Source: Fimbriimonas ginsengisoli Gsoil 348
GTDB lineage: Bacteria; Armatimonadota; Fimbriimonadia; Fimbriimonadales; Fimbriimonadaceae
Reading direction: 5' to 3'
NCBI RefSeq assembly: GCF_000724625.1
Contig: NZ_CP007139.1
Coordinates: forward strand, 1,798,001-1,862,000
Length of the DNA stretch: 64,000 nucleotides
Position numbers and translations under genes: made by a program. Below the pieces are notes generated by a model, which worked only from the letters and a program-made list of their open reading frames with translations, searched no databases and had not been told where the DNA came from. Of this stretch, positions 1-64,000 are shown one piece after another (positions within the stretch are counted from its first letter, which is position 1; each line of letters starts with the position of its first letter).

Positions 1-1
1 G

Positions 2-418
2 GTCTTGGAGATGGCCCAAGCGTTGGCGCCGGACTCGGTCCCCGCCGAGCGCCCGGACCCACACGCCCGCATCGCTCAGCAGGCGGTGCGTTATATCGAA
101 GACAACCTATACCGTCCGCTCGCGGTAGACGAAATCGCAAATTACGTCCATGTTTCGCCGCGTCACCTTGGACGATTATTCGCCGCCTTCACCGGAACTT
201 CGCCCACTCGATACATGATGCTTGCCCGGCTGGATCGTGCAAGCGCGCTGCTGCAGCGGGGCGACCTTCCGATCAAGGAGATCGCCGACAGCCTCGGATT
301 CAGCGACTCCGCCTACTTCACCCGGTGCTTTACTCGCCGATACGGAGTGGCCCCGGCCGCATTTCGTCGTGGAGAAGGCGAGGTCCGAATCGTCCAGTCT
401 CCCGGCGGGTTGGTCTAA
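2..418 (+). CDS. AraC-family transcriptional regulator, C-terminal part (cut by window edge)
   Basis: This is the DNA-binding half of an AraC/XylS-type regulator. The two helix-turn-helix segments are visible: LAVDEIANYVHVSPRHLGRL followed by IKEIADSLGFSDSAYFTRCF, then the family-typical RRYGVAPAAFRR ending. The frame is open to the left edge, so the N-terminal sensing domain probably lies outside the window; the internal TTG and ATG near base 5 are unlikely to be the true start. It reads toward the PhyH-family dioxygenase that begins 34 bases downstream, so it may control that gene. The effector cannot be told from this part. Confidence 0.85.
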   Translation, partial: VLEMAQALAPDSVPAERPDPHARIAQQAVRYIEDNLYRPLAVDEIANYVHVSPRHLGRLFAAFTGTSPTRYMMLARLDRASALLQRGDLPIKEIADSLGFSDSAYFTRCFTRRYGVAPAAFRRGEGEVRIVQSPGGLV

Positions 419-452
419 GGAGAACGGCTCTCCGCTCCGCTACCCTTTCGGC

Positions 453-1223
453 ATGGTTCGTCCCGAATATGTCGATCAATACCGAGAGATGGGATATGTG
501 CAGGTTCCCAGCCTTATCAGTGCAGACGAAGCGGCCGCCCTCCGCCAAGACATGCACGATCTGGCCGAGCGGCTGAGCCGCCGCGAGCACTTAGATGCGA
601 CATGGGGATCGGCCCGCGCCGCCGTGGCGGAAGCCAAGGAAACCCGCATCCTGCACTGCCATAACGTCCAGTTCTACTCCGCGCTGGCCACCCGCCTCAT
701 GTGCGACCCGCGGATAACCGACCACGCGGCGGCGTTTATGGGAAGCGAGAACGTTCAGCTTCATCACTCCAAGATGTTCATCAAGCCGCCCGAGAAAGGG
801 TCTCCGTTCCCGATGCATCAGGACGCGCCGTTCTTTCCCCACGACCGGCATACGATGATGGCGGTGATCGTCCACTTCGACGACGCTCCGCTCGAAAAGG
901 GATGTCTACGGGTAGTCCCCGGCTCACACAAGAACGGGATACTCGAGCACGACGGCGACGGCTCCTGGCACCTGCCGTTCGACCGATATCCGATCGAGGA
1001 TGCGGTACCGATTCCCGCCAAGGCTGGAGACGCGATCTTCTTTAGCTACCTCACGATCCATGGCTCGGGGATCAACGTTTCCGACGAAGCCCGGACCACG
1101 ATGCTTATCCAGATGCGCGACCCCAGCGATCCCCCCACGATCGTCACCCACCGCTCCCGAGGGCAGGGGATGATGCTGCGCGGAGTCGATCCGAACCCGG
1201 TATCCCAGTTCGAGGGAATGTAG
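453..1223 (+). CDS. phytanoyl-CoA dioxygenase (PhyH) family protein
   Basis: A 256-residue Fe(II)/2-oxoglutarate oxygenase of the PhyH family. The iron-binding triad is visible as His122-x-Asp124 (PMHQDAPFF) and the distal His203 (TIHGSGINVS), with a conserved Arg downstream for the cosubstrate. I chose the ATG at 453 (MVRPEYVDQYREMGYV), because the family starts with a short helix and 'GY' strand; the open frame upstream runs back through the AraC gene and is not plausible. The regulator lies just upstream on the same strand. The substrate is unknown, and many PhyH proteins act on small secondary metabolites. The stop codon lies inside a palindrome. Confidence 0.85.
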   Translation: MVRPEYVDQYREMGYVQVPSLISADEAAALRQDMHDLAERLSRREHLDATWGSARAAVAEAKETRILHCHNVQFYSALATRLMCDPRITDHAAAFMGSENVQLHHSKMFIKPPEKGSPFPMHQDAPFFPHDRHTMMAVIVHFDDAPLEKGCLRVVPGSHKNGILEHDGDGSWHLPFDRYPIEDAVPIPAKAGDAIFFSYLTIHGSGINVSDEARTTMLIQMRDPSDPPTIVTHRSRGQGMMLRGVDPNPVSQFEGM

Positions 1224-1250
1224 CATTGGCGGCAATCGCCGATGCTACAT
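1218..1250. repeat. palindrome covering the phyH stop codon
   Basis: The arms ATGTAGCAT and ATGCTACAT are perfect inverted repeats, extended inward by GGCG/CGCC. The TAG in the left arm is the stop codon of the upstream dioxygenase gene. There is no U-tract, so it may be a weak terminator or a member of the interspersed palindrome set of this genome. Confidence 0.7.
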
Positions 1251-1256
1251 TGAAGA

Positions 1257-1673
1257 GTGACCCGCGCCGAGCTGACCGATCTGCTGGACCTCGGCGCCAC
1301 CGGTAAGACCGTCCTCGTCGTCGAGGACCACGTTCCGTGGCTCACCCTTCTCGCTCACTTTTGGACAGAGGCAGGCCACAAAACGTTGGCCCTTACCGGC
1401 ATCGACGAAGTTCACGGAGACCTCGCCTTTGGAAGAACCGTCGACGGGACCGAGATGATCGACATCCGCACTGTCGACGTCGCGTTTCTCGATCACTACT
1501 TCCTCAGCACCCGTTACAACGGCGCCTTGCTTACCCGTGAGCTGTTGCTGCGCAAGCCGATAAGAATCTGCGGCATGTCGTCCGACGCCGCCGCCAACGC
1601 CGCCATGCGCCGGGAGGGGGCCATCGCCGCCTTTCGAAAGTCCGACCTGATGAGAATGATCGCCACCCCGTAG
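1257..1673 (+). CDS. response-regulator receiver-like protein
   Basis: A 138-residue protein that looks like a divergent CheY-type receiver. KTVLVVEDHVPWLTLL matches the first strand and acidic pocket (VVEDH), and VDVAFLDHYF would be the third strand with the phospho-acceptor Asp. Later, RICGMSSDA resembles the switch-Thr/Ser strand and FRKSDL the conserved Lys region. It starts at GTG 1257. No kinase is adjacent. The receiver assignment rests on these motifs only; it could be a pseudo-receiver. It is convergent with the primase-like gene. Confidence 0.6.
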   Translation: MTRAELTDLLDLGATGKTVLVVEDHVPWLTLLAHFWTEAGHKTLALTGIDEVHGDLAFGRTVDGTEMIDIRTVDVAFLDHYFLSTRYNGALLTRELLLRKPIRICGMSSDAAANAAMRREGAIAAFRKSDLMRMIATP

Positions 1674-1767
1674 AATCGGCTCCCATCCGACAAAGCTGAA
1701 AGCGCGAGCGAGCTCGCGCAGTCCCAAGGCGCTTCGCGCATAGTTAAGCGGCTGGGAGCCGATGCTA
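1671..1767. terminator. long inverted repeat between convergent genes, ends form both stop codons
   Basis: Arms at about 1671-1690 and 1748-1767 pair (core ATCGGCTCCCA with TGGGAGCCGAT), with a second perfect 8-bp hairpin inside at 1702-1719 (GCGCGAGC/GCTCGCGC). The first three bases of the left arm are the TAG of the receiver-like gene. The last three bases of the right arm read as TAG on the minus strand and end the primase-like gene. It probably serves as a bidirectional terminator. Confidence 0.6.
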
Positions 1768-2796
1768 CAGCAACGTGCGAAGCCGTTTGCCGTATCTTCG
1801 CCACCAGGCGCGAGCGGGCTTGAAGCCCGATTCCAGGGCGAATTCCCACTCCGCCAGCATGTCCCTCGCCTCGCCGCTTGTGTGACGAAGCATGCGGCGG
1901 CACTGCGCGCGCACGTCCTCCAGTGTCGGCTCGTACGGGATGGGACAAACCCACGGAACCCGGAACGAAGGGTTCTCCCGCAGCACGTCGTTCCAATCTT
2001 GCCCCTCCTCCGGAGGCAGGAGAAGTTCCGCCTCGCAACCGACACTCCGTAGAACCTCCAGCAATTCGGTGGCGGCCTTTCGGCCCGGCTCGTCGTTATC
2101 CAAACCTATCCAGACCCGCCGCTCGGCCAGCGCCTCGATAAGCCAATCTTGGGTCGTCTTTCCTCCCAAGGCGATCGCGGGGTAGCCGCGCTCAACCAGC
2201 GCCGCCGCCGTGTTCGGCCCCTCGCACACGATCACCTCTTCTCCACTGAGAACGTGAACGTTGAACACCCCGTGAGAGATCTTGCCGAATGTGATCTTGG
2301 CAGTGTCTTCGGATCCCGCCGCTCGCAGCATCCGCCCTTGCTTGGCTACGACCCGGCCCTCGAGATCCTGAAAGAAGAACACCACCGCCGGCTCGTTCAC
2401 CCATTCGTCGCCGATCAGAAATGGGTACGAAGGATCGAACCCCATTCCCGTCTTCACGCCGTCGATGCCGCGTGAACGCTCATAGTCGTCGGCCGGCGAT
2501 CCGGGAAAGTCGCGCCGGCAACCTGCGACGTACTCATCGGGGATCTCCGGCGGCGGTCCCTCCGGAGGCACGTATCGCCCCCTCGTCTTTCGTCCGCGGC
2601 TCGGCTCGGGTCGGCGTTGGAATTCAAGCAGCAGACCGCTGATCCCGCACTTGAAGCAGTGGTACAAACCACGCTCCTGGTCGACGGATAAATCGGGCGT
2701 CCGCCCCCCGTTCGCTTGGCACCGGGGACAAAAAAAGCGCTTCCGCCGTGCCCCCGCCGGATTCCTTGCCTCGACTTCCGCCAGAGAAAGAGACAT
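1765..2796 (-). CDS. DnaG-like primase fragment: CHC2 zinc finger plus TOPRIM domain
   Basis: A 343-residue protein. The N-terminus carries a zinc-binding motif (Cys23, Cys26, then HCFKC with His46/Cys47/Cys50) typical of CHC2 primase fingers. A TOPRIM core follows: VIVCEGPNTAAAL with Glu192, then WIGLDNDEPGRKAA with the Asp233-x-Asp235 pair. It is far shorter than housekeeping DnaG (about 600) and lacks the helicase-interacting C-terminus, so it resembles phage or plasmid primases. No phage genes are adjacent. It may be a stand-alone domesticated primase or an RNA/DNA nick-processing TOPRIM protein. The ATG at 2796 is preceded by a TATAAT. Confidence 0.75.
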   Translation of the reverse strand: MSLSLAEVEARNPAGARRKRFFCPRCQANGGRTPDLSVDQERGLYHCFKCGISGLLLEFQRRPEPSRGRKTRGRYVPPEGPPPEIPDEYVAGCRRDFPGSPADDYERSRGIDGVKTGMGFDPSYPFLIGDEWVNEPAVVFFFQDLEGRVVAKQGRMLRAAGSEDTAKITFGKISHGVFNVHVLSGEEVIVCEGPNTAAALVERGYPAIALGGKTTQDWLIEALAERRVWIGLDNDEPGRKAATELLEVLRSVGCEAELLLPPEEGQDWNDVLRENPSFRVPWVCPIPYEPTLEDVRAQCRRMLRHTSGEARDMLAEWEFALESGFKPARAWWRRYGKRLRTLL

Positions 2797-2810
2797 ACGT
2801 TTGTCTAGCT

Positions 2811-2816
2811 ATTATA
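2811..2816 (-). promoter_or_regulatory. candidate -10 element for the primase-like gene
   Basis: TATAAT on the minus strand, 14 bases before the ATG of the primase-like gene, in an AT-richer patch between divergent genes. No clear -35 was found at the right spacing, so support is limited to the perfect -10 hexamer. Any leader would be very short. Confidence 0.35.
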
Positions 2817-2843
2817 AGTGAAAGTCGCCCGTAAACTCTTTCC

Positions 2844-3407
2844 ATGCCGAACCGAGACGACGCCTGGGCTCTTTTGTGCGCCCACACCCCTTCCGAGTCG
2901 CTGCGACGCCACTGTCTCGGGGTGGAGAGCTGTATGCGGTGGTATGCGCGAGAGCTCGGCGCCGATGAGGAAGCGTGGGGGAACGCCGGACTGCTTCACG
3001 ACTTCGACTACGAGCAACACCCCGACGAGCATCCGCTTTGGGGGATGGCGCTCCTGCGAGAGCAGGGATGGCCCCAAGACGTCATCGATGCCATCGCCGC
3101 TCACTATGCCGCCAAGACGGGCGTTCATCCCACCACACCGATCCAGCGTTACCTCTTCGCCTGCGACGAGCTGAGCGGTTTCATCACCGCCGTCACCTAC
3201 GTCCGGCCCAGCAAGAGCGTCCACGAAGTGGAGGTCAAGAGCGTAACCAAGAAGCTGAAGACCCCCTCTTTTGCCGCCGGAGTCAACCGTGACGACGTCC
3301 AAAGTGGAGCCGAGCTCATCGGCCTTTCCGTAGACGAGCACGTGGCCAACTGCCTGAAGGCGATGCAAGCCGATGCCGACAAACTCGGCTTGTCCGGCGT
3401 GCAATAG
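2844..3407 (+). CDS. HD-domain phosphohydrolase
   Basis: A 187-residue protein with the HD metal-binding signature: His23 (RRHCLGVE), the His52-Asp53 pair (GLLHDFDYEQHPDEHP) and a later Asp near 'ACDELSGF'. This pattern matches small HDIG-type hydrolases that act on nucleotides or unknown phosphoesters. It starts at ATG 2844 and is divergent from the primase-like gene with 47 bases between them. The specific substrate cannot be inferred. Confidence 0.85.
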   Translation: MPNRDDAWALLCAHTPSESLRRHCLGVESCMRWYARELGADEEAWGNAGLLHDFDYEQHPDEHPLWGMALLREQGWPQDVIDAIAAHYAAKTGVHPTTPIQRYLFACDELSGFITAVTYVRPSKSVHEVEVKSVTKKLKTPSFAAGVNRDDVQSGAELIGLSVDEHVANCLKAMQADADKLGLSGVQ

Positions 3408-3455
3408 GCTCAAAAGCAATGTCGATGAAGCCGCATCGCGTAGACTGGTCGCGCC

Positions 3456-4163
3456 GTGATTCCGCTTCGTGACAATCAGGTACGGCAGAATGCGCCCATC
3501 GTAACGTGGGCGCTGGTGCTGCTTAACGTCCTGATCTACCTATGGGATCGGCACGGCCAGCTCTTTGGCCCCAGCATCGTGTTCGCGGACCTAGGCATGC
3601 GTCCGGCGGAAGTCGTCGATGCGATCCGCGGCGTCGGCGACCACTTCGCCCTCGTCACCTTGTTCACCTCGATGTTCCTCCATGGCGGGTTCATGCACAT
3701 CCTGGGGAACATGATCTTTCTGTTCGTCTTTGGGGCGAGCGTTGAGGAAGCGATCGGGTCGGTGCGGTTCGCGCTCTACTATCTTTTCTGGGGAGTGGCG
3801 GCGGCGGCGGCCCAGATCTATGTCGACCCCCATTCCGTCGTTCCCACGGTCGGCGCCTCCGGTGCGATCGGCGGCATCCTCGGCTCGTATTTCCTCCTCT
3901 TTCCCGGAAACAAGATTGAGGTTTTTCTCCCGATCTTGGCGTTTTTGTCGTTCGAAGTCAGCGCCTGGGTGTTGCTTGGCCTTTGGTTCCTATGGCAGAT
4001 TCTCGCTCCTCAGGAGGGGGTGGCCAACTGGGCTCATGTGGGCGGATTCCTGGCCGGCATGCTCACCGTCCTCATCCTCGGCGGAAGGGAGGCGGTCCTT
4101 CAAAGCCGTGAGCCCGATTACGACCCCCTGGACGCCACTCCTGGGGCAAGACGTAGCGGCTGA
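3456..4163 (+). CDS. rhomboid-family intramembrane serine protease
   Basis: A 235-residue membrane protein with about six hydrophobic segments. It carries the rhomboid motifs: FLHGGFMHILGNM (oxyanion His and Asn85), GASGAIGG with catalytic Ser135, and WAHVGGFLAG with catalytic His194. It would cleave transmembrane substrates within the inner membrane. It starts at GTG 3456 after the HD gene. Nothing nearby indicates the substrate. Confidence 0.93.
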   Translation: MIPLRDNQVRQNAPIVTWALVLLNVLIYLWDRHGQLFGPSIVFADLGMRPAEVVDAIRGVGDHFALVTLFTSMFLHGGFMHILGNMIFLFVFGASVEEAIGSVRFALYYLFWGVAAAAAQIYVDPHSVVPTVGASGAIGGILGSYFLLFPGNKIEVFLPILAFLSFEVSAWVLLGLWFLWQILAPQEGVANWAHVGGFLAGMLTVLILGGREAVLQSREPDYDPLDATPGARRSG

Positions 4164-4243
4164 ACCGCAACAACGGCCACCCTGCCGTCTGTAATTGGCC
4201 TCCTGCCAGTATTCTTCTGGGTAGCCGTGCGCGGCTGAAACTT

Positions 4244-6130
4244 ATGGAGCAACCGTTGAACCGTACGAAACTGCCGCAGTGGCTGGCCATGGCCCTGCTC
4301 CTGCCGGCTCTCTTCTCCCTGTACTCCATCTACAAGCGAAACCAAGCCGAGTCTCTCAATCGGGCGACCGCTTTCGCCACCGAGTACGAAACGATCGAAG
4401 CGCTCGCCGCGGCTCAAGGGATGCCGATCGACAGCGCGATCGAGGAGATGAAGGGGCAAGGGTTGAACGCAGTCGTACTCTCCGAGGAGTCCGTCGCGGA
4501 GCTGATCGGCCGTGGACGGCTCACGCTCGGAGCCCAGAGTTTCACCGTCGGCGGCAAGACCGCCAACGAATACGGGCTCTACTTTAGCGACCCGCACGAC
4601 ATGGCCCGAGTGCAACGTGCCCTCCGCACGCGGTTTCACGATCTGGCGGGACCAATGAACTCGTCCCGGCCGCTGATGCTGTCGCTACCTCCGGTCGCTC
4701 CCGCTCTCGTACGGGCCACCTCGGTCGGCCTTAGCCCGGACCAGACGGAGATCGCCCGACGCCATGGGCTCCAGATCATCGCCCGCTTCTCCAACCCGCC
4801 AGGGGTGAGCTCCGCTACCGTCCGCGACATGTTGACGTGGGCCCACGAGATGGGGGCAACTGTCTTTCTCCCCTCGGGAGACCAGGTGTTGGGCCGACGC
4901 AATGCACTAGGGACGACGCAGGAGACCCTGCAGACCTTGGGAATGCTGTATGCCACCCCGGAGTTCACCCGGATCGGGGGCGACGACGAACTTGTCAAGA
5001 AGGCCCCGGAAAACGTGGTCCGCCTCCACTCCGCACAGGTCGCGGAACTGGACCGCCTCTCCCCCGCCGATGCCGTCGAACGATATGTGAAGGCCGCGCG
5101 AGAGCGGAACATGCGCGTGCTTCTCATCCGGCCGCTGAGCTTCGGAGCGGAACATCCGCTGTCTGATTTCGGCGACTTCATAGGATCGATTCGCAAGGAG
5201 GTCGAGAAGGAGGGAGGCGCCCTCGGAAAGCCGAAGCCGTTCGAGCCGCCCACGCTCCCACGCTGGTTCCCGATCCTGATCGGCCTTAGCATCGTTCCGG
5301 CCGGCTTCTTCGTCGGCTCCGCGTTCTTCAGCGACCGCCGGCTTCAGGCGATCGGCCTCGGTCTGCTCGTACTTCTCGGCGCGGCGACCGCCGTCCACAC
5401 CGGGCTGCAGATCATGGCCCTCGTGGCGACCCTGGTCTTCCCCGTCGCGGCGTTTCTCGTGCTGGACGCCCTCCGGCCCCGGAACGTCCTTCTCGGCTTC
5501 CTCTTGGTTTCCGCTATTTCGCTGATCGGCGGACTCTGCGTGGCGGGAATGATGAACGGCCTGCCGTACTACATCAAGGCCGACGAGTTTTCCGGAGTTA
5601 AGATTTCGATCTTTCTTCCGATCGTCATCATCGGATTTCTTTTCCTGCAGCGGCTTGCCGACCTGAAGTCGGTGCTAAAAGCGCCCATCACCTGGAGCAC
5701 CGTGGCGCTCGGCGTCACCATCGCCGCCGTCCTCGGCCTGATGATCGCGCGTACCGGAAACGACACCGGCGCAGGGCCGAGCGGCGGCGAGATGGTCTTC
5801 CGAAACCTACTCGACAGGTTCCTTTTCGTTCGGCCACGGACGAAGGAGTTCCTGATCGGCCACCCATTGCTGATCGCCGGGATCGGTCTGCTGTCGTACC
5901 TCACCCGCCACCCAAACAAGGTCGCAACCTGGGGCGGATGGGCGGCGTTACTGCTCATGGTCGGGTCGATGGGGCAAACGAGCATCGTCAATACGCTCAC
6001 TCACTTGCACATCCCGGTATATCTCTCACTCGCTAGAATCGCTCTTGGAGTGGTTCTCGGGTGTATCATCGGCCTGGGGCTGTGGGCGATCGTTTCGCGC
6101 CTACTGCCAAGGGATCAGGAGGAAGCATAA
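4244..6130 (+). CDS. DUF5693 family membrane protein, partner of csaB
   Basis: A 628-residue protein: an N-terminal signal anchor (LAMALLLPALFSLYSIYKR), an extracytoplasmic region of about 300 residues, then about eight transmembrane helices from residue ~345 to the end. This layout matches the DUF5693 family, which I recall being encoded next to csaB in several phyla. The downstream csaB start is 5 bases after this stop, with its ribosome site AGGAGG inside the end of this gene, so the two are co-translated. A role in export or assembly of a pyruvylated cell-surface polymer is inferred from the pairing; the biochemical function is not known to me. Confidence 0.8.
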   Translation: MEQPLNRTKLPQWLAMALLLPALFSLYSIYKRNQAESLNRATAFATEYETIEALAAAQGMPIDSAIEEMKGQGLNAVVLSEESVAELIGRGRLTLGAQSFTVGGKTANEYGLYFSDPHDMARVQRALRTRFHDLAGPMNSSRPLMLSLPPVAPALVRATSVGLSPDQTEIARRHGLQIIARFSNPPGVSSATVRDMLTWAHEMGATVFLPSGDQVLGRRNALGTTQETLQTLGMLYATPEFTRIGGDDELVKKAPENVVRLHSAQVAELDRLSPADAVERYVKAARERNMRVLLIRPLSFGAEHPLSDFGDFIGSIRKEVEKEGGALGKPKPFEPPTLPRWFPILIGLSIVPAGFFVGSAFFSDRRLQAIGLGLLVLLGAATAVHTGLQIMALVATLVFPVAAFLVLDALRPRNVLLGFLLVSAISLIGGLCVAGMMNGLPYYIKADEFSGVKISIFLPIVIIGFLFLQRLADLKSVLKAPITWSTVALGVTIAAVLGLMIARTGNDTGAGPSGGEMVFRNLLDRFLFVRPRTKEFLIGHPLLIAGIGLLSYLTRHPNKVATWGGWAALLLMVGSMGQTSIVNTLTHLHIPVYLSLARIALGVVLGCIIGLGLWAIVSRLLPRDQEEA

Positions 6131-6134
6131 CGGC

Positions 6135-7211
6135 GTGCCAGGTCAACTACTACTTGCGGGTTACTTAGGCAGCGGCAACCTCGGCGACGACGCCGTCATG
6201 CTCGGCTTTTCGGACGGTATTATCCGCGCCGGTTTTGAGGTGGCCATCCTCAGCGGCGCGCCCGAAGAGACGAACCGAAACTACGGTTTTCTCTCGTACC
6301 CCCGTCGCGACTTTAAGCAGATCGAATTGGCGATTTCGCGTTGCGACGCCGTCGTTTTCCCCGGTGGAAGCATCTTCCAGGATGTGACGAGCGTTCGGAG
6401 CGTCGCCTACTACGCCAAGGTCATCGAGATGGCCAAGAAGGCGAAAAAGAAGGTGTTCCTCGTCGGCCAGGGCGTGGGACCGTTGAAGACTTTCCTGGGC
6501 CGCCGAATGGCGCTGGGCGCGTTCAACGACGCCGACGCCATCGCCGTCCGCGATCCCGCTTCGCTGGAAGCGCTCAAGGAGCTCGGATACAAGAAGGCGG
6601 CGCGCGCGACGGCCGACTCCTCGTTCCTGATGCCTCCCCCTCCCGACCCGGTCGATCCCGAAGATTTCTCGGTGGGTGGAATGAAGGTTGTGGGAATCGC
6701 CCCGCGGCCGTTGGATAAAAAAACGGATGTCGTAGGCCTATTTGGCGACTTCTGCCGGCTGCTGTACCAGTCGGGCTCCATGCCGGTCCTAGTAACGATG
6801 GATCGGAACGAGGATATCGAGCTCGCCGAAGCGATCTCGAAGAAGCAGGGAGGCAAGATTCCCGACCTGCGCCGCGTCGTGACGCCGATGCAGATGCAGC
6901 AGCGGATCAGCCGCATGGACTCGATGGTGGCGATGCGCCTCCACGCCGGCATCCTCGCCTCCATGGTAAACATCCCGCCCCTGATGGTCAGCTACGACCC
7001 GAAGGTCACCGCGTTCGCCAAACAGCTCGGCCTCGGAAATGCGCTCTCGATGGACACCGGCATCACCGGCCCCCGGCTCCTCGATGCCTTCCTCCAGTTC
7101 CAAAAGGACCGCGAGCGTAACGTCAAAATCCTCGATAAGAAGCGTGAGGAGATGCGCAAGCAAGCCGAGGGAAACATCGAGCTCGTGGTCAACGGCATGG
7201 GCGGGCGTTAG
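6135..7211 (+). CDS. csaB: polysaccharide pyruvyl transferase CsaB
   Basis: A 358-residue enzyme of the polysaccharide pyruvyl transferase family. The N-terminal LLAGYLGSGNLGDDAVMLG motif and the later VVFPGGSIFQD and MRLHAGILASM motifs are characteristic. CsaB adds pyruvate ketals to secondary cell-wall polysaccharide, which anchors SLH-domain proteins in organisms having them. I chose GTG 6135, with AGGAGGA upstream, rather than the longer open frame that overlaps the DUF5693 gene. The stop codon lies in the loop of a hairpin. Confidence 0.9.
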   Translation: MPGQLLLAGYLGSGNLGDDAVMLGFSDGIIRAGFEVAILSGAPEETNRNYGFLSYPRRDFKQIELAISRCDAVVFPGGSIFQDVTSVRSVAYYAKVIEMAKKAKKKVFLVGQGVGPLKTFLGRRMALGAFNDADAIAVRDPASLEALKELGYKKAARATADSSFLMPPPPDPVDPEDFSVGGMKVVGIAPRPLDKKTDVVGLFGDFCRLLYQSGSMPVLVTMDRNEDIELAEAISKKQGGKIPDLRRVVTPMQMQQRISRMDSMVAMRLHAGILASMVNIPPLMVSYDPKVTAFAKQLGLGNALSMDTGITGPRLLDAFLQFQKDRERNVKILDKKREEMRKQAEGNIELVVNGMGGR

Positions 7212-7217
7212 CCCGCC
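7200..7217 (+). terminator. hairpin over the csaB stop codon
   Basis: GGCGGGC / GCCCGCC with loop GTTA, which contains the first base of the stop. The perfect 7-bp GC stem lacks a U-tract, so it is only a possible terminator or repeat remnant. Confidence 0.45.
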
Positions 7218-7266
7218 ACAAACCTGCGATCTCCCTGGCTTTCGCAATGATCGCCAAATAGGTTCC

Positions 7267-7290
7267 ATTACGTAGCGTTCGCTACGTAAT
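7267..7290. promoter_or_regulatory. perfect 11-bp palindrome upstream of the cytochrome c gene
   Basis: ATTACGTAGCG / CGCTACGTAAT separated by TT. It ends 29 bases before the ATG of the next gene. It could be an operator, an mRNA hairpin in the leader, or the end of the csaB transcript. It is AT-containing and unlike the GC-rich palindromes elsewhere. Confidence 0.45.
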
Positions 7291-7319
7291 CGGCGCGGGT
7301 CGTTATACAATGGGCATTG

Positions 7320-8234
7320 ATGAGATCCGTTGCACTATTTCTCGGGGGGGCCGTGTTATTCGGTTTCGCCGCTCAAACTCCGAACCTTCCCGCGCCTCTC
7401 GCCAACGACCTCGCCAAGCTCTCATCCGCGTCGAATATTAGTGTTATCTACAAGTTCCGCGTGGTGGGTGAGAGTCCGACCGAGTACAAGCTGTCACTCG
7501 GCCGGCCGAAAATGTTCAAGCTCGCCAGCGACACCGGATTCGTCCAGTCCGACGGCAAGACGCTTTACACCTACACCAAGTCGAGCAATTCGTTCACCGA
7601 GACGCCGCTGACCGACGAGGCGCTGGCCGAGTTCACGAAGAAGCCGGAAGTCTTTGCCTGGGCCGCCTTCCTCCAAAAAGAGCCCGCCAACGACATCGCC
7701 GTGGCCCGCGCCGGGACTACCCGGAACGTTGCCGGGAACGATGTAACCGAGGTCGAAGTGACCATGAAGAAAGGGGGCATCGTCAGCACCCTGTACTTGG
7801 ACAAAAAGCTGGGCATCGCCCGCGGCTACGCCCTTAAGCAGGGAGACAAGCAGTATCTTGCCGCCGCGTCCGAACTGACGGTCAAGACGGATCCCGCCGA
7901 TGCCAAGCCGGAGAGCTTCGCCTTCTCCGCTCCGGACGGTGCGAAGAAAGTCGAGCCGGCAGCGGCTGCCGCCGGAAGCTACGCCGACGTTCAAACCATC
8001 CTGAACGACAACTGCATGCCGTGCCACAGCGCGAACAACATGGCGGCCGGCATCGACCTGAGCAACTACAACGGCGTCAAAGCGGTAGTTACGCCCGGCA
8101 ACGCCGCGGGAAGCCGGCTGATCATGTCACTGCACGCCTCCGGCGGCAGCCGCATGCCCAAGGGTCGAGCTCCGCTCTCCGCCGCGTCCGAGGCCACGAT
8201 CGTCGCCTGGATCAACGCCGGCGCGAAAAAATAA
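7320..8234 (+). CDS. secreted protein with DUF2092-like domain and C-terminal planctomycete-type cytochrome c domain
   Basis: A 304-residue exported protein. A signal peptide (RSVALFLGGAVLFGFAAQ) precedes a beta-rich region of about 180 residues resembling DUF2092/LolA-like periplasmic proteins, which I infer from pattern only. After an Ala-rich linker comes a heme-binding domain, VQTILNDNCMPCHSANNMAAG, with the CxxCH motif, and RMPKGRAPLS carrying a probable Met ligand. That C-terminal arrangement matches the small cytochrome c domains common in Planctomycetes. I start at ATG 7320 rather than the TTG just before. A redox role at the cell surface is likely; the electron partner is unknown. 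Confidence 0.75.
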   Translation: MRSVALFLGGAVLFGFAAQTPNLPAPLANDLAKLSSASNISVIYKFRVVGESPTEYKLSLGRPKMFKLASDTGFVQSDGKTLYTYTKSSNSFTETPLTDEALAEFTKKPEVFAWAAFLQKEPANDIAVARAGTTRNVAGNDVTEVEVTMKKGGIVSTLYLDKKLGIARGYALKQGDKQYLAAASELTVKTDPADAKPESFAFSAPDGAKKVEPAAAAAGSYADVQTILNDNCMPCHSANNMAAGIDLSNYNGVKAVVTPGNAAGSRLIMSLHASGGSRMPKGRAPLSAASEATIVAWINAGAKK

Positions 8235-8247
8235 CCTGCCATCGGAT

Positions 8248-8272
8248 CCCTCCAGACGCGCCGTCTGGAGGG
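8248..8272 (+). terminator. perfect 11-bp hairpin after the cytochrome c gene
   Basis: CCCTCCAGACG / CGTCTGGAGGG with loop CGC, 13 bases after the stop. The stem is strong but no U-tract follows; probable terminator or repeat module. Confidence 0.5.
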
Positions 8273-8288
8273 TCCAGCCCGCCTCCAC

Positions 8289-8336
8289 GTGGCACGTGCG
8301 GCCCCGCCCGTGGGTCTCAGGGGCGGCCCGCCCCTG
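8289..8336. repeat. two-hairpin half copy of the GTGGCAC palindromic element
   Basis: It begins GTGGCAC and has the internal GTGGGTC spacer and two hairpins (GCGG..CCGC-type, then AGGGGCGG/CCGCCCCT). It matches the left half of the 103-bp elements at 30377 and 38045 in layout but with different stem sequences. The rest of 8235-8383 shows no gene. Confidence 0.65.
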
Positions 8337-8383
8337 ATTAGCCTGACCTAAATTCTACGGACCTCGGGGCGAACGTACGTCCG

Positions 8384-8575
8384 CTATCTTTCCGACGTAA
8401 ACCCAGGTTGCTGGGGGTCGTCGGGGGATTGCCGGAGGTAGAAGACGTGGAAACCCATCTCCTCCGCGAGCGCCCCCGCTCGACGGATGAACTCCTCCAC
8501 CCGCTCCGTCGCGACTTCGGAGTCGGGCGTTTGCTGCGAGACCGAGCCGTGGATGGTGAAGATGAAGTTCTGCAT
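8384..8575 (-). CDS. small hypothetical protein
   Basis: A 63-residue open frame (MQNFIFTIHGSVSQQTPDSE...) in an otherwise empty 430-base gap. Composition is protein-like, with balanced charges and a plausible beta start followed by a helix (VEEFIRRAGALAEEMGF). No ribosome site is evident and I recognise no family. It may be a real small gene; comparison with relatives would decide. Confidence 0.45.
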   Translation of the reverse strand: MQNFIFTIHGSVSQQTPDSEVATERVEEFIRRAGALAEEMGFHVFYLRQSPDDPQQPGFTSER

Positions 8576-8662
8576 AGCCGAGGTTCGGAGAAGAGTATAG
8601 AGAGGCGCAATAAAACCGGACCCTAGACAAGGGCATTTCGGAGCAAACTAGGCTCGCAAGAA

Positions 8663-10357
8663 ATGAAAGCAACGTCGCTAGGAGACATGTTCCGCAGCAC
8701 CGCCGCCCGGCTACCCGATAAGGTGGCCATGCTCGTTCCCGAAAAGAGCGAATTCCGGCCGGTGTTATACGGGGAGTTGTTCGACACCGCCCGGCACTAC
8801 GCCGCCGCTCTCCGTTCCCGTGGCATCCGGCGAGGAGACAAGGTCTGCCTCATCAGCGAGAATTGCGCCGAGTGGGCGTTTACCGATTGGGCCTGTCAAT
8901 GCCTCGGAATCATTCTCGTTCCGATCTATCCGACCTTGCCCGCCGACCAAGCCGAATACATCGTGCGCGATTGCGATGCCAAGCTGATCGTCGCCGGCAA
9001 TGCGGAGCAAATGGCGAAGGTGGCTTGTATCCAAGGCGTCGAGTCCATCGTGCTCAAAGGCGAGGATAGCCTCGACCTCCTCGCCAAAACCCAAGACATT
9101 GAGCCCGACGAATTCAACCGCGAGATCGACTCCACCAAGCCGGAAGACCTCTGCACGATCATCTACACGAGCGGTACCACCGGTTTGCCGAAGGGTGCCA
9201 TGATGCCGCACCGGGCGTTTGTCCACGTTTGCGAGTGCGCGCAACGGACCCTGCCGCTGGGGCAGACCGACACCTTCCTCACGTTCCTTCCGATGAGCCA
9301 CGTCTACGAGCGGGTAGCCGGCCAGTTCCTACCGATCTGCCTCGGCGCGAGCATTGGCTACGCTAAGAGCCTCGCTTCCTTGGCTGGCGACATGCTCAAG
9401 GTTCGTCCGACCGTCATGCTGTGCGTCCCTCGCTTCCTCGAGTCGTTCCGTGAGAAGGCGCTCGAAGGAATCGCTAAGATGCCGCCGGTCCGGCAGAAGC
9501 TCTTTCACCTGGCAATGGCGCAAGGAATCGCCCGAGCAAAGGGAAAATTCGCCCCTCTCGCCGGCCTGCTCGACCACCTCGTGATGGGGAAGCTCCGAGA
9601 AAAAGTCGGCGGCCGGATGCGATTCTTCGTTTCCGGAGGCGCCGCCCTCGCTCCCAGAGTTGCCGAGTTCTACATGGGAACCGGGCTGACGGTCCTCCAG
9701 GGATACGGCCTCACCGAGACCGCCGGCGGTACCTGCATCAACCATCCCGATCGCAACAAGTATTGGACCGTCGGCGAACCGCTGGACGTCGAGATCCGCA
9801 TCGCGGAAGACGGCGAGATCCTGATTCGCGGCGCTGGAAACATGCTCGGCTACTACAACTTGCCGGAGGAGACCGCGGCGGCGATCGACGCCGACGGCTG
9901 GTTCCACACCGGCGATATCGGAGAGTTCGAGGGCAAGAGCCTTAAGATCACCGACCGGAAAAAGGACTTGATAGTATTGGGGAACGGCAAGAACGTCGCC
10001 CCCCAACCGATCGAGAACAAGCTTCGCAACTCCCGGTTTATTCAGGAGGCGGTGGTGCTGGGAGACGGGCTCGAGGCGTGTATCGCCCTCATCGTTCCGA
10101 ACGCGGAGACCGTCGGACCCGAGCTACATTTACCGGAAGGAACGAAGCTGTCCGAAAGCCCCGAAGTGAGAGGTCTCATTAAGCGCGAGATCGATGCCGT
10201 CAACAAGACGGGAGCGAACTTCGAAGCGGTAAAGAAGTTTGCCCTTCTCGACCATCCGTTCACCATCGAAGGAGGAGAAATCACTCCCACTCTTAAGGTC
10301 AAGCGAAAAGTTGTAAAGGAAAAGTACGCCAAAGAGATCGCGTCGCTGAAGTTATAG
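8663..10357 (+). CDS. long-chain fatty acid--CoA ligase (AMP-forming acyl-CoA synthetase)
   Basis: A 564-residue ANL-superfamily enzyme that adenylates a fatty acid and transfers it to CoA. The P-loop-like motif YTSGTTGLPKG is at residues 168-178, followed by GYGLTETAGG (A5), WFHTGDIG (A7) and KKDLIVLGNGKNVAPQ (A8), and a C-terminal catalytic Lys region. Length and motifs resemble FadD15-type synthetases. It starts at ATG 8663. It stands alone before csrA, so its pathway (beta-oxidation or lipid recycling) is not set by context. Confidence 0.9.
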   Translation: MKATSLGDMFRSTAARLPDKVAMLVPEKSEFRPVLYGELFDTARHYAAALRSRGIRRGDKVCLISENCAEWAFTDWACQCLGIILVPIYPTLPADQAEYIVRDCDAKLIVAGNAEQMAKVACIQGVESIVLKGEDSLDLLAKTQDIEPDEFNREIDSTKPEDLCTIIYTSGTTGLPKGAMMPHRAFVHVCECAQRTLPLGQTDTFLTFLPMSHVYERVAGQFLPICLGASIGYAKSLASLAGDMLKVRPTVMLCVPRFLESFREKALEGIAKMPPVRQKLFHLAMAQGIARAKGKFAPLAGLLDHLVMGKLREKVGGRMRFFVSGGAALAPRVAEFYMGTGLTVLQGYGLTETAGGTCINHPDRNKYWTVGEPLDVEIRIAEDGEILIRGAGNMLGYYNLPEETAAAIDADGWFHTGDIGEFEGKSLKITDRKKDLIVLGNGKNVAPQPIENKLRNSRFIQEAVVLGDGLEACIALIVPNAETVGPELHLPEGTKLSESPEVRGLIKREIDAVNKTGANFEAVKKFALLDHPFTIEGGEITPTLKVKRKVVKEKYAKEIASLKL

Positions 10358-10475
10358 GCGCGTATACTAAGTTCAACCGGAATCAATCCGGCAAATGGCG
10401 GAAGGGAATGCGGACCCGTCGCGACGCGGCGGCGACGTTCGGTGCAAGGGAGGGCAAGAGCCGAACCCGCCAGCC

Positions 10476-10480
10476 ACGGA
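10476..10480 (+). promoter_or_regulatory. possible CsrA binding site overlapping the csrA ribosome site
   Basis: ACGGA lies within CACGGAGGG just before the csrA start. Further GGA-containing motifs occur in the 135-base leader (GGCGGAAGGGAATG, CAAGGGAGGG). CsrA recognises ANGGA, so negative autoregulation of its own translation is a reasonable inference. Confidence 0.45.
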
Positions 10481-10492
10481 GGGCTAGTACAT

Positions 10493-10687
10493 ATGTTGGT
10501 GCTCACGCGAAAAATCGGTCAGAGCATCGTGATCGGCGACGAAATCGAGGTGGTAGTTCTCGAAGTCCGAGGCGAGCAGGTGCGAATCGGCATCCGCGCG
10601 CCCAAGTCGGTCTCGGTTCACCGCAAAGAGATTTACGAACAGATACAAGACGGCACAGAAGGCGGCCCCTCGGCCGACACCGCCTAG
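10493..10687 (+). CDS. csrA: carbon storage regulator CsrA
   Basis: A 64-residue RNA-binding regulator. [18 protein letters not shown] is the invariant start, and the [20 protein letters not shown] segment contains the conserved Arg used in RNA binding. CsrA dimers bind GGA motifs in mRNA leaders and alter translation or stability. I start at the ATG 10493, preceded by GGAGGG, and not at the upstream in-frame start. No fliW or flagellar gene is next to it here. A membrane protein gene follows after 7 bases. Confidence 0.96.
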
Positions 10688-10694
10688 GATTTTC

Positions 10695-11138
10695 ATGTCA
10701 AACGATCGGGGAGAACGGGTCGCCCTTATCGTCCGCACCGCGTGTCTCCTATTCGCGACGGCCGTGAGTGTAGGGTTCTTGCTCGCCGATCACCGGGAGT
10801 ACCGCCAGCTTCGCGATTATGCCGTCTTGCTGGGCCCGATCGCTTCGGCGACCCTCATCTTCATTGCCGTCTCGTTGGCAAGGCCGAACCTGCACGCCCC
10901 GGGGCGTCTCGTCTTTCCGCTTACCATCACGTTACCGGTCGTCTTCGTCCTTCTCGTGCGAGTGTCCGTGGTCCTATGGACGAGCCCGGAGGGGTCCGCC
11001 TTTCGCGCCTCCGACGCCCTACTTCCCGCCCTGGCGTGGACCCACCCGTTGCGGCTGGCCGTTTTGGCATTGACGCAATGCGCCGTCCTGACGGCGTTCG
11101 GCTCCTTTTGGCCGGCGAAAAGCGAGCCGGCAGACTAG
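10695..11138 (+). CDS. four-helix membrane protein of unknown function
   Basis: A 147-residue protein with about four hydrophobic segments (IVRTACLLFATAVSVGFLLA, YAVLLGPIASATLIFIAVSL, LVFPLTITLPVVFVLLVRV and the C-terminal LAVLALTQCAVLTAFGSF). It begins 7 bases after csrA and is probably cotranscribed. Its stop shares the palindromic CTAG with the convergent response-regulator gene. I do not recognise the family. Confidence 0.7.
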   Translation: MSNDRGERVALIVRTACLLFATAVSVGFLLADHREYRQLRDYAVLLGPIASATLIFIAVSLARPNLHAPGRLVFPLTITLPVVFVLLVRVSVVLWTSPEGSAFRASDALLPALAWTHPLRLAVLALTQCAVLTAFGSFWPAKSEPAD

Positions 11139-11572
11139 GCGAGCAGCTTTACAAGTTCCATCGGGTCGAACGGTTTCGTCAGATACAGGTCGGCGCCGCT
11201 GTTGTAGCCGTCGAACACGTCTTGGTCTTGCGCCTTCACCGTGAGAATGATCACGGGAATATCCTTCGTGCCGGGATCCTTTCGCACCCGCCGAAGCACT
11301 TCCAGGCCGTCCATGTACGGCATCATCACATCCATGATGACCACGTCCGGTTCGAACGTCCGGATCTTCTCGAGCCCTTCGCGCCCGTCGAAAGCAGTCT
11401 CGACTTCATAACCCTCGCGTTCGAGGTTGATCTGGATCAGGCGGACGATCGGCTTCTCGTCGTCGCAGACGAGGATTTTTCGAGGACGTTCACGTCCCTC
11501 CCCTGCCGCCGTTTTCGGCCACAGAGACCCGGGCGGCCGCTCACGTTGTTCGGCCGGTTCCACATACAACAT
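11135..11572 (-). CDS. single-domain response regulator (receiver), PleD/CheY type
   Basis: A receiver domain with VCDDEKPIVR (acidic pocket), VVIMDVMMPYMDG with the phospho-acceptor Asp, VIILTVKAQ (Thr switch) and LTKPFDP (conserved Lys). A disordered stretch of about 30 residues precedes it. I start at the ATG 11572; a TTG at 11602 would add ten residues. No output domain is present. The paralogous receiver at 11633 is about 60 bases upstream in the same direction. No histidine kinase is present in the window. Confidence 0.88.
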   Translation of the reverse strand: MLYVEPAEQRERPPGSLWPKTAAGEGRERPRKILVCDDEKPIVRLIQINLEREGYEVETAFDGREGLEKIRTFEPDVVIMDVMMPYMDGLEVLRRVRKDPGTKDIPVIILTVKAQDQDVFDGYNSGADLYLTKPFDPMELVKLLA

Positions 11573-11632
11573 GGTACGCGGTTTTTGGAAGTGATTCCGC
11601 AAAAGGCCTACGGGACCCCTATAACGTTAGAT

Positions 11633-12004
11633 TCACCTTCGAAGCATTGTGACGAGCTCCATCGGGTTGAACGGTTTGGTGAGGTACATGTCTGCGCCAT
11701 AGTGATAGCCCTCGAACACGGTCTTGTCCTGTGCGTTTGCCGTAAGCATGATCACCGGAAGGTTCTCCGTTTCTGGGTCCTGACGGATGTTCTTCAGGAC
11801 CTCGAAACCGTCCATGTGCGGCATCATCACATCCAATATGCAAAGGTCGGGTTTGTCGTGTCGGATCTTTTCGAGAGCCTCTTTACCGTCAAACGCAGTG
11901 ATTACCACGTGCCCCTGACGCTCCAGGTTCACCTGGATCAGGCGCACAATGTGGCGCTCGTCGTCGCAGACAAGCACCTTGATCGGAGGCTGAGCCCCGT
12001 GCAT
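11633..12004 (-). CDS. single-domain response regulator (receiver), CheY type
   Basis: A 123-residue stand-alone receiver: VCDDERHIVRLIQ, LCILDVMMPHMDG with the phospho-Asp, VIMLTANAQDKTV and LTKPFNPMEL. I start at ATG 12004, preceded by AGGAAG, since longer starts reach back into the PD40 gene; this gives the usual CheY length. It is closely similar to the next receiver (11135-11572), so the two look like a recent tandem duplication. The preceding PD40 gene points the same way, so cotranscription is possible. Confidence 0.88.
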   Translation of the reverse strand: MHGAQPPIKVLVCDDERHIVRLIQVNLERQGHVVITAFDGKEALEKIRHDKPDLCILDVMMPHMDGFEVLKNIRQDPETENLPVIMLTANAQDKTVFEGYHYGADMYLTKPFNPMELVTMLRR

Positions 12005-12092
12005 TCCGCTTCCTATCGCGGTAGGCGGCCAACCGGGTGGCCTCTGTCGACTTCCGGCGGGCTCCATGCCCTCATGGTACGTCGGAACTCCG

Positions 12093-13148
12093 TCACTCGC
12101 GCCAATCGGCGACGAAGATGTTGGTCTCGTGTGGTTCGGTTCCGTACCGGTTGGAGGCGAAAACGATCCGTTTTCCGTCGCGGGTGAACATTGGGAAGCC
12201 GTCGAAATCTTTCGAATGGGTGATCCGCTGGAGACCCGTTCCATCGACGTTGATCATGAATATGTCGAACTCGCGCCCCTTCGGGTCGCCGTAGTTCGAG
12301 CTGAACACGATCCGCTTTCCGTCCGGATGCATAAACGGCGCGAAAGACGCGCACGAGAGGTGGGTGACCTGGCGCTTGTTCGTCCCGTCCGGGTCCATCA
12401 CCCAGATCTCCAGCTTGGTCGGCCGGATCAAGTGCTCGCGCAGAAGCTCCTCGTAATCCTGGACCTGCTTCTGGTCGGAGAACTCGTCGCGGCGATAGAC
12501 GACTTTCTTCGAATCCCAGCTAACGAACGGACCTCCATCGTATCCCTTCTCATGGGTAAGGCGCTGGATGTGGCCCCCGTTCAGATCGGACCGGTAAATT
12601 TCGAGATCCCCGTCGACATCGCTGGTCCAGACCATGTACCGCCCGTTCGGCGCGATGGTCGTCTCAGCGACGTAACTTCCCGGCTTCACCACCACCGGAG
12701 TGAACGGCCGCGGCGAGATATCTTTTGCCGGCGTCCGGTACATGGCGTAGTCCGGATTGATCGCCCACACGTACCCTTTGCTCATGTCGACCGGCTTCTG
12801 CGGCCCTTCGTTTCGCGCATGGGTCGAGGAGAAAAAGATCTCCTTCCCATTAGGCGTGAAGTAAGAGCAGGTACACCGTCCTTTCCCGGTGCTGATCAGC
12901 CGCTTATCCGATCCATCGGCGTTCATCGAGAAGATCTGCTCGTCGGGATATTTGTCACCGGGAACCCGCGCTTGGTAGACCAGATGCTTTCCATCCTTGC
13001 TCCAATACGCCTCCGCATTCTGCCCGCCGAACGTGAGCTGCCGCACATTGGCCAAATGCGTTTCCCCTTCCACCGCCGCTACCGGTCGCGAGTCGGGGAC
13101 GTTCTGCCCCATCGGCAGGCACGCAAGGGTAAGCAACGTCGTCAGCAT
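12093..13148 (-). CDS. exported TolB-like PD40 beta-propeller protein
   Basis: A 351-residue protein with a short signal peptide (MLTTLLTLACLPMGQ). It has several WD40-like PD40 repeats with the recurring pattern '.S.DG..I.F.S' (YWSKDGKHLVYQ, FTPNGKEIFFSS, IAPNGRYMVWTS, MHPDGKRIVFSS, FTRDGKRIVFAS), each followed by a strand with 'DIF/DLEIY'. Such propellers bind other periplasmic proteins or saccharides; there is no Tol operon here, so it is not TolB itself. It is divergent from the GH3 gene with about 110 bases between, which would hold both promoters. Confidence 0.82.
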   Translation of the reverse strand: MLTTLLTLACLPMGQNVPDSRPVAAVEGETHLANVRQLTFGGQNAEAYWSKDGKHLVYQARVPGDKYPDEQIFSMNADGSDKRLISTGKGRCTCSYFTPNGKEIFFSSTHARNEGPQKPVDMSKGYVWAINPDYAMYRTPAKDISPRPFTPVVVKPGSYVAETTIAPNGRYMVWTSDVDGDLEIYRSDLNGGHIQRLTHEKGYDGGPFVSWDSKKVVYRRDEFSDQKQVQDYEELLREHLIRPTKLEIWVMDPDGTNKRQVTHLSCASFAPFMHPDGKRIVFSSNYGDPKGREFDIFMINVDGTGLQRITHSKDFDGFPMFTRDGKRIVFASNRYGTEPHETNIFVADWRE

Positions 13149-13260
13149 TGGCGATTAGTGTGAGCCACCCTGCCCATTGGTTCAGGTGCCGAAGTTGACG
13201 ATTTCAGGCTGGCGGTAATGCTACGGTCGGGCTAGACTAGCAATTGGTGCGCTCAAACCC

Positions 13261-15732
13261 ATGCTGACCCCCTTGATCCTGGCCATGCTCAGTCACGCCT
13301 TACCGGCGTCCCAACGTCCACCTACCGACGCCGCGGTCGAGCGGCGGGTTGAAGAGATCCTCGGCAAGATGACGGTCGAAGAAAAGATCGACTACATCGG
13401 CGGCTATCGGGGATTCTATACGCAGCCGATTGCCCGCCTCGGACTCGACCCTTATAAGATGTCAGACGGCCCGGCCGGAGTGCGGAACTACGGCCCCGAT
13501 ACCGCCTACACCTCGCCCGTTACGATGGCGGCGAGTTGGGATCCCGAACTGGCGCGGCGAGTCGGCCGGTCGTTCGGCCTCGACGCCCGACAGCGAGGCG
13601 TCCATATCGTTCTGGCTCCCGGCGTCAACATCAACCGGGTCCCGATGAACGGCCGCAACTTCGAGTACCTGGGCGAAGACCCGTACCTGGCATCGCAGCT
13701 CGTCGCCCCTTGGATCCAGGGAATCCAGGGCGAGGGGGTGATCGCCACCGTCAAGCATTACGCCGCGAACAGCCAAGAGCACGGCCGGTGGAACTACTCC
13801 ATGGACGTAGACGAGCGCACCCTGCGAGAAATCTATTTCCCCGCATTCGAGGCGGCCGTCAAGAAGGGCAAGGTTTGGAGCGTCATGTGCGCCTACAACC
13901 TCCTCAACGGAGTGTACTGCTCGGAAAATAAGTGGCTTCTCGACGACGTATTGAAGAAAGATTGGGGGTTCCAGGGGTTCGTGATGAGCGACTGGGGCGC
14001 GGTGCACAGCTCCATCCCGGTCGCGAACGGAGGCCTCGACCTGGAAATGCCGGGACCGCAGTTCCTTAACCGACGCACTCTCACCCCCGCCCTGCAAGAC
14101 GGAACCGTGTCCCAAGCGACGATCGACGACAAAGTTCGCCGGATGCTGCGCGCCTTCGTTTCCATGGGATTCCTCGACCGCAAACAGGAGCGCCCCGAGT
14201 TGCCCGCCGAGAGTCCGGAAGGGGCCGAAACCACCTACCAGGAAGCCAAGGAAGGAATGGTTCTGCTCAAGAACGACCACAACATCCTCCCGTTCGACGC
14301 TCGAAAAGTCAAGAAGATCGCCGTCATCGGGCCAAACGGCCACCCCGCTGTTTGGGGCGGCGGCGGCAGCGCGTTCACGACCCCGTTCCGTGCGATCAGC
14401 GTCCGCGACGCCATCGCCGCGGCGGTGCCGGGGGCGACGGTTACCTTCGCACCGGGAATGGTCGCTTCTTCCTCCGAGTCGTTCGGCACCGCTCGCTTCC
14501 AGACAGAATCGGGGGCGAACGGCCTAACCGCCGAATACTTCAACAACAAGAACCTGGAAGGCACGCCACAGGTGACGCGAATAGATCGACGCGTGAACGC
14601 CCATTACGAGAATGCCCCCGCCCCGGGAATCGAGCGAACCAATTTCTCGGTGCGATGGACCGGAACGTTCACCGTTCCCGAAACCGGCGATTACGAGATC
14701 GTCGCCCGCGGGGATGACGGATTCCGAGTCTGGATCGACGGCAAAAAGGTGATCGACGAGTGGCGGGACCAAGCCGCTTTCGACGCGATGGCCACCCTGC
14801 ATTTTGCAGCCGATTCCACTCACTCCGTGAAGATGGAGTACTACCAAGGCGAAGGTGACGCCGAGATCCATCTCGGCTGGCGAAAGGTTTCCGGGCGGTC
14901 GATCGACGAAGCGGTCAACGCCGCCAAAGACGCGGACGCCGTCGTGGTCTCCGTCGGCTTCAATCCCCGCTTGGAAGGAGAGGGGGACGACCGGACGTTC
15001 CGGCTTCCGAAGGGGCAGGACGACCTCATTAAGCGCGTCGCCGCCGTGAACCGAAACGTGGTGGTCGTGTTGAACGCCGGCGCCTCGGTCGACACCACGA
15101 GGTGGCTGGATAAGGTGCCCGGGTTCGTCCAAGCGTGGTATCCCGGCCAAGACGGCAACCGGGCGCTGGCCGCGATCCTCTTCGGCAAGGAGAACCCGAG
15201 CGGGAAGCTGCCCATATCCTTCGACCGCCGGTGGGAGTATTCGGCCGCCTACGGCAATTATCCCGGCGATCCAGAAAAGCGGGTGAAGTACGCCGAAGGG
15301 ATCTTCGTCGGCTACCGCCATTACGACGCCTCCAAGTACAAGCCGCTCTACCCATTCGGATTCGGCTTGTCTTACACGACGTACGGGTATTCGAACCTAA
15401 CCGTGACCCCGATGCGGTCGCACGAGCCTCAGGTGCGGGTCGAGTTCGACGTCCGCAACACCGGCAAGCGAACCGGCGACGAGATCGCCCAGGTGTACGT
15501 GCGGGCTCCGAAAGGAAGCGTCCCCCGGCCGGTTAAGGAGCTCAAGGGTTTCTCGCGGGTGCGGGCGATCCGCCCGGGCGCATCGAAGCACGTCGTGGTA
15601 ACCCTCGACTCGCGCGCCTTCGCCTACTGGGACGTAGCGAAGAAGGATTGGGTGGTTCCGCACGGCGAATATCGAATCCTCGTAGGCGGCTCGTCGCAAA
15701 ACCTGCCCCTCTCCGGTTCGGTTCGCCTGTAA
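13261..15732 (+). CDS. GH3 beta-glucosidase with inserted PA14 domain
   Basis: An 823-residue secreted glycoside hydrolase family 3 enzyme. A signal peptide (LTPLILAMLSHALPA) precedes the TIM-barrel domain, where GFVMSDWGAVH carries the nucleophile Asp244 and VKHYAANSQE is conserved. A PA14 domain interrupts the second domain at about residues 420-545 (GLTAEYFNNKNLEG ... YYQGEGDAEIHLGW). A C-terminal fibronectin-like domain follows (EPQVRVEFDVRNTG). It would release glucose or other sugars from beta-glucans or glycosides outside the cytoplasm. cutC follows with no gap. Confidence 0.93.
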   Translation: MLTPLILAMLSHALPASQRPPTDAAVERRVEEILGKMTVEEKIDYIGGYRGFYTQPIARLGLDPYKMSDGPAGVRNYGPDTAYTSPVTMAASWDPELARRVGRSFGLDARQRGVHIVLAPGVNINRVPMNGRNFEYLGEDPYLASQLVAPWIQGIQGEGVIATVKHYAANSQEHGRWNYSMDVDERTLREIYFPAFEAAVKKGKVWSVMCAYNLLNGVYCSENKWLLDDVLKKDWGFQGFVMSDWGAVHSSIPVANGGLDLEMPGPQFLNRRTLTPALQDGTVSQATIDDKVRRMLRAFVSMGFLDRKQERPELPAESPEGAETTYQEAKEGMVLLKNDHNILPFDARKVKKIAVIGPNGHPAVWGGGGSAFTTPFRAISVRDAIAAAVPGATVTFAPGMVASSSESFGTARFQTESGANGLTAEYFNNKNLEGTPQVTRIDRRVNAHYENAPAPGIERTNFSVRWTGTFTVPETGDYEIVARGDDGFRVWIDGKKVIDEWRDQAAFDAMATLHFAADSTHSVKMEYYQGEGDAEIHLGWRKVSGRSIDEAVNAAKDADAVVVSVGFNPRLEGEGDDRTFRLPKGQDDLIKRVAAVNRNVVVVLNAGASVDTTRWLDKVPGFVQAWYPGQDGNRALAAILFGKENPSGKLPISFDRRWEYSAAYGNYPGDPEKRVKYAEGIFVGYRHYDASKYKPLYPFGFGLSYTTYGYSNLTVTPMRSHEPQVRVEFDVRNTGKRTGDEIAQVYVRAPKGSVPRPVKELKGFSRVRAIRPGASKHVVVTLDSRAFAYWDVAKKDWVVPHGEYRILVGGSSQNLPLSGSVRL

Positions 15733-16446
15733 ATGGAGAGGGTCCTCGTCGAGGTCGTCGCCTGCACCGCCGATGACGCGGTGCGGGCGGAGGCAGTGGG
15801 GGCCGACCGGATCGAATTGGTCTCCGCGATCTCCGAAGGCGGCCTCACCCCTTCTATCGGCGCACTCGCCGAAACCAAGGCGCGCTGCCGCCTGCCTATC
15901 ATGGCGATGCTCCGCCCGAGAGGCGGCGGCTTCGTCTACACCGACGCCGAGTTCCAGACGATCCTCCGCGACGCGGAAGCTCTCTTAGCGGCAGGAGCCG
16001 ACGGCCTAGTCGTCGGAATCCTCGCCGACCGCGGCATCGACGAGGACCGCATCCGGCGCTTCGTCCAGATCGCCGGTGTTCAACCGGTAACCTTCCACCG
16101 CGCATTCGACCTACTCCCCGATCCCTTTGCCGCTCTATCGCGACTTCGAGATCTCGGAGTGGCTAGGGTGCTAACGCGTGGTGGTCTTTCCAGCATCAAT
16201 CCCGCTCGGCTCCGGCAGTACGCCGAGCATGCCCAGGTAATCCAACTCCTCGCCTGCGGCGGCATCCGTGCCGCCAACGTGTCCTCCGTCGTCGCCGAGT
16301 CCGGCGCTGCCCAAATCCACCTCGGCCCATTCATCCCGAAGCGCGATCCGGTCTTCTACAATCCAGCCGACCCAACTCTAGTCGAGCACTTGACGTTGGA
16401 TGATGAGGAAGTGAGAAGAGTAGTGAGAGCCATCCAGCCCGTATAG
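15733..16446 (+). CDS. cutC: CutC family protein
   Basis: A 237-residue TIM-barrel protein of the CutC family: VEVVACTADDAVRAEAVGAD and RIELVSAISEGGLTPS are the family start, and MLRPRGGGFVYTDAE and TFHRAFDL are conserved further on. The family is named for copper homeostasis in E. coli, but the molecular role is disputed. The ATG follows the GH3 stop immediately, so the two are probably cotranscribed. The TAG stop is the first part of a large inverted repeat. Confidence 0.9.
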   Translation: MERVLVEVVACTADDAVRAEAVGADRIELVSAISEGGLTPSIGALAETKARCRLPIMAMLRPRGGGFVYTDAEFQTILRDAEALLAAGADGLVVGILADRGIDEDRIRRFVQIAGVQPVTFHRAFDLLPDPFAALSRLRDLGVARVLTRGGLSSINPARLRQYAEHAQVIQLLACGGIRAANVSSVVAESGAAQIHLGPFIPKRDPVFYNPADPTLVEHLTLDDEEVRRVVRAIQPV

Positions 16447-16605
16447 ACTGCGGTGACCTGTCACCGCTTTTTCCTCAGCGAGCCTGCGAGCGTTGCTCAT
16501 AAAGAAAGCAGGGTTCATCGGCTGGGAGCCGATGCTACGAGTTCGATTCCTCCCACCGCTCGCAGGCTCGCTACTTAAAGCGGTGACAGGTCACCGCAGT
16601 CTATA
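16442..16605. repeat. 164-bp nested inverted repeat whose ends are the stop codons of two convergent genes
   Basis: The left arm 16442-16491 and right arm 16557-16605 are nearly perfect inverted repeats of about 49 bases (TATAGACTGCGGTGACCTGT ... with the palindrome GGTGAC-GTCACC inside each arm). The 65-base loop holds another palindrome at 16512-16539 (CATCGGCTGGGAGCCGATG). The left end supplies the TAG of cutC and the right end the TAG of the pantothenate kinase gene on the minus strand. It probably acts as a bidirectional terminator or cruciform; part of the arm recurs at 40671. Confidence 0.8.
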
Positions 16606-17389
16606 GGGGTTGAGACCTTTCTCGGATCGTGATCCTGGAAATGTGGTGGTCGGACTCTTTCCTCAGCACCACGTCCGCGTACTCCTGGGTCGGCGCTATA
16701 TTTTCCCGAAGATTGACGAGGTTCACCTCCCGCCAGACGCCGCGGGCGCGGTCGAGGAATTCGTCGGTCGCCATCTGGCGGAACTGCCAGTAAAACGAAT
16801 CCGGCTCCGCCCGCTCGCGTAAACCGAGGAGACGCGCCAAGAACCACTGCTCGACCACCTCTTCGTCCGCATCCAAGTAGATCGCCAAGTCGATCGACGC
16901 CGGATCGTAGAAGGCGGCGACCCCTTCGAAGATCACCATGCCCGGATTCTCCAAACTCCGCCCGCCCCCTTCCACAACGTCGTAGGTTTCGTGGGAGTAA
17001 ACGGGCGCGTTGGCAGCTTTACCGGCCCGCAGATCGGCGAGAAACCGGTGCATCTTCGCCCGGTCGTAGCTCCGAGGGAACCCCTTCAGGTGCATGATCC
17101 CCTGCGCTTCCAGCACCCGAGTGGGATAGAGAAACCCATCCGTCGAGACGATCTCGACCGGGCCTATCGCCTCTGAAATCAGTTGCTGCATCACCCGGCA
17201 GAAAGTCGTCTTGCCGACCGCCACACTCCCAGTGACGCCGATCACGAACGGACGCCGCTCCTCGATTATCCGCAGCAGCGGAAGGAAAACCTCCACCACC
17301 TCCTCCCGAGGCGCCAGCTCTACTTCCCCTCCTAACGCCGAAGAGTGCGATGCCAGCGCCGCCCATTCCGCGCGAGAGTACGTGACCAC
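16601..17389 (-). CDS. coaA: type I pantothenate kinase (CoaA-like)
   Basis: A 262-residue P-loop kinase. The N-terminal YSRAEWAALA matches the CoaA start. The Walker A motif is GVTGSVAVGKTT (about residues 51-62), followed by STDGFLYP, LKGFPRSYD and APVYSHETYDVV, all typical of type I pantothenate kinase rather than uridine kinase. It phosphorylates pantothenate, the first step of CoA synthesis. It is shorter than E. coli CoaA (316), mostly at the C-terminus. Start at GTG 17389; the APC permease gene diverges 38 bases away. Confidence 0.78.
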   Translation of the reverse strand: MVTYSRAEWAALASHSSALGGEVELAPREEVVEVFLPLLRIIEERRPFVIGVTGSVAVGKTTFCRVMQQLISEAIGPVEIVSTDGFLYPTRVLEAQGIMHLKGFPRSYDRAKMHRFLADLRAGKAANAPVYSHETYDVVEGGGRSLENPGMVIFEGVAAFYDPASIDLAIYLDADEEVVEQWFLARLLGLRERAEPDSFYWQFRQMATDEFLDRARGVWREVNLVNLRENIAPTQEYADVVLRKESDHHISRITIRERSQPL

Positions 17390-17427
17390 GAAGACCTAGC
17401 CTACCGCTCCCGTTCACAATTGGCGAC

Positions 17428-18774
17428 GTGAAGCAAGGCCTTCGGTTCTGGCCCCTGGTGGCGGCAATCTACTTCTGCGTCTGCGGGGGACCGTACGGGC
17501 TGGAAGAGGTCGTCAAGAGCGGCCCCGGAATGGCGATCTTCCTCATCCTCCTCATGCCCCTGGTGTGGGCGATTCCCGCCGCCTTGATGACCGCCGAGTT
17601 GACCAGCGCGATCCCGGCCGAGGGTGGTTACTACGTCTGGGTCCGGCGGGCGATGGGGCCGTTCTGGGGCTTCCTTTGCGGATGGTGGACCTGGGTTTAC
17701 ACCTGGGTAGACGTAGCGATCTATCCGGTGATGTTCGCCACCTACGTCCAAACTTTGCTCCGCCTCTTTGGCTACGGAGCCGCTTTCGACGACCGCCCAT
17801 GGCTCCGCTGGGGCGTCGGAATGGCAATCATCGTTCCGCTCACCTGGCTTAACATCCGGGGCGTAAAGGTGGTCGGCAAGACGGCGGTCGGATTCTTCGC
17901 GCTGCTGCTGATTCCATTCGTCATCCTCGTCGCGCTCGGCCTTCCCGCCTTCCTGTCCCATCCCGAAACCGCCATTACTCCGCGGTACGTGGGCAAGTCC
18001 GCCTACGAGGCGTTCACCGCCGGACTGTTCCTCGTGATGTGGAACTACTTGGGATGGGATTCCATGTCGACCATCGCGGGCGAAGTGGAAGATCCGAAAA
18101 AGGCGTTCCCGCGAGCGCTCGCTCTCGGCGTTCCTTTGGTGACGCTGACCTACCTCATCCCGGTCCTCGTCGGCCTCGCCTTCCTCCGCGATCCGGCCGC
18201 ATGGACGGAGGGCGCCTGGACGGAGGTGGCCCGGCGAATCGGCGGATCTCCGCTTGCCATCGCAGTGGCGTTCGGAGGCATTATCTCGGCCGCCGGCCTG
18301 TTCTCGTCGACCTTGCTCGCCGGGTCTCGGGTCCCGTTCGTCATCGCCGAAGACAACGTTCTGCCTCGCGCGCTGACTCGAGTTCACTCCCGCTACGGCA
18401 CCCCCTGGGTAGCCATCCTGGTTAGCGCCGTTTTCTATTCCGTCTTCAGCTTCGGCAAGCTCTCCGATCTGGCCGAAGTCGACGTAGTCATCTACTCCGC
18501 CGGGCTGTTTCTAGAAACGATCGCGCTCCTCGTGTTGCGGTACCGGGAGCCCGAGCTTCCGCGGCCGTACCGAATCCCCGGCGGTTGGCCCGGCGTCATC
18601 GTCCTCGCCTTGGCGCCCAAGGTGATCCTCGTCGCGGCGATCGTCGCCCAGGTTCAAGGGGAGGATGGAAGAAAAACCCTCCTTGTAACCGCCGTCGCCC
18701 TCCTAAGCGGCCCCGTCGTGTGGTACTCGCGGAAACTCACTCATATGAAAATTGCCCGAGCGTCCGAGCCATAG
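17428..18774 (+). CDS. APC-family amino acid permease
   Basis: A 448-residue integral membrane protein with about 12 transmembrane helices, of the amino acid-polyamine-organocation superfamily. GPYGLEEVVKSGPGMAIF corresponds to the helix-1 substrate loop, and AGEVEDPKKAFPRAL is the conserved loop after helix 6. It starts at GTG 17428. The last eight codons form the left arm of a terminator hairpin, so the C-terminal MKIARASEP may be a by-product of that structure. The substrate is unknown. Confidence 0.88.
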   Translation: MKQGLRFWPLVAAIYFCVCGGPYGLEEVVKSGPGMAIFLILLMPLVWAIPAALMTAELTSAIPAEGGYYVWVRRAMGPFWGFLCGWWTWVYTWVDVAIYPVMFATYVQTLLRLFGYGAAFDDRPWLRWGVGMAIIVPLTWLNIRGVKVVGKTAVGFFALLLIPFVILVALGLPAFLSHPETAITPRYVGKSAYEAFTAGLFLVMWNYLGWDSMSTIAGEVEDPKKAFPRALALGVPLVTLTYLIPVLVGLAFLRDPAAWTEGAWTEVARRIGGSPLAIAVAFGGIISAAGLFSSTLLAGSRVPFVIAEDNVLPRALTRVHSRYGTPWVAILVSAVFYSVFSFGKLSDLAEVDVVIYSAGLFLETIALLVLRYREPELPRPYRIPGGWPGVIVLALAPKVILVAAIVAQVQGEDGRKTLLVTAVALLSGPVVWYSRKLTHMKIARASEP

Positions 18775-18799
18775 GCTCGGACGCTCGGGCAATTTTCAT
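18745..18799. terminator. bidirectional intrinsic terminator, perfect 26-bp stem
   Basis: Arms 18745-18770 and 18774-18799 are a perfect inverted repeat with a 3-base loop. The GC-rich stem is flanked by AAAATT and AATTTT, so both transcripts end in a U-run. The APC permease stop TAG lies at the tip, and the S41 peptidase stop on the other strand is 4 bases beyond the right arm. Confidence 0.9.
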
Positions 18800-18803
18800 C
18801 AAC

Positions 18804-21800
18804 TCACTTTCCGTTGACGCGGCCTTCTTTGCCGACCACCGGGATGGTGGCTCGCTTCTTCTTCGGAGGCATCTTCTTCAGCTCCTCCTGCAGGTACTTG
18901 ATCGCCGCGTCGAGCTGAGGATCCTCGCCCTTGGCGACTAGATCCGGCCGGGCGTCGACCTCGATGTCCGGCGAGATGCCGGTGTTCTCGGCGATGATCT
19001 CCCCCGTCGTCCGATCGTAGATCGCGAACTCCGGAGCGGTGATACTGCCGCCGTCCACCAGCGGTGCGCCGCCGGAGATTCCGATGAGGCCGCCCCAAGT
19101 GCGGGTGCCGATCAGCGGACCGAGCTTCGACTGGCGGAACATCCACGGGAAGAAGTCGCCGCCCGAGCCGGCGTAGCCGTTGATCAGCAACGCCTTCGGC
19201 CCTTCGATCGCTACCGCGTCGCCGGTGTCGCTCGCATTGCGGTTCTGAATCCCCGCCCGCATCTTGCGGCCGAGCGTGTCCACGAACCACGGCTGGATAA
19301 ATCCGCCGCCGTTCCATCGCTCATCCACCACCACCGCATCCTTGTCGGTCTGCGAATAGTAGCCGCGAATCAGCTCGACGGCGCCTTCGGTGGCAGTGTT
19401 CGGGATGTGCATGTAACCGATACGTCCGCCGGACATCTTGTCGACGTACCGGCGATTCTCCTCCGCCCACGAGATGTAGCGGAGGTTCGCCTCGCTCGCG
19501 ATCGGCCGGACCCGAATCTTGCGAGCTCCTTCCACGTTCGGGGTGGAGTTAACCGTCAGCGTGACGTACTTCCCGATCTTGTCGAGCAGGAGCGAATCCG
19601 GGTGGATCGTCGCATCGAGCGGCTTACCGTCGATCGCGAGAAGGTAGTCACCCTCGTTGACATTCACGCCCGGCTCACCGAGCGGACCACGGCGCGACTC
19701 TTCGAAGTTCTCGCCCCGGTAGATCTTCTTGAACCGAACCTTGCCGTTGAAGGTTTCGTAGTCGACTCCGAGATTGCCAACCGGAATTGGCGTGGGACCC
19801 GGGCCCATGTCGCCGCCCTGCACGTATGAGTGGCCCGTTCCGAGCTCGCCGATCATCAGCCCCAGCACGTAGCTGAGATCGCTGCGGTGATTGACGAACG
19901 GGAGGTACTGAGCGTAGTGCTCACCCACCGACCGCCAGTTCAAGCCCCGGTAGTTCGGATCGTAGTAGTTGTCGCGAGTGAAGCGCCAAGCCTCCCAGAA
20001 GATCTGCTTCCACTCGTCGCGCGGATTGATAACCGCTTGAATCCCGCTCGTATCCACTCGACCCGCGCCCGGAGTCAGACCCGGTCGAACGTCGACGATG
20101 CCCAGAACGCCGCCGAGACCGGCGTAGGCCATCTTCGTGCGCGTTGGATTCATGTCGAATGCGCCGAGGAAGCCCGCCATGATCGGGGTGCTGTCGCGCG
20201 ATTGAAGGTCGAACCGGAAGAGGGTCCCGCCGGTGGCGTAGAAAACGCCGTTGCCGGCACCGATCATCGCGCCGTAGTTGCCGGGGCCCATCGGCAGCGG
20301 CAGCGCCCGGTCGGAGATCCCGTCCCAGTCGATTCGGACGCCCGGGGCGCTGGGCGCCGTCGCCGATGGCGGCGCCGGGCGGGTGGCCGCCGGCGCGATC
20401 TGCTCCGGTTCTTCCTCGTTAGGCACCGTCAGCGGATTGCCGAGGTCCTTGGTGAGGGGAAGCACGTAAACCCGCTCCGCGTCCTGAACCTTGAGACTGA
20501 ATTCGTACTGCCCGTAGGTGGGGTTAAAGCTTCGAGCCGAAGTGAAGTAGAGATACTTGCCGCTCAGGTCCCACGTAACGCCCGTGTCGGAGTAGTGCCC
20601 CTCGTTCACCTTGTGCACAGAGCCGTCGGTCGTGTCGATGATCGTCACCACGCCCATCAGGTTGGGACCGGAATTGATCAACGCGACGTACCGGCTGTCG
20701 GGCGAGAACTCCGCCCCGCCAAAGCCATACTCCGCCTTCAACAGCTTCGTCAGCTTCTTGGTGGCAATATCCACCATCCAAAGCTCGTTCGCTTCCGTCG
20801 TGATCAGCAGCTTCTTGCTGTCCGGCGAGTAGGTCAAGCCGTTCATCGACAGCCCGCTGTTGGTCGTAAGCTGCGTTGCCGTTCCACCAAGCTGAGGCTG
20901 GGTGTACACCTCGTAGTTGCCGGTAGCGTCGCTGATGTAGGCGATAGTGTGTCCATCCGGCGACCAGTTCGGATGTCGCTCGCGCGCTCCGGACGTATTG
21001 GTGATGTTCCGGGTGTCCCCCTGTTTGGGAACCGAGAAAAGCTCGCCCCTCGCTTCCACCGCCACGCGAGTACCGGTAGGCGAGATCGAGAAGGAACTTA
21101 TCTGGTTCCCAAGCGAACGCAGATACGGGCGAGCGGACAGATTCTCGCTCGCGATCTTCGGCGTCAGCTTTTTGATAGCGCCGTTGTCCAAGTCGTAGGT
21201 GAAAAGGTAGCCATCCCGCTCGAATACGATCGACTGACCGTCGGTGCTCGGAAACTTGATATCCTCGTCGGTGTAGTTCGTAAGCTGAGTGGTCTTTTTG
21301 CTTCCCAGCTCGTACTTGTACAGGTTTAGAGTCCCCTGGTTCCGGTCGCTGATGAAGTAGACCGCGTTCTTCGCCACCATCGGGAAGTAGCTCTGCTCCC
21401 GGCCCTGCGCCAGTTCGGAGTAGAGATTGGTCCTGAAGTTGTAAATTGAAATCCGGCCCTGAGTGCCGCCCCGATACCGGCGCCAGTTGAAGTTGTAACT
21501 GTTCGTCCGGTTGTAGGCGATCTGGTCGCCGCCAGGGAAGAACGAGGCTTCGGCCGCTTCGATGATCGGCGTGCGGATCGGAAGCCCTCCGCGCGGATCG
21601 ACGTACCACAGCCGCTGCTGGCGATTCGTGAAGCTGCCTGCGGCAGAGACATAGGCGATCTTGCCGTCAGGCGTCCAGCCGACGACGTTGTCCGTCTCCG
21701 GCTCGTAAGTGAGCCGTTTGGGCTCGCCACCTTCGATCGGAATCGCGAAGACGTCGGAGTTCCCCTCGTACTGGCCGGTGAACGCGACCCACTGTCCGTC

Positions 21801-22013
21801 CGGAGAGATCCGGGCCCGGGTCTCCAACCCTGGGCTACTGGTAAGGCGGCGGGCAAGCCCGCCTTCGGTCTTGGCGACCCAGAGATCGCCCGCATAAGTA
21901 AAGACGACGGTATCGCCGTGAATCGATGGAAAACGCATTAGCCGCGGGTCGACGGTGGCCTGCTGCTGGCCCGTAATCGTCAGCATCGCCGCTGAAAGAA
22001 GAATAAGACTCAA
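18804..22013 (-). CDS. tricorn-like S41 peptidase (PD40 propeller + PDZ + protease core)
   Basis: A 1069-residue exported protein built like tricorn protease: N-terminal PD40 beta-propeller repeats over about the first 500 residues (ISPDGQWVAFTG, WSPDGHTIAYIS and others), a helical/PDZ-type core (VNEGDYLLAIDGKPLD) and a C-terminal S41 domain. Catalytic residues can be matched: His728 in GTGHSYV, Ser950 in NGYAGSGGDFFPW and Glu1009 in ENTGISPDIEVD. It probably degrades peptides in the periplasm. The TTG start at 22013 is supported by AGGAGGG 7 bases upstream. Confidence 0.9.
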   Translation of the reverse strand: MSLILLSAAMLTITGQQQATVDPRLMRFPSIHGDTVVFTYAGDLWVAKTEGGLARRLTSSPGLETRARISPDGQWVAFTGQYEGNSDVFAIPIEGGEPKRLTYEPETDNVVGWTPDGKIAYVSAAGSFTNRQQRLWYVDPRGGLPIRTPIIEAAEASFFPGGDQIAYNRTNSYNFNWRRYRGGTQGRISIYNFRTNLYSELAQGREQSYFPMVAKNAVYFISDRNQGTLNLYKYELGSKKTTQLTNYTDEDIKFPSTDGQSIVFERDGYLFTYDLDNGAIKKLTPKIASENLSARPYLRSLGNQISSFSISPTGTRVAVEARGELFSVPKQGDTRNITNTSGARERHPNWSPDGHTIAYISDATGNYEVYTQPQLGGTATQLTTNSGLSMNGLTYSPDSKKLLITTEANELWMVDIATKKLTKLLKAEYGFGGAEFSPDSRYVALINSGPNLMGVVTIIDTTDGSVHKVNEGHYSDTGVTWDLSGKYLYFTSARSFNPTYGQYEFSLKVQDAERVYVLPLTKDLGNPLTVPNEEEPEQIAPAATRPAPPSATAPSAPGVRIDWDGISDRALPLPMGPGNYGAMIGAGNGVFYATGGTLFRFDLQSRDSTPIMAGFLGAFDMNPTRTKMAYAGLGGVLGIVDVRPGLTPGAGRVDTSGIQAVINPRDEWKQIFWEAWRFTRDNYYDPNYRGLNWRSVGEHYAQYLPFVNHRSDLSYVLGLMIGELGTGHSYVQGGDMGPGPTPIPVGNLGVDYETFNGKVRFKKIYRGENFEESRRGPLGEPGVNVNEGDYLLAIDGKPLDATIHPDSLLLDKIGKYVTLTVNSTPNVEGARKIRVRPIASEANLRYISWAEENRRYVDKMSGGRIGYMHIPNTATEGAVELIRGYYSQTDKDAVVVDERWNGGGFIQPWFVDTLGRKMRAGIQNRNASDTGDAVAIEGPKALLINGYAGSGGDFFPWMFRQSKLGPLIGTRTWGGLIGISGGAPLVDGGSITAPEFAIYDRTTGEIIAENTGISPDIEVDARPDLVAKGEDPQLDAAIKYLQEELKKMPPKKKRATIPVVGKEGRVNGK

Positions 22014-22076
22014 GCGTGATCCCTCCTAGGAGTGCTTAACACTAAGTATGCCGCTTCTCACCCCAGAAGTTAACTG

Positions 22077-22104
22077 GTAGCGTCGGCTCCCAACCGATGA
22101 ACGG
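22077..22104. repeat. copy of the ATCGGCTCCCAGCCGAT palindrome
   Basis: GTAGCGTCGGCTCCCAACCG followed by ATGAACGG matches the element seen at 16512 (opposite strand) and 38045. The 129-base gap between the tricorn-like gene and the next minus-strand gene holds nothing else I recognise. Confidence 0.65.
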
Positions 22105-22142
22105 AACCCCTAAAGGCTAGAAGACGTGACGGCACAATCCGA

Positions 22143-22703
22143 TCATTTTCTAACCGAAAGCACCGCCGCCTCCATAATCCGGAAATTCGCCAAGGTCGAT
22201 CGATCGACCGTACGTGTGAGGAAGAAATAGAGCGCGTTGTTTCCGTCGACGGCCACGTATTGATACCCCTCGGAAGGCTTTGCGGAGCGATCTTTACCTT
22301 TGAAGTAAGTCCGAAGGAATTCCAAGCCACCTACATCGCGGACTTCCGTCTGGCCCATGTGACCGTTTCGCAGGTGCCGCAAGAGACCTTGTAGGGTCTC
22401 TTGGGAGATTTCCTCCCGCGACTCGTGTGGAACTCCCGCCGGCATCTTTAGGACCATTAACATGAGCGCTGGGCTGCCCAAACCTCGGTGGTGCGGCTCC
22501 ATCCAAGAATATGTGGTCGATCCATCCGAACCGATTTCCTTGCTGAGTAGATAACCTTTCGGTGGCCGAATCTTATACTCATCCAGCAACACTGGCGGTC
22601 CCAACTTCGCCATTGCCGCCTTTTCGACCTTCCATGTAAGGGGACCGTTTTGGGAGAGTATCAGCGCCGATATTGCAGTGGTAACGATCGCAAGCACGAC
22701 CAC
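22143..22703 (-). CDS. small exported protein, paralog A of a tandem pair
   Basis: A 186-residue protein with an N-terminal signal sequence (VVLAIVTTAISALILSQ). It shares the spaced motifs KIRPPKGY, GGLEFLR, YQYVAVDG and AAVLSVRK with the next gene upstream (22755-23312), so the two arose by duplication. I do not recognise the family. GTG start at 22703; no strong ribosome site. A periplasmic or lipoprotein-like role is the most that can be said. Confidence 0.7.
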   Translation of the reverse strand: MVVLAIVTTAISALILSQNGPLTWKVEKAAMAKLGPPVLLDEYKIRPPKGYLLSKEIGSDGSTTYSWMEPHHRGLGSPALMLMVLKMPAGVPHESREEISQETLQGLLRHLRNGHMGQTEVRDVGGLEFLRTYFKGKDRSAKPSEGYQYVAVDGNNALYFFLTRTVDRSTLANFRIMEAAVLSVRK

Positions 22704-22754
22704 AAGTGTAGTGGATCGGGCTTCTCCGGCCGGCTCTTCTTTGCGAGTAAGCCC

Positions 22755-23312
22755 CTATTTCCGAAACGACAAAATCGCCGCTTCCGACAACTTAAGCGCC
22801 TGGCGCGATTCGGGTACGACGTCTTGGCTCCAGATCTCCACCACGTGGCCGTTATCGATCGCCACGTATTGAATCCCCTCCATCTTTCGGGAAACCTCCG
22901 AGGCGGTGCCGGTCCAGGCGATCCGGACGAACTTCAGACCCCCGATCGTCCCCGTTTGGGGGCGACTCTGGTGAAAATTGGTTCTGCGGCGTTGAACTCC
23001 ACCGATGAACTGTTCCGCGATTTGCAGTACCGTAGACGTAGTGCCGCTCGGAATCGGAGCGATGGCAAGCATGAGCATCGGGCTCGTTCCGTCCGGCCGG
23101 GGCGCTCCGGTCCATGCGTAAGCCATCGAGCCCCCCGGGCCAGCTTGAGAACGAGTCTGGTACCCCTTGGGGGGTCGGATCCGGTAACCGCCCACCTTCA
23201 CCTCCGAAGCCAGGCGCTTCACCATGGCCGGGTCCGGTTTCCAAATCGCGGCCTGACCGGGAGCCAGGGCAACCAAAGATCCCACAAAGAAAAGGGCGCT
23301 AAAGCGATTCAC
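22755..23312 (-). CDS. small exported protein, paralog B of a tandem pair
   Basis: A 185-residue protein with a signal peptide (RFSALFFVGSLVALAPGQA). Motifs GYRIRPPKGYQ, GGLKFVRI, GIQYVAIDNG and AAILSFRK match the neighbouring paralog. The fold appears to be one alpha/beta domain of about 150 residues. Unknown function; 51 bases separate the two genes and they share direction. Confidence 0.72.
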   Translation of the reverse strand: MNRFSALFFVGSLVALAPGQAAIWKPDPAMVKRLASEVKVGGYRIRPPKGYQTRSQAGPGGSMAYAWTGAPRPDGTSPMLMLAIAPIPSGTTSTVLQIAEQFIGGVQRRRTNFHQSRPQTGTIGGLKFVRIAWTGTASEVSRKMEGIQYVAIDNGHVVEIWSQDVVPESRQALKLSEAAILSFRK

Positions 23313-23336
23313 GGTTCTAGTTTAACTTGCCTCGCG

Positions 23337-23840
23337 TTAACGTCCAAACACCGCGATCGTTCCGAAGATGAGGGCGATTGCCGCAAGGACGATCCACATG
23401 ATCGTCCACGACCGAGGGTTCTCCCCGACCACGGCTCCAAAATCCTCAATCGGCGTTCGCGGGACGTTGGCGTAGTGACCCATGCCGCGCGCAAAAGCGA
23501 GGCGTTCCCGCGCAAGCGGGAGCAAGGCCTGCAGTTCCTCAATCGGAGCTCCGGAAAGGCGCGCAGCCTCCTGCAAAGCAATCGGCGCCTCGTCGCGGTG
23601 GCCGAGAGTCGCGTGGAGGGCGATCGCCACCTCCGCTTCCCGCAAGCTCGCCCGTTTCAAGCTCGTCGTAAGCGCCGCCGGGAGGACGGTTCGTACCTCT
23701 TTTAACAGAATCGCCGCCTCCATCTGGTCGACGTCCATGATCTCCGCCATCGCGGCGAGCGGGACGGAGTCGGCGAGCTCCCGCCGTCTGAGACGCCAAA
23801 GCATCTCCGCCACCCGCACATCCTCCACCAGGACTTTCAT
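23337..23840 (-). CDS. hypothetical protein with C-terminal membrane anchor
   Basis: About 167 residues from ATG 23840 (MKVLVEDVRVAEMLWRLRRR). The body is helical and charged; a single hydrophobic helix (WTIMWIVLAAIALIFGTIAV) near the end would anchor it as a tail-anchored protein. The open frame continues up to an ATG at 23939, but that start lies inside a large hairpin, so the internal ATG is preferred. No family recognised. Confidence 0.65.
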   Translation of the reverse strand: MKVLVEDVRVAEMLWRLRRRELADSVPLAAMAEIMDVDQMEAAILLKEVRTVLPAALTTSLKRASLREAEVAIALHATLGHRDEAPIALQEAARLSGAPIEELQALLPLARERLAFARGMGHYANVPRTPIEDFGAVVGENPRSWTIMWIVLAAIALIFGTIAVFGR

Positions 23841-23925
23841 GAAGCGATCAGCACCGATAACAGGGTGGAGGGAGCCGTAAGCACCACCCAAGTCTAATAG
23901 AATCCGGCCCTGACGGTCTATGCCT

Positions 23926-23966
23926 GCATCAAGGCGCATCGGCCGGGAGCCGATGCGCCTTGATGC
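23926..23966. terminator. perfect 18-bp hairpin
   Basis: Stem 23926-23943 / 23949-23966 with loop CGGGA; the core is the ATCGGC..GCCGAT palindrome. It lies downstream of the alpha/beta hydrolase gene (minus strand) and before the tail-anchored protein, so it probably terminates the former. Confidence 0.65.
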
Positions 23967-23988
23967 CGGTCTGGGGACGGGCGGTCCG
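23967..23988. repeat. copy of the CCGGTCTGGAGACCGGCGGTCC repeat
   Basis: CCGGTCTGGGGACGGGCGGT followed by CC. It matches copies at 47907, 55851 and 57418 with a few changes. It directly follows the 18-bp hairpin. Confidence 0.6.
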
Positions 23989-23992
23989 TGCG

Positions 23993-24907
23993 TTAGGACA
24001 GATAACCGGTGCTAGCGCTGGCAGTCATTTTCAGGAAGTCGCGCATGAAATTCAGCACTTGGCGCGGATTCTCCTCGAGGGCGAAGTGCCCGGCGTCTTT
24101 GAGGGTGTGAACCTCCGCGAGGGGGAACTCGTGCCAGATCCTGTTGAGCGTCTTTTCCCCAAACGTCGGGTCCTTCATTCCCCAGAGGAGCATCATCTGC
24201 TTCCCGAGCAACACCTCGCGGCAACTCCAGATCTCGTTGAACCAGGCGCTCGATTCGATCAGGTGCTTGGCCAAGGCAAAGGTGCCGTGGCGGTCCTCTT
24301 TTCGGAGGAACGGGCCGAAGTAGGCGTTCTGGATCTCCTCGGTGTACTTGTCCCGGTCTACGAAAAGCGGCTTGATCATCTTCGGCCCCGACAAGGAGCT
24401 CAAGTAGAGGAACTTGCCGAGCGGCCCCACCGCCATCTTTCCGATCTTCTCGGCCGCCGGTTCCTTGGAGACATCTCCCACCCAGGTGTTCAGCAACACG
24501 ATTCGCTTGATTCGCTCCGGGTGGTCGACGGCGTATCCCATGCCGATCGGACCGCCGAAGTCGTGAATCACCAGGGTGATGTCGTGAAGGTCCAATTCGT
24601 CGATGAGCTTGCCGAGGTTTCGGGTAAGCGCCCCCGGCGAGTAAGAGAAGTCGGCCGGTTTTTCCGACAAGCCGAACCCGATGTGGTCCGGCGCGACGCA
24701 CCGGTACCCGTCCGCCGAAAGGTCGCGAATGAGATGGCGGAACAGATACGACCATGTCGGAGTGCCGTGGACGAACACGATAGGCTCTCCCTGCCCCTGG
24801 TCCACATAGTGCATTCGGCCGCCCTCGACCTGAAGATAATTCGGGGTGAACGGGTAGGAGTGGCGGTTAAGCCACTGAGCGTCCTGGCGGTCGGCGGTAG
24901 CAATCAT
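23993..24907 (-). CDS. alpha/beta hydrolase, haloalkane dehalogenase-like
   Basis: A 304-residue alpha/beta hydrolase. [16 protein letters not shown] carries the oxyanion His-Gly, and [13 protein letters not shown] has an Asp nucleophile (Asp116) where lipases have Ser, as in haloalkane dehalogenases and epoxide hydrolases. [11 protein letters not shown] and [11 protein letters not shown] supply the acid and His. Dehalogenases have Trp next to the nucleophile (HDWG) to hold the halide; here it is Phe117, so activity on haloalkanes is uncertain. ATG 24907. It stands alone, facing away from pyrG. Confidence 0.82.
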
Positions 24908-25149
24908 GGCGTGAATCCTCTAAGAAGTTAGAGGCCCCTCTAACCCGGATTGTTTTCGACGATGGGCCAAAGGTCTCGGCTCGCTTTTTAACATTCGACC
25001 TTCGCATGCGAGCGGTTCATGAATGCATTTCCATCGGTCCATTGCCGGCGCGGCGTGTATACTTCTCCAAACCCCCTGCACTTTATGTCCGGAAAGGTTT
25101 TTGCCTGACCGGACCTAGTCGTTTGTGGGTGACAGGAGTGAGTGAGACC

Positions 25150-26772
25150 GTGACCAAATACATCTTCGTTACCGGAGGCGTCGTAAGCTCGATCGGAAAG
25201 GGAATCACCACCGCCAGCCTTGGGCGGCTCCTGAGAAATCGTGGCTTTACCGTCGCTCCGATGAAGCTCGACCCGTACATCAACGTCGACGCGGGAACCA
25301 TGAACCCGTTCCAGCACGGCGAGGTGTTCGTAACCGACGACGGGGCAGAGACCGACCTCGATCTGGGCCACTACGAGCGGTTCATGGACGTAAGCTGCTC
25401 GCGCGGCTCGTCGGTGACCACCGGCAAAGTGTATAGCGCCGTCATCGACGCGGAGCGCCGGGGCGACTATCTCGGCGGCACGGTCCAAGTCATTCCGCAC
25501 GTCACCAACGAAATTAAGCGCGCGATCCAGGCTCTCGCCAAGGAGCAGGAGGCGGACGTGGTCATCGCCGAAATCGGCGGAACGGTGGGCGACATCGAAT
25601 CGCTGCCGTTCCTCGAGGCGATCCGCCAGATGCGCACCGATCACGGGATCGAGAACACGATGTACGTCCACGTGACGCTCGTTCCGACCGTCGGACCGTG
25701 GGGCGAAGTCAAGACGAAGCCGACCCAGCACTCCGTAGAGCGGCTGCGCGCCATCGGCATTGCTCCCGATGTGCTCGTCTGTCGGAGCGAGGTCTCGCTC
25801 CCCCATGACGTTCGCGAGAAGATTTCCCTGTTCTGCGGCGTACCGCCGCAAGCGGTCATCGAATCGAAAACCGTGGACACCATCTACGAAGTGCCGATCG
25901 AGTACGAAGCCGCTGGCCTGGGAGACTTCGTGGTCAACCGCCTCCGGCTCGAGCCGCGCCCGGTCAATCTCACCGAATGGCAGGCGCTGGTCGAGACGCT
26001 AAAGGATCCGCGCAACTCGGTCAAGGTTGCGGTGGTCGGCAAATACACGAGCAACGGCGACGCTTACAAGTCGATCGCCGAATCGCTGACCCACGCCGGA
26101 ATACCGAATGACAGCCGCGTCGAAATCGTGTGGATCGAGAGCGACAGCCTAGAAAATGGACGCCCGCCGGAGGAGTTCCTGGCCGAGGTCGACGCTTTGG
26201 TCGTCGCTCCCGGATTCGGGGGCCGGGGAATCGAAGGGAAGATTCGCGCCATCGAATATGCCCGCGAGAAGGGGCTTCCGTTCTTAGGAATTTGCCTCGG
26301 GCTGCAGATGGCGGTCATCGAGTTCGCCAGAAACGTCTGTGGGCTCGAAGGGGCCAACTCCGAGGAGATGGTCGCCGACGCTCCGTACCCGGTCATCCAC
26401 CTGCTGCCCGAGCAGAAGCACGTGACCGATAAAGGGGCGTCGATGCGCCTGGGAAGCTATCCCTGCAATCTCGTGAACGGAACCTTGGCCGCCCAGCTTT
26501 ACGGCTCCAACCGAATCGAAGAGCGCCACCGGCACCGGTATGAGGTGAACAACGACTTCCGAGAGAAGCTGCAGCAGCACGGCATGGCGATCTCCGGCGT
26601 CTCCCCGGACTACCGGCTGGTCGAGATGATCGAGGTCCCCTCGCACCCGTTCTTCATCGCCACCCAGGCCCACCCGGAATTCCGATCTCGGCCGAACCGG
26701 CCGCACCCCCTGTTCGAGGGCTTGGTGCGAGCCGCCGTGCTTCGGCGAGCGAGCGTGGGAGCCGCGACCTAG
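25150..26772 (+). CDS. pyrG: CTP synthase
   Basis: A 540-residue glutamine amidotransferase that converts UTP to CTP. The synthase domain begins [18 protein letters not shown] at GTG 25150, which matches B. subtilis PyrG exactly in this segment. The glutaminase domain has GICLGLQM with nucleophile Cys382 and [12 protein letters not shown] with the catalytic His. An AGGAG lies 11 bases upstream; a GTG at 25138 is an alternative. The ~240-base leader holds an inverted GTCCGG/CCGGAC pair but no attenuator I can prove. Confidence 0.96.
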
Positions 26773-26774
26773 AT

Positions 26775-27161
26775 ATGCCTCAAGTTCAAAAACCGGCCTT
26801 CGAGCAATATCGGCAGGAAATCGTCAAGGCAGGCCGCCCGATGCTGGAGAAGAATGTGGCGCCGATCCAGGCCGCCATCGTCGCCCAACTCGACGGAATC
26901 GACGAGCTTCTGATCGAGAAGACCCGGCGCCTTCCACATAACGACGGAATGATCGAGATCTCGGCGAAGTGGTTCGGCCTCGATTCCAGCCAAGGCGCCG
27001 TAACAAGAAAGCTCCGCTCCGACTGGCCCGAGGCCGCCCTCGGCGCCGAGGAAGCGAAGTTCACGATCACCCCAAGCGACGAGGCCGTTCTGCTGATGTT
27101 CGCCGGCACGTACGAAGGTGGCGCCCGCTACGTCACCGGGCGCATGCTGATTACCTTCTAG
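26775..27161 (+). CDS. hypothetical protein downstream of pyrG
   Basis: A 128-residue soluble protein starting 2 bases after the pyrG stop and therefore translated from the same message. The first half is helical (VQKPAFEQYRQEIVKAGRPM), the second half beta-rich (AKFTITPSDEAVLLMFAGTY). No family recognised, no catalytic pattern seen. It is followed after 14 bases by the IDYAGLFPPA-family gene. Confidence 0.75.
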   Translation: MPQVQKPAFEQYRQEIVKAGRPMLEKNVAPIQAAIVAQLDGIDELLIEKTRRLPHNDGMIEISAKWFGLDSSQGAVTRKLRSDWPEAALGAEEAKFTITPSDEAVLLMFAGTYEGGARYVTGRMLITF

Positions 27162-27175
27162 GTATCCTTCGCGTG

Positions 27176-28069
27176 ATGCAGGTCTCAATGGAGCGGCTCC
27201 TGCAAGGGGTCATCGATTACGCGGGGCTATTCCCGCCCGCTCGGCTTTCGATGGCCGACGCGGTCAGTCGGTATCTCCAAACCGTTTCGGGTCCCGACGA
27301 ATGGATCGTGTCCCGTTTCGTCTGTTCCACCAGTCGCCTCTCGGAGCTCGCCGATACATTACGTAACGCCGACTACGTCCCAGTGAGCGCGGTCGGGCGG
27401 CCAAGCCGCGATCGCGCGAGTTGGGAAGAGGCATTAGCCCAAGACGCCGCCGATATGAACGACTTCCACAAGCGGATGGGAGACCGCGCGGAGGTCGAAG
27501 CTTACGAGATCAGAATCCCTAATCACGCCGGCCTCCCGGGTTACTCCCGCGATCTGGGCGGCTTCCGCGATGCCGACGTTTTTGTCGAGCTTCCGTGGGG
27601 GGAAGGTCTCGACGACTCGCTGGCGTTCATCGCCGAAACGGAGTGGCTGGGCGCCAAAGGGAGAACCGGCGGGCAGGAAGCGAGCGCTTTTCCTGATGCG
27701 TGGAATCTTGCCGGCTTTATCCGGGGCTGCGTCGATCTCGACGTCCCCTTTAAGCTCACCGCAGGCCTTCATCATCCCCTGCCCTGCCCCGACCCTGCTA
27801 CGGGAGCCACGATGCATGGCTTCCTGAACGTCTTAGGGGCGGCCGCCTTCTCGATCTCCGAAGATATGTCGCGTCGCGACATGGAGCGACTGCTTCTCGA
27901 TGCCGACCCGACCGCCTGGAAATTCGACGCGCGCCAATTGGTTTGGCGCGACCGAGTTGCCAATCTCGACGATCTCGATGAAGCGCGGGCCAGATTCGTC
28001 TCCTTCGGCTCGTGCTCCGTGGACGAACCGCTGGACGGTCTACGGGGGCTGGGGCTGCTCGCCGCCTAG
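27176..28069 (+). CDS. uncharacterised protein of the 'IDYAGLFPPA' family
   Basis: A 297-residue protein beginning MQVSMERLLQGVIDYAGLFP, the hallmark of an uncharacterised family that I recall from Planctomycetes and related phyla. It has alternating helices and strands (EAYEIRIPNHAG, DVFVELPWGEGLDD, VPFKLTAGLHHPLPC) suggesting a TIM barrel. The sequence FKLTAGLHHPLP is rich in possible metal or acid ligands. Start ATG 27176, or 27188. Fumarylacetoacetase follows after 46 bases, which hints at a link to aromatic amino acid breakdown; that is inference only. Confidence 0.75.
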   Translation: MQVSMERLLQGVIDYAGLFPPARLSMADAVSRYLQTVSGPDEWIVSRFVCSTSRLSELADTLRNADYVPVSAVGRPSRDRASWEEALAQDAADMNDFHKRMGDRAEVEAYEIRIPNHAGLPGYSRDLGGFRDADVFVELPWGEGLDDSLAFIAETEWLGAKGRTGGQEASAFPDAWNLAGFIRGCVDLDVPFKLTAGLHHPLPCPDPATGATMHGFLNVLGAAAFSISEDMSRRDMERLLLDADPTAWKFDARQLVWRDRVANLDDLDEARARFVSFGSCSVDEPLDGLRGLGLLAA

Positions 28070-28115
28070 CGCACTTTTTCGCCCACAATCGTCCATAAGG
28101 TTAAGGAGAGTCCTC

Positions 28116-29366
28116 ATGAGTCTCGTCATTCCCCCTGACGCAAAAAGCTGGATCGCGGTCGATCCGGACAGCCATTTTCCAATTCAAAACCTGCCGTTCG
28201 GGCTCGCGGCCCGGGAGGACGACAACGAAACCGTCGTCGTCCGTATCGGCGATTTTGCCGTCGATCTCTGCCAACTTTCCGCCTGCGGGTTGCTCCCGGA
28301 AGAAGATTTCCCGGTTCTCCACAGCCTAATCGACCTTGATCGGGAGGACATCAGCCATCTGCGGCGACTTGTCTACGAGCTCTTGAAAGAGGACAACCCG
28401 ACCCTTCGCGACGATAAGGAGCTCTGCTCGGAAGCGCTGATTCCGATCGACCAGGTCGACATGCTCGTCCCGGTCGAGATTCCGGCCTTCGTCGACTTTT
28501 ACTCGGGAATCCACCACGCCAGCAACGTGGGACGCATGTTCAGGCCGGACATGCCGCCTCTCCTTCCGAACTACCGCCACCTTCCGGTCGCCTACAACGG
28601 CCGCGCCTCCAGCGTGATCCCGTCCGAAGTGCCCGTGAGGCGCCCCAAGGGGCAGACGAAGGGAGCGGACGACCCAGTACCGGTCTTCGGTCCTACCAAG
28701 GAGCTGGACTTCGAGCTGGAGCTTGGCTTCTTCCTCTCGGAAGGGAACGACTTAGGCGAACCGATTCCGATCGGATCCGCTGAGGACCACATCCTGGGCG
28801 TGGTTTTGTTGAACGACTGGTCAGCCCGCGACGTTCAGCGCTGGGAATATCAGCCGCTCGGCCCGTTCCTCGCCAAAAGCTTTGCCACCTCGATCTCGCC
28901 GTGGATCGTCTCCCTCGATGCCCTCGAGCCGTTCCGCGTCGAAGGGGCCCCTCAGGAGCCGGACGTGCTTCCGCATCTCCAACCGAGTAAGCCGAGCCAC
29001 TACGATATCCACCTCGAGGTGGCGATCCAGACCGAAAAGATGACCCAACCCCAGGTGCTCTCTCGCTCCAACGCGAAGTACCTCTACTGGAGCTTCGTCC
29101 AACAGCTCGCGCACCAGACATCGAACGGAACCAACACGGAACCCGGCGACCTTTACGGCACCGGGACGATCAGCGGACCCGCCGAAGGAACCTACGGCTC
29201 CCTCCTCGAGCTCTCCTGGCGCGGCCAACGCCCCATCAAAATGACCGAGACCGGCGAAGAGCGAACCTTCCTAGAAGACGGCGACACCGTCATCATCACC
29301 GGCTATTGCCAAGGAGACGGATACCGGGTCGGTTTCGGAGAGTTGCGAACGACGGTGATGGGGTAA
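28116..29366 (+). CDS. fahA: fumarylacetoacetase
   Basis: A 416-residue enzyme of the FAH family that splits fumarylacetoacetate into fumarate and acetoacetate, the last step of tyrosine catabolism. The N-terminal domain has SHFPIQNLPFGLA. The catalytic domain carries DFYSGIHHASNVGRMFRP with the His-rich motif, LDFELELGFF metal ligands, LLNDWSARDVQRWEYQPLGP and KSFATSISPW. ATG 28116 is preceded by AAGGAGAG. The other tyrosine-pathway genes are not in the window. Length is like the eukaryotic and bacterial FAH (about 420). Confidence 0.95.
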   Translation: MSLVIPPDAKSWIAVDPDSHFPIQNLPFGLAAREDDNETVVVRIGDFAVDLCQLSACGLLPEEDFPVLHSLIDLDREDISHLRRLVYELLKEDNPTLRDDKELCSEALIPIDQVDMLVPVEIPAFVDFYSGIHHASNVGRMFRPDMPPLLPNYRHLPVAYNGRASSVIPSEVPVRRPKGQTKGADDPVPVFGPTKELDFELELGFFLSEGNDLGEPIPIGSAEDHILGVVLLNDWSARDVQRWEYQPLGPFLAKSFATSISPWIVSLDALEPFRVEGAPQEPDVLPHLQPSKPSHYDIHLEVAIQTEKMTQPQVLSRSNAKYLYWSFVQQLAHQTSNGTNTEPGDLYGTGTISGPAEGTYGSLLELSWRGQRPIKMTETGEERTFLEDGDTVIITGYCQGDGYRVGFGELRTTVMG

Positions 29367-29371
29367 GGGCC

Positions 29372-29447
29372 AGGCGTTGGGCGTTAGATCAGAAATAACT
29401 CTTTCTGCCTAACGAGCCGCTGTCCCAACGCCTAGCGCCCAACGCCT
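29372..29447. repeat. GGCGTTGGGCG inverted repeat
   Basis: Arms AGGCGTTGGGCG (29372-29383) and CGCCCAACGCCT (29436-29447) pair perfectly across about 50 bases; further CCCAACGCC units surround them. The same AACGCCC motif recurs in the tandem repeat before polA, so the two regions belong to one repeat family. It fills the gap between fahA and the DapA-like gene. Confidence 0.6.
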
Positions 29448-29487
29448 TAACGCCCAAACACGCCCCCACAACCCGTAAACTCCAACC

Positions 29488-30375
29488 ATGCCTCTCTCCG
29501 GAGTCCTCCCCGCTTCCGTCACTCCGTTCGACCTCAGCGGTCGAATCGATCTGCCCGGCTTTGCTCGCCTGGTGGCTTGGTTTCGCTCGAACGGGTGCTC
29601 GGGGATCGTGCTGGCGGGGACGAACGGCGAGGGGCCGTCCCTGAGCGCGGTCGAGAAGCGCGATCTTGTGCGGGACGTGGTTCCGCTCGCTGAGGGGCTT
29701 CACGTCGTTCTCGGGGTGGCGACCGCAAGTTTGGAAGAGGCGGTGTGGTCTTGCAAACAGGCTCACTCGGCTGGCGCCACGGCCGCGTTGGTGATGCCGC
29801 CGGCCTACTTCCGGGAGGCGAAGGAGGAGGGGATCGCGGAGTGGTTCGAAGCTCTCCTCGACCGTTCTCCTCTCGACATCCTTGCCTACAACCTGCCACA
29901 GAGGACCGGAATCGCGCTATCTCCCGAGCTGATCGCCCGGCTCGCCCGACACGATCGACTGATCGGGCTAAAAGACAGCAGTGGAAACCAAGCGAATATC
30001 ACCGACTACGCGCAAGCCCTAAGCGGCACCGGAAAGACGATGCTGGTGGGAGACGAGACGCTTCTCGTTGACGCTCTCCGCGCGGGCTGGTCGGGAACGA
30101 TCAGTGGCGCGGCAAACCTGATCCCGAATTGGTTGAGCGCTATCGTGTCGGAATGGCCGACCGACCAAGAGTCGGCGGAAACCAAACACGCGGCCATCAT
30201 GCCTGCACTCCAGGCGATCCGAAAGTCTCCCCAACCGGCCACGAACAAAGCAATGCTTCACCGCCTCAGCCTCCTTGAGAACCCCTCCCCCCGCCTACCG
30301 CTCCTTTCGGCCGAGCCATCCGTGGTCGAAGAGGCCTGGGCTCACATCTCAAAGCTCGTCGGTAGAGTTCAATAA
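29488..30375 (+). CDS. DapA-family aldolase/lyase
   Basis: A 295-residue TIM-barrel protein of the DHDPS/N-acetylneuraminate lyase family. The Schiff-base Lys162 lies in IGLKDSSGNQ, with Tyr134 in ILAYNLPQRTG and the AGTNGEGPSL loop in place of the DapA GTTGES. These features allow several reactions (dihydrodipicolinate synthase, KDG or hydroxyproline-derived aldolases). No lysine-pathway gene is adjacent, so I do not name it dapA. Confidence 0.85.
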   Translation: MPLSGVLPASVTPFDLSGRIDLPGFARLVAWFRSNGCSGIVLAGTNGEGPSLSAVEKRDLVRDVVPLAEGLHVVLGVATASLEEAVWSCKQAHSAGATAALVMPPAYFREAKEEGIAEWFEALLDRSPLDILAYNLPQRTGIALSPELIARLARHDRLIGLKDSSGNQANITDYAQALSGTGKTMLVGDETLLVDALRAGWSGTISGAANLIPNWLSAIVSEWPTDQESAETKHAAIMPALQAIRKSPQPATNKAMLHRLSLLENPSPRLPLLSAEPSVVEEAWAHISKLVGRVQ

Positions 30376-30376
30376 G

Positions 30377-30479
30377 GTGGCACGGGCTTTCAGCCCGTGG
30401 CTATCACGACCATCCTGGTCGTGTGAATTCGGCTAGGGCTGGAAGCCCTAGGGACCCACTGGCAAGATGCCAGTGCCAC
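30377..30479. repeat. 103-bp four-hairpin palindromic element, copy 1
   Basis: The unit begins GTGGCAC and ends GTGCCAC. It folds into four consecutive hairpins with 5-base loops: CGGGC/GCCCG, CACGACC/GGTCGTG, CTAGGGC/GCCCTAG and CACTGGC/GCCAGTG. It aligns without gaps to the element at 38045-38147, which has compensating stem changes. It lies directly after the DapA-like gene. Confidence 0.85.
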
Positions 30480-30491
30480 CCCTGCACGAAA

Positions 30492-30520
30492 ACGGGCCAA
30501 GAGCGAAGCTCTTGGCCCGT
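30492..30520 (-). terminator. intrinsic terminator of the stalk-domain protein gene
   Basis: ACGGGCCAAGAGC / GCTCTTGGCCCGT with loop GAA. On the minus strand the stem is followed by TTTTCG, giving a classic stem plus U-run 17 bases after the stop of the gene it serves. Confidence 0.85.
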
Positions 30521-30537
30521 CGGGGTAGTGGTTGGGC

Positions 30538-31995
30538 TTACTTGCCCGGGGTGGCGTTGCTGATGAGCACGTGACCGGTTTCCTTGTCGTACTCCACGTT
30601 CACGTTGAGCGCCTCGTGAAGGAAGCTGAGCGGAACGATCGTTCGTCCGCGATCGATGTAAGGCGCAACCTCGAGGCTCACGCTGAGCTTGTTGACAAGC
30701 GCGTTCTTATCGCCGATCTGCAGACGGATGTCGTGGCCGTCGGCCTTTGCCTTCACCGTCTTGGTGAGGTTCTCCCAGTCCACCGTGCCGCCGGCTTTCT
30801 CGAGCAGATGGCGGAACGGAGTCATCGGAACGCCGTCGTCGACGCGAGGGTTGACGTCGAAGTCGACGTACTGCGAGTTGAGCACCACCGCGAAGCTGGT
30901 GAGATTCGGAAGGCGCGAGCCCTTCACGATCCGGACGATATTGGTCGCTGCAGCCACATGGCCGAGGGTAGGCACCTGGCCGGACGTGTGAGCCGCAATC
31001 GAGATCACACTTGCGGCGGAAGTCACCTTAGGCGCGACCTTCGGAGAGAAAACCTTGGCGGTGGGCGCATAGGAAACCTTGGTGCTGGGCGGAAGGCTTC
31101 GCGGACCGGCGGCGAACGAAACCGCGGTCGGAGCGGACTTCATCCCACTCAGCGACCCAACTTCGATAGCCTTGACGCCGTTGGACTTCGCGATTCCCGC
31201 GATCTTCGGCGCATGGGTGGTTCCGCTCGCGCCGACCGATTTGGCGGCGGCGCTAACGGAGATCGGCCGGAAACCGGCTTCGCTACCCTCTACGCCGTTG
31301 GTCTTCGGGTTGGCGGAGGTCTTCAGCTCGGTGTCGACGCCGATGCGCTTGGTGGGGCCGCCCGGGTTGTTGACGAAAACCTTGGTCTTGCGGGTCTTGA
31401 ACGTCGCGCTCGACTCATCGATCGCCCACGCCTCGACCTCGTGCCAGCCGTTGCTCTCTCCGATGGTGTCCCAGGAGAAGGTGTACGGCGGATAGTTGGT
31501 CATCTTCTTGAAGTTGTTGTCGACAAAGAAGCTGACGTAGACATTCTTGAGCTCCCTGCCGAAGCCCATCGCTATCTCGACGGATCCTCGAACGGTCTGG
31601 CCGACCTTGGGGGTCTTGAGGAAAACCGGACCGGTATTACTCTGGTCGGTAGAAATGTTGGTCTTGTCGCTGCCGACGAGCTTGCCGGTTCGATCGAACA
31701 GTCGAATCTCGACCTCGTTATCTCCGTCGTGCAGGTCGCTGAGGTTCAGCGTGAAATTGGTCTCTCCCGAGGCCTTGGCGGCCGATACCGCTCGAGTTCC
31801 GAGGCTCTCGCCATTCACCCTCAGCTCAACCAGCGCGGTGTTCGCGCCGTTGTATCGCACAGTGAGCGTGGGGCTATTCAGCGCCCGGTCGATCATGATC
31901 TTCGCGTCGATCGGGAGCGCGCTTGCAGATGCAGCGACCACCGATAAGCCCGCGAGCACCATCATCTTCTTAATCGTTTTGCTCGTCTTTGACAT
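30538..31995 (-). CDS. exported protein with Ig-like region and C-terminal copper-amine-oxidase-type stalk domain
   Basis: A 485-residue secreted protein. The signal peptide is MMVLAGLSVVAASASA. Two beta-sandwich regions follow (about 30-120 and 130-215; the second has PYTFSWDTIGESNGWHEVEAWA, typical of bacterial Ig-like folds). A low-complexity Ser/Ala/Lys/Val-rich linker covers about 220-370. The C-terminal domain (VDFDVNPRVDDGVPMTPFRH ... GRTIVPLSFLHEALNV) matches the copper amine oxidase N-terminal 'stalk' domain common in surface proteins. ATG 31995 has GGAAGG upstream. It probably binds the cell wall; no enzyme domain is present. Confidence 0.8.
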   Translation of the reverse strand: MSKTSKTIKKMMVLAGLSVVAASASALPIDAKIMIDRALNSPTLTVRYNGANTALVELRVNGESLGTRAVSAAKASGETNFTLNLSDLHDGDNEVEIRLFDRTGKLVGSDKTNISTDQSNTGPVFLKTPKVGQTVRGSVEIAMGFGRELKNVYVSFFVDNNFKKMTNYPPYTFSWDTIGESNGWHEVEAWAIDESSATFKTRKTKVFVNNPGGPTKRIGVDTELKTSANPKTNGVEGSEAGFRPISVSAAAKSVGASGTTHAPKIAGIAKSNGVKAIEVGSLSGMKSAPTAVSFAAGPRSLPPSTKVSYAPTAKVFSPKVAPKVTSAASVISIAAHTSGQVPTLGHVAAATNIVRIVKGSRLPNLTSFAVVLNSQYVDFDVNPRVDDGVPMTPFRHLLEKAGGTVDWENLTKTVKAKADGHDIRLQIGDKNALVNKLSVSLEVAPYIDRGRTIVPLSFLHEALNVNVEYDKETGHVLISNATPGK

Positions 31996-32192
31996 ATCCA
32001 ACTACCCTTCCAACAACCCTTTTGGAACCCGCCACATGGCGTGCCGGTCTAATTCTCCCACGCTCGCCACCGGATGTCAAGGCGAGTAGGTCTCTGAAAG
32101 GGAGGGACGTGTCGGGGTCGATGAATCGTTCGGCGTCGGTCTCACGTCTGTATTTGAATCTGCGGTAGGGTTATCGGGACGCGAAATTCGCC

Positions 32193-33467
32193 ATGTTGAC
32201 CCTTTTGCTCGCTCTCAACGGGAATATTAAACCTCCGCAAGAACTGTACAATTACCTGGTCAAACCGGATTCTTCCTTCGAATCTTCGGTCGCGACACGT
32301 GAAGAGCATGGGTTAACGCTCCGGATGACGAGCCAGACTTGGCACGGCGTCAAGTGGCGTCACTCGCTCATCCTGCGCCAGCCGGTCGAATCGAGCATTC
32401 GCGGCACCTGCATCCTCTACATCACCGGCGACGGGCCTCGCGACGGCGACTTCAGAGATATTTCCCTCATGTCGGCGGCCACCGGGATGCCGATCGCGAT
32501 GCTCTTCGATATTCCGAACCAGCCGATCTGGGGGATGCGCGAGGACGACCTCATCGCCCACACCTTCGAGGAGTATCTCCGGACCAACGACCCCACTTGG
32601 CCCCTTCTCTTTCCGATGACGAAGAGCGCCCTCCGCGCCATGGACGCCGTGCAGGAAGCGACGAAGGGAACCGCGAACCCGATCCGGCGCTTCGTGGTGA
32701 CCGGGGCGAGCAAGCGCGGTTGGACCACCTGGTTGGTCGGCGCGGCCAAGGACCGGCGGGTGATCGGAATCGCCCCCATGGTCTACGACAACCTTAACGT
32801 CGCCCCGCAGATGGAGCACCAGATCAAGAGCTGGGGCGCTTACAGCGAGATGATCCAGGACTACACCCGACGCGGCCTGCAGCAAAAACTGGAAACCCCC
32901 AAAGGAAGGCACCTCGCCGCCATCGTAGATCCGTATTCGTACCTTCCCAACATCCGAATTCCCACCCTCGTAGTGAAGGGAACGAACGATCCGTATTGGA
33001 CGGCCGATGCGACGAGCCTCTATTGGCGCCGGCTTCGGCAGCCGCACTGGCTGTTGAGCGTGCCGAACGTCGGCCACGACCTCGGTGGCGGCGTTTTGGC
33101 CGCCGCCACCATCGGGGCGTTCGCCCGCTCGCTCGCCGGCGAGTTCGCCATGCCCAGGGTCGAGGCGCACATCGACGACAAAGTCGACGCCTCCGGCCTA
33201 CTCCACTGGCGCGCCCGCGTGACCAGGGCGAGAGGCGCTACGCTTACCGAGGCTCGGCTCTGGGTAGCGGCTTCCGATACCCTCGATTTCCGAAAGTCAA
33301 AGTATCAACGCCTCGACGCGATCCCGGTGAACGAAACCGGGGCCGAGATCAACGGCGCAAAAGCCCCGCCCCCCGGCAACCTGGCGCTCTTCGTCGAGAT
33401 GCGCTACAAAGCCAAGGGCCGAACCTTCAGCCTAAGCACGCCAACGCAGATTATTAAACGCAGCTAA
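32193..33467 (+). CDS. PhoPQ-activated pathogenicity-related family hydrolase
   Basis: A 424-residue protein of the PhoPQ_related (PqaA-type) family with an alpha/beta-hydrolase core. A plausible triad is Ser173 in VTGASKRGWTTW, Asp266 in GTNDPYW and His295 in NVGHDLGGG; VGAAKDRRVIGIAPMVYDNL is family-specific. A short hydrophobic N-terminus (MLTLLLALNG) may be a signal sequence. The C-terminal 100 residues form a beta domain. The substrate is unknown. It is convergent with the antiporter gene and overlaps its stop by 4 bases. Confidence 0.88.
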   Translation: MLTLLLALNGNIKPPQELYNYLVKPDSSFESSVATREEHGLTLRMTSQTWHGVKWRHSLILRQPVESSIRGTCILYITGDGPRDGDFRDISLMSAATGMPIAMLFDIPNQPIWGMREDDLIAHTFEEYLRTNDPTWPLLFPMTKSALRAMDAVQEATKGTANPIRRFVVTGASKRGWTTWLVGAAKDRRVIGIAPMVYDNLNVAPQMEHQIKSWGAYSEMIQDYTRRGLQQKLETPKGRHLAAIVDPYSYLPNIRIPTLVVKGTNDPYWTADATSLYWRRLRQPHWLLSVPNVGHDLGGGVLAAATIGAFARSLAGEFAMPRVEAHIDDKVDASGLLHWRARVTRARGATLTEARLWVAASDTLDFRKSKYQRLDAIPVNETGAEINGAKAPPPGNLALFVEMRYKAKGRTFSLSTPTQIIKRS

Positions 33468-34777
33468 ACCGCGACCGCCAGCGTCTCGTCCCGCAGATGC
33501 CCCAGGTGGCGCTTGTAGATCCACTGGAAGATCGGGGAGGCCATGAGAGTGGTGACGATCGCCATGATGACCATGATCGTGTAGAGGCGCTGGGTGATGA
33601 CGCCCTGCTGAAGGCCGATATTGAGAATGATCAGTTCCATCAGCCCGCGGGCGTTCATCAGTGTCCCGATCGCCCACGATTCGCGCCAACCTTCTCCGCT
33701 CGCCTTGGCGGCCAGCGTGCACGCGAGCCCCTTACCGAGGATCGCGGCAATGACGACGACGACGGCGATCATCGCCATCGACGGGGAGTCGATAAGGTTC
33801 ACCTTGGTATTGAGACCGGAATAGACGAAGAAGAATGGAAGCAGCACCGAAACCGTGAGCGACTCGATCCGCTTGCGAATCTCATCGACGAACGCGCCCC
33901 GCGGCATCGCCGCTCCGATCAGGAACGCGCCGAACACCGCGTAGATGCCGATCGCGTCGGTGATGTACGCGCCGGCGAATAGAAGGATCATCGTAGTGAC
34001 GAAGAGCCCCTGCGACATTTCCCCTTGGCGCTCCATCGTCTCCGCCAGCTTTACAAACAATCGGCTTGCGTACTTGAGGATCACGAAACCGAAGAGAAGG
34101 CCGCCCAGGATCGCGTACGCCGCGTAGGTCCAACTCCCCTTCGCGTAGGCGAGAACGACGGCCAGAAGCGACCAGGCCACCGCATCGTCCGTAGCGCCCG
34201 CGCCAAGCGCCAGCGTCCCCAGGGTAGTACCCGCGATCTTCCGCTCGTAGATGATCCTCGCCAACATCGGGAACGCGGTGATGCACATCGCCGCGCCGAA
34301 GTAAAGGCAGGCCGTTCCGAGCGTGATGTTCTCCTTGAACAACCCCCAGCCTTTGTAGGTAAACACCGCCAGGCCGGCGCCGAGGACGAACGGGACGGCG
34401 ATTCCGGCGAGCGAAACCGAGATCGCGCCCTTCGCCCGATGCTGGATCAACTTGATGTTGAACTCGGTCCCCACCAGAAACATGTACAGCACCAGCCCCA
34501 ACTGGGCGGCCGCGTACAGGATGAACATCGAGGGGTGACGAAACGACTTTTCCGCGCCGCCGACAAGATAGGTGGAATTCAACGGAAAGAGCCAAGCCTG
34601 AGGCCCCGGAGCGAGAAGGCCAAAGACGGAGGGGCCGAGAAAGACGCCCGCGAGCATCTCCATCACCACCTGGGTTTGGCCGAGGAAGCGTTGCCCGAAC
34701 CAGCCGACTGCCTTACACACCATCAAGACCACGAGGATCTGGAGGAAGAAACGGAGCATCAAGTCGACTTCGGTCAC
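33464..34777 (-). CDS. CPA2-family Na+/K+:H+ antiporter
   Basis: A 437-residue membrane protein with 12 or so helices. VVMEMLAGVFLGPSVFGLL is the CPA2 helix 2 motif and GAGATDDAVAWSLLAVVLAY carries the conserved Asp-Asp pair (TDD) used in ion binding; GTLMNARGLMELIILNIGL matches the Kef/NapA type. It lacks a C-terminal RCK domain, so it is closer to NapA or KefB without regulatory part. GTG start 34777; divergent from the flavin enzyme gene 53 bases away. Confidence 0.9.
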   Translation of the reverse strand: MTEVDLMLRFFLQILVVLMVCKAVGWFGQRFLGQTQVVMEMLAGVFLGPSVFGLLAPGPQAWLFPLNSTYLVGGAEKSFRHPSMFILYAAAQLGLVLYMFLVGTEFNIKLIQHRAKGAISVSLAGIAVPFVLGAGLAVFTYKGWGLFKENITLGTACLYFGAAMCITAFPMLARIIYERKIAGTTLGTLALGAGATDDAVAWSLLAVVLAYAKGSWTYAAYAILGGLLFGFVILKYASRLFVKLAETMERQGEMSQGLFVTTMILLFAGAYITDAIGIYAVFGAFLIGAAMPRGAFVDEIRKRIESLTVSVLLPFFFVYSGLNTKVNLIDSPSMAMIAVVVVIAAILGKGLACTLAAKASGEGWRESWAIGTLMNARGLMELIILNIGLQQGVITQRLYTIMVIMAIVTTLMASPIFQWIYKRHLGHLRDETLAVAV

Positions 34778-34830
34778 GAGAAATACTATAACGGATTGGC
34801 CTGAGAAACGTTTCGCAGTATCCTGAACGG

Positions 34831-36561
34831 GTGAAAGTCGACGTCGCTATCATCGGAGGCGGGCCTGGAGGCTCGACCTGTGGAGGGTTTCTAAAGAAGT
34901 ACCAACCGGGGCTAAAGGTCGCCATTTTCGAGCGCGATACGTTTCCCCGGGACCACATCGGCGAGAGCCAGCTTCCGGTCATCGGCGCCATTCTTCACGA
35001 GCTGGGTGTGTGGGATAAGGTCGAAGCCGCCGACTTCCCGATCAAGGTCGGCGGCACCTACCGCTGGGGCAATAGCGACGACCTCTGGGACTTCCATTTC
35101 TTGCCGCACGGTAAGTTCGACGATGCCCCTCGACCCGGCAAATTTGAAGGCCAACGCCGGGAAACGGCGCTCCAGGTAGATCGATCGATCTACGACAAGA
35201 TCCTCCTCGATCACGCTCGCGAGCTTGGCTGCGACGTGTACGAGGCGACCGGAGTCCGAGAAGTGCTCCGCTCCGGCGACACCGTAAAGGGACTCGTGCT
35301 GGAAGACGGGCAAAAGGTCGAAGCGCGTTACTATATCGACGCCTCCGGCCATTCAGGTTTTCTTAGAAGAGCGATGGGGATCGGAATCGAGGAGCCGAGC
35401 GCGCTTCGCAACATCGCGATTTGGGATTACTGGCAGAACGCCGAGTGGGCGGTCAACATCGGAGTCGGCGGTACCCGGATACAGGTGATGAGCGTCGGCT
35501 ACGGCTGGCTCTGGTTTATCCCGCTCAGCCCCACCCGAACCTCCCTCGGCCTAGTTTGCCCCGCCGATTACTACAAGAAGAGCGGCATGCGGCCCGAAGA
35601 GCTTTACATGAAGGCGATCCAGGACGAGCCGCGCATTCGCGGTCTCACGCGGAACGGCAGTCGCGAAGGGCAACTATCGACCACCAAGGACTGGTCTTTC
35701 GTGGCCGAGCGCTTGACCGGAGAAAACTGGTTCCTCGTGGGCGAAGCCGCCGGCTTCGCCGACCCGATCCTCTCCGCGGGCTTGAGTCTCACCCACGCCT
35801 CTGCCCGGGAAGCGGCCTACACGATCATGGAGATGGACCGTGGCAGCGGCAAGAAATGGCTGCGGGCCGAGTACGACGGACGTAATCGCCGCCGGGTGCT
35901 CCAGCACATCAAGTTCGCCGACTACTGGTACACCGCTAACGCCCACTTCTCCGACCTCAAGGAGTACACGCGGGAGATCGCAAGAGACGCCGGGTTGGAG
36001 CTGGATGCCGAAAAGGCGTTCCAGTGGCTCGGGACCGGTGGCTTTATCGAGGAAGACCTGAACGTGGGTGGCTTCGGCACCGTGAGCTTCAACGCGCTTC
36101 ACCAGATCAGCCGACGGCTTTCGGATAAGCCGGCCATTCCCGCTACCGCGGGATTCAACGGTTTTGTGCTCGATCTTGCCGGCGCGGAAAAGGTCGAGCT
36201 GGCCCACTACGAAAGCGGCCGCGTCATTCCAATTCCTGCCTACCGGCGAAATGGAAAGCTGCTCCCGCTAACCGGTTTGGCCGCGTACCTCGTGATGGGA
36301 CTTCAGCATTCCCCGAGGATCTCCCAAGCGCTGGCGATGATCTCGCACGAGATGGCCAAAAAAGGGATCCGATACACGCCAGTAGAGCACGAGGGTTTTG
36401 TCCAGACCTTGGAGGCAATGGTTCGCGATGGATGGGTCGAGCCGCGGGCATACGCCACCGGCGACTCGCTCCAAAACTGGCAGCCGGAAGCCTCGTCGAT
36501 GATCGAGACCAACCACGATCTCGATCTGCCGGAGGATAGAAGGGCCTCCAGCTTGGCGTAG
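34831..36561 (+). CDS. flavin-dependent halogenase-like FAD enzyme
   Basis: A 576-residue flavoprotein. The FAD motif is IIGGGPGGSTCGGFL, followed by FERDTFPRDHIGESQLP as in tryptophan/phenol halogenases. The halogenase motif WxWxIP is intact at residues 226-231 (WLWFIP). Lys72 in FPIKVGGTYRW is at the position of the catalytic Lys in CmlS-like halogenases. GENWFLVGEAAGFADPILSAG is the second FAD motif. A C-terminal extension of about 200 residues is also present in this group. Halogenation, or oxygenation of a polyketide or fatty chain, is possible. No biosynthetic cluster is adjacent. Confidence 0.8.
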   Translation: MKVDVAIIGGGPGGSTCGGFLKKYQPGLKVAIFERDTFPRDHIGESQLPVIGAILHELGVWDKVEAADFPIKVGGTYRWGNSDDLWDFHFLPHGKFDDAPRPGKFEGQRRETALQVDRSIYDKILLDHARELGCDVYEATGVREVLRSGDTVKGLVLEDGQKVEARYYIDASGHSGFLRRAMGIGIEEPSALRNIAIWDYWQNAEWAVNIGVGGTRIQVMSVGYGWLWFIPLSPTRTSLGLVCPADYYKKSGMRPEELYMKAIQDEPRIRGLTRNGSREGQLSTTKDWSFVAERLTGENWFLVGEAAGFADPILSAGLSLTHASAREAAYTIMEMDRGSGKKWLRAEYDGRNRRRVLQHIKFADYWYTANAHFSDLKEYTREIARDAGLELDAEKAFQWLGTGGFIEEDLNVGGFGTVSFNALHQISRRLSDKPAIPATAGFNGFVLDLAGAEKVELAHYESGRVIPIPAYRRNGKLLPLTGLAAYLVMGLQHSPRISQALAMISHEMAKKGIRYTPVEHEGFVQTLEAMVRDGWVEPRAYATGDSLQNWQPEASSMIETNHDLDLPEDRRASSLA

Positions 36562-36597
36562 TTTGGAATAACCTCCCGCTCTGTCAAGTATCCTCCT

Positions 36598-36620
36598 GGG
36601 GAGCGCCCTGGACGCTCCCC
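36598..36620 (+). promoter_or_regulatory. hairpin in the leader of the aldo/keto reductase gene
   Basis: GGGGAGCG / CGCTCCCC with a 7-base loop, ending 5 bases before the ATG of the next gene. It covers the place where a ribosome site should be, so it could terminate the halogenase transcript or limit translation. Confidence 0.45.
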
Positions 36621-36625
36621 ACCCG

Positions 36626-37531
36626 ATGACCACCGGAACCGTTCCCTATCTCGACAAGCCCGTTTCCCGCATCGTTTGCGGCACCGACTTCCTCATGGGC
36701 GCTGCCCCAAATAACACGTTTGCCGCCCTGGATGCCTACTGGGAAGCCGGCGGACGCACATTCGACTCGGCCCACTGCTACGGCGCCAATTCGAATATCT
36801 TCGCGGCGTGGACGGGCAGCCGGGGCGTTCGCGATGAGGTGATCTACTTCGACAAGGGATGCCACCCCTACGGCCGAAAGCGGGTGACGCGAGAGGATAT
36901 GCGAAGCGACATCCTCGACAACCATCGACGGCTCGAGCGCGGATACACCGATTTCTTCGTCCTCCACCGCGACGACCCCGAAGTCCCGGTGGGAGAGATC
37001 GTCGACTGGCTAAACGAATTCAAAGAGGAAGGGCTGATCGGCGTGTTCGGCGGCTCGAACTGGGAGCACACGCGCATCGCCGCCGCCAACGAGTACGCGC
37101 AGAAGGCGGGCAAGCAAGGGTTCTCGCTAAACAATCCGAACCTGACCCTCGCGGAAAACGTGCGTCCGCTGTGGGACGGCTGTCTGACGATCGGCGAGGA
37201 GGGACGCCGCTGGCATGCCGAGACGAACTTCCCGCTGTTTGCCTGGTCCTCTACCGCTCGCGGCTACTTTGCCGGCGTCGACGACCCGGAGGTTTTGCGA
37301 GCATACGACAGCGAGACGAATCGAGCCCGCCGCGCGCGCTGCGAGGAGCTCGGCAAGAAATATGGGATGTCCACGGTCCAGATGGCGCTTGCTTGGACTC
37401 TGAGCCAGCCGGGGAACATCTTCGCTCTGTGCGGTCTCCGAACCGTGGATAACGTCAAGCAGAACGTCGAAGTCACGAAGCTGAAACTTTCCCCGGAAGA
37501 GCTGCGATATCTCGAGTTCGGCGAGCAGTAG
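36626..37531 (+). CDS. aldo/keto reductase
   Basis: A 301-residue AKR-superfamily oxidoreductase. The catalytic tetrad can be placed: Asp47 and Tyr52 (FDSAHCYG), Lys77 (YFDKGCHP) and His114 (FVLHRDDP). NADPH binding is suggested by GLRTVDNVKQNVE near the end. The sugar or carbonyl substrate is unknown. It ends 8 bases before the macrodomain gene, so the two are probably cotranscribed. Confidence 0.9.
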   Translation: MTTGTVPYLDKPVSRIVCGTDFLMGAAPNNTFAALDAYWEAGGRTFDSAHCYGANSNIFAAWTGSRGVRDEVIYFDKGCHPYGRKRVTREDMRSDILDNHRRLERGYTDFFVLHRDDPEVPVGEIVDWLNEFKEEGLIGVFGGSNWEHTRIAAANEYAQKAGKQGFSLNNPNLTLAENVRPLWDGCLTIGEEGRRWHAETNFPLFAWSSTARGYFAGVDDPEVLRAYDSETNRARRARCEELGKKYGMSTVQMALAWTLSQPGNIFALCGLRTVDNVKQNVEVTKLKLSPEELRYLEFGEQ

Positions 37532-37539
37532 TTAGGAAC

Positions 37540-38043
37540 ATGGTGCCAATCGAAGTCGTGCGGGGAAGCTTGCTCGAGCAAGACGTCGAGGCGATCGTCA
37601 ATGCCGCCAACACCGCGATGCGAGGTGGTAGCGGGATCGATGGCGCGATCCACCGCGCTGCCGGTAAGGAGCTTATCGGGGAGTTGATGAGGGTTGCTCC
37701 CCACGGAGCCAAAGCCGGAAAGGTCGTCGTCACCCCCGGCTTCAAAACCGGATTTCGGTACATATTCCACACCGCCGGCCCGATCTGGCGGGGTGGTTTG
37801 AACGGAGAGCCAGCCCTCCTGGCCGATTGTTACCGGAACGCCACCCTGGAAGCCGAGCGTCTCGGCGTTCGCACGCTCGGGTTCTGCAGCATCTCCACCG
37901 GCGTCTACAGTTACCCGCTGGAGCGCGCGGCCCCAATTGCCTTAAACACCGTCCGCGAGACGGCCACGAATCTCGACCGAGTCGTCTTCGCCATGTTCGG
38001 CGAAAAGGAATACGAAGTCTTCGCCAAGCTAGCGAACGGCTAA
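37540..38043 (+). CDS. macrodomain protein (O-acetyl-ADP-ribose deacetylase-like)
   Basis: A 167-residue macrodomain. Ligand-binding signatures are AIVNAANTAMRGGSGIDGAI and ISTGVYSYPLERAA, as in YmdB/MacroD-type enzymes that remove ADP-ribose or deacetylate O-acetyl-ADP-ribose. The conserved Asn of NAAN and the Asp of GIDGAI are present, so it is likely active. It follows the aldo/keto reductase closely. A 103-bp repeat begins one base after its stop. Confidence 0.92.
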   Translation: MVPIEVVRGSLLEQDVEAIVNAANTAMRGGSGIDGAIHRAAGKELIGELMRVAPHGAKAGKVVVTPGFKTGFRYIFHTAGPIWRGGLNGEPALLADCYRNATLEAERLGVRTLGFCSISTGVYSYPLERAAPIALNTVRETATNLDRVVFAMFGEKEYEVFAKLANG

Positions 38044-38044
38044 C

Positions 38045-38147
38045 GTGGCATCGGCTCCCAGCCGATGAACCCCGCGACCGTACCGGTCGTGGAATAGGGC
38101 CAAGGGCAGGATGCCCTTGGGACCCACTGGCTAGAAGCCAGTGCCAC
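38045..38147. repeat. 103-bp four-hairpin palindromic element, copy 2
   Basis: Same length and layout as the element at 30377, with hairpins TCGGC/GCCGA, CGCGACC/GGTCGTG, CCAAGGGC/GCCCTTGG and CACTGGC/GCCAGTG. It ends GTGCCAC. Stem 1 and stem 3 differ from copy 1 by paired changes. It separates the macrodomain gene and the toxin gene; the toxin stop is at 38149. Confidence 0.85.
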
Positions 38148-38148
38148 G

Positions 38149-38562
38149 TCAGTCTTCTAAGGCAGTCAACGACGGCTCCAGCCGCTTGGCCAGCCGGCCG
38201 CGGTCGATCTCTCGTTCGGCCACGGCGATGCCGAGATCGTACGCCTCGTCAGGGTCGATTTCCAGTTCATAGCCGTTCGTGTAGAGGAACAGCACGGCGG
38301 AGGAGAAGCCGACTCGTTTGTTGCCGTCGGCAAACGCATGGGCGAGGGCGAGGTGGACCCAGTAGGCGGCCGCCAGCAAGGCGATCGCCGGACGGTCATC
38401 ATCCTCGTGGCACTCGTATAGGTAGAGGTTTCGGGGCGCGTCGAGCGCGCTTTCCAGATGGCCCGGGTGCGGCAGCCCGATCCGGCCGCCATAATTCAGC
38501 AAGCTGTCTTCGTGGATAACGAGGGCATCGTCCCACGAGATGAACCGAGGCTCGACCGTCAC
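38149..38562 (-). CDS. doc: Doc-type Fic-fold toxin
   Basis: A 137-residue death-on-curing family protein. The Fic-like motif is HAFADGNKRVG, with the nucleotide-binding HxFxDGNKR pattern intact. Doc toxins phosphorylate elongation factor Tu and stop translation. The GTG start overlaps the stop of the small upstream gene (GTGA), the usual layout for an antitoxin-toxin pair. Confidence 0.88.
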   Translation of the reverse strand: MTVEPRFISWDDALVIHEDSLLNYGGRIGLPHPGHLESALDAPRNLYLYECHEDDDRPAIALLAAAYWVHLALAHAFADGNKRVGFSSAVLFLYTNGYELEIDPDEAYDLGIAVAEREIDRGRLAKRLEPSLTALED

Positions 38563-38690
38563 TTCGCCAGCTTTTCCAATGTCTTAGCGTACTTGCGGTT
38601 CAGTCGCTCGATCCCTTTCCGTAGCGGCAAAGGGGTTCCTCGGCGCAATGGCCGCTTTGGGTTCTCCGGTGCGCTTGTCTCCGTTCTCAT
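38559..38690 (-). CDS. putative small antitoxin for the Doc-type toxin
   Basis: About 43 residues from ATG 38690 (MRTETSAPENPKRPLRRGTP), with GAGGGA 10 bases upstream; an ATG at 38708 is an alternative. It is basic and has a helical tail (GIERLNRKYAKTLEKLAK) that could insert into the toxin's groove. It is shorter than Phd (73 residues) and no DNA-binding domain is visible. It is called an antitoxin from position and overlap only. Confidence 0.55.
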   Translation of the reverse strand: MRTETSAPENPKRPLRRGTPLPLRKGIERLNRKYAKTLEKLAK

Positions 38691-38729
38691 GAATTCATTG
38701 TCCCTCATCCGAAGGCGATAAACTGTACG

Positions 38730-39200
38730 GTGCCCCGCTTCCGCGTCTGTAAAACGTTCACCGTCGAGTCCGGCCATATGCTGAGCAAGCATCCGGACCG
38801 ATGCCGTTTTCCCCACGGCCATACCCGTAAGGTGGAGGTGATCGTGTCTTCGGAGCGACTCGACGAGAACGACATGGTCATCGACTTCAAGGCGCTGAAG
38901 CTCGCCGTGGCCGATTACATCGAAAGGTACGACCACGCGATGGCGATCAATTCGGAGGATCCGCTGCTACCTGAAATCTTGCGCGTCCATCCGACGAGCG
39001 CGATCGTTTTCGAGGGGGTGGACCCGACAACGGAGGTGATCGCAAAGGACTTGTACGATCACGTCGCGTGCATTTTGCGAGACGGGTTCGCCGGTTCTTC
39101 CTCGACTGGCATCCCCTACACTATCCATGCGAACGCCGTCTCTCTTGAGAGGGTCCGCGTGTGGGAGACTCCGAGCAGTTGGGCCGAGTACGGCGACTGA
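38730..39200 (+). CDS. 6-pyruvoyltetrahydropterin synthase / QueD family protein
   Basis: A 156-residue T-fold enzyme. Zinc ligands are His16 (ESGHMLS), His29 and His31 (FPHGHTRKVEV), with catalytic Cys25 four residues before HGH and YDHAMAIN for the second catalytic part. It could be QueD (preQ0 synthesis) or PTPS-III. No queC/queE gene is nearby to settle it. GTG start at 38730, only 22 bases from the possible antitoxin start on the other strand, so their promoters overlap. Confidence 0.85.
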   Translation: MPRFRVCKTFTVESGHMLSKHPDRCRFPHGHTRKVEVIVSSERLDENDMVIDFKALKLAVADYIERYDHAMAINSEDPLLPEILRVHPTSAIVFEGVDPTTEVIAKDLYDHVACILRDGFAGSSSTGIPYTIHANAVSLERVRVWETPSSWAEYGD

Positions 39201-39224
39201 GCGTTCGGATAAAGTGGCGGTTAG

Positions 39225-40649
39225 ATGGACGCCGTTATCACTCTCCTCCCCGACGAGCCGTACGGGCACGTATCGCCCCGGCTTTATGGCCACTTCGCGG
39301 AGCACCTTGGAAGGTGCTGTTACGACGGGCTTTGGGTGGGGCGCGATAACGTCGAAGTCGAGCACGTCGACGGGTTTCGCAAAGACGTCGTCGAGGCGCT
39401 CCGCGCGATGCCGACTCCACTCCTCCGGTGGCCGGGTGGATGCTACGCCGACCACTACCATTGGCGCGACGGAATCGGGCCGGAGCGCGCGGTGCGGCTC
39501 GGCCTCTCTTGCGGGCGGCAGGTGCTCGACGACAACACGCTGGGCACTCACGAGTTCCTTCACTTTTGCCAGTTGATCGGCGCCGAGCCGTACCTCGCGG
39601 GGAACATGGGCTCGGGATCGGTGCAGGAGCTGTGCGATTGGGTCGAGTACTGCAACACCAAGCTACCCACGACCCTTGGCAAGGAGCGAGCTGCCAACGG
39701 TCACACAAGGCCGTTCGACGTGAAGCTTTGGGGGGTCGGAAACGAGAACTGGGGATGCGGGGGTAATTACGACCCGGAGAGCTATGCCCTGGAATACCGC
39801 CGCTACTCGATGATGATGCAGCACGTCGACCCCTCGATCGAAATGGTGGTCTGCGGCCACGACCGGACTTGGAACCAGCGCTGCCTCGAGAAACTACGCG
39901 GTTATACCGGCTTCGTCGACCACTATTCGATCCACCGGTATTGGATCGAAGGAGGCCACGGAACCGAGTTCTCGGAGACCGACTACTACGCGCTTCTCGC
40001 CGAAGCCGAACGGACGGAAGAGTTCATCGTCGAGACCCGGGCGATGATCGAAGACGTCAGCCCCAAGAAGCGAATCGGCATCGCCCTCGACGAGTGGGGC
40101 GTATGGCACCCTGAAGCCCGAACCTGGGGTCCGGGACCGGTCGCCGAAGAAATCGGCGACTACTCCCAGGCCGGTACGATGCGAGACGCCTTGGCGACCG
40201 CCGTCGGCTTTGAGGTGTTCCACCGTCAATGTGCCTCACTTTCGATGGCGAATCTTGCCCAGATCGTGAACGTACTCCACGCGCCGATCATGACGGAAGG
40301 GACCGCATTCTGGGTCACGCCGACGTACCACCTGCTGCGGATGCACCGCCCTCACATCGGCGCCCAGGCATATCGTTGCGAGGTGGAGACCACGATCTCC
40401 ACTCCCCAGGGCGCCGCGATCTCCGCGACCGCAACCAGCGGCGGAGTAACCGTCACCAACCGGCACCTAACCCAAGCCGCCGTGGTGCAAGTGCCCGGCT
40501 CCTACTCCGAAGCCTGGCTACTGTCCGCCGAACCATCGGCCCAAAACTCCGCCGCCCACCCAGACAACGTATCGCCGACTCCCCTAAAGCTGTCCGTCGA
40601 AGGAACGTTCGAGCTACCCCCTCACAGTGTGGCTACGTTGGTGAGATGA
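39225..40649 (+). CDS. GH51 alpha-L-arabinofuranosidase
   Basis: A 474-residue intracellular glycoside hydrolase of family 51. The acid/base Glu174 is in GVGNENWGCGG and the nucleophile Glu290 in IALDEWGVWHP. The N-terminal HFAEHLGRCCYDGLWVG and RWPGGCYADHYHW are typical. No signal peptide. It would remove terminal arabinose from imported arabino-oligosaccharides, complementing the secreted GH3 and GH95 enzymes elsewhere in the window. Confidence 0.94.
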   Translation: MDAVITLLPDEPYGHVSPRLYGHFAEHLGRCCYDGLWVGRDNVEVEHVDGFRKDVVEALRAMPTPLLRWPGGCYADHYHWRDGIGPERAVRLGLSCGRQVLDDNTLGTHEFLHFCQLIGAEPYLAGNMGSGSVQELCDWVEYCNTKLPTTLGKERAANGHTRPFDVKLWGVGNENWGCGGNYDPESYALEYRRYSMMMQHVDPSIEMVVCGHDRTWNQRCLEKLRGYTGFVDHYSIHRYWIEGGHGTEFSETDYYALLAEAERTEEFIVETRAMIEDVSPKKRIGIALDEWGVWHPEARTWGPGPVAEEIGDYSQAGTMRDALATAVGFEVFHRQCASLSMANLAQIVNVLHAPIMTEGTAFWVTPTYHLLRMHRPHIGAQAYRCEVETTISTPQGAAISATATSGGVTVTNRHLTQAAVVQVPGSYSEAWLLSAEPSAQNSAAHPDNVSPTPLKLSVEGTFELPPHSVATLVR

Positions 40650-40670
40650 GTGGCCTCCTATGAAGACCGT

Positions 40671-40693
40671 GGTGACAGGTCACCGCAGTCTAC
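40671..40693. repeat. GGTGACAGGTCACC palindrome with CAGTCTA tail
   Basis: GGTGACAGGTCACCGCAGTC followed by TAC, matching the right arm of the large repeat at 16582-16603 base for base apart from the last position. It lies between the convergent GH51 and GNAT genes. Confidence 0.7.
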
Positions 40694-40699
40694 AAGGTC

Positions 40700-41251
40700 T
40701 CACTTTTTGGCGATCGTGCGACACATGCGGATGCAGGGGAGAACCGTCCCGTCGGGAAGCTTGGCCGGTACCGGCTCGACCTCTTCGAAACCGAGGCGGG
40801 CGTAGAACGGGACGCCGGGGAGGGTTGCCACAAGTTCGAGCGACATGAAGCCCGCAGCGAGAGCCGACCGCTTGCATTCGAGGTACAGCACCGTGCCAAG
40901 GCCCTGACGGGCATGGCCCGGGTCGATGAAGAACGCTCGGATTCGGGCGGCGTCGACGCGGGGATCCAGTCGCTCGTCCGATAGTCCCTCCTGTTCCGAG
41001 CTGCCGGTGAAGAGCTTGCGCCTCGCGCTCCATCCGCCGCAGGCGACGATCTCGCCGGTGGCTTCGATCACGTAGAACGTTCCATCCGCGATCACATCCG
41101 GATCGGGTACGGCAATAAACCGCTCCGCCGCTTCGGCCTCGATCGGCGAATAGAAACCATCGGAGAGCCTCCGAATGCTCCTCCGCATGAGCGCTTGGAG
41201 CGGCTCAATGTCCGAGAGCGTAGCTGGGCGAAGTAGCGTGGAGTACTCCAT
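40700..41251 (-). CDS. GNAT-family N-acetyltransferase
   Basis: A 183-residue acetyltransferase. The acetyl-CoA motif A is IRAFFIDPGHARQGLGTVLY (Q/RxxGxG/A pattern as ARQGLG), with LELVATLPGVPFYARLGFEE as motif B. Substrate not identifiable. ATG 41251; the TfoX-N gene precedes it on the same strand, about 48 bases away. Confidence 0.88.
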   Translation of the reverse strand: MEYSTLLRPATLSDIEPLQALMRRSIRRLSDGFYSPIEAEAAERFIAVPDPDVIADGTFYVIEATGEIVACGGWSARRKLFTGSSEQEGLSDERLDPRVDAARIRAFFIDPGHARQGLGTVLYLECKRSALAAGFMSLELVATLPGVPFYARLGFEEVEPVPAKLPDGTVLPCIRMCRTIAKK

Positions 41252-41299
41252 AAAACGACGACACCCGGAGCATTTCCGCTCCGAGCGCCGCCTCTCGCC

Positions 41300-41638
41300 T
41301 CAAGCCGTTTGGGAGAGTTTGCGCCGGGCGTACCCCGCGCTTCTCTCCACCCAAAGGATAAATGAATCCCGATCGTCGAGGATGGATTTGGGCATCCTGA
41401 CGTACTCCCTCATCGGCTCCGCGTCTTTGTCGGGCTTCATCGGTCCCGCCCCCGGCAATGTGAGCGCCTGCTCATAGTCCTCAGGAGCCAGTTTGAGTCC
41501 GATGTCTTCCCCCACAAGGAAGGCAAACATCTTCTCGCCCGTATAGACCCCCATCCCGCCAAACATCCGACGTGCCCGTACGTCGTAGGCCTCTGCGGCC
41601 CTCATCATCTGCTCGTACCGAAGTGGACGATAGACCAT
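41300..41638 (-). CDS. TfoX N-terminal domain protein
   Basis: A 112-residue protein with the TfoX_N fold: RARRMFGGMGVYTGEKMFAF is the conserved segment, followed by KLAPEDYEQALTLPGAGPMK and a helical end. The domain occurs in competence regulators and in many stand-alone proteins of unknown role. I start at ATG 41638 to give the usual ~110 residues; the longer frame has an unlikely N-terminus. Confidence 0.85.
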   Translation of the reverse strand: MVYRPLRYEQMMRAAEAYDVRARRMFGGMGVYTGEKMFAFLVGEDIGLKLAPEDYEQALTLPGAGPMKPDKDAEPMREYVRMPKSILDDRDSFILWVERSAGYARRKLSQTA

Positions 41639-41760
41639 AGGATTGCTGCCCCACTCCCCCCATTTCGACCTCGGCTCCGAGATCGACGCCGCCCAAGGTG
41701 CGGCACAAAACAGTTTACTACACCTCACCAAATCCAGGGGTACCAGGTTCGCTCTAGGCA

Positions 41761-41900
41761 CGTTAAGGCGTTAAGAAGGTGTTGAGGCGTGAGGAAAGGG
41801 TAAAGCACCCTGGCCAACACCGCAACACCGCAACACCGCAACACCGCAACACCGCAACACCGCAACACCGCAACACCGCAACGCCCAACGCCCAACGCCC
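41761..41900. repeat. tandem 8-bp and 7-bp repeats upstream of polA
   Basis: CAACACCG is repeated exactly eight times at 41815-41878, followed by three copies of AACGCCC at 41880-41900. The flank 41761-41785 carries GTTAAGGCGTTAAG-type sequence related to the repeat at 29372. The tandem array ends 19 bases before the polA start, so copy-number change could affect polA expression. Confidence 0.9.
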
Positions 41901-41919
41901 AGAAAGGTATCGTCTCCTC

Positions 41920-44532
41920 ATGGATTCCAAGCGCTTGGTGGTCATCGATGGCTACTCGCTGCTCTACCGCGCGTTCTTTGCGACGAGGTATCTCAGCACC
42001 AGTGACGGGCGGCCGACCAATGCGCTTCATGGGTTCACGTCGATGCTCTTTCTTCTCCTGGAGAAGGTGAAGCCCCACGCCATCGTGGTCGCCCTCGACG
42101 CACCCGGCAAAACGTTCCGGCACGCCGAATACGAGGCGTACAAAGGGACGCGCCGCGAAACGGCCGACGAGCTCAAGGTCCAGCTCGTTGGGGCTCGCGA
42201 TTTCATCGCATCGCTTGGGATCCCCAGCGTCGAGATGACCGGATACGAGGCGGACGACGTCGTCGGCACCATCTCCTACCTCGCGGAGACCAACGGCTAC
42301 GACACAACGATCGTGACGGGCGATCTGGACGCGCTCCAACTCGTCGATAAATGCGTCTCCGTACTCACGATGAAGATGGGCGTCACCGACACCGTCACCT
42401 ACGGCCCCGCGGAGGTGGTGGAGCGGTACGGTTTCGGCCCGGAGTTCGTCCCGGACTTCAAGGCGCTGAAAGGAGATACCAGCGACAACATTCCCGGCGT
42501 CCCCGGCATCGGCGACAAGGGCGCGGCCGAGCTCATCCAAGGGTTCGGAACAATCGAAGAGATGATCCGGCGCTTCGACGAGCTTCCCGCCAAATACCAG
42601 AAGAAGATCGAAGGGAACCAGGAGCAGATGCTCTTGAGTAAGCGCCTCGCCACCATCGTGCGAGACGTGCCGCTCAAGTACGACTTCAAGCCCTTCGTTT
42701 TGACCGAGGCGCAGATGACGGCCGCGGTGGCGATGTTGGAGAGCTTCGAGTTTCGACAGCACGTCCGCCGAGCCCCCATCGTTTTGGGGCAGTACCTCGA
42801 CGGCAACTCCCCGGCCTCCCAAGACGGGGTCGGCGGACCGGCGGCCGAAATCGAGGACGAGGCGATCGAGGTGCGCAATTGCGAAGCCGCAAGCTACGGC
42901 GACCTCGTCAAGTTCGTGGACGACCGGATCTACGCCGTCTACTTCGCCCAACCGCTCACCGCGCGCCGTGACCTGTTCGGCGAAAGCGAGCGAAAGGCGT
43001 ACGTCGCGGTCGGCGCCGATGTCTGCGAGACGAGCGAGGCGGACGCCCTGAAGCTCATTGGAGATATTCCCGGACTGGCCGTCCTTCACGACGCCAAGGC
43101 GGCCTACCGCCAATTCCCCGGCTACCGCCCCGCTCCCCGGTTCGATACGTTACTGGCCGCCTACGTGCTTCGATCCGAGCGAAGCAGCTACCCGCTTCGG
43201 GACCTGGTTCAAGGCCAGCTCGATACCGCGCCACCGAACACGCCGCAAGAGATGGCGGCGGCGCTATATCTGCTTGAGAAGCCTCTGGCCGAGCGCCTTA
43301 TCAAAGAAGACCAGGATCGGGTGTATCGCGAGGTCGAGCTCCCGCTGATCCCCGTGCTCGCGGAAATGGAGAACTTAGGCGTCTGTACCCGACGCGATCA
43401 GCTTCGGGAATTTAGTAAAGAGCTCGAGATCGCGATCGAGCGGATCACGCAGCACATCTACGAGCTCGCTGGCGAGCGATTCACGATCGGGTCTCCGAAG
43501 CAGCTCGGCGAGGTCCTCTTCGATAAGCTGAAGCTGCCCGGCGCGACCAAAACGAAGACCGGCTATGCGACCGGAGTCGAAATCCTCGGCGAAATGGCGG
43601 GGACCCACGAGATCGCGGCCGAAGTGCTCTCTTGGCGGGAGCTGACGAAGCTGAAGAGTACGTATGCCGACTCGCTCGAGAAGCTGGTTCAGGCGGACGG
43701 ACGGATCCACACCACGTACAGCCAGACCGTCGCCGCCACCGGCCGGCTTTCGTCCAACGATCCGAACCTCCAGAACATCCCGATCCGAACCGAGCTTGGC
43801 CGCGGCATCCGCAAGGCGTTCGTCGCCGACAAAGGATATTGCATGGCCTCGCTCGACTACTCGCAGATCGAGCTTCGCATCCTCGCCCACATGTGCGGCG
43901 AGGCCGCCCTCGTCGATGCGTTCCGAGAGCGGGTGGACGTTCACACCGTGACCGCGCAGGAGATGTTCGGCCTTGGAGAGGGAAAGGCGACGAAGGAACA
44001 GCGGCGGCTGGCCAAGATGCTGAACTACGCGGTGCTTTACGGCGTGAGCGAATTCGGCCTGGCGCAGCAGCTCGGCGGCGGATTTTCCGTAGCGGAGGCG
44101 CGAGAGCTGATCAAGCAGTACAACGAGCGGTTCCCCAGCGTGCGAGAATTCACCAAGAGCATCGTGGCGGAAGCGAAGAGCAAAGGGTTTACGACCACTC
44201 TCTATGGGCGGCGCCGCTACCATCCGGACATCCATGCGCCGAAGATGAACGAGCGCAAGGCGGCCGAACGGCAAGCGATGAACGCCCCGATCCAGGGAAC
44301 CGCCGCCGATATGCTGAAGATCGCGATGCTCCGCTGCCGCGATATCTTGGACGGCGGACCGACCCGGATGCTGCTGAACGTCCACGACGAACTCGTCTTC
44401 GAGATTCGCGAAGGAGACGAGGCGGTGATTCCGAAGCTGCGGACGGCGATGGAGATGGCCCTTCCGCTAACCGTCCCGATCGAAGTCGACGCCAAAATCG
44501 GCCCCGATTGGAACGACATGACCCCGGTATAG
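41920..44532 (+). CDS. polA: DNA polymerase I
   Basis: An 870-residue polymerase. The 5' nuclease domain spans about residues 1-290 (VVIDGYSLLYRAFF, YEADDVVGTI, VTGDLDALQLV). The middle 3'-5' exonuclease-like domain lacks the first Asp-x-Glu motif (RIYAVYFAQ instead) and keeps only FDTLLAAYVL, so proofreading is probably lost. The polymerase domain has SLDYSQIELRILAHM (motif A), AKMLNYAVLYGVSEFG (motif B) and NVHDELVFE (motif C). I start at ATG 41920 with AGAAAGG upstream; the longer frame would translate the tandem repeat. Confidence 0.95.
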   Translation: MDSKRLVVIDGYSLLYRAFFATRYLSTSDGRPTNALHGFTSMLFLLLEKVKPHAIVVALDAPGKTFRHAEYEAYKGTRRETADELKVQLVGARDFIASLGIPSVEMTGYEADDVVGTISYLAETNGYDTTIVTGDLDALQLVDKCVSVLTMKMGVTDTVTYGPAEVVERYGFGPEFVPDFKALKGDTSDNIPGVPGIGDKGAAELIQGFGTIEEMIRRFDELPAKYQKKIEGNQEQMLLSKRLATIVRDVPLKYDFKPFVLTEAQMTAAVAMLESFEFRQHVRRAPIVLGQYLDGNSPASQDGVGGPAAEIEDEAIEVRNCEAASYGDLVKFVDDRIYAVYFAQPLTARRDLFGESERKAYVAVGADVCETSEADALKLIGDIPGLAVLHDAKAAYRQFPGYRPAPRFDTLLAAYVLRSERSSYPLRDLVQGQLDTAPPNTPQEMAAALYLLEKPLAERLIKEDQDRVYREVELPLIPVLAEMENLGVCTRRDQLREFSKELEIAIERITQHIYELAGERFTIGSPKQLGEVLFDKLKLPGATKTKTGYATGVEILGEMAGTHEIAAEVLSWRELTKLKSTYADSLEKLVQADGRIHTTYSQTVAATGRLSSNDPNLQNIPIRTELGRGIRKAFVADKGYCMASLDYSQIELRILAHMCGEAALVDAFRERVDVHTVTAQEMFGLGEGKATKEQRRLAKMLNYAVLYGVSEFGLAQQLGGGFSVAEARELIKQYNERFPSVREFTKSIVAEAKSKGFTTTLYGRRRYHPDIHAPKMNERKAAERQAMNAPIQGTAADMLKIAMLRCRDILDGGPTRMLLNVHDELVFEIREGDEAVIPKLRTAMEMALPLTVPIEVDAKIGPDWNDMTPV

Positions 44533-44555
44533 GTTCGGCCTCCGTGCCGAACCTA
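44530..44555 (+). terminator. hairpin starting at the polA stop codon
   Basis: TAGGTTCGGC / GCCGAACCTA with loop CTCCGT. The first three bases are the polA TAG stop. There is no U-run, so termination strength is uncertain. Confidence 0.55.
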
Positions 44556-44570
44556 ATGTATCATCGACGC

Positions 44571-44990
44571 ATGATTTCTAGACGTGCGACGCTCCTCGCC
44601 TTACCGTTCCTTATCCTCGCCGTTGGCTGCGCCAAGAAGGCGACCGTAGTCGGCAAGTGGAAGGTCGATCCCCAACTCGTCAGTTCGCCTCCCGCCGGGG
44701 TGAAGCCAGATTTTATGACCGGCTTCGCCTCGACGTTCACGTACGAATTCAAAGACGACAAGACATTTAAGGGTTCGATGTCGGAGGGGACCTATACGGT
44801 CGATGGGACTAACGTGGCGATTACCACCACGAAGCTCGCGGGTCAAGATCTTCCGGCGCAGGCGCGCGCTAAACCACAGATGACCGGCCAGCTCAGCGAG
44901 GATGGCAACACCCTGACCTTGAACCTCCCCAAGAGCGGAATTCTGCCAGCCTCGTTATCTTCGGTGAAGATGGTTCGAGACAAGAGCTAA
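44571..44990 (+). CDS. small lipoprotein
   Basis: A 139-residue protein with a lipoprotein signal: ATLLALPFLILAVGC is a good lipobox (LAVGC), so the mature protein starts at Cys20 and is membrane anchored. The rest is a beta-rich lipocalin-like stretch (GKWKVDPQ, FTYEFKDDKTFKGS, TYTVDGTNVAITTTKL) as in small bacterial proteins that sense or store lipids. No specific family recognised. Its stop overlaps that of the convergent gene by 4 bases (CTAA). Confidence 0.78.
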   Translation: MISRRATLLALPFLILAVGCAKKATVVGKWKVDPQLVSSPPAGVKPDFMTGFASTFTYEFKDDKTFKGSMSEGTYTVDGTNVAITTTKLAGQDLPAQARAKPQMTGQLSEDGNTLTLNLPKSGILPASLSSVKMVRDKS

Positions 44991-45307
44991 ACGGCTTCGC
45001 AGGCTTCGGCGAGATACTTTATCGCCGCGTCGCAGTGCCAACGGACGTGCTCCAACTCGGTAGACAGGGCTTGGAGCGCCGCGGCGAGATCCCCTGCCTG
45101 AACCGAAACCACGGCCGGCGTCAGCTCATCCCGGATCCGGTCCGCCGCTTGCAGCAGGTCATGGATGTCGACGGCGATCCCATCGACCACCGCCGACTGG
45201 TACCCGGCTTTGACGATCCGATCCTGAGCATCCTCCCCCAACTGCCAATACTCCGGCACCATCGGGTCGTTCCGGTCGATATTGGGATCTGGCAGTGGGT
45301 CGGACAT
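44987..45307 (-). CDS. hypothetical helical protein
   Basis: A 106-residue protein, almost wholly helical after an acidic, proline-rich start (MSDPLPDPNIDRNDPMVPEY). It has the look of a small helical-bundle partner protein but I recognise no family. It lies just downstream of prfA on the same strand with 15 bases between, so it is probably cotranscribed with it. Confidence 0.65.
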   Translation of the reverse strand: MSDPLPDPNIDRNDPMVPEYWQLGEDAQDRIVKAGYQSAVVDGIAVDIHDLLQAADRIRDELTPAVVSVQAGDLAAALQALSTELEHVRWHCDAAIKYLAEACEAV

Positions 45308-45322
45308 AAACGGGTTTTACGG

Positions 45323-46387
45323 TTACTGAGGATCGTCCTCGGCTAGCTTTCGGGTTTGCTCGTCTTGGATGAGGGCGTCGATCATTCCCTGGATGTCTCC
45401 GTCTAGGAAGGCGGAGAGGTTGTGGATGGTGACCTTGATCCGGTGGTCGGTGACTCGGCTTTCCGGGAAGTTGTAGGTGCGGATCTTTTCGCTACGGTCG
45501 CCGCTGCCGATTTGCCCCTTTCGAATGCCCGACCGCTCTGCGTCGGCTTCGTCTTGTTTCATCTGGAGCAGCTTCGCGCGGAGCACGTCCATCGCCTTGA
45601 TCTTGTTCTGAGCCTGGCTTCGCTCGTCCTGACAGGTGCTGACGAGGCCGGTCGGCTTGTGGATGATCCGGATGGCCGTCTCGTTCTTCTGCATGTGCTG
45701 GCCGCCGGCCGAGGAGGAGCAGAAGGTGGAGATTTCGAGCTCCTTCGGGTCGATGTGGAGGTCCACTTCTTCCGCCTCTGGGAGTACGGCGACAGTAACG
45801 GTGGAGGTATGAATTCGGCCTTGGCTCTCGGTGGCCGGCACTCGCTGCACCCGGTGGACGCCGCTTTCGAACTTGAGCTGAGAGTAGGCGCCCTGGGCGT
45901 CGATGTTGAAGACCACCCGGAGAAGGCCGCCGATGCCGCTCTCTTCATGCTCCACCAGCTCGGTTTTCCAGCGCTTGCGCTCGCAGTAGCGCATGTACAT
46001 TCGAAGCAACTCGGAGGCGAAAAGTCCCGCTTCGTCGCCGCCGGCGGCGGGACGGATCTCCACGATGACCGGCTTATCGTCCAGCGGATCCTTGGGGACG
46101 AGCATCCGCTTCAGGTTCTGCTCGTACTCGGCGATCCGAGTGCGGAGTGGCTCGATCTCGGCCTGCGCCATCTCCCGCATCTCCGGGTCGTCCAGCATCT
46201 CCTGGGCCTCTTCGAGCTCGCCCACGGCTTTGCGGTACTCGCGAGAGGTGGTCACGATCGGCTCCAACTCCGAACGCAGCTTTCCTAGGCGCTGGAGTTC
46301 TTTTGGGTTCACGACGACGGCGGGATTGTTAAAGTCCGCCTCGATCGAATCGAACCGGCGTTCTACTTCGTGGAGCTTATCGAGCAT
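45323..46387 (-). CDS. prfA: peptide chain release factor 1
   Basis: A 354-residue release factor. The GGQ catalytic motif is in CSSSAGGQHMQKNETAIRI, and the codon-recognition tripeptide is PAT (RVPATESQGRIHTS), which marks RF1 (UAA/UAG). Length and the coiled N-terminal domain match. It starts at ATG 46387. In many genomes it is followed by hemK/prmC; here a small helical protein gene follows instead. Confidence 0.96.
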   Translation of the reverse strand: MLDKLHEVERRFDSIEADFNNPAVVVNPKELQRLGKLRSELEPIVTTSREYRKAVGELEEAQEMLDDPEMREMAQAEIEPLRTRIAEYEQNLKRMLVPKDPLDDKPVIVEIRPAAGGDEAGLFASELLRMYMRYCERKRWKTELVEHEESGIGGLLRVVFNIDAQGAYSQLKFESGVHRVQRVPATESQGRIHTSTVTVAVLPEAEEVDLHIDPKELEISTFCSSSAGGQHMQKNETAIRIIHKPTGLVSTCQDERSQAQNKIKAMDVLRAKLLQMKQDEADAERSGIRKGQIGSGDRSEKIRTYNFPESRVTDHRIKVTIHNLSAFLDGDIQGMIDALIQDEQTRKLAEDDPQ

Positions 46388-46499
46388 AGGGGTTTATGGA
46401 AAGAGTGTACCGTTCGGCGTCTTGGCCACCTTCGGCGAAGCCGCCCTATCTATTTCTACGCCGGTTCACGCGGTACGCTAACGGCCTCAGGAGTTGCCG

Positions 46500-47117
46500 T
46501 TGAAGACCGCAAAGGAGCCGAACCGAACCCTGGAGCATATCCCCGGCGCTTGCGGCGCCGATGAAGCAGGGCGAGGGCCGCTGGCGGGACCGGTGGTGGC
46601 GGCGGCGGTAATCCTTCCCGAGGGGTTCGATATCGCCGGGCTCGACGACTCGAAGAAGCTCGATCCGCCGACTAGGGAGCGACTCGCGGAACGGATTTTG
46701 CTGGGTGCAATCTTTGCGATCGAAGTTTCCGAACCGGACGAGATCGATCGGCTCAACATCCTCCACGCGAGCGAAGCCGCCATGTCGCGCGCGATCGCGC
46801 GGCTTCCCGCGACGATGGTGTATGTGGACGGCCATCGGCTCCCCCCCGGCCTGACTTGCCCCGCCGAAGCGGTTATAAAAGGGGATGGGCGGTTCGCTTG
46901 CATCGCGGCGGCAAGCATCTTGGCCAAGACCACCCGAGACCGCCTCATGACCGAGATGGCGGCCCGGTATCCCGGATACGGTTTCGAGCGGCACTTCGGC
47001 TACCCGACGCCCGAGCACTTCGAGGCGCTCCGGAATTTGGGGCCGTGCGCCATTCACCGCCGCTCGTTCGCTCCGGTGCGCGAGGCCGACCAACGATGCC
47101 TAATCTTCGAAGCGTAG
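46500..47117 (+). CDS. rnhB: ribonuclease HII
   Basis: A 205-residue RNase HII that cuts RNA in RNA-DNA hybrids. Metal ligands are in [14 protein letters not shown] (Asp-Glu) and VYVDGHRLP, with the [15 protein letters not shown] segment and the family end RRSFAPVR. I start at TTG 46500, 7 bases after AGGAG; an earlier TTG at 46494 lies too close to that site. The yraN gene overlaps its 3' end by 22 bases. Confidence 0.93.
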
Positions 47118-47440
47118 GGCGTCTGGCGGAAGACCGGGCCGCCGATTTCCTTATCCAAGAAGGGTTCACGATCGTCACCCGCCGCTACAAGGCGCGGCAC
47201 GGCGAGCTTGATTTGATCGCCCTGGAGGGTGACCTGCTGGTCTTCGTGGAAGTGAAAGAGAGGCGCAAGGCCGGGTACGTCCCTGAGGAATCGATAGGCG
47301 ACGCAAAGCGCCGGTCGCTCTTCTTGGCCGGGCAACAGTACCTCGCGGACGTCGAGGAACCCGAGCGCGAGGTCCGCTTCGATCTCATCACCATCGACGC
47401 CGACGGCCTCCGTCACTACCGGGACATTCTGTCGGAATAG
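47096..47440 (+). CDS. YraN family (UPF0102) endonuclease-like protein
   Basis: A 114-residue protein of the UPF0102 family with a PD-(D/E)XK-type core: Glu and Asp in [20 protein letters not shown], where ExK closes the motif. The family is often encoded right after rnhB, as here. ATG 47096 overlaps the rnhB end, suggesting coupled translation. The cellular role is unclear; a link to DNA repair or uptake has been proposed for the family. Confidence 0.92.
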
Positions 47441-47449
47441 AGCGCAGAC

Positions 47450-47496
47450 GTGGCACGGGCGGCTCGCCCGTGGGTATCTCGGGCGGCCCGCCCGAG
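47450..47496. repeat. two-hairpin half copy of the GTGGCAC element
   Basis: It begins GTGGCAC, followed by CGGGC/GCCCG hairpin, the spacer GTGGGTATCT and hairpin CGGGCGG/CCGCCCG. It lies 10 bases after yraN. An A-run follows, which reads as a U-run on neither useful side, so it is a repeat rather than a clear terminator. Confidence 0.7.
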
Positions 47497-47535
47497 AAAA
47501 AAGCATTTGGTCCTAAACCATATTTAGGCGCAGGG

Positions 47536-47817
47536 TCAAGCCGTATACGGCCCGGATTGAGGAACCCGGATCGGGAGATCCAACTCAGCCGCGCGTCCTC
47601 TTGGGAATTCTTCCTCGGAGGTCACTCGCACGTGGCGGTTGTCGACCCACCAGATCTCTTGCTCGTCGTTCACGAGGACGACGTAGCCCGCTCCCGTGTC
47701 CGAATAGCTCTCGATCTTATGGACTTTGTACGTCTTCGAAGGATCGAATCCGCGCTCGGCTCCGCTCTCCTTTGAGACGTATTGCTTGCAAAATTTTTCA
47801 ACGACGCGAACGTACAT
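47536..47817 (-). CDS. hypothetical protein
   Basis: A 93-residue protein (MYVRVVEKFCKQYVSKESGA...) with a small beta-barrel look: KTYKVHKIESY, AGYVVLVNDEQEIWWVDNRHVRV alternate strands. An AGAGGG site precedes the ATG by three bases. No known family. It is divergent from asnS with 146 bases between. Confidence 0.65.
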   Translation of the reverse strand: MYVRVVEKFCKQYVSKESGAERGFDPSKTYKVHKIESYSDTGAGYVVLVNDEQEIWWVDNRHVRVTSEEEFPRGRAAELDLPIRVPQSGPYTA

Positions 47818-47906
47818 AAACCCTCTTTGCCGCGCTGTCGGCGGCTGATCTGTTTTGACCGGCCGGACCAGGGCGGGTTCCGGGTTGTGGGACGATCGGT
47901 TCGGGG

Positions 47907-47930
47907 GCCGGTCTGGAAGACCGGCGGTCC
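47907..47930. repeat. copy of the GCCGGTC-TGGAA-GACCGGC repeat
   Basis: Stem GCCGGTC/GACCGGC with loop TGGAA, followed by GGTCC. It lies 34 bases before the asnS start and would form a hairpin in the leader. The same unit is at 55843 and 57418. Confidence 0.7.
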
Positions 47931-47963
47931 GGTGGTTGACGAACGGTAAACTCGCTACCTTCC

Positions 47964-49385
47964 ATGGACTACCGCCGAACCTACGTCCGCGATCTCTTCG
48001 ACATGCCGCCAGGGACGGCGACTTCGGCCTATGGTTGGGTCAAGACTCGCCGAGATAGCAAGGGGATCTCGTTCGTTCAGATCTCCGACGGATCTTGCTT
48101 CAAGGACTTCCAGGTTATCGTCAACGAAGGGGTTCTCTCTTCCGACGACCTGAAGCTGCTCACAACGGGAGCCTGCGTACGGTTCGACGGCAAGATCGTC
48201 GAGTCGCCCGCCGCCGGACAGGCGGTGGAGATGCAGGCGGAAGCAGTCGAGGTTTTCGGCGCGGCCGACCCGCAGACTTATCCGCTCCAAAAGAAAGGGG
48301 CGACGATGGAGTACCTGCGGGAGATCGCCCACTTGCGGGCTCGAGGTAACACGTTCGGCGCGGTTTTTCGGGTTCGAAACCGGGCGGCCTTCGCAATCCA
48401 TAAGTTCTTCCAGACGCGCGGCTTCCACTACGTCCACACCCCGATCATCACCGCGAGCGACGCGGAAGGGGCAGGGGCGATGTTTCAGGTGACGACTGCC
48501 GTGGAGACCGTGGAGAAGGCGGTCGAAGGAGGGACGGAACACCAGGCCGCGTACCGCATTCGGAACGCGAATCCGAAGGAGGACTTTTTCGGAAAGCCAT
48601 CTTATCTAACGGTCAGCGGGCAGCTAGAGGCGGAGACGCTGGCGATGGGAATGACGAACGTGTACACGTTCGGCCCTACGTTCCGGGCGGAGAACAGCAG
48701 CACCAGCCGCCATGCGGCCGAGTTCTGGATGGTGGAGCCGGAGATGGCGTTCTGCGATCTCGAAGGGGATATGAACCTCGCCGAGGAGTTCCTCAAGGAA
48801 GTGGTGGCGGACTTGCTGGACCAGTGCGGCGACGACCTCTCTTTCTTTAATCAGCGGATCGAGAAGGAGCTGTTGGAAACCTTGCAGCACGTCGTTTCAT
48901 CACCTTTCGAGCGCTTAACCTATACGGAAGCGGTCAAGCTGTTGGAAACGAGCGGGGAAAGCTTCGAGTTTCCGGTCCACTGGGGCGCCGATCTCCAGAG
49001 CGAGCACGAGCGCTGGCTCACCGAGACCAAGGTCGGGCGGCCGGTGATCCTCACCGACTATCCGAAGGAGATCAAGGCGTTCTACATGCGGGCGAACGAG
49101 GACGGGAAGACGGTTCGCGCAATGGACGTTCTGGCCCCCCGGATCGGCGAAATCATGGGCGGATCGCAACGCGAGGAGCGGCTCGACGTGCTGGAAAGCC
49201 GCATTACCGAGATGGGCCTCCCGCTGGAGCCGTACTGGTGGTATCTGGACCTGCGAAGGTTCGGCACCGCACCCCACGCCGGCTTCGGCCTCGGATTCGA
49301 GAGGCTGCTGATGTACGTCACGGGGATGAAGAACATCCGGGACGTGATTCCTTACCACCGGACCCCCGGGCATGCGGAGTTCTAA
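47964..49385 (+). CDS. asnS: asparaginyl-tRNA synthetase
   Basis: A 473-residue class IIb synthetase. The N-terminal OB-fold binds the anticodon ([20 protein letters not shown]). Class II motif 2 is [20 protein letters not shown] with the AsnRS-specific region, and motif 3 is [26 protein letters not shown] is typical of AsnRS rather than AspRS. It charges tRNA-Asn. ATG 47964; no strong ribosome site, and a hairpin lies shortly upstream. Confidence 0.95.
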
Positions 49386-49432
49386 GACTTAGCGAAACCG
49401 CAACGGCGATTCTAAGGTAACTGTACGTCGAA

Positions 49433-50803
49433 ATGGAACGTCGTGCCGGGTGGCTGCCAGCGGTGACCGGCGCGTTCGCCGGGGTTGCCACCTGGCTTGT
49501 CTCGGAGCCGTTTACCCATACCGCCCGCGAGCACGGGACCCACATGGGGCTCCACTCGTTTTCGCTGGGCTCGTTTTACGGCTGGTTCGCCCACATGATG
49601 TTGGGCGCCTTGATCGCGGGTTCGCTCGCGCTGGTCATTTCTCTTCAACGGACCGGCTGGCGGCGAGCCCTGGCCGCGGGTGCGGTCGGGATGCTGGTGG
49701 GTGGGGCCCTGACCTGCGGGGCAGACGCCCTGAGCGACTGGATTGGGATCCAGATGGTGCGGGGGCGGAGCGGACTGCTGCCGAACCCGGGCGATCAACT
49801 GGCGCCGGTCATCTGGCATATCTCCGTCTCGCTCGCCTTGGCGTTCTCGGTGACGATCGCCGCCCAACCGACGGCGGCTCGATTTCGACGGGCGTTGGCG
49901 GCGGCGGTAGTAGCGGCGGTAGTGGGTTACATGATCCGCCAGGCGATCGCTCCCCTCGAAGCCGTTAACCAGGTTTCCCAGATCGATCTGTCTAACTTCG
50001 ACCCGAAGAACCCGGACGCGATGATGGCTCAGATTTCCAAAGAGGCGATGGCCTCGGCTTGGCAGCCTTGGAGCATCATGCGCCTGGCCGAGTGGATGAC
50101 GATGGGGATCGTGATGGGCTTGGCCCTTAGTCTCAGCGACATCTTCTTGAGAACCGCATCGTTGCGGCTGGACCTGGGACGGGGAGAGGGGCGAACTTAT
50201 CCGCTGGATAACGGGCCGAACCGGATCGGAACCGCGGAGGGGTTGGAGGTTCGCCTTCCGTTCCAACATGGGACGGCTCCGATCCACGCGATTATCGATC
50301 CTCGGCAGGGGCACTGGGCGATCACGGACTTAACCGGTCAGGGACTTACGGTGAACGGCTATCCGGCTCGCGAAGCACTTTTGCGCGAAGGGGACGTGGT
50401 CGGAGTCGGACCTTACTTCTTGCGGCTGGTGCTTGGACGGGAAGGGCGGACGATGTCGTACGATCCGACCGAGCACGAGGTGGTCCTCATCGACAATCCT
50501 CAACCGATCGCCGAGGCGTCTCTCGACCACCGGCTGATCGACCCGTTCGGAAAAGTGATCCCCCTATCGCTGGGGAGCTGGGTGGTGGGAAGAGGCGAGG
50601 GGGCGCAGATCCGCCTGGACTACGACGGCCGGGTTAGCCGGCAACACGCTCTGCTGGAGGTGCTGCCGAACGGCGCGAGCTTGCAGGACCTCGGCGGCGC
50701 TAACGGTACCAGCGTGAACGGCGACCGGCTCACCCGATCGGTCTCGCTGAAGGACGGCGACCGGGTGACGGTTGGGGGGACAACCCTTCAGTATCGGAGC
50801 TGA
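49433..50803 (+). CDS. membrane protein with C-terminal FHA domains
   Basis: A 456-residue protein. The first ~235 residues hold five or six hydrophobic helices (WLPAVTGAFAGVATWLV, FAHMMLGALIAGSLALVISL, AAGAVGMLVGGALTCGADAL and others). Then a degenerate FHA-like region (about 250-330; ITDLTGQGLTVNGYPA) and a complete FHA domain (about 370-455) with GSWVVGRGEG, RVSRQHALLEV and GGANGTSVNGDRL, which bind phosphothreonine. It would sense Ser/Thr kinase signalling at the membrane; no kinase is in the window. Confidence 0.87.
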   Translation: MERRAGWLPAVTGAFAGVATWLVSEPFTHTAREHGTHMGLHSFSLGSFYGWFAHMMLGALIAGSLALVISLQRTGWRRALAAGAVGMLVGGALTCGADALSDWIGIQMVRGRSGLLPNPGDQLAPVIWHISVSLALAFSVTIAAQPTAARFRRALAAAVVAAVVGYMIRQAIAPLEAVNQVSQIDLSNFDPKNPDAMMAQISKEAMASAWQPWSIMRLAEWMTMGIVMGLALSLSDIFLRTASLRLDLGRGEGRTYPLDNGPNRIGTAEGLEVRLPFQHGTAPIHAIIDPRQGHWAITDLTGQGLTVNGYPAREALLREGDVVGVGPYFLRLVLGREGRTMSYDPTEHEVVLIDNPQPIAEASLDHRLIDPFGKVIPLSLGSWVVGRGEGAQIRLDYDGRVSRQHALLEVLPNGASLQDLGGANGTSVNGDRLTRSVSLKDGDRVTVGGTTLQYRS

Positions 50804-50806
50804 CCG

Positions 50807-51436
50807 TCAGGTCGAGATGTGCTGCTGCCAACCGGTCATGCCGACGCACGACAGAAGATTCATGATGGCGTCGGGATGCATCTTCCAGCCGAACAGCCCG
50901 GCGAGACCCATGAGGACGCCGAAGAACATCGGAACGACCGAAAGCCAAAAGAGCCACTTCTTCTGAGTCAGCGAGGTGATCGCCAGCAGGGTAATGGTGA
51001 GGGCGAGCAGGGCGTCGGATAGGTCGAACTGGTCGTCGTGGGTGTTGAGGCGGTTGTAATCGTCTTCGTAACCCTGGGCCTTTTTCCCGAACTCTTCCTT
51101 CTTCGCATCCTCTTCTTTCGCCTTGGCCAAGTGGCCGGCCGCGAGAGCGTCGGCCTTTGCTTTCGCCGGGCCGGTGAGGCTCATGCTTTGGATTTGAAGC
51201 TGCTCGGCCGTACCGATGAGAACCTTCGACTGCGTGTTCTTGGCCTGGTAATACCCCCAGGCGTCGATTTTGTCCGCCTGGTCTTTCTGCATCGCCTGAA
51301 CGATGTTGTCGTCCTTCACCTTGCAGACGCCCATGAAGCTGGCAAGCAAAGCAATGGTCACCGCCACCATCGCATTCAGCCGACTCTTAGCCGCATCCGC
51401 CGCCTGCTCTTCGATCTCTGTCGGATTGATGTCCAC
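50807..51436 (-). CDS. DUF4337 family membrane protein
   Basis: A 209-residue protein matching the DUF4337 layout: an early transmembrane helix (AMVAVTIALLASFMGVCKV), a polar helical middle (VQAMQKDQADKIDAWGYYQAKNT-type stretch, cut here), and two C-terminal helices (LSDALLALTITLLAITSL, WLFWLSVVPMFFGVLMGL). The function of the family is not known. ATG 51436; convergent with the FHA gene, 3 bases apart. Confidence 0.85.
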   Translation of the reverse strand: MDINPTEIEEQAADAAKSRLNAMVAVTIALLASFMGVCKVKDDNIVQAMQKDQADKIDAWGYYQAKNTQSKVLIGTAEQLQIQSMSLTGPAKAKADALAAGHLAKAKEEDAKKEEFGKKAQGYEDDYNRLNTHDDQFDLSDALLALTITLLAITSLTQKKWLFWLSVVPMFFGVLMGLAGLFGWKMHPDAIMNLLSCVGMTGWQQHIST

Positions 51437-51539
51437 CGAGTTACGTTAGCGCATTCCGCGGCCGGTTGGTTCCTTTGTCGGTCGCCTCGTTAAGGGACCA
51501 GCCGCCGGCGCGCCGAAAGAGCTCCGCCGCGCACGTTCT

Positions 51540-52060
51540 GGCCGCCCGTATCCTTTCAGTCCACAGCCAGAGAGGACGACCGCCCGAACCTCGTTTGGGA
51601 GCGCCCGTTCCGATCCCTGTACTACTCAGCGAGCTAAACCGCCATCGTCGAGTGAGGAAAATCCGAAACTTGGCGAGGTGCCACTGGCCCCTTTTCGGCG
51701 TCCTCTTTGCTGACGAGATCCTGGGTTCGATCGCGGAGTTTTGGAGGAGCTGATCGGCATGCCGACGAGCGAGTAAAGCGCGGCGGTGCGCGACCGGGCA
51801 ACAGGGGCGCGGGAGCGGCAGCAAGCGCACTCGGGCAACCACCCGGTGAGCACCAAGATGTCGCCCTGCGATATTCGCGAATTCATCGTGCTCGACCAGG
51901 ACAGTCAGAACTTCATGCGTTTGGTGGCGACTCGGACGAACCTTCTGCCCGAGCCTTCGTCGGATATTGAACGTCGGCCGCACCATCGCCGGGCTCGTGG
52001 GCGAAGAGTTCGTCCGTAAGAGCCAAATATCCGAAGCGGTTTTGTACCAGGACTGTGGCG
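51540..52060 (+). pseudogene. yifB/comM (Mg-chelatase-like ATPase) pseudogene, left fragments
   Basis: Translating all plus frames gives a decayed YifB/ComM. At 51590 LVWERPFRSLYYSAS is followed by a stop; NPKLGEVPLAPF is in another frame; FGVLFADE at 51694-51717 is the Walker B region. Then, after a jump, 51741 gives LEELIGMPTSE, a TAA, and SAAVRDRATGARERQQ, and on to MSPCDIREFIVLDQDSQNF. A frameshift later RILNVGRTIAGLVGEEF matches the C-terminal family end. The N-terminus is missing and the middle (MNPCPCG) segment is absent here but present at 55281. Long open frames on either strand in this stretch are spurious. Confidence 0.75.
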
Positions 52061-52107
52061 ATGCATTATCAACCGCCGGATGTCGCGCTTGGAGACAATG
52101 CAATTCG

Positions 52108-52971
52108 TTAAGGGGACTTTGTCTTGCGGCTAAGAACAAGTCTGCCAACGGAAGACACAAGAATTTGTGCAGAAATCCAAACTAATTCGAGATCGGCCGA
52201 TGTTAGCGGTTGTTTTCTCTTCTTCGCCTTCATTGGATGGACATCGTTCCTAAATTCTTGGGCAAGCCGAAGTATCGGCCAATGCTCCTTGCGAAGGTCG
52301 AGAACTTTCTGGGCGGCTACTAACAGCATTTCCAGTGACCACTTCGAAACATGAAGAACAATTGCATTACCATGTTGGTCTTTGGTTTTTCCGAATCTCT
52401 CCCTTTCATCGTCGGACAACACTTCGTCAAAGGCAGAAGCCAACAAACCTTCAATGAAACTGACGAGGACGACCGTCCCAGCAAGCACTAGACCTGCCCG
52501 CTGACATTTGAAAGCCTCTTTCCATCTCGCTTGCAGCATATTACCGTCAGCCTCAAGAGCTAGGAACGACAGCCCTATTGTCGGAGTAATGAACTGCGGT
52601 AGTTCCGTGGTTTCAGATACGATCGAGGTGACGCAATCGAGGAGATACCGGGCAACTCTCCAGCGGAATGAGTTTCCAAGAACGCGATCTACAGAATCTG
52701 GGTGTATTTCGTCGGACCGTAAGAGAGCAGGGAATTCCTGTCCGTTGACATCGTAATCCCAATGAACAACGGGATCATATTCAATCGCACTAAAACTTTT
52801 TATGAGTAAGTCCCTTTCGGGATGACCAGCAAAGATCTGCAACAATCTGCCCTCCGCTATAGCCCGGAGGACTTCGTGTTGCACCTTACATTCTTCGTCA
52901 GAAAGTCCGAGTATCCAATCTCTGATATCAAGAAGGTCTTTAACGTTCTCGTTTTCTAACCACTGCTTCAC
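52108..52971 (-). CDS. island gene C: unknown protein, possible HEPN-like C-terminus
   Basis: A 287-residue protein of unknown family. The first half is mixed, and a hydrophobic stretch (LVLAGTVVLVSFIEGLLASA) near residue 160-180 begins a helical second half. That half contains ILRLAQEFRNDVHPMKAKK with Arg241 and His245 in an R-N-x-x-H-P arrangement, as seen in HEPN-like ribonucleases. This is a weak resemblance only. GTG start 52971; 94 bases from the nuclease-like gene. If HEPN-like, it could be an RNase toxin of a defence system. Confidence 0.6.
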   Translation of the reverse strand: MKQWLENENVKDLLDIRDWILGLSDEECKVQHEVLRAIAEGRLLQIFAGHPERDLLIKSFSAIEYDPVVHWDYDVNGQEFPALLRSDEIHPDSVDRVLGNSFRWRVARYLLDCVTSIVSETTELPQFITPTIGLSFLALEADGNMLQARWKEAFKCQRAGLVLAGTVVLVSFIEGLLASAFDEVLSDDERERFGKTKDQHGNAIVLHVSKWSLEMLLVAAQKVLDLRKEHWPILRLAQEFRNDVHPMKAKKRKQPLTSADLELVWISAQILVSSVGRLVLSRKTKSP

Positions 52972-53065
52972 TTAAAAACTACCTCGGCAACTGATAAGAG
53001 TCGGCATTTCCTCACATGACTCTGATGGGTCGTATCTAACTCGGCCAGCGAGAACGGAGGGGGTG

Positions 53066-54193
53066 TTAATCAAATTCTAACTGCAATTGTCGGGTCTTCG
53101 GATCCTCGCTGTAAATTACTGCCGCCCGACGCACGCTGATTCGAGCTATCTTCTCAATCATCTTCTGGCTTTGCAGACGATCATTTTTTGGTCCAAGCTT
53201 GAGGTTCAGCGTTTCAATTCCTTCGATGTAAGAAGTCGTTACAATCCCAAGATCGATCAGGAGCTTAACAGCTCCTCTGAGCCAGGTCTGGATTTTGCCT
53301 TCGGGCAATCTAGTGAAACGACGGCGCGCTACACCGACAATGGAATCGTACGCAAATGCATGAATACTCTCGGCTTCGCTAGCCAGATCATCTCTGTCAG
53401 CTTCAGCAAGCAACTCGTTTATTGCGGGAAGAAATAAATGACAGATCGTGTAATAAGGTGGCGGGGCATCGTTAATAAATGGACACTCGCCGGCTTGAAC
53501 GAGCGCCTCTTTGTCGCACCGAGCAACAAAGCCCCTCTTTGGGCCAATAAGAAGGTTATTTAGGTTGTATTCGCTATCGGGTGAAGCAACATTCTCGCTT
53601 ACAAAGAGGCCGTTCCAGCCACCTAGCTTTCGGCAAGTGAACTTGACCGTGGCGTTATTAACCTTGAACGCTTCTTGCTGCGAGTCAAAGACTACAATGC
53701 TTTTTGGACCAAGCTCAGGGGCGTTAGCGATAGATTCAGCCGCTTGCTCGTCGTCTCCGTGACCGATGAGAAGAACAACATCTCCAAGTTGGGTCTGTAC
53801 GTCAGAATCCTTCGACCCACTCCCGATGGTTGCTGAGGCGATGACGGAGCCTCTAGAAGCCAGTGCTTTGTATCTAGAGAGCTGTTGCAATGACTTAGAA
53901 GGGTAATCGCTCCAACTCCGCTTGCGCTCAACTACGAGCCTATATCCATTAGTAAAATCAACGATGAAGTCAGGAGACAGACCGCCGCTGTCATAGAAAC
54001 GGTTCCTCACCTCGATTCGCGTCGGCGCATCAGACAGCTGGAAGTGGTAGTTTAAGTGCGAATCAAAAGAAGAAATCACCAGTACATCGTCGTGGTAATC
54101 TGCGACTACTCGTTGGAGTCTTCTTTCCTCTCCTTCGCGCAGGCGCTCGAACTCCTCACGTGTCAGATACTGCTTCTGTTGTGTAACGCTCAT
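53066..54193 (-). CDS. island gene B: probable PD-(D/E)XK nuclease
   Basis: A 375-residue protein. The segment GLSPDFIVDFTNGYRLVVER, followed by KRSWSDYPSKSLQQLSRYK, has a PD-(D/E)XK nuclease core: Pro74-Asp75, then Glu89-Arg-Lys91, and a Gln-rich helix (QQLSRY) as in restriction-enzyme folds. The C-terminus (TWLRGAVKLLIDLGIVTTSY ... IEGIETLNLKL) resembles a winged helix. Its ATG overlaps the stop of the preceding gene (TAATG), so translation is coupled. No methyltransferase is beside it. DNA cleavage is predicted from motif pattern only. Confidence 0.72.
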   Translation of the reverse strand: MSVTQQKQYLTREEFERLREGEERRLQRVVADYHDDVLVISSFDSHLNYHFQLSDAPTRIEVRNRFYDSGGLSPDFIVDFTNGYRLVVERKRSWSDYPSKSLQQLSRYKALASRGSVIASATIGSGSKDSDVQTQLGDVVLLIGHGDDEQAAESIANAPELGPKSIVVFDSQQEAFKVNNATVKFTCRKLGGWNGLFVSENVASPDSEYNLNNLLIGPKRGFVARCDKEALVQAGECPFINDAPPPYYTICHLFLPAINELLAEADRDDLASEAESIHAFAYDSIVGVARRRFTRLPEGKIQTWLRGAVKLLIDLGIVTTSYIEGIETLNLKLGPKNDRLQSQKMIEKIARISVRRAAVIYSEDPKTRQLQLEFD

Positions 54194-55218
54194 TAGTTGC
54201 CCACAAGATAAGAGTCGAAGCTGATCTGTCTAAGTAGTGTCCTCATTCTGTAAAGAAAGGAGGGCCCGACCCTCGAGTTGAAAGTCGCAGCGATGGTACC
54301 TTCACCGAAAGGCTCGATCTGGCAATCAACCCCAGCGATAAAGTCGATAAGTTTGAATGCTTCGGACTGTCCGGGGTCCAACGGAAAGACGAGCACTCCA
54401 GGTAGCTGTGCGAATTTGTTCATGAGCGTACGAACAAGAGTTTCCGCAGGACCCGAGGCCGTTCGAAAAAGGAGAAATCGAGCTTGCTCCGATTGCGAGT
54501 CATCGAGGATCGGAACCGCCTCAGCGGATGCAAGTGATTCCTTAACGAGCAATCTATTGAGATCCATCGGAGACGCTTCTGCTAATCGCCACCGCTCGAT
54601 CAGTAGCCTGCATTGGTCGTCGAGCCGCAGCCTGCATTCCTCTCCGTCTAGTGGATTAATTGCTCTGATCCGAACTCCCTCAAGCTTGGCCCCATTCAGC
54701 TTCAAGCTATCATCTAATTCGTTCAAGAGCATAGGCCCATGAGTGAGGGTTGTTCTTTTCTTCATTTGCACTGATGAGCGGTGCTGCATTACCTGGACGG
54801 GCAATCCGAACTGGTCCATGAAGCGAACGGTTACATCCAGAGCCGCACGAACAGGTAAGTATGGATGCTGTGCCAGAGGAAAAGAGACATTCTCAAGCAC
54901 CCGAGCTCCGTGGTTGTATGTGTCTCGGTCCGCTCTGGAGATCAGCTCGACCTCACCATCGCCTGCTTGAACTAGCAAGAACGTGGACTCCACGTGCCTG
55001 CTCTCACGCGCTACCGTTCCCGGAATCTCCTTCAGGGTTTGAACGCGCCAGACTTCGGCGGACATCTTCTCTGATTGCAACCTAGTGTAGGCTCTCCCGC
55101 GTCTTTCAATCAACGTTTCCGGGTCCTGGCTCATTATGAGTGGAGCTATGCGAACCGGACTTGCGGGCAATGTCTCCGCTTCCCCCTGAAGCGTTAACAA
55201 AAGTTGTCTCCACGTCAT
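54193..55218 (-). CDS. island gene A: unknown protein, coupled to the nuclease-like gene
   Basis: A 341-residue protein from ATG 55218 (MTWRQLLLTLQGEAETLPAS). No family recognised. It appears alpha/beta with many strands (VESTFLLVQAGDGEVELISR; RARFLLF-type; PGVLVFPLDPGQSE) and no obvious catalytic signature. A TATACT sits 12 bases upstream and may be the -10 of the island transcript. The open frame extends to 55272, but the shorter start has a more natural N-terminus. The coupling to gene B implies a joint function. Confidence 0.65.
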   Translation of the reverse strand: MTWRQLLLTLQGEAETLPASPVRIAPLIMSQDPETLIERRGRAYTRLQSEKMSAEVWRVQTLKEIPGTVARESRHVESTFLLVQAGDGEVELISRADRDTYNHGARVLENVSFPLAQHPYLPVRAALDVTVRFMDQFGLPVQVMQHRSSVQMKKRTTLTHGPMLLNELDDSLKLNGAKLEGVRIRAINPLDGEECRLRLDDQCRLLIERWRLAEASPMDLNRLLVKESLASAEAVPILDDSQSEQARFLLFRTASGPAETLVRTLMNKFAQLPGVLVFPLDPGQSEAFKLIDFIAGVDCQIEPFGEGTIAATFNSRVGPSFLYRMRTLLRQISFDSYLVGN

Positions 55219-55280
55219 ATGTCTACCAGTATAACGCAGGCTCAGGGCGGGTGGCCACGAAGGCATAATCATGCAACTGC

Positions 55281-55513
55281 GACGAATATCCCGAGTTCGA
55301 GAGGGGTGTTTTGGTGGCGTTACGACAGCCGTCGGAGGACTAGGAGGTCACCATGGCTCGAGTGAGCAACACGGCTGAGTGAATCCTGGTTGCAACGATG
55401 AACCCTTGCCCACACGGCTTCAAGGGTTGCCGGAGGAGCGAAGCTTTGGCCAGTCGCGGTGCGAACGGTGCTCGGGCAAGATTTGCGGCCCTCCGCGGGA
55501 CCGGATCGAAGGA
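55281..55513 (+). pseudogene. yifB/comM pseudogene, middle fragment
   Basis: From 55281 one frame reads DEYPEFERGVLVALRQPSED, TAG, EVTMARVSNTAE, TGA, ILVATMNPCPHGFKGC, which is the YifB/ComM segment following Walker B. In a second frame 55460-55513 gives CERCSGKICGPPRDRIEG, matching VERYRxKISGPLLDRI. This is just the part missing from the left fragments, so the gene pieces are in permuted order around the island. From 55514 to 55715 I see no gene, only an imperfect hairpin near 55596-55639. Confidence 0.75.
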
Positions 55514-55715
55514 CCTTCAAGGCTGGACTGAGATTTCCATCGGACATTCCTCCTCTCGAGAGGCTTCCCGTATCAGGGCATAAGCGGTGCTCCCTGACGA
55601 TCATCATCACTTAAGGGACCAGATGCAGTGATGATCGTCGGCATACGTTCTGCGACCGCCTTTCGGGATCGGGTTCGGATGGGGATGCAGGCTCGTTTAG
55701 GTTAACGCGGAGCGT

Positions 55716-55822
55716 TGTAGCCGCAGGTTGGTTCGTACCTGCGCGGGGGTGTTTCGTTTTCTGACGAAGCTTAGGACTCGTTGGGGCGTTGTCGCGCAGG
55801 TACGAGCCAACCTGCGGCTACA
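55716..55822. repeat. 30-bp inverted repeat
   Basis: Arms 55716-55745 and 55793-55822 (TGTAGCCGCAGGTTGG...) pair over 30 bases with one G-U-type mismatch across a 47-base loop. It is downstream of the EgtU-like gene and next to further repeats. Confidence 0.8.
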
Positions 55823-55940
55823 CGGCTTCGCCGTAGGGGAGGCCGGTCTGGAGAGCGGCGGTCCTTCCGGACTCCCTCACCCCCAACCCCCTCTCCCTCG
55901 TCGGGCACGGACATCCCGAGGAGGGAGAGGGGGCTCCGGA
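55822..55940. repeat. composite repeat downstream of the EgtU-like gene
   Basis: Three modules: ACGGCTTCGCCGT at 55822-55834 (also at 63084), the CCGGTCTGG..CGGTCC unit near 55843-55862, and the 19-bp hairpin CCCCCTCTCCCTCGTCGGG (55887-55905) paired with 55915-55933. The last two occur in the same order inside the 5' end of the EgtU-like gene at 57418-57521. Confidence 0.8.
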
Positions 55941-55947
55941 AGCTTAC

Positions 55948-57537
55948 TTATTGGGTTCGGAGGCCGCGGGGGACGAGGGCTTTTTCTAGGAGGTCGAACA
56001 GCAGCTGGACGACGACGGCGAGGACCGCCGCCGGAATTGCGCCTTGGAGGATGGTGCCGGAGTCGTTGAGGGCGAGGCCGCTTACGATCGGCTCGCCGAG
56101 GCCTCCGCTGCCGATGAGGGCGGCGAGGGTGGCGGTGCCGACGTTGATCACGGCGCTGGTCTTGATTCCGGCGAGGATCATCGGGAACGCCAAGGGGAGA
56201 AAGATTTTACGGAGCTGCGCCGACGGCTCCAGACCGAGGGCGGCGGCGGATTCGCGGATGGGAGGGGCGATCCCGGCGAGTCCGGCGGCGGTGTTGCGGA
56301 CGATCGGCAGCAGCGAATAGAGGAAAAGCGCGATGACGGCGGTGGTGAAGGAGATCCCGAGGGTCGGGATCGCGACCAACAGGGCGAGCAGCGCGAGCGA
56401 GGGGATTGTCTGGATCACTCCCACGGTTCCGAGGATGAAGCCGCCGAGCGGGCCGGGGCGCGAAGCGACGATGCCGAGTGGGATGCCGACGAGGACGGCA
56501 ATGAGGAGCGAGACGCCGACCAACAGGAGGTGCTGCCCGGTTAGGCGAGCGATCTTGGACGAGACGCTGCTAGATTCGGCAGGGACCGGCGCCGAGGCGC
56601 CCGGCTTGGCGAAGAAGGTGGCGGCGGCTTCGGCGTAGTCCTTGCTTCGGCCCGCTTCTTCGTTCAGGGCGATCATTTTCGGCTCGTCGATCTTGCCGGC
56701 GAGCGTTTGGAGTGCGGCGACGGCTTTGGCGGGCATCTCCAAGCGGTAAAGGAAGACGGCCCGGTAGAGCGGAAAGAAGTCGAGGTCGTCCTTCAAGACT
56801 TTGAGGTCGTACCGCTTGATCTCGGCGTCGGTGGTGTAGCAATCCTTGAGGTCGATTTGGCCGGCGTAGAGCGCGGCGTAGCCGAGGGCGTGGTCGATTC
56901 CTTTGACGTCGTCGAACTTCTCGCCGTACTTGGCCAGCAACGGCTTCCACCCGTCCTTTCGGCCGAGCAGCTCGTGGGTGATGCCGCACTTTAGCTCGGG
57001 ATGGGTCTTCAGATCGCTGATCTTGTCGATCTTGAGGGCATCGGCGTCTTTGCGGCGCATGACGAGACCGTAGGTGTTGTTGAACCCGAGCTCGTCGGTC
57101 ATGCCGATGCCGACTTTGGCCAGCTCCGATTTCATCTCCGGCACGGTCAGATGGGGTTTGCCTAGGAGTTCCTCGCCTACGGTTCCGGTGTATTCGGGGT
57201 ATGTCTGGATCGAGCCACCTTTGAGGGCGTTCCAGACGATGGCGGTCGCGCCCATCCCTTGCTTGTGCTCCACTTGGAACCCGGCGTCGGTGAGAACCTT
57301 CTTGGCGATCTCGCCGAGGACGTACGACTCGGTGAATTTTTTCGAGCCGACGGTGATGGTTTGAGCGGGGGAGAGGGTGGCGGCGAGGAGGGTTAGGAAG
57401 GCTAGGCAAATCCGGAAGCCGGTCTGGAGACCGGCGGTCCGGACCGGACCGGACTCCCTCACCCCCAACCCCCTCTCCCTCCTCGGGCACATGCATCCCG
57501 AGGAGGGAGAGGGGGCTCCGGAGATGGGTTGCTTCAT
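55948..57537 (-). CDS. substrate-binding protein/permease fusion of an OpuC-like ABC transporter (EgtU-like)
   Basis: A 529-residue fusion. A signal sequence (ICLAFLTLLAATLSPAQ) near residues 44-60 precedes a type-II quaternary-amine binding domain (TITVGSKKFTESYVLGEI ... about residues 60-320), then a permease domain with about six helices (about 335-525; GVIQTIPSLALLALLVAIP, GIAPPIRESAAALGL). Residues 9-43 are encoded by an interspersed repeat. The ATG overlaps the ATPase stop (ATGA). Known EgtU proteins put the permease first; here the binding domain is first. Ergothioneine as ligand is inferred from the egtBD operon; a betaine/choline role is the alternative. Confidence 0.8.
   Translation of the reverse strand: MKQPISGAPSPSSGCMCPRRERGLGVRESGPVRTAGLQTGFRICLAFLTLLAATLSPAQTITVGSKKFTESYVLGEIAKKVLTDAGFQVEHKQGMGATAIVWNALKGGSIQTYPEYTGTVGEELLGKPHLTVPEMKSELAKVGIGMTDELGFNNTYGLVMRRKDADALKIDKISDLKTHPELKCGITHELLGRKDGWKPLLAKYGEKFDDVKGIDHALGYAALYAGQIDLKDCYTTDAEIKRYDLKVLKDDLDFFPLYRAVFLYRLEMPAKAVAALQTLAGKIDEPKMIALNEEAGRSKDYAEAAATFFAKPGASAPVPAESSSVSSKIARLTGQHLLLVGVSLLIAVLVGIPLGIVASRPGPLGGFILGTVGVIQTIPSLALLALLVAIPTLGISFTTAVIALFLYSLLPIVRNTAAGLAGIAPPIRESAAALGLEPSAQLRKIFLPLAFPMILAGIKTSAVINVGTATLAALIGSGGLGEPIVSGLALNDSGTILQGAIPAAVLAVVVQLLFDLLEKALVPRGLRTQ
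57418..57521. repeat. interspersed repeat embedded in frame in the EgtU-like gene
   Basis: It contains GCCGGTC-TGGA-GACCGGC (57418-57435), then GGTCC, and the perfect 19-bp hairpin CCCCCTCTCCCTCCTCGGG (57469-57487 / 57497-57515). The whole lies between the gene's ATG at 57537 and its signal-peptide coding region, and is read through in frame. A related copy lies at 55822-55940, just after the gene's end. Confidence 0.85.
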
Positions 57538-58253
57538 AGGGCTACCAGGGCGCGTTGGGCGTTTAGGAACTCGGTGACGAAGGGGGTGGCGGGGTGTTTT
57601 TGGAAGTCTTCTAGGGTTCCTTCTTGGACAATTTCTCCGTCGCGGAGGAGGACGATGCGGTCGGCGAGGTAGGCGGCTTCGCCCATGTCGTGGGTTACGA
57701 AGACGACGGTTTTCCTTAGCTCGCGGAAGATTTCTCTAAGATCGGTCTGGAGGCCGGAGCGGACCAATGGGTCGAGCGCACCGAGCGGCTCGTCGAGCAA
57801 GAGGGTTTGGGGATCGAGAGCGAGGGCGCGCATGAGGCCGACCCGTTGACGTTGGCCGCCGCTCAGCTCGAGGGGGTAGCGGTCCAAGCCGTCTTCGGGG
57901 AAGCGGACCAGGCGGGCGAGGGCGGGGATGTCGACGGGACGGGAGAGGTGCCGACCCATGAGGGTGATGTTCTCCCGGGCGGTGAGATGCGGGAAGAGGC
58001 CGCCATCTTGGATGACGTAACCGACCTTGCGACGGATTTCCTGAACGGTGGCCGGGGTGACGACCTGGTCGTCGATCGATACCTGACCCGATGAGGGGAC
58101 GATCAGGCCGAGGATTAATCGGAGGAGGGTCGACTTTCCGCAGCCGCTCGGGCCGATGAGGGCGGTCACCTGGCCGGACGGGATCTCCAAGGAGGTCTCT
58201 TTCAGCGCCTCGGCGACGCCGTACCGTTTGCTCACGCCTTTTAGTGAAATCAT
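57534..58253 (-). CDS. ABC transporter ATPase of the OpuCA/EgtV type
   Basis: A 239-residue ATPase. Walker A is LIGPSGCGKSTLL, the Q-loop is in GYVIQDGGLFPHLT, the signature is ELSGGQRQRVGLMRAL and Walker B is TLLLDEPLGALDP, followed by the switch His in VFVTHDMGEA. It lacks the C-terminal CBS domains of OpuCA. It lies 9 bases after egtB and overlaps the binding protein/permease gene, so all are in one operon. Confidence 0.92.
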   Translation of the reverse strand: MISLKGVSKRYGVAEALKETSLEIPSGQVTALIGPSGCGKSTLLRLILGLIVPSSGQVSIDDQVVTPATVQEIRRKVGYVIQDGGLFPHLTARENITLMGRHLSRPVDIPALARLVRFPEDGLDRYPLELSGGQRQRVGLMRALALDPQTLLLDEPLGALDPLVRSGLQTDLREIFRELRKTVVFVTHDMGEAAYLADRIVLLRDGEIVQEGTLEDFQKHPATPFVTEFLNAQRALVAL

Positions 58254-58262
58254 CTCTTCCGG

Positions 58263-59492
58263 CTACTCCGCGAGCCGCACTCCAAGAAAGCCCTGTCGAT
58301 AGGTTGGCACGTACCAATTTCGGAACGTGCGGCGAAGAATCGGGGCGGCGGTTGCCCACGATCCGCCTCGGCATACCCGGTGCGCTCCCTTCATGTGGTC
58401 CTTGCTGTAGCCATCATACGGAAACGCGGCGAAACCGGGATAGGTGAGGAACGGGGTGGAGGTCCACTCCCACACATTTCCCGAGAGATCGTGAAGGCCG
58501 AGCGGGTTCGGGCGGCGGCGGCCGACCGGCGTCGGTCCCCAGGAAGCGAGGCCATGACAGGCTTCGGCGGGGTCGATTTGGCCGTGCGAAGCGACGTACT
58601 CCCACTCTTCCTCGGTCGGCAATCGCTTACCGGCCCAGCGGGCATACGCTTCCGCTTCGAACCAGCTTAGGCTGCTCGCGGGCTCGTCGGGGTGGATGGA
58701 CCGGGCTCCGAACGGGCCGATGTAGGCCCAGGCGTCGCCTTGACGAACCCAGTATTCCGGCGCCTCCGCCTGCTCCGCATCTCGCCAGGCCCATCCGGCT
58801 TCGCTCCAGAGCTCCGGGCGGCGGTAACCGCCGTCGTCCATGAATTGGGTCCATTCGAAAGCGGTGACCGGGGTGCGGCCGATTCGGAACGATGCCACGG
58901 AGACCTCGTGCGGCTCCTTTTCGTTGTCGTAGACGTGCCGGTCGTCGGTTCCCATGCAGAAGGTTCCACCCGGGATGTCGACCATCTCGGAGCGGAGGTC
59001 GGTTTGCCAGGGGACCGCTTCGATCACCGCCGACGGTAGCTGCTTATGGATCAACTGCAGCATCTCGGCGATGGTTTCCTGGTGCTGGCACTCGTGCTGG
59101 ATGGCAAATTCCCAGGCGTATCCATCGGCTAGGTACGGGTCTTCGCACTCCAACTCGCACTCGTCCAGCGCGTCCAGGACACGGCGGCGGGTTCGTTCCA
59201 GATATTCGATAATCCCGGCGCGGTCGGGGATGTTCACCCGGTTGTCCTTGGGGTTTTCGACCAGGTCGGCGAAGAGGAAGCTCAGTTCGTCGTCGAGCAG
59301 AGGGCGCTTCAGAGCTTCGCCCACGACCCAATACTCTTCGGTCCGGCCCACGTGACCGAAGTGCCAGCCGATGGGGGAATAGAAGTCGTGGACACGGCGA
59401 CGGAGGAACTCGTCGGGAACCCGATCCAGCAGCCAGCGCGTTCGCTCGCGCACCGTGGTTAGCCGATCGCGCAGATCGGCCTTGCGGCCCAC
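58263..59492 (-). CDS. egtB: ergothioneine biosynthesis protein EgtB (sulfoxide synthase)
   Basis: A 409-residue nonheme iron enzyme that joins hercynine to a thiol donor using O2. The N-terminal DinB-like domain has the iron ligands: His47 in GWHFGH and His133/His137 in IQHECQHQET. The C-terminal FGE/SUMF1-type domain runs from MVDIPGGTFCMG to LGVRLAE. The GTG at 59492 overlaps the egtD stop (TAGTG), a better start than the longer frame that runs into egtD. No egtA or egtC is in the window, so the thiol donor may be cysteine rather than gamma-glutamylcysteine; that is inference. Confidence 0.93.
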   Translation of the reverse strand: MGRKADLRDRLTTVRERTRWLLDRVPDEFLRRRVHDFYSPIGWHFGHVGRTEEYWVVGEALKRPLLDDELSFLFADLVENPKDNRVNIPDRAGIIEYLERTRRRVLDALDECELECEDPYLADGYAWEFAIQHECQHQETIAEMLQLIHKQLPSAVIEAVPWQTDLRSEMVDIPGGTFCMGTDDRHVYDNEKEPHEVSVASFRIGRTPVTAFEWTQFMDDGGYRRPELWSEAGWAWRDAEQAEAPEYWVRQGDAWAYIGPFGARSIHPDEPASSLSWFEAEAYARWAGKRLPTEEEWEYVASHGQIDPAEACHGLASWGPTPVGRRRPNPLGLHDLSGNVWEWTSTPFLTYPGFAAFPYDGYSKDHMKGAHRVCRGGSWATAAPILRRTFRNWYVPTYRQGFLGVRLAE

Positions 59493-60472
59493 TAGCCGGT
59501 CACCCGGAGGAGGGCGAGACCGAACCAGTTTCGGTCGTCGTGCCAGAGGTGCTCGATGGCGAGACCGGCGTGGGAGCAGAGCTCCGCGAACGTTTCGCGG
59601 GTGTACTTGTACGACCACTCGGTGTGGATGAATTCGCCGTCGGCGAATTCGAAGGTCTGGTCGAGCGCGTCGACCCTCACCCTTTGATCGCGGCGGCTGT
59701 AGAGGCGCATCTCGATTCGGTGCTCGACGTCGTCATACGGCGCGTCGTGCCGGAAGCAGCCTTCGGCAAAGTGTCCGCCAAGCTCGTGGTTCACCCGGCG
59801 CAAGAGGTTTAGGTTGAACGCGGCCGTGATCCCTTGCCGGTCGTTGTAGGCGGCCTCGAGGATGCCTCGATCCTTGACAAGATCGATGCCGACGAGCATG
59901 CGGTCTCGCGGCTCCATGCCGCGCCGGATGCGGGTGAGAAAGTCGACCGCCTCTTCACGGGTCAAGTTGCCGATGTTGCTCCCGAGAAAGAGGATCAGGC
60001 GCGGACCATCGTGGGAGGGAAGGGCGTCGGCGGCATCGAAGTATTCGGCGCCGAGAGCGGTGATTTGGAGTCCGGGATAATCTTCGAGGAGATTCGCGCT
60101 CGAGCTCTTTAGGAACTCGAAGGAGATGTCGATCGGCATGTATCGAAGTTCGGGCCGGCGGGCGAGGGCGGCTTCGATTAGCAGTCGGGTTTTGGTCGAG
60201 CTGCCGCTGCCGAACTCGATGATCGCGGCCCCTTCGCCGGCGGCTTCGATAATCTCGCCCGCGCGAGCTTCGATGATCGCGCGCTCGGTGCGGGTTGGGT
60301 AGTACTCCGGCAGCTCGGTGATTCGCTCAAAGAGCTCGGAGCCGCGGCGGTCATAGAGGAACTGGGTGGCCAGGCTCTTCGGCTGGGCCGACAAGCCTTC
60401 GCGGACCGCTCGATCTAATGTCAGCGGAGGGTGATCCCCCCGAATCTCGACGAATTCGAATCTGCTCTCCAT
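59492..60472 (-). CDS. egtD: L-histidine N-alpha-methyltransferase EgtD
   Basis: A 326-residue SAM-dependent enzyme that trimethylates histidine to hercynine. The family N-terminus is LSAQPKSLATQFLYDRRGSE, with LPEYYPTRTERAI. The SAM site is IIEFGSGSSTKTRLLI and YMPIDISFEFL; LFLGSNIGNLTREEA and the C-terminal FIHTEWSYKYTRETF are also typical of EgtD. ATG start 60472, first gene of the operon. Confidence 0.94.
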   Translation of the reverse strand: MESRFEFVEIRGDHPPLTLDRAVREGLSAQPKSLATQFLYDRRGSELFERITELPEYYPTRTERAIIEARAGEIIEAAGEGAAIIEFGSGSSTKTRLLIEAALARRPELRYMPIDISFEFLKSSSANLLEDYPGLQITALGAEYFDAADALPSHDGPRLILFLGSNIGNLTREEAVDFLTRIRRGMEPRDRMLVGIDLVKDRGILEAAYNDRQGITAAFNLNLLRRVNHELGGHFAEGCFRHDAPYDDVEHRIEMRLYSRRDQRVRVDALDQTFEFADGEFIHTEWSYKYTRETFAELCSHAGLAIEHLWHDDRNWFGLALLRVTG

Positions 60473-60618
60473 ATCCGCTCCCGATACGAGTCTTCATTCT
60501 AGTTACAAAAAGCAAATACGGCGTTATGCTTTCGTCGATCGCGATACCAAACGTCCCAGAATCTTTCAAGACTCTACGAGTTCGAGCGGGCGGGTGTCGG
60601 CATTTCTAGAAAAATCAG

Positions 60619-60670
60619 CCCGGCTGGAAGCCGGGGGACACTGGAGGAGATGCCGGCAGGGATGCCGGCA
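60619..60670. repeat. two hairpins next to the fucosidase stop
   Basis: CCCGGC-TGGAA-GCCGGG at 60619-60635, and TGCCGGCA-GGGA-TGCCGGCA at 60651-60670. The second ends one base before the stop codon of the GH95 gene on the minus strand, so it may help terminate it. The layout resembles a half copy of the GTGGCAC family. Confidence 0.6.
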
Positions 60671-62938
60671 CTACGGCATTTGAATTACCGCGTCGCCGGC
60701 GCCGGGGCCGAGGATTTGGTGGGTAGTGATCTTTCCGTTGGCCCAGGAGAAGTTCACGGTCAGACCGTTTCTGGCGCGGAGGCCGCGGACAGAGCCTTTG
60801 GCGCCCCATTCCTTGGGGATCGCCGGGAGGAGGCGGATGACGCCATCCTGGCTCTGCAAAAGCATCTCGGCGATGCCGGCGGCGCCGCCGAAATTGCCAT
60901 CGATTTGGAACGGCGGGTGGGCATCGAATAGATTGGGATAGCTGCCACTGCCTCGTCCAGCCGGGCGGAGGAGGCGCTTTAGGAGGAGTCCGGCGTGCTC
61001 GCCGTCCCGTAGCCGCGCCCAGAAGCAGACTCTCCAGGCGAGCGACCAGCCGGTGCTCTCGTCGCCGCGACGCTCCAGCGTCTTGCGCGCCGCGGCGGCG
61101 AGCTCCGGCGTTCTATCCGGAGAGATCCCGTTGGAGGGATAGAGGGCATAGAGGTGAGAGGTATGGCGGTGGTGCGGCTCGGCCTCTTCGTAGTCTTGCA
61201 GCCACTCCATGATCTGGCCGTATTTGCCGATACGAGTCGGAGCGAGCCGGCTTCGAGCCTGCATCAATCGGGCTCGGAGCGGCATGTCGACGTGCAAAGT
61301 CTCCGCCGCTTCAGCGACGTTGCCAAAGAGCTCGTCCAGGATCTGGCTGTCCATGGTCGGTCCCATGCAGGTGTTGAGGGGGCCGTCTTTTGGATCGATG
61401 TAGGCGTTTTCCGGCGAATTCGAGGGCGCGGTGACCAGCCAATGGTGCTCGGGCTCTTCGATCAGCATGTCCAGGAAGAACTCAGCCGAGCTGCGAATGA
61501 TGGGATAAATCTGTTTGAGATAGTTGAGGTCCGGGTTAAAGGCGTAGTGCTCCCATAGGTGCTCGCAGAGCCAAGCGCCGCCAGTGCAGGTCGAACCCCA
61601 CTGGGCTCCTTCGCCGGGAGAGGTGTAGTGCCACGGATTGGTAATGACGTGAGCGACCCACCCGTGAGCTCCGTAGTACGCCTTGGCGGTTTTTTGGCCG
61701 TTCGGCACCAGCGTCCTCACAAAGCGGATAAGGGGCATGTGGCAATCGGCAAGATTGCCTACCTCGGCGAGCCAGTAGTTCATCTGGACGTTGATGTCAA
61801 GATGAAAATCGCCGTTCCAGGGGGTCTGCAGCTCCTCAGCCCAGATGCCTTGTAGGTTCGCGGGAAGCGGACTATCGGGGCGGGAGCTTCCGATGAGGAG
61901 GTAGCGGCCGTAGTTGAAGTAGAGCGCAGCGAGCGACGGATCTTCTTCGCCGTTCTTGACGGCGTCCAGTCGCTCCGGGGTCGGCCTCCGCGCGATACGC
62001 CCCGCCGGGAGATCAAGGTGAACCCGGTTGAAGAACGATTGGTGCTCTTTGACGTGCTCGGCGAGCAGTTTCGCGTACCCCTTTCTGGCCGCCTTCTTGA
62101 CGTGGGCCGAGGCGTGAGCCGCGAATTCTTTGTCCGCCAAGTCGGTTCCGGCCGAGAAAAGGATGGTCGCCTCGTCAGAGTTCTCGACGTGGACTCCGGC
62201 GGCATCGGTGAACTGGCGTCCGCCTTTCGTGATCACCCGCAGGCGTCCTTCAAACCGAACGCCAGGAATCGCGGGGTTGCCGCTCGCGAGCTGGCCGGAT
62301 AGAATCAGGTCGGAACCTTCGGCGCGAACCGTCGCCCGCTCCGGGCGGGAGAGACGGGCGACGAAGGAGATGCGCTTCTTGGCATCGGCGGTGAAGCGGT
62401 ACGCCACCACGCCGGCGGGTGCGGAGGCGAACGCCTCGCGGTGGTAGGTCGTTCCGTCCGCGGAGTAGTCGACGGTAGCGAGGGCTTGGCTTAGGTCGAG
62501 GGCTCGACGGTAGTTGGATGGGTTCGAATGAGGGGTGTCGATCTCCAGATTCGCGAAGATCTGGTAGCAGCCGTACGGGCCGTCCTTCCCGGCGCCCGAG
62601 CCGGAACCCGGGCCTTTGCAGACGAAATTCGCCTGAAGGAGCTCTTGGGCCTTGCGGTTCTCTCCGGCGAGGAGAAGCCGGCGGATTTCGGGAAGTACCT
62701 TGACCGCGTCTTCTTGATCGGCATCTTGGGGGGAGCCGGACCACATGGTCGACTCGTTCAGTACCACCCGCTCGTGGCCCACACCGCCGAAGACCATCGC
62801 CCCGAGACGGCCGTTACCCAGAGGGGCGGATTCGGTGAATGCCGCGGCGGGCTGGGTGAACCAAAGATTCATCGCCGGATCGAGATCGGGCTGGGCGCCG
62901 GGGGTCGCCAGCGTCAGCGCGGCGGCGAGAAGGTTCAT
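60671..62938 (-). CDS. GH95 alpha-L-fucosidase-type glycosidase
   Basis: A 755-residue secreted enzyme of family 95. The signal peptide is [16 protein letters not shown]. The N-terminal domain has [20 protein letters not shown] and [12 protein letters not shown], and the catalytic (alpha/alpha)6 barrel has [20 protein letters not shown] and [15 protein letters not shown] plus [13 protein letters not shown] and [13 protein letters not shown]. It removes alpha-1,2-linked fucose (or galactose in some relatives) from plant or mucin glycans. I start at ATG 62938; an ATG at 62962 would add eight residues. Confidence 0.93.
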
Positions 62939-63083
62939 GAACCGAATTGTATCTGGTGGCATGGGGTTCCGACCCCAACGACGGCGGTTGTAATCGCTAT
63001 ATCAAGCGTTCATCTTGCTTGCGCCCGACAAAAGCGAACATGGTAACGCTGAACGTGAGGCCGTGCTCGGCAGCCGCCTCCCG

Positions 63084-63127
63084 ACGGCTTCGCCGTAGGG
63101 AGGGCAGAGCTGGAACTCTGCGGTCCG
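63084..63127. repeat. composite repeat copy before the PadR gene
   Basis: ACGGC-TTC-GCCGT, then GCAGAG-CTGGAA-CTCTGC followed by GGTCC. It has the same order as the modules at 55822-55862, but the second stem is different, with its pairing kept. Confidence 0.7.
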
Positions 63128-63151
63128 CATGGGTTCACGGCTTACGCAAAT

Positions 63152-63193
63152 TTGAAACCTTCCAATGCGCGTGTCGTATAGTGTCACACGACA
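63152..63193 (+). promoter_or_regulatory. PadR promoter with overlapping palindromic operator
   Basis: TTGAAA (63152-63157) and TATAGT (63177-63182) at 19-base spacing form a probable promoter. The -10 lies within the palindrome TGTCGT-N10-ACGACA (63172-63193), which is the kind of site a PadR dimer binds. Autorepression is the natural inference. Confidence 0.6.
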
Positions 63194-63207
63194 ATAGTGC
63201 GAACAGC

Positions 63208-63813
63208 ATGAAGAACCGAGTCCCTGCCCAGAACGATGTCGTAGCCCTTGCGGTGCTTGCTCTGCTCAGCGAGAAAGCGACCCACCCTTACGAAATGCAC
63301 CGGCTGATCCGGCAGCGGGGGAAAGACTTTGTAACCGGGCTGCCACGCAGTCTCTACCGCGCGGTGGACCGATTGCAGGAAGCGGAGCTGATCGAAGCGA
63401 TCGATACCCAGCGGGAAGGCGGCCGGCCCGAGAGAACGATTTACCGGGTGACGGAAGAGGGGCGCAAGGAATTCCAGGCGTGGCTGACCGGGCTACTCGC
63501 GGGAGCGCCCGATGAGCCTTCGCTCTTCAATGTCGCGATCTCGCTTCTGCCCTACCTCTCTCCGGACGAAGCGATCCACGCGCTTAAGGTTCGGGTCGCC
63601 TTGTTGGAGGGGCAGGTTAGCCCGGCGGAAGCGACGCTTCGCCACGTCGGCTCGTTTCTGCCTCGCCTCTATCTGCTGGAGGTGGAGCATGCGCGGGTGC
63701 TTAAACAAGCCGAGCTCGACTGGGTTCTCAAGGTGATCGAGGATATCGAGAGCGGCGCGCTCTCTTGGGTGGCAATGCCCCAACTTCGACTCGTGTCGGG
63801 AGACGACCGATGA
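63208..63813 (+). CDS. PadR-family transcriptional regulator
   Basis: A 201-residue regulator with the PadR winged helix at the N-terminus: VLALLSEKATHPYEMHRLIR, SLYRAVDRLQEAELIEAI, then the wing EGGRPERTIYRVTEEGRKEF. A C-terminal helical domain of the Vir_act_alpha type follows. ATG 63208 is chosen because the longer frame has a nonsensical N-terminus. The stop overlaps the start of the next gene (ATGA), so the two are coupled. Confidence 0.9.
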   Translation: MKNRVPAQNDVVALAVLALLSEKATHPYEMHRLIRQRGKDFVTGLPRSLYRAVDRLQEAELIEAIDTQREGGRPERTIYRVTEEGRKEFQAWLTGLLAGAPDEPSLFNVAISLLPYLSPDEAIHALKVRVALLEGQVSPAEATLRHVGSFLPRLYLLEVEHARVLKQAELDWVLKVIEDIESGALSWVAMPQLRLVSGDDR

Positions 63814-64000
63814 ATCCTATCCAAATGCTCTATTTCGCGGTGCTGATTTTGTCGCCGGGTGGCTTCTGGCTCGGCTATGTGTTCCTAAAGCACGACGCCG
63901 AGTGGAAGATGGCCCGAGCCCGCGGCGGTCACGCCGAACCGATGGCAACCCAGGCCGAATTGGAGGCACTTCGCGCGGAAGTTCGTTCGCTTCGCGAGGA
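63810..64000 (+). CDS. membrane-anchored coiled-coil protein, N-terminal part (cut by window edge)
   Basis: The visible 63 residues begin MNPIQMLYFAVLILSPGGFW, a transmembrane helix, followed by a basic loop (FLKHDAEWKMARARGGH) and a heptad-like helix (AELEALRAEVRSLRE). This resembles PspB-like or other small envelope-stress proteins, but the piece is too short to assign. It overlaps the padR stop and is probably the regulator's co-transcribed partner. Confidence 0.7.
   Translation, partial: MNPIQMLYFAVLILSPGGFWLGYVFLKHDAEWKMARARGGHAEPMATQAELEALRAEVRSLRE

Follow-up and report, generated by a model that had tools for sequence, protein, structure and literature searches.

A 164-bp inverted repeat lies between the convergent genes cutC and a pantothenate-kinase-like gene in Fimbriimonas ginsengisoli Gsoil 348. 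The window analyzed here is a 64,000-nucleotide stretch of that genome (contig NZ_CP007139.1, positions 1,798,001 to 1,862,000). The repeat consists of two inverted units of a dispersed hairpin family, and the TAG in the head of each unit is the stop codon of the gene that reads into it; three further genes in the genome stop at the same TAG of other copies. We favor, with moderate confidence, a mobile hairpin of REP/MITE-like type that inserts at the 3' ends of genes and there provides stop codon and transcribed hairpin in one, plausibly working as a weak two-way terminator and a barrier at the RNA 3' end.

As single-stranded DNA, 16442–16605 folded at -68.4 kcal/mol, compared with a mean of -23.9 (sd 3.1, z -14.35) for shuffled sequences, of which 0 of 200 reached as low. 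Fold energy and paired arms bear out the 164-bp cruciform reported in a first-pass annotation of this DNA, and chance is no plausible source of such an inverted repeat. Its outer stem comprises 29 perfect pairs (16442–16470 with 16577–16605), followed by a 6/4-nt interruption and a 16-bp stem (16477–16492 with 16557–16572), so that the arm length of about 49 bases given earlier is right if the interruption is counted in. The GGTGAC..GTCACC motif ascribed to each arm was found in both as GGTGACCTGTCACC, the further palindrome placed in the loop is CATCGGCTGGGAGCCGATG at 16516–16534, and the outer TAGs do end the two open reading frames as described (Table 1). Each stop stands 3 nt from its hairpin, and the T-run beyond the hairpin is T5 for cutC and T3 for the kinase gene. 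A 26-nt head pattern (≤3 mismatches) matched three times in the window versus 0 times in 100 shuffles. ARAGORN found no tRNA in the window, and 15400–17800 gave only three matches against Rfam, all far below gathering scores. The idea of a tRNA remnant in the loop was dropped on these negatives and on the membership of the loop core in a 142-copy repeat family.

Table 1. Coordinates of the repeat, its parts and the neighboring genes (positions within the window)
Feature	Position	Strand	Description
cutC family gene	15733..16446	+	237 aa; Pfam CutC above cut-off, NCBIfam CutC equivalog below cut-off
Whole element	16442..16605	.	Two inverted units of dispersed hairpin repeat, second repeat in loop
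Left unit	16442..16492	+	Head TATAG, hairpin GCGGTGAC-CT-GTCACCGC, T5, inner tail AGCGAGCCTGCGAGCG
Left-head TAG	16444..16446	+	cutC stop codon
Hairpin and T5	16450..16472	+	Terminator-like by consensus
Loop REP	16516..16538	-	GTAGCATCGGCTCCCAGCCGATG, 1 of 142 genomic copies
Right unit	16557..16605	-	Same family, inverted; hairpin then T3
Right-head TAG	16601..16603	-	Kinase gene stop codon
Type I pantothenate-kinase-like gene	16601..17389	-	262 aa; NCBIfam panK_bact 233.5 bits, just under cut-off 235
Worn 34-bp palindrome	40661..40694	.	Same family, between another convergent gene pair; stops 11 and 5 nt off

A search of the host chromosome (5,231,762 bases, one contig) with the whole element, in which 40 of 165 candidates were scored, returned partial copies of two sorts, one spanning approximately 50–60 bp around the arms and the other a loop segment of approximately 29 nt. 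The consensus of the arm unit is TATAGACTGCGGTGRCCTGYCACCGC then TTT, with AGCGAGCCTGCGAGCG (≤2 changes) next in 16 of 23 copies. Chromosome-wide, the head pattern (≤3 mismatches) recovered 24 heads at 20 loci, compared with one match of a reversed control pattern. Spaced inverted pairs were found at two of the 20 loci, the window element and 3277699–3277920. Two loci hold 34-bp self-palindromes (1460877–1460910 and 1687242–1687275), remnants that would be expected if a full pair had undergone a deletion from one of its palindromic cores to the other. Head tags were ATAG (16 of 24), TTAG (4), GTAG (2), ACAG (1) and ATCG (1). The loop core belongs to a separate family that carries GTAG and has 142 copies (≤2 mismatches) against 0 control matches. 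The flank of the heads, tallied for 23 with the weakest (L048) left out, leaned weakly towards CAACCC, most markedly at -3 (C in 20/23), after which the repeat starts sharply; this preference may reflect target choice or a worn element end. Units at L037, L043 and L044 (own-genome positions 3066404, 2491127 and 3052208) have longer left and right flanks in common, apparently because all three are embedded in a larger inverted repeat that belongs to a further family.

Five genes use the head TAG as their stop codon, encoding CutC, the kinase, a class-I glutamine amidotransferase (TrpG/PabA type), an adenosine deaminase and a glyoxalase-family protein. All five read the head in the same frame. 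Three of the proteins, from unlinked genes, end in CAACCCCTATAG (Gln-Pro-Leu-stop, QPL), a common end of 12 nt; CutC ends in the similar CAGCCCGTATAG and the deaminase in neither. The five heads carry 3–6 T in the 8 nt after the hairpin. Seven more genes reading towards a head end 1, 5, 7, 17, 28, 35 and 47 nt before it, and in all half of the 24 heads lie next to the 3' end of a gene; the remaining 12 do not, some lying beside gene starts and one inside a gene. Among the genes around all 20 loci, none was called as ending elsewhere inside a unit; these calls and those at the sister loci described below came from simple models of our own (a codon-usage caller for the 20 loci), not a published caller. 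At L135:4390-5775 (own genome 1072389–1073774), a unit lies in frame and antisense inside a HupE/UreJ-type gene, where it codes for some of the residues that precede the HupE domain (NARRLATESGGGPPQSI). A GGCCCGCC-type repeat lies in this segment too, and the linker looks to be built from repeats. Another unit, at about position 1501 of L041 (own genome 2105290), lies inside a lysine- and alanine-rich open frame of 457 codons that was not called as a gene.

How much of each protein the element could have supplied was judged from the C-terminal ends. The CutC protein scored 160.8 bits against Pfam (cut-off 23.3); 11 of 15 usable orthologs end within two alignment columns of it and 4 end 6–7 later, two others (L102 and L103) being left out. 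The kinase matches solved pantothenate kinases (E down to 6.4e-53) as far as residue 256 or 257 of 262. The closest protein found in the phylum (46% identity) lacks 4 residues at the C-terminus by comparison, and the comparison is limited to this relative because the tails of the other two align unreliably. From the extent of these matches and ortholog ends, the element can account for only about 3–5 codons plus the stop of each gene. The earlier proposal that an inserted element replaced both gene ends at once thus stands in part: the arms are dispersed repeat copies that hold both stops, as insertion would give, but "replaced" is too strong. No close ortholog of the kinase was present in the 30 nearest other genomes (three weak matches, 26–32% identity), and a search of named genomes found no relative; orthologs at 42–46% identity numbered three among 291 genomes of the phylum, all in other families. 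Near-absence of the gene from close relatives hints that it was gained horizontally or lost repeatedly. A different palindrome, GGTGGGCATCTTGCCCACC, directly follows the cutC stop in a second species of the genus (L110), and unrelated repeats may settle at this same gene end.

For three of the five genes, the unit was absent from the ortholog ends. Between -30 and +200 nt of the matched end, it was found (≤6 substitutions) in 0 of 46 orthologs (CutC 17, amidotransferase 18, deaminase 11), while our three own genes were positive in the same test. The 17 usable amidotransferase ortholog tails ranged from -4 to +9 residues (L162 left out as out of frame, L172 not in the range), and the eight usable deaminase tails from -5 to +7 (L184, L185 and L186 left out as out of frame). 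The closest amidotransferase relative (82% identity) ends 3 residues later, and beyond its stop a hairpin that ends T-rich can be made out by eye. Pfam domains of the amidotransferase, deaminase and glyoxalase proteins were matched nearly to the profile end. Since the orthologs for these three genes stop at about the same point and the unit is missing from all 46, a few last codons appear to have been taken over, not a domain. Where this could be judged (CutC, amidotransferase, deaminase and kinase), the comparisons indicate that the element touched only variable last residues. After the stop of one deaminase ortholog (L187), a stretch resembles by eye a worn unit with a small deletion, which may be chance.

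Relatives of the repeat are patchily distributed. Within the genus, the head pattern was present in 3 of 20 genomes, and within the family a wider pattern was present in 4 of 85, own genome included in both counts. A sister form with the head TTTGGA[CG]TG, which has no TAG, occurred in at least 119 stretches by exact pattern scan of a public genome set. Among the 80 of these whose titles were shown, most were from Verrucomicrobiota, Planctomycetota, Chlamydiota and Acidobacteriota, with others from WOR-3, Hydrogenedentota, one Chthonomonas and one unplaced bacterium. Among the stretches listed, 99 of 140 sister heads had an inverted partner within 420 nt, the pairs measuring 65–187 nt end to end with one exception of 372. 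Of 101 sister heads with 700 nt on both sides, 25 lie in long ORFs, while gene 3' ends are faced by 47 and 5' ends by 29. Stops fall within 30 nt of the head for 11 of the 47 that face a 3' end; in several loci the sister form directly follows the stop, and 2 of 47 ORFs end inside the unit by a crude gene model.

One stem pair varies in both forms: A-T in 98, G-C in 40 and A-C in 2 of 140 sister heads, from a search pattern that allowed all four combinations, and G-C in 14, A-T in 7 and other in 2 of 23 own units. The pair therefore covaries as A-T or G-C in 138/140 and 21/23, respectively, counts that are inflated by copies related by descent. This pattern points clearly to a stem kept as structure. 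In a same-genus genome (G011; L068, L071, L077 and L080), dense clusters of inverted sister-repeat pairs differ in stem sequence and keep the pairing.

The search for an enzyme that might move the repeat covered both forms. No unit lay within approximately 1.5 kb of a Y1 transposase match at the 10 loci looked at, of 13 in the own genome. The loop family does flank a Y1 transposase gene, in L052, with one exact and one worn copy, one per side. Open reading frames among the clustered units of relatives yielded no transposase parent. A profile of five own Y1 proteins gave no match in the 119 sister loci, although it is insensitive, recovering one of five held-out divergent own Y1 loci. Wider inverted pairs numbered five in these loci, and only one had otherwise unpaired ends, around an ORF without the look of a transposase; no parent autonomous element for the repeat was found there.

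We propose that a pair of inverted REP/MITE-like units, with a GTAG-type REP of another family in the loop, landed between the convergent genes at their 3' ends, in one or several events. The TAG of the head (mostly TATAG) would have become the stop of both genes, taking over their last few codons. In both directions the resulting order would be a stop, 3 nt, a GC-rich hairpin and a short T-run: a portable gene end that joins a stop codon to a 3' hairpin serving as weak two-way terminator and RNA 3'-end barrier. By consensus, the hairpin with T5 or T3 is a predicted weak terminator; a terminator scan over 2.4 kb gave one site on the cutC strand and none on the other, against an average of 1.8 in shuffles. 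In favor of this reading stand what was observed directly, namely dispersal, stop use in five genes, stem covariation and absence of the unit from ortholog ends for three genes, together with the patchy distribution (4 of 85 family genomes yet many copies in distant phyla) and, in the sister form, the inverted partners and the larger number of heads facing 3' than 5' ends; transposition, an enzyme behind it and termination are inferred. Against it speak the mostly short T-runs, a terminator scan no richer than shuffles, the 12 heads away from 3' ends and the lack of a Y1 transposase gene near a unit at the 10 of 13 own loci looked at. Two ordinary gene ends might instead have met a local inverted repeat by coincidence. 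Orthologs with like ends but no repeat had been named in the first-pass annotation as a sign that the overlap is chance, and for CutC such orthologs exist, ending at about the same place. This does not make the overlap of the cutC and kinase stops a matter of chance: elsewhere in the genome three more genes take their stop from precisely this TAG in other copies. The arms belong to a dispersed family, the five genes use the same TAG position (three of them with the common 12-nt end), and a random frame would give five of five at (1/3)^5, or ~0.004, which together make coincidence highly improbable.

Whether the hairpin does useful work at gene ends is harder to judge. It could be purely selfish, tolerated at 3' ends because insertions elsewhere were purged, with stop and hairpin serving no purpose. 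The heads that do not adjoin 3' ends, the units beside gene starts and inside a gene, and the patchy distribution all fit such an element, and its stem could be kept because a transposase needs it. The 3'-end bias and common frame at five genes, however, also fit selection for a clean gene end, and the data separate the two poorly; we regard a purely selfish hairpin as quite unlikely. A role in translation, in which the hairpin 3 nt past the UAG would hold up ribosomes as they terminate and so reduce the yield from both genes, is also on the unlikely side, if less so. The 3-nt distance suits it, and passages of the RepRanger paper (PMC12306157), citing earlier work, describe this effect for E. 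coli REPs up to 15 nt from the stop, but those REPs differ in sequence. Stalling is compatible with a portable gene end, which we continue to prefer.

Several known systems resemble the element in part. In the passages of Di Nocera et al. (2013, PMC3733652) drawn on here, GTAG REPs were located near where convergent genes end in two examined species, their termini often give TAG stops to flanking ORFs, and REP dimers are set inside other palindromes. The arm family shares with them short palindromic units near the 3' ends of convergent and unidirectional genes, termini used as TAG stops, and many dispersed, largely extragenic copies (24 heads at 20 loci, at least one inside a gene). It differs in that only 2 of 24 heads carry the GTAG tag and in having no transposase gene next to a unit at the 10 of 13 loci looked at. 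REPINs are defined, in the sections of Bertels and Rainey (2011, PMC3116915) used here, as two inverted units plus a spacer, predicted to form one long hairpin. The window element and 3277699–3277920 are such doublets, as are the pairs formed by 99 of the 140 listed sister heads, but spaced inverted pairs account for only 2 of the 20 own loci and no linked RAYT was seen at the 10 Y1 loci looked at. With MITEs or TIR-type repeats of tyrosine transposases, as portrayed in parts of PMC3733652, the hairpin family has in common short length, terminal inverted repeats, patchiness across genomes and a mostly paired sister form, but no parent element for it was found. Excerpts of PMC1590033 describe hairpins between convergent genes as two-way terminators in other bacteria. 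These likewise place a hairpin next to convergent stops with T-runs on both sides, whereas in the window element the T-runs are short and the stop codons lie inside the repeat. The E. coli REPs of PMC12306157, in the portion considered, share the hairpin ≤15 nt past a stop codon; in the window the stop belongs to the repeat itself, and stalling is putative.

No description of this repeat family appeared in the open-access literature searched (core sequences; palindromic repeats of Armatimonadetes, Fimbriimonas, Verrucomicrobia and Planctomycetes), although it may be among the consensus families in the figures of PMC3733652. The Fimbriimonas literature matched only on a heme-binding protein, and broader searches listed known work on REPs and MITEs. 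The principle of a repeat-supplied stop is already published, as passages of that paper on GTAG REPs make plain; the present case departs from it in a head that is mostly not GTAG, in a sister family spread over other phyla and in the lack of a mover. A bolder reading, which we put forward only as a doubtful possibility, is that mobile hairpins form one family across phyla, mobilized by some enzyme still to be connected with them, and that in this lineage the family has TATAG as its head instead of TTTGGA. It would thereby have become a portable gene end composed of a C-terminal tripeptide (often QPL), a stop and a terminator hairpin, of which an inverted pair would serve two convergent genes at once.

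The element shows concretely how a single repeat family can rewrite, again and again, the final codons and stop of unrelated genes, and the case is backed by unit-free orthologs and a covarying stem. It is tied to a sister repeat across several phyla, whose mover was not found. Since a REP terminus as stop codon is already in print, the gain is not a new principle but a clean test system for transcription end, translation end and mobility.
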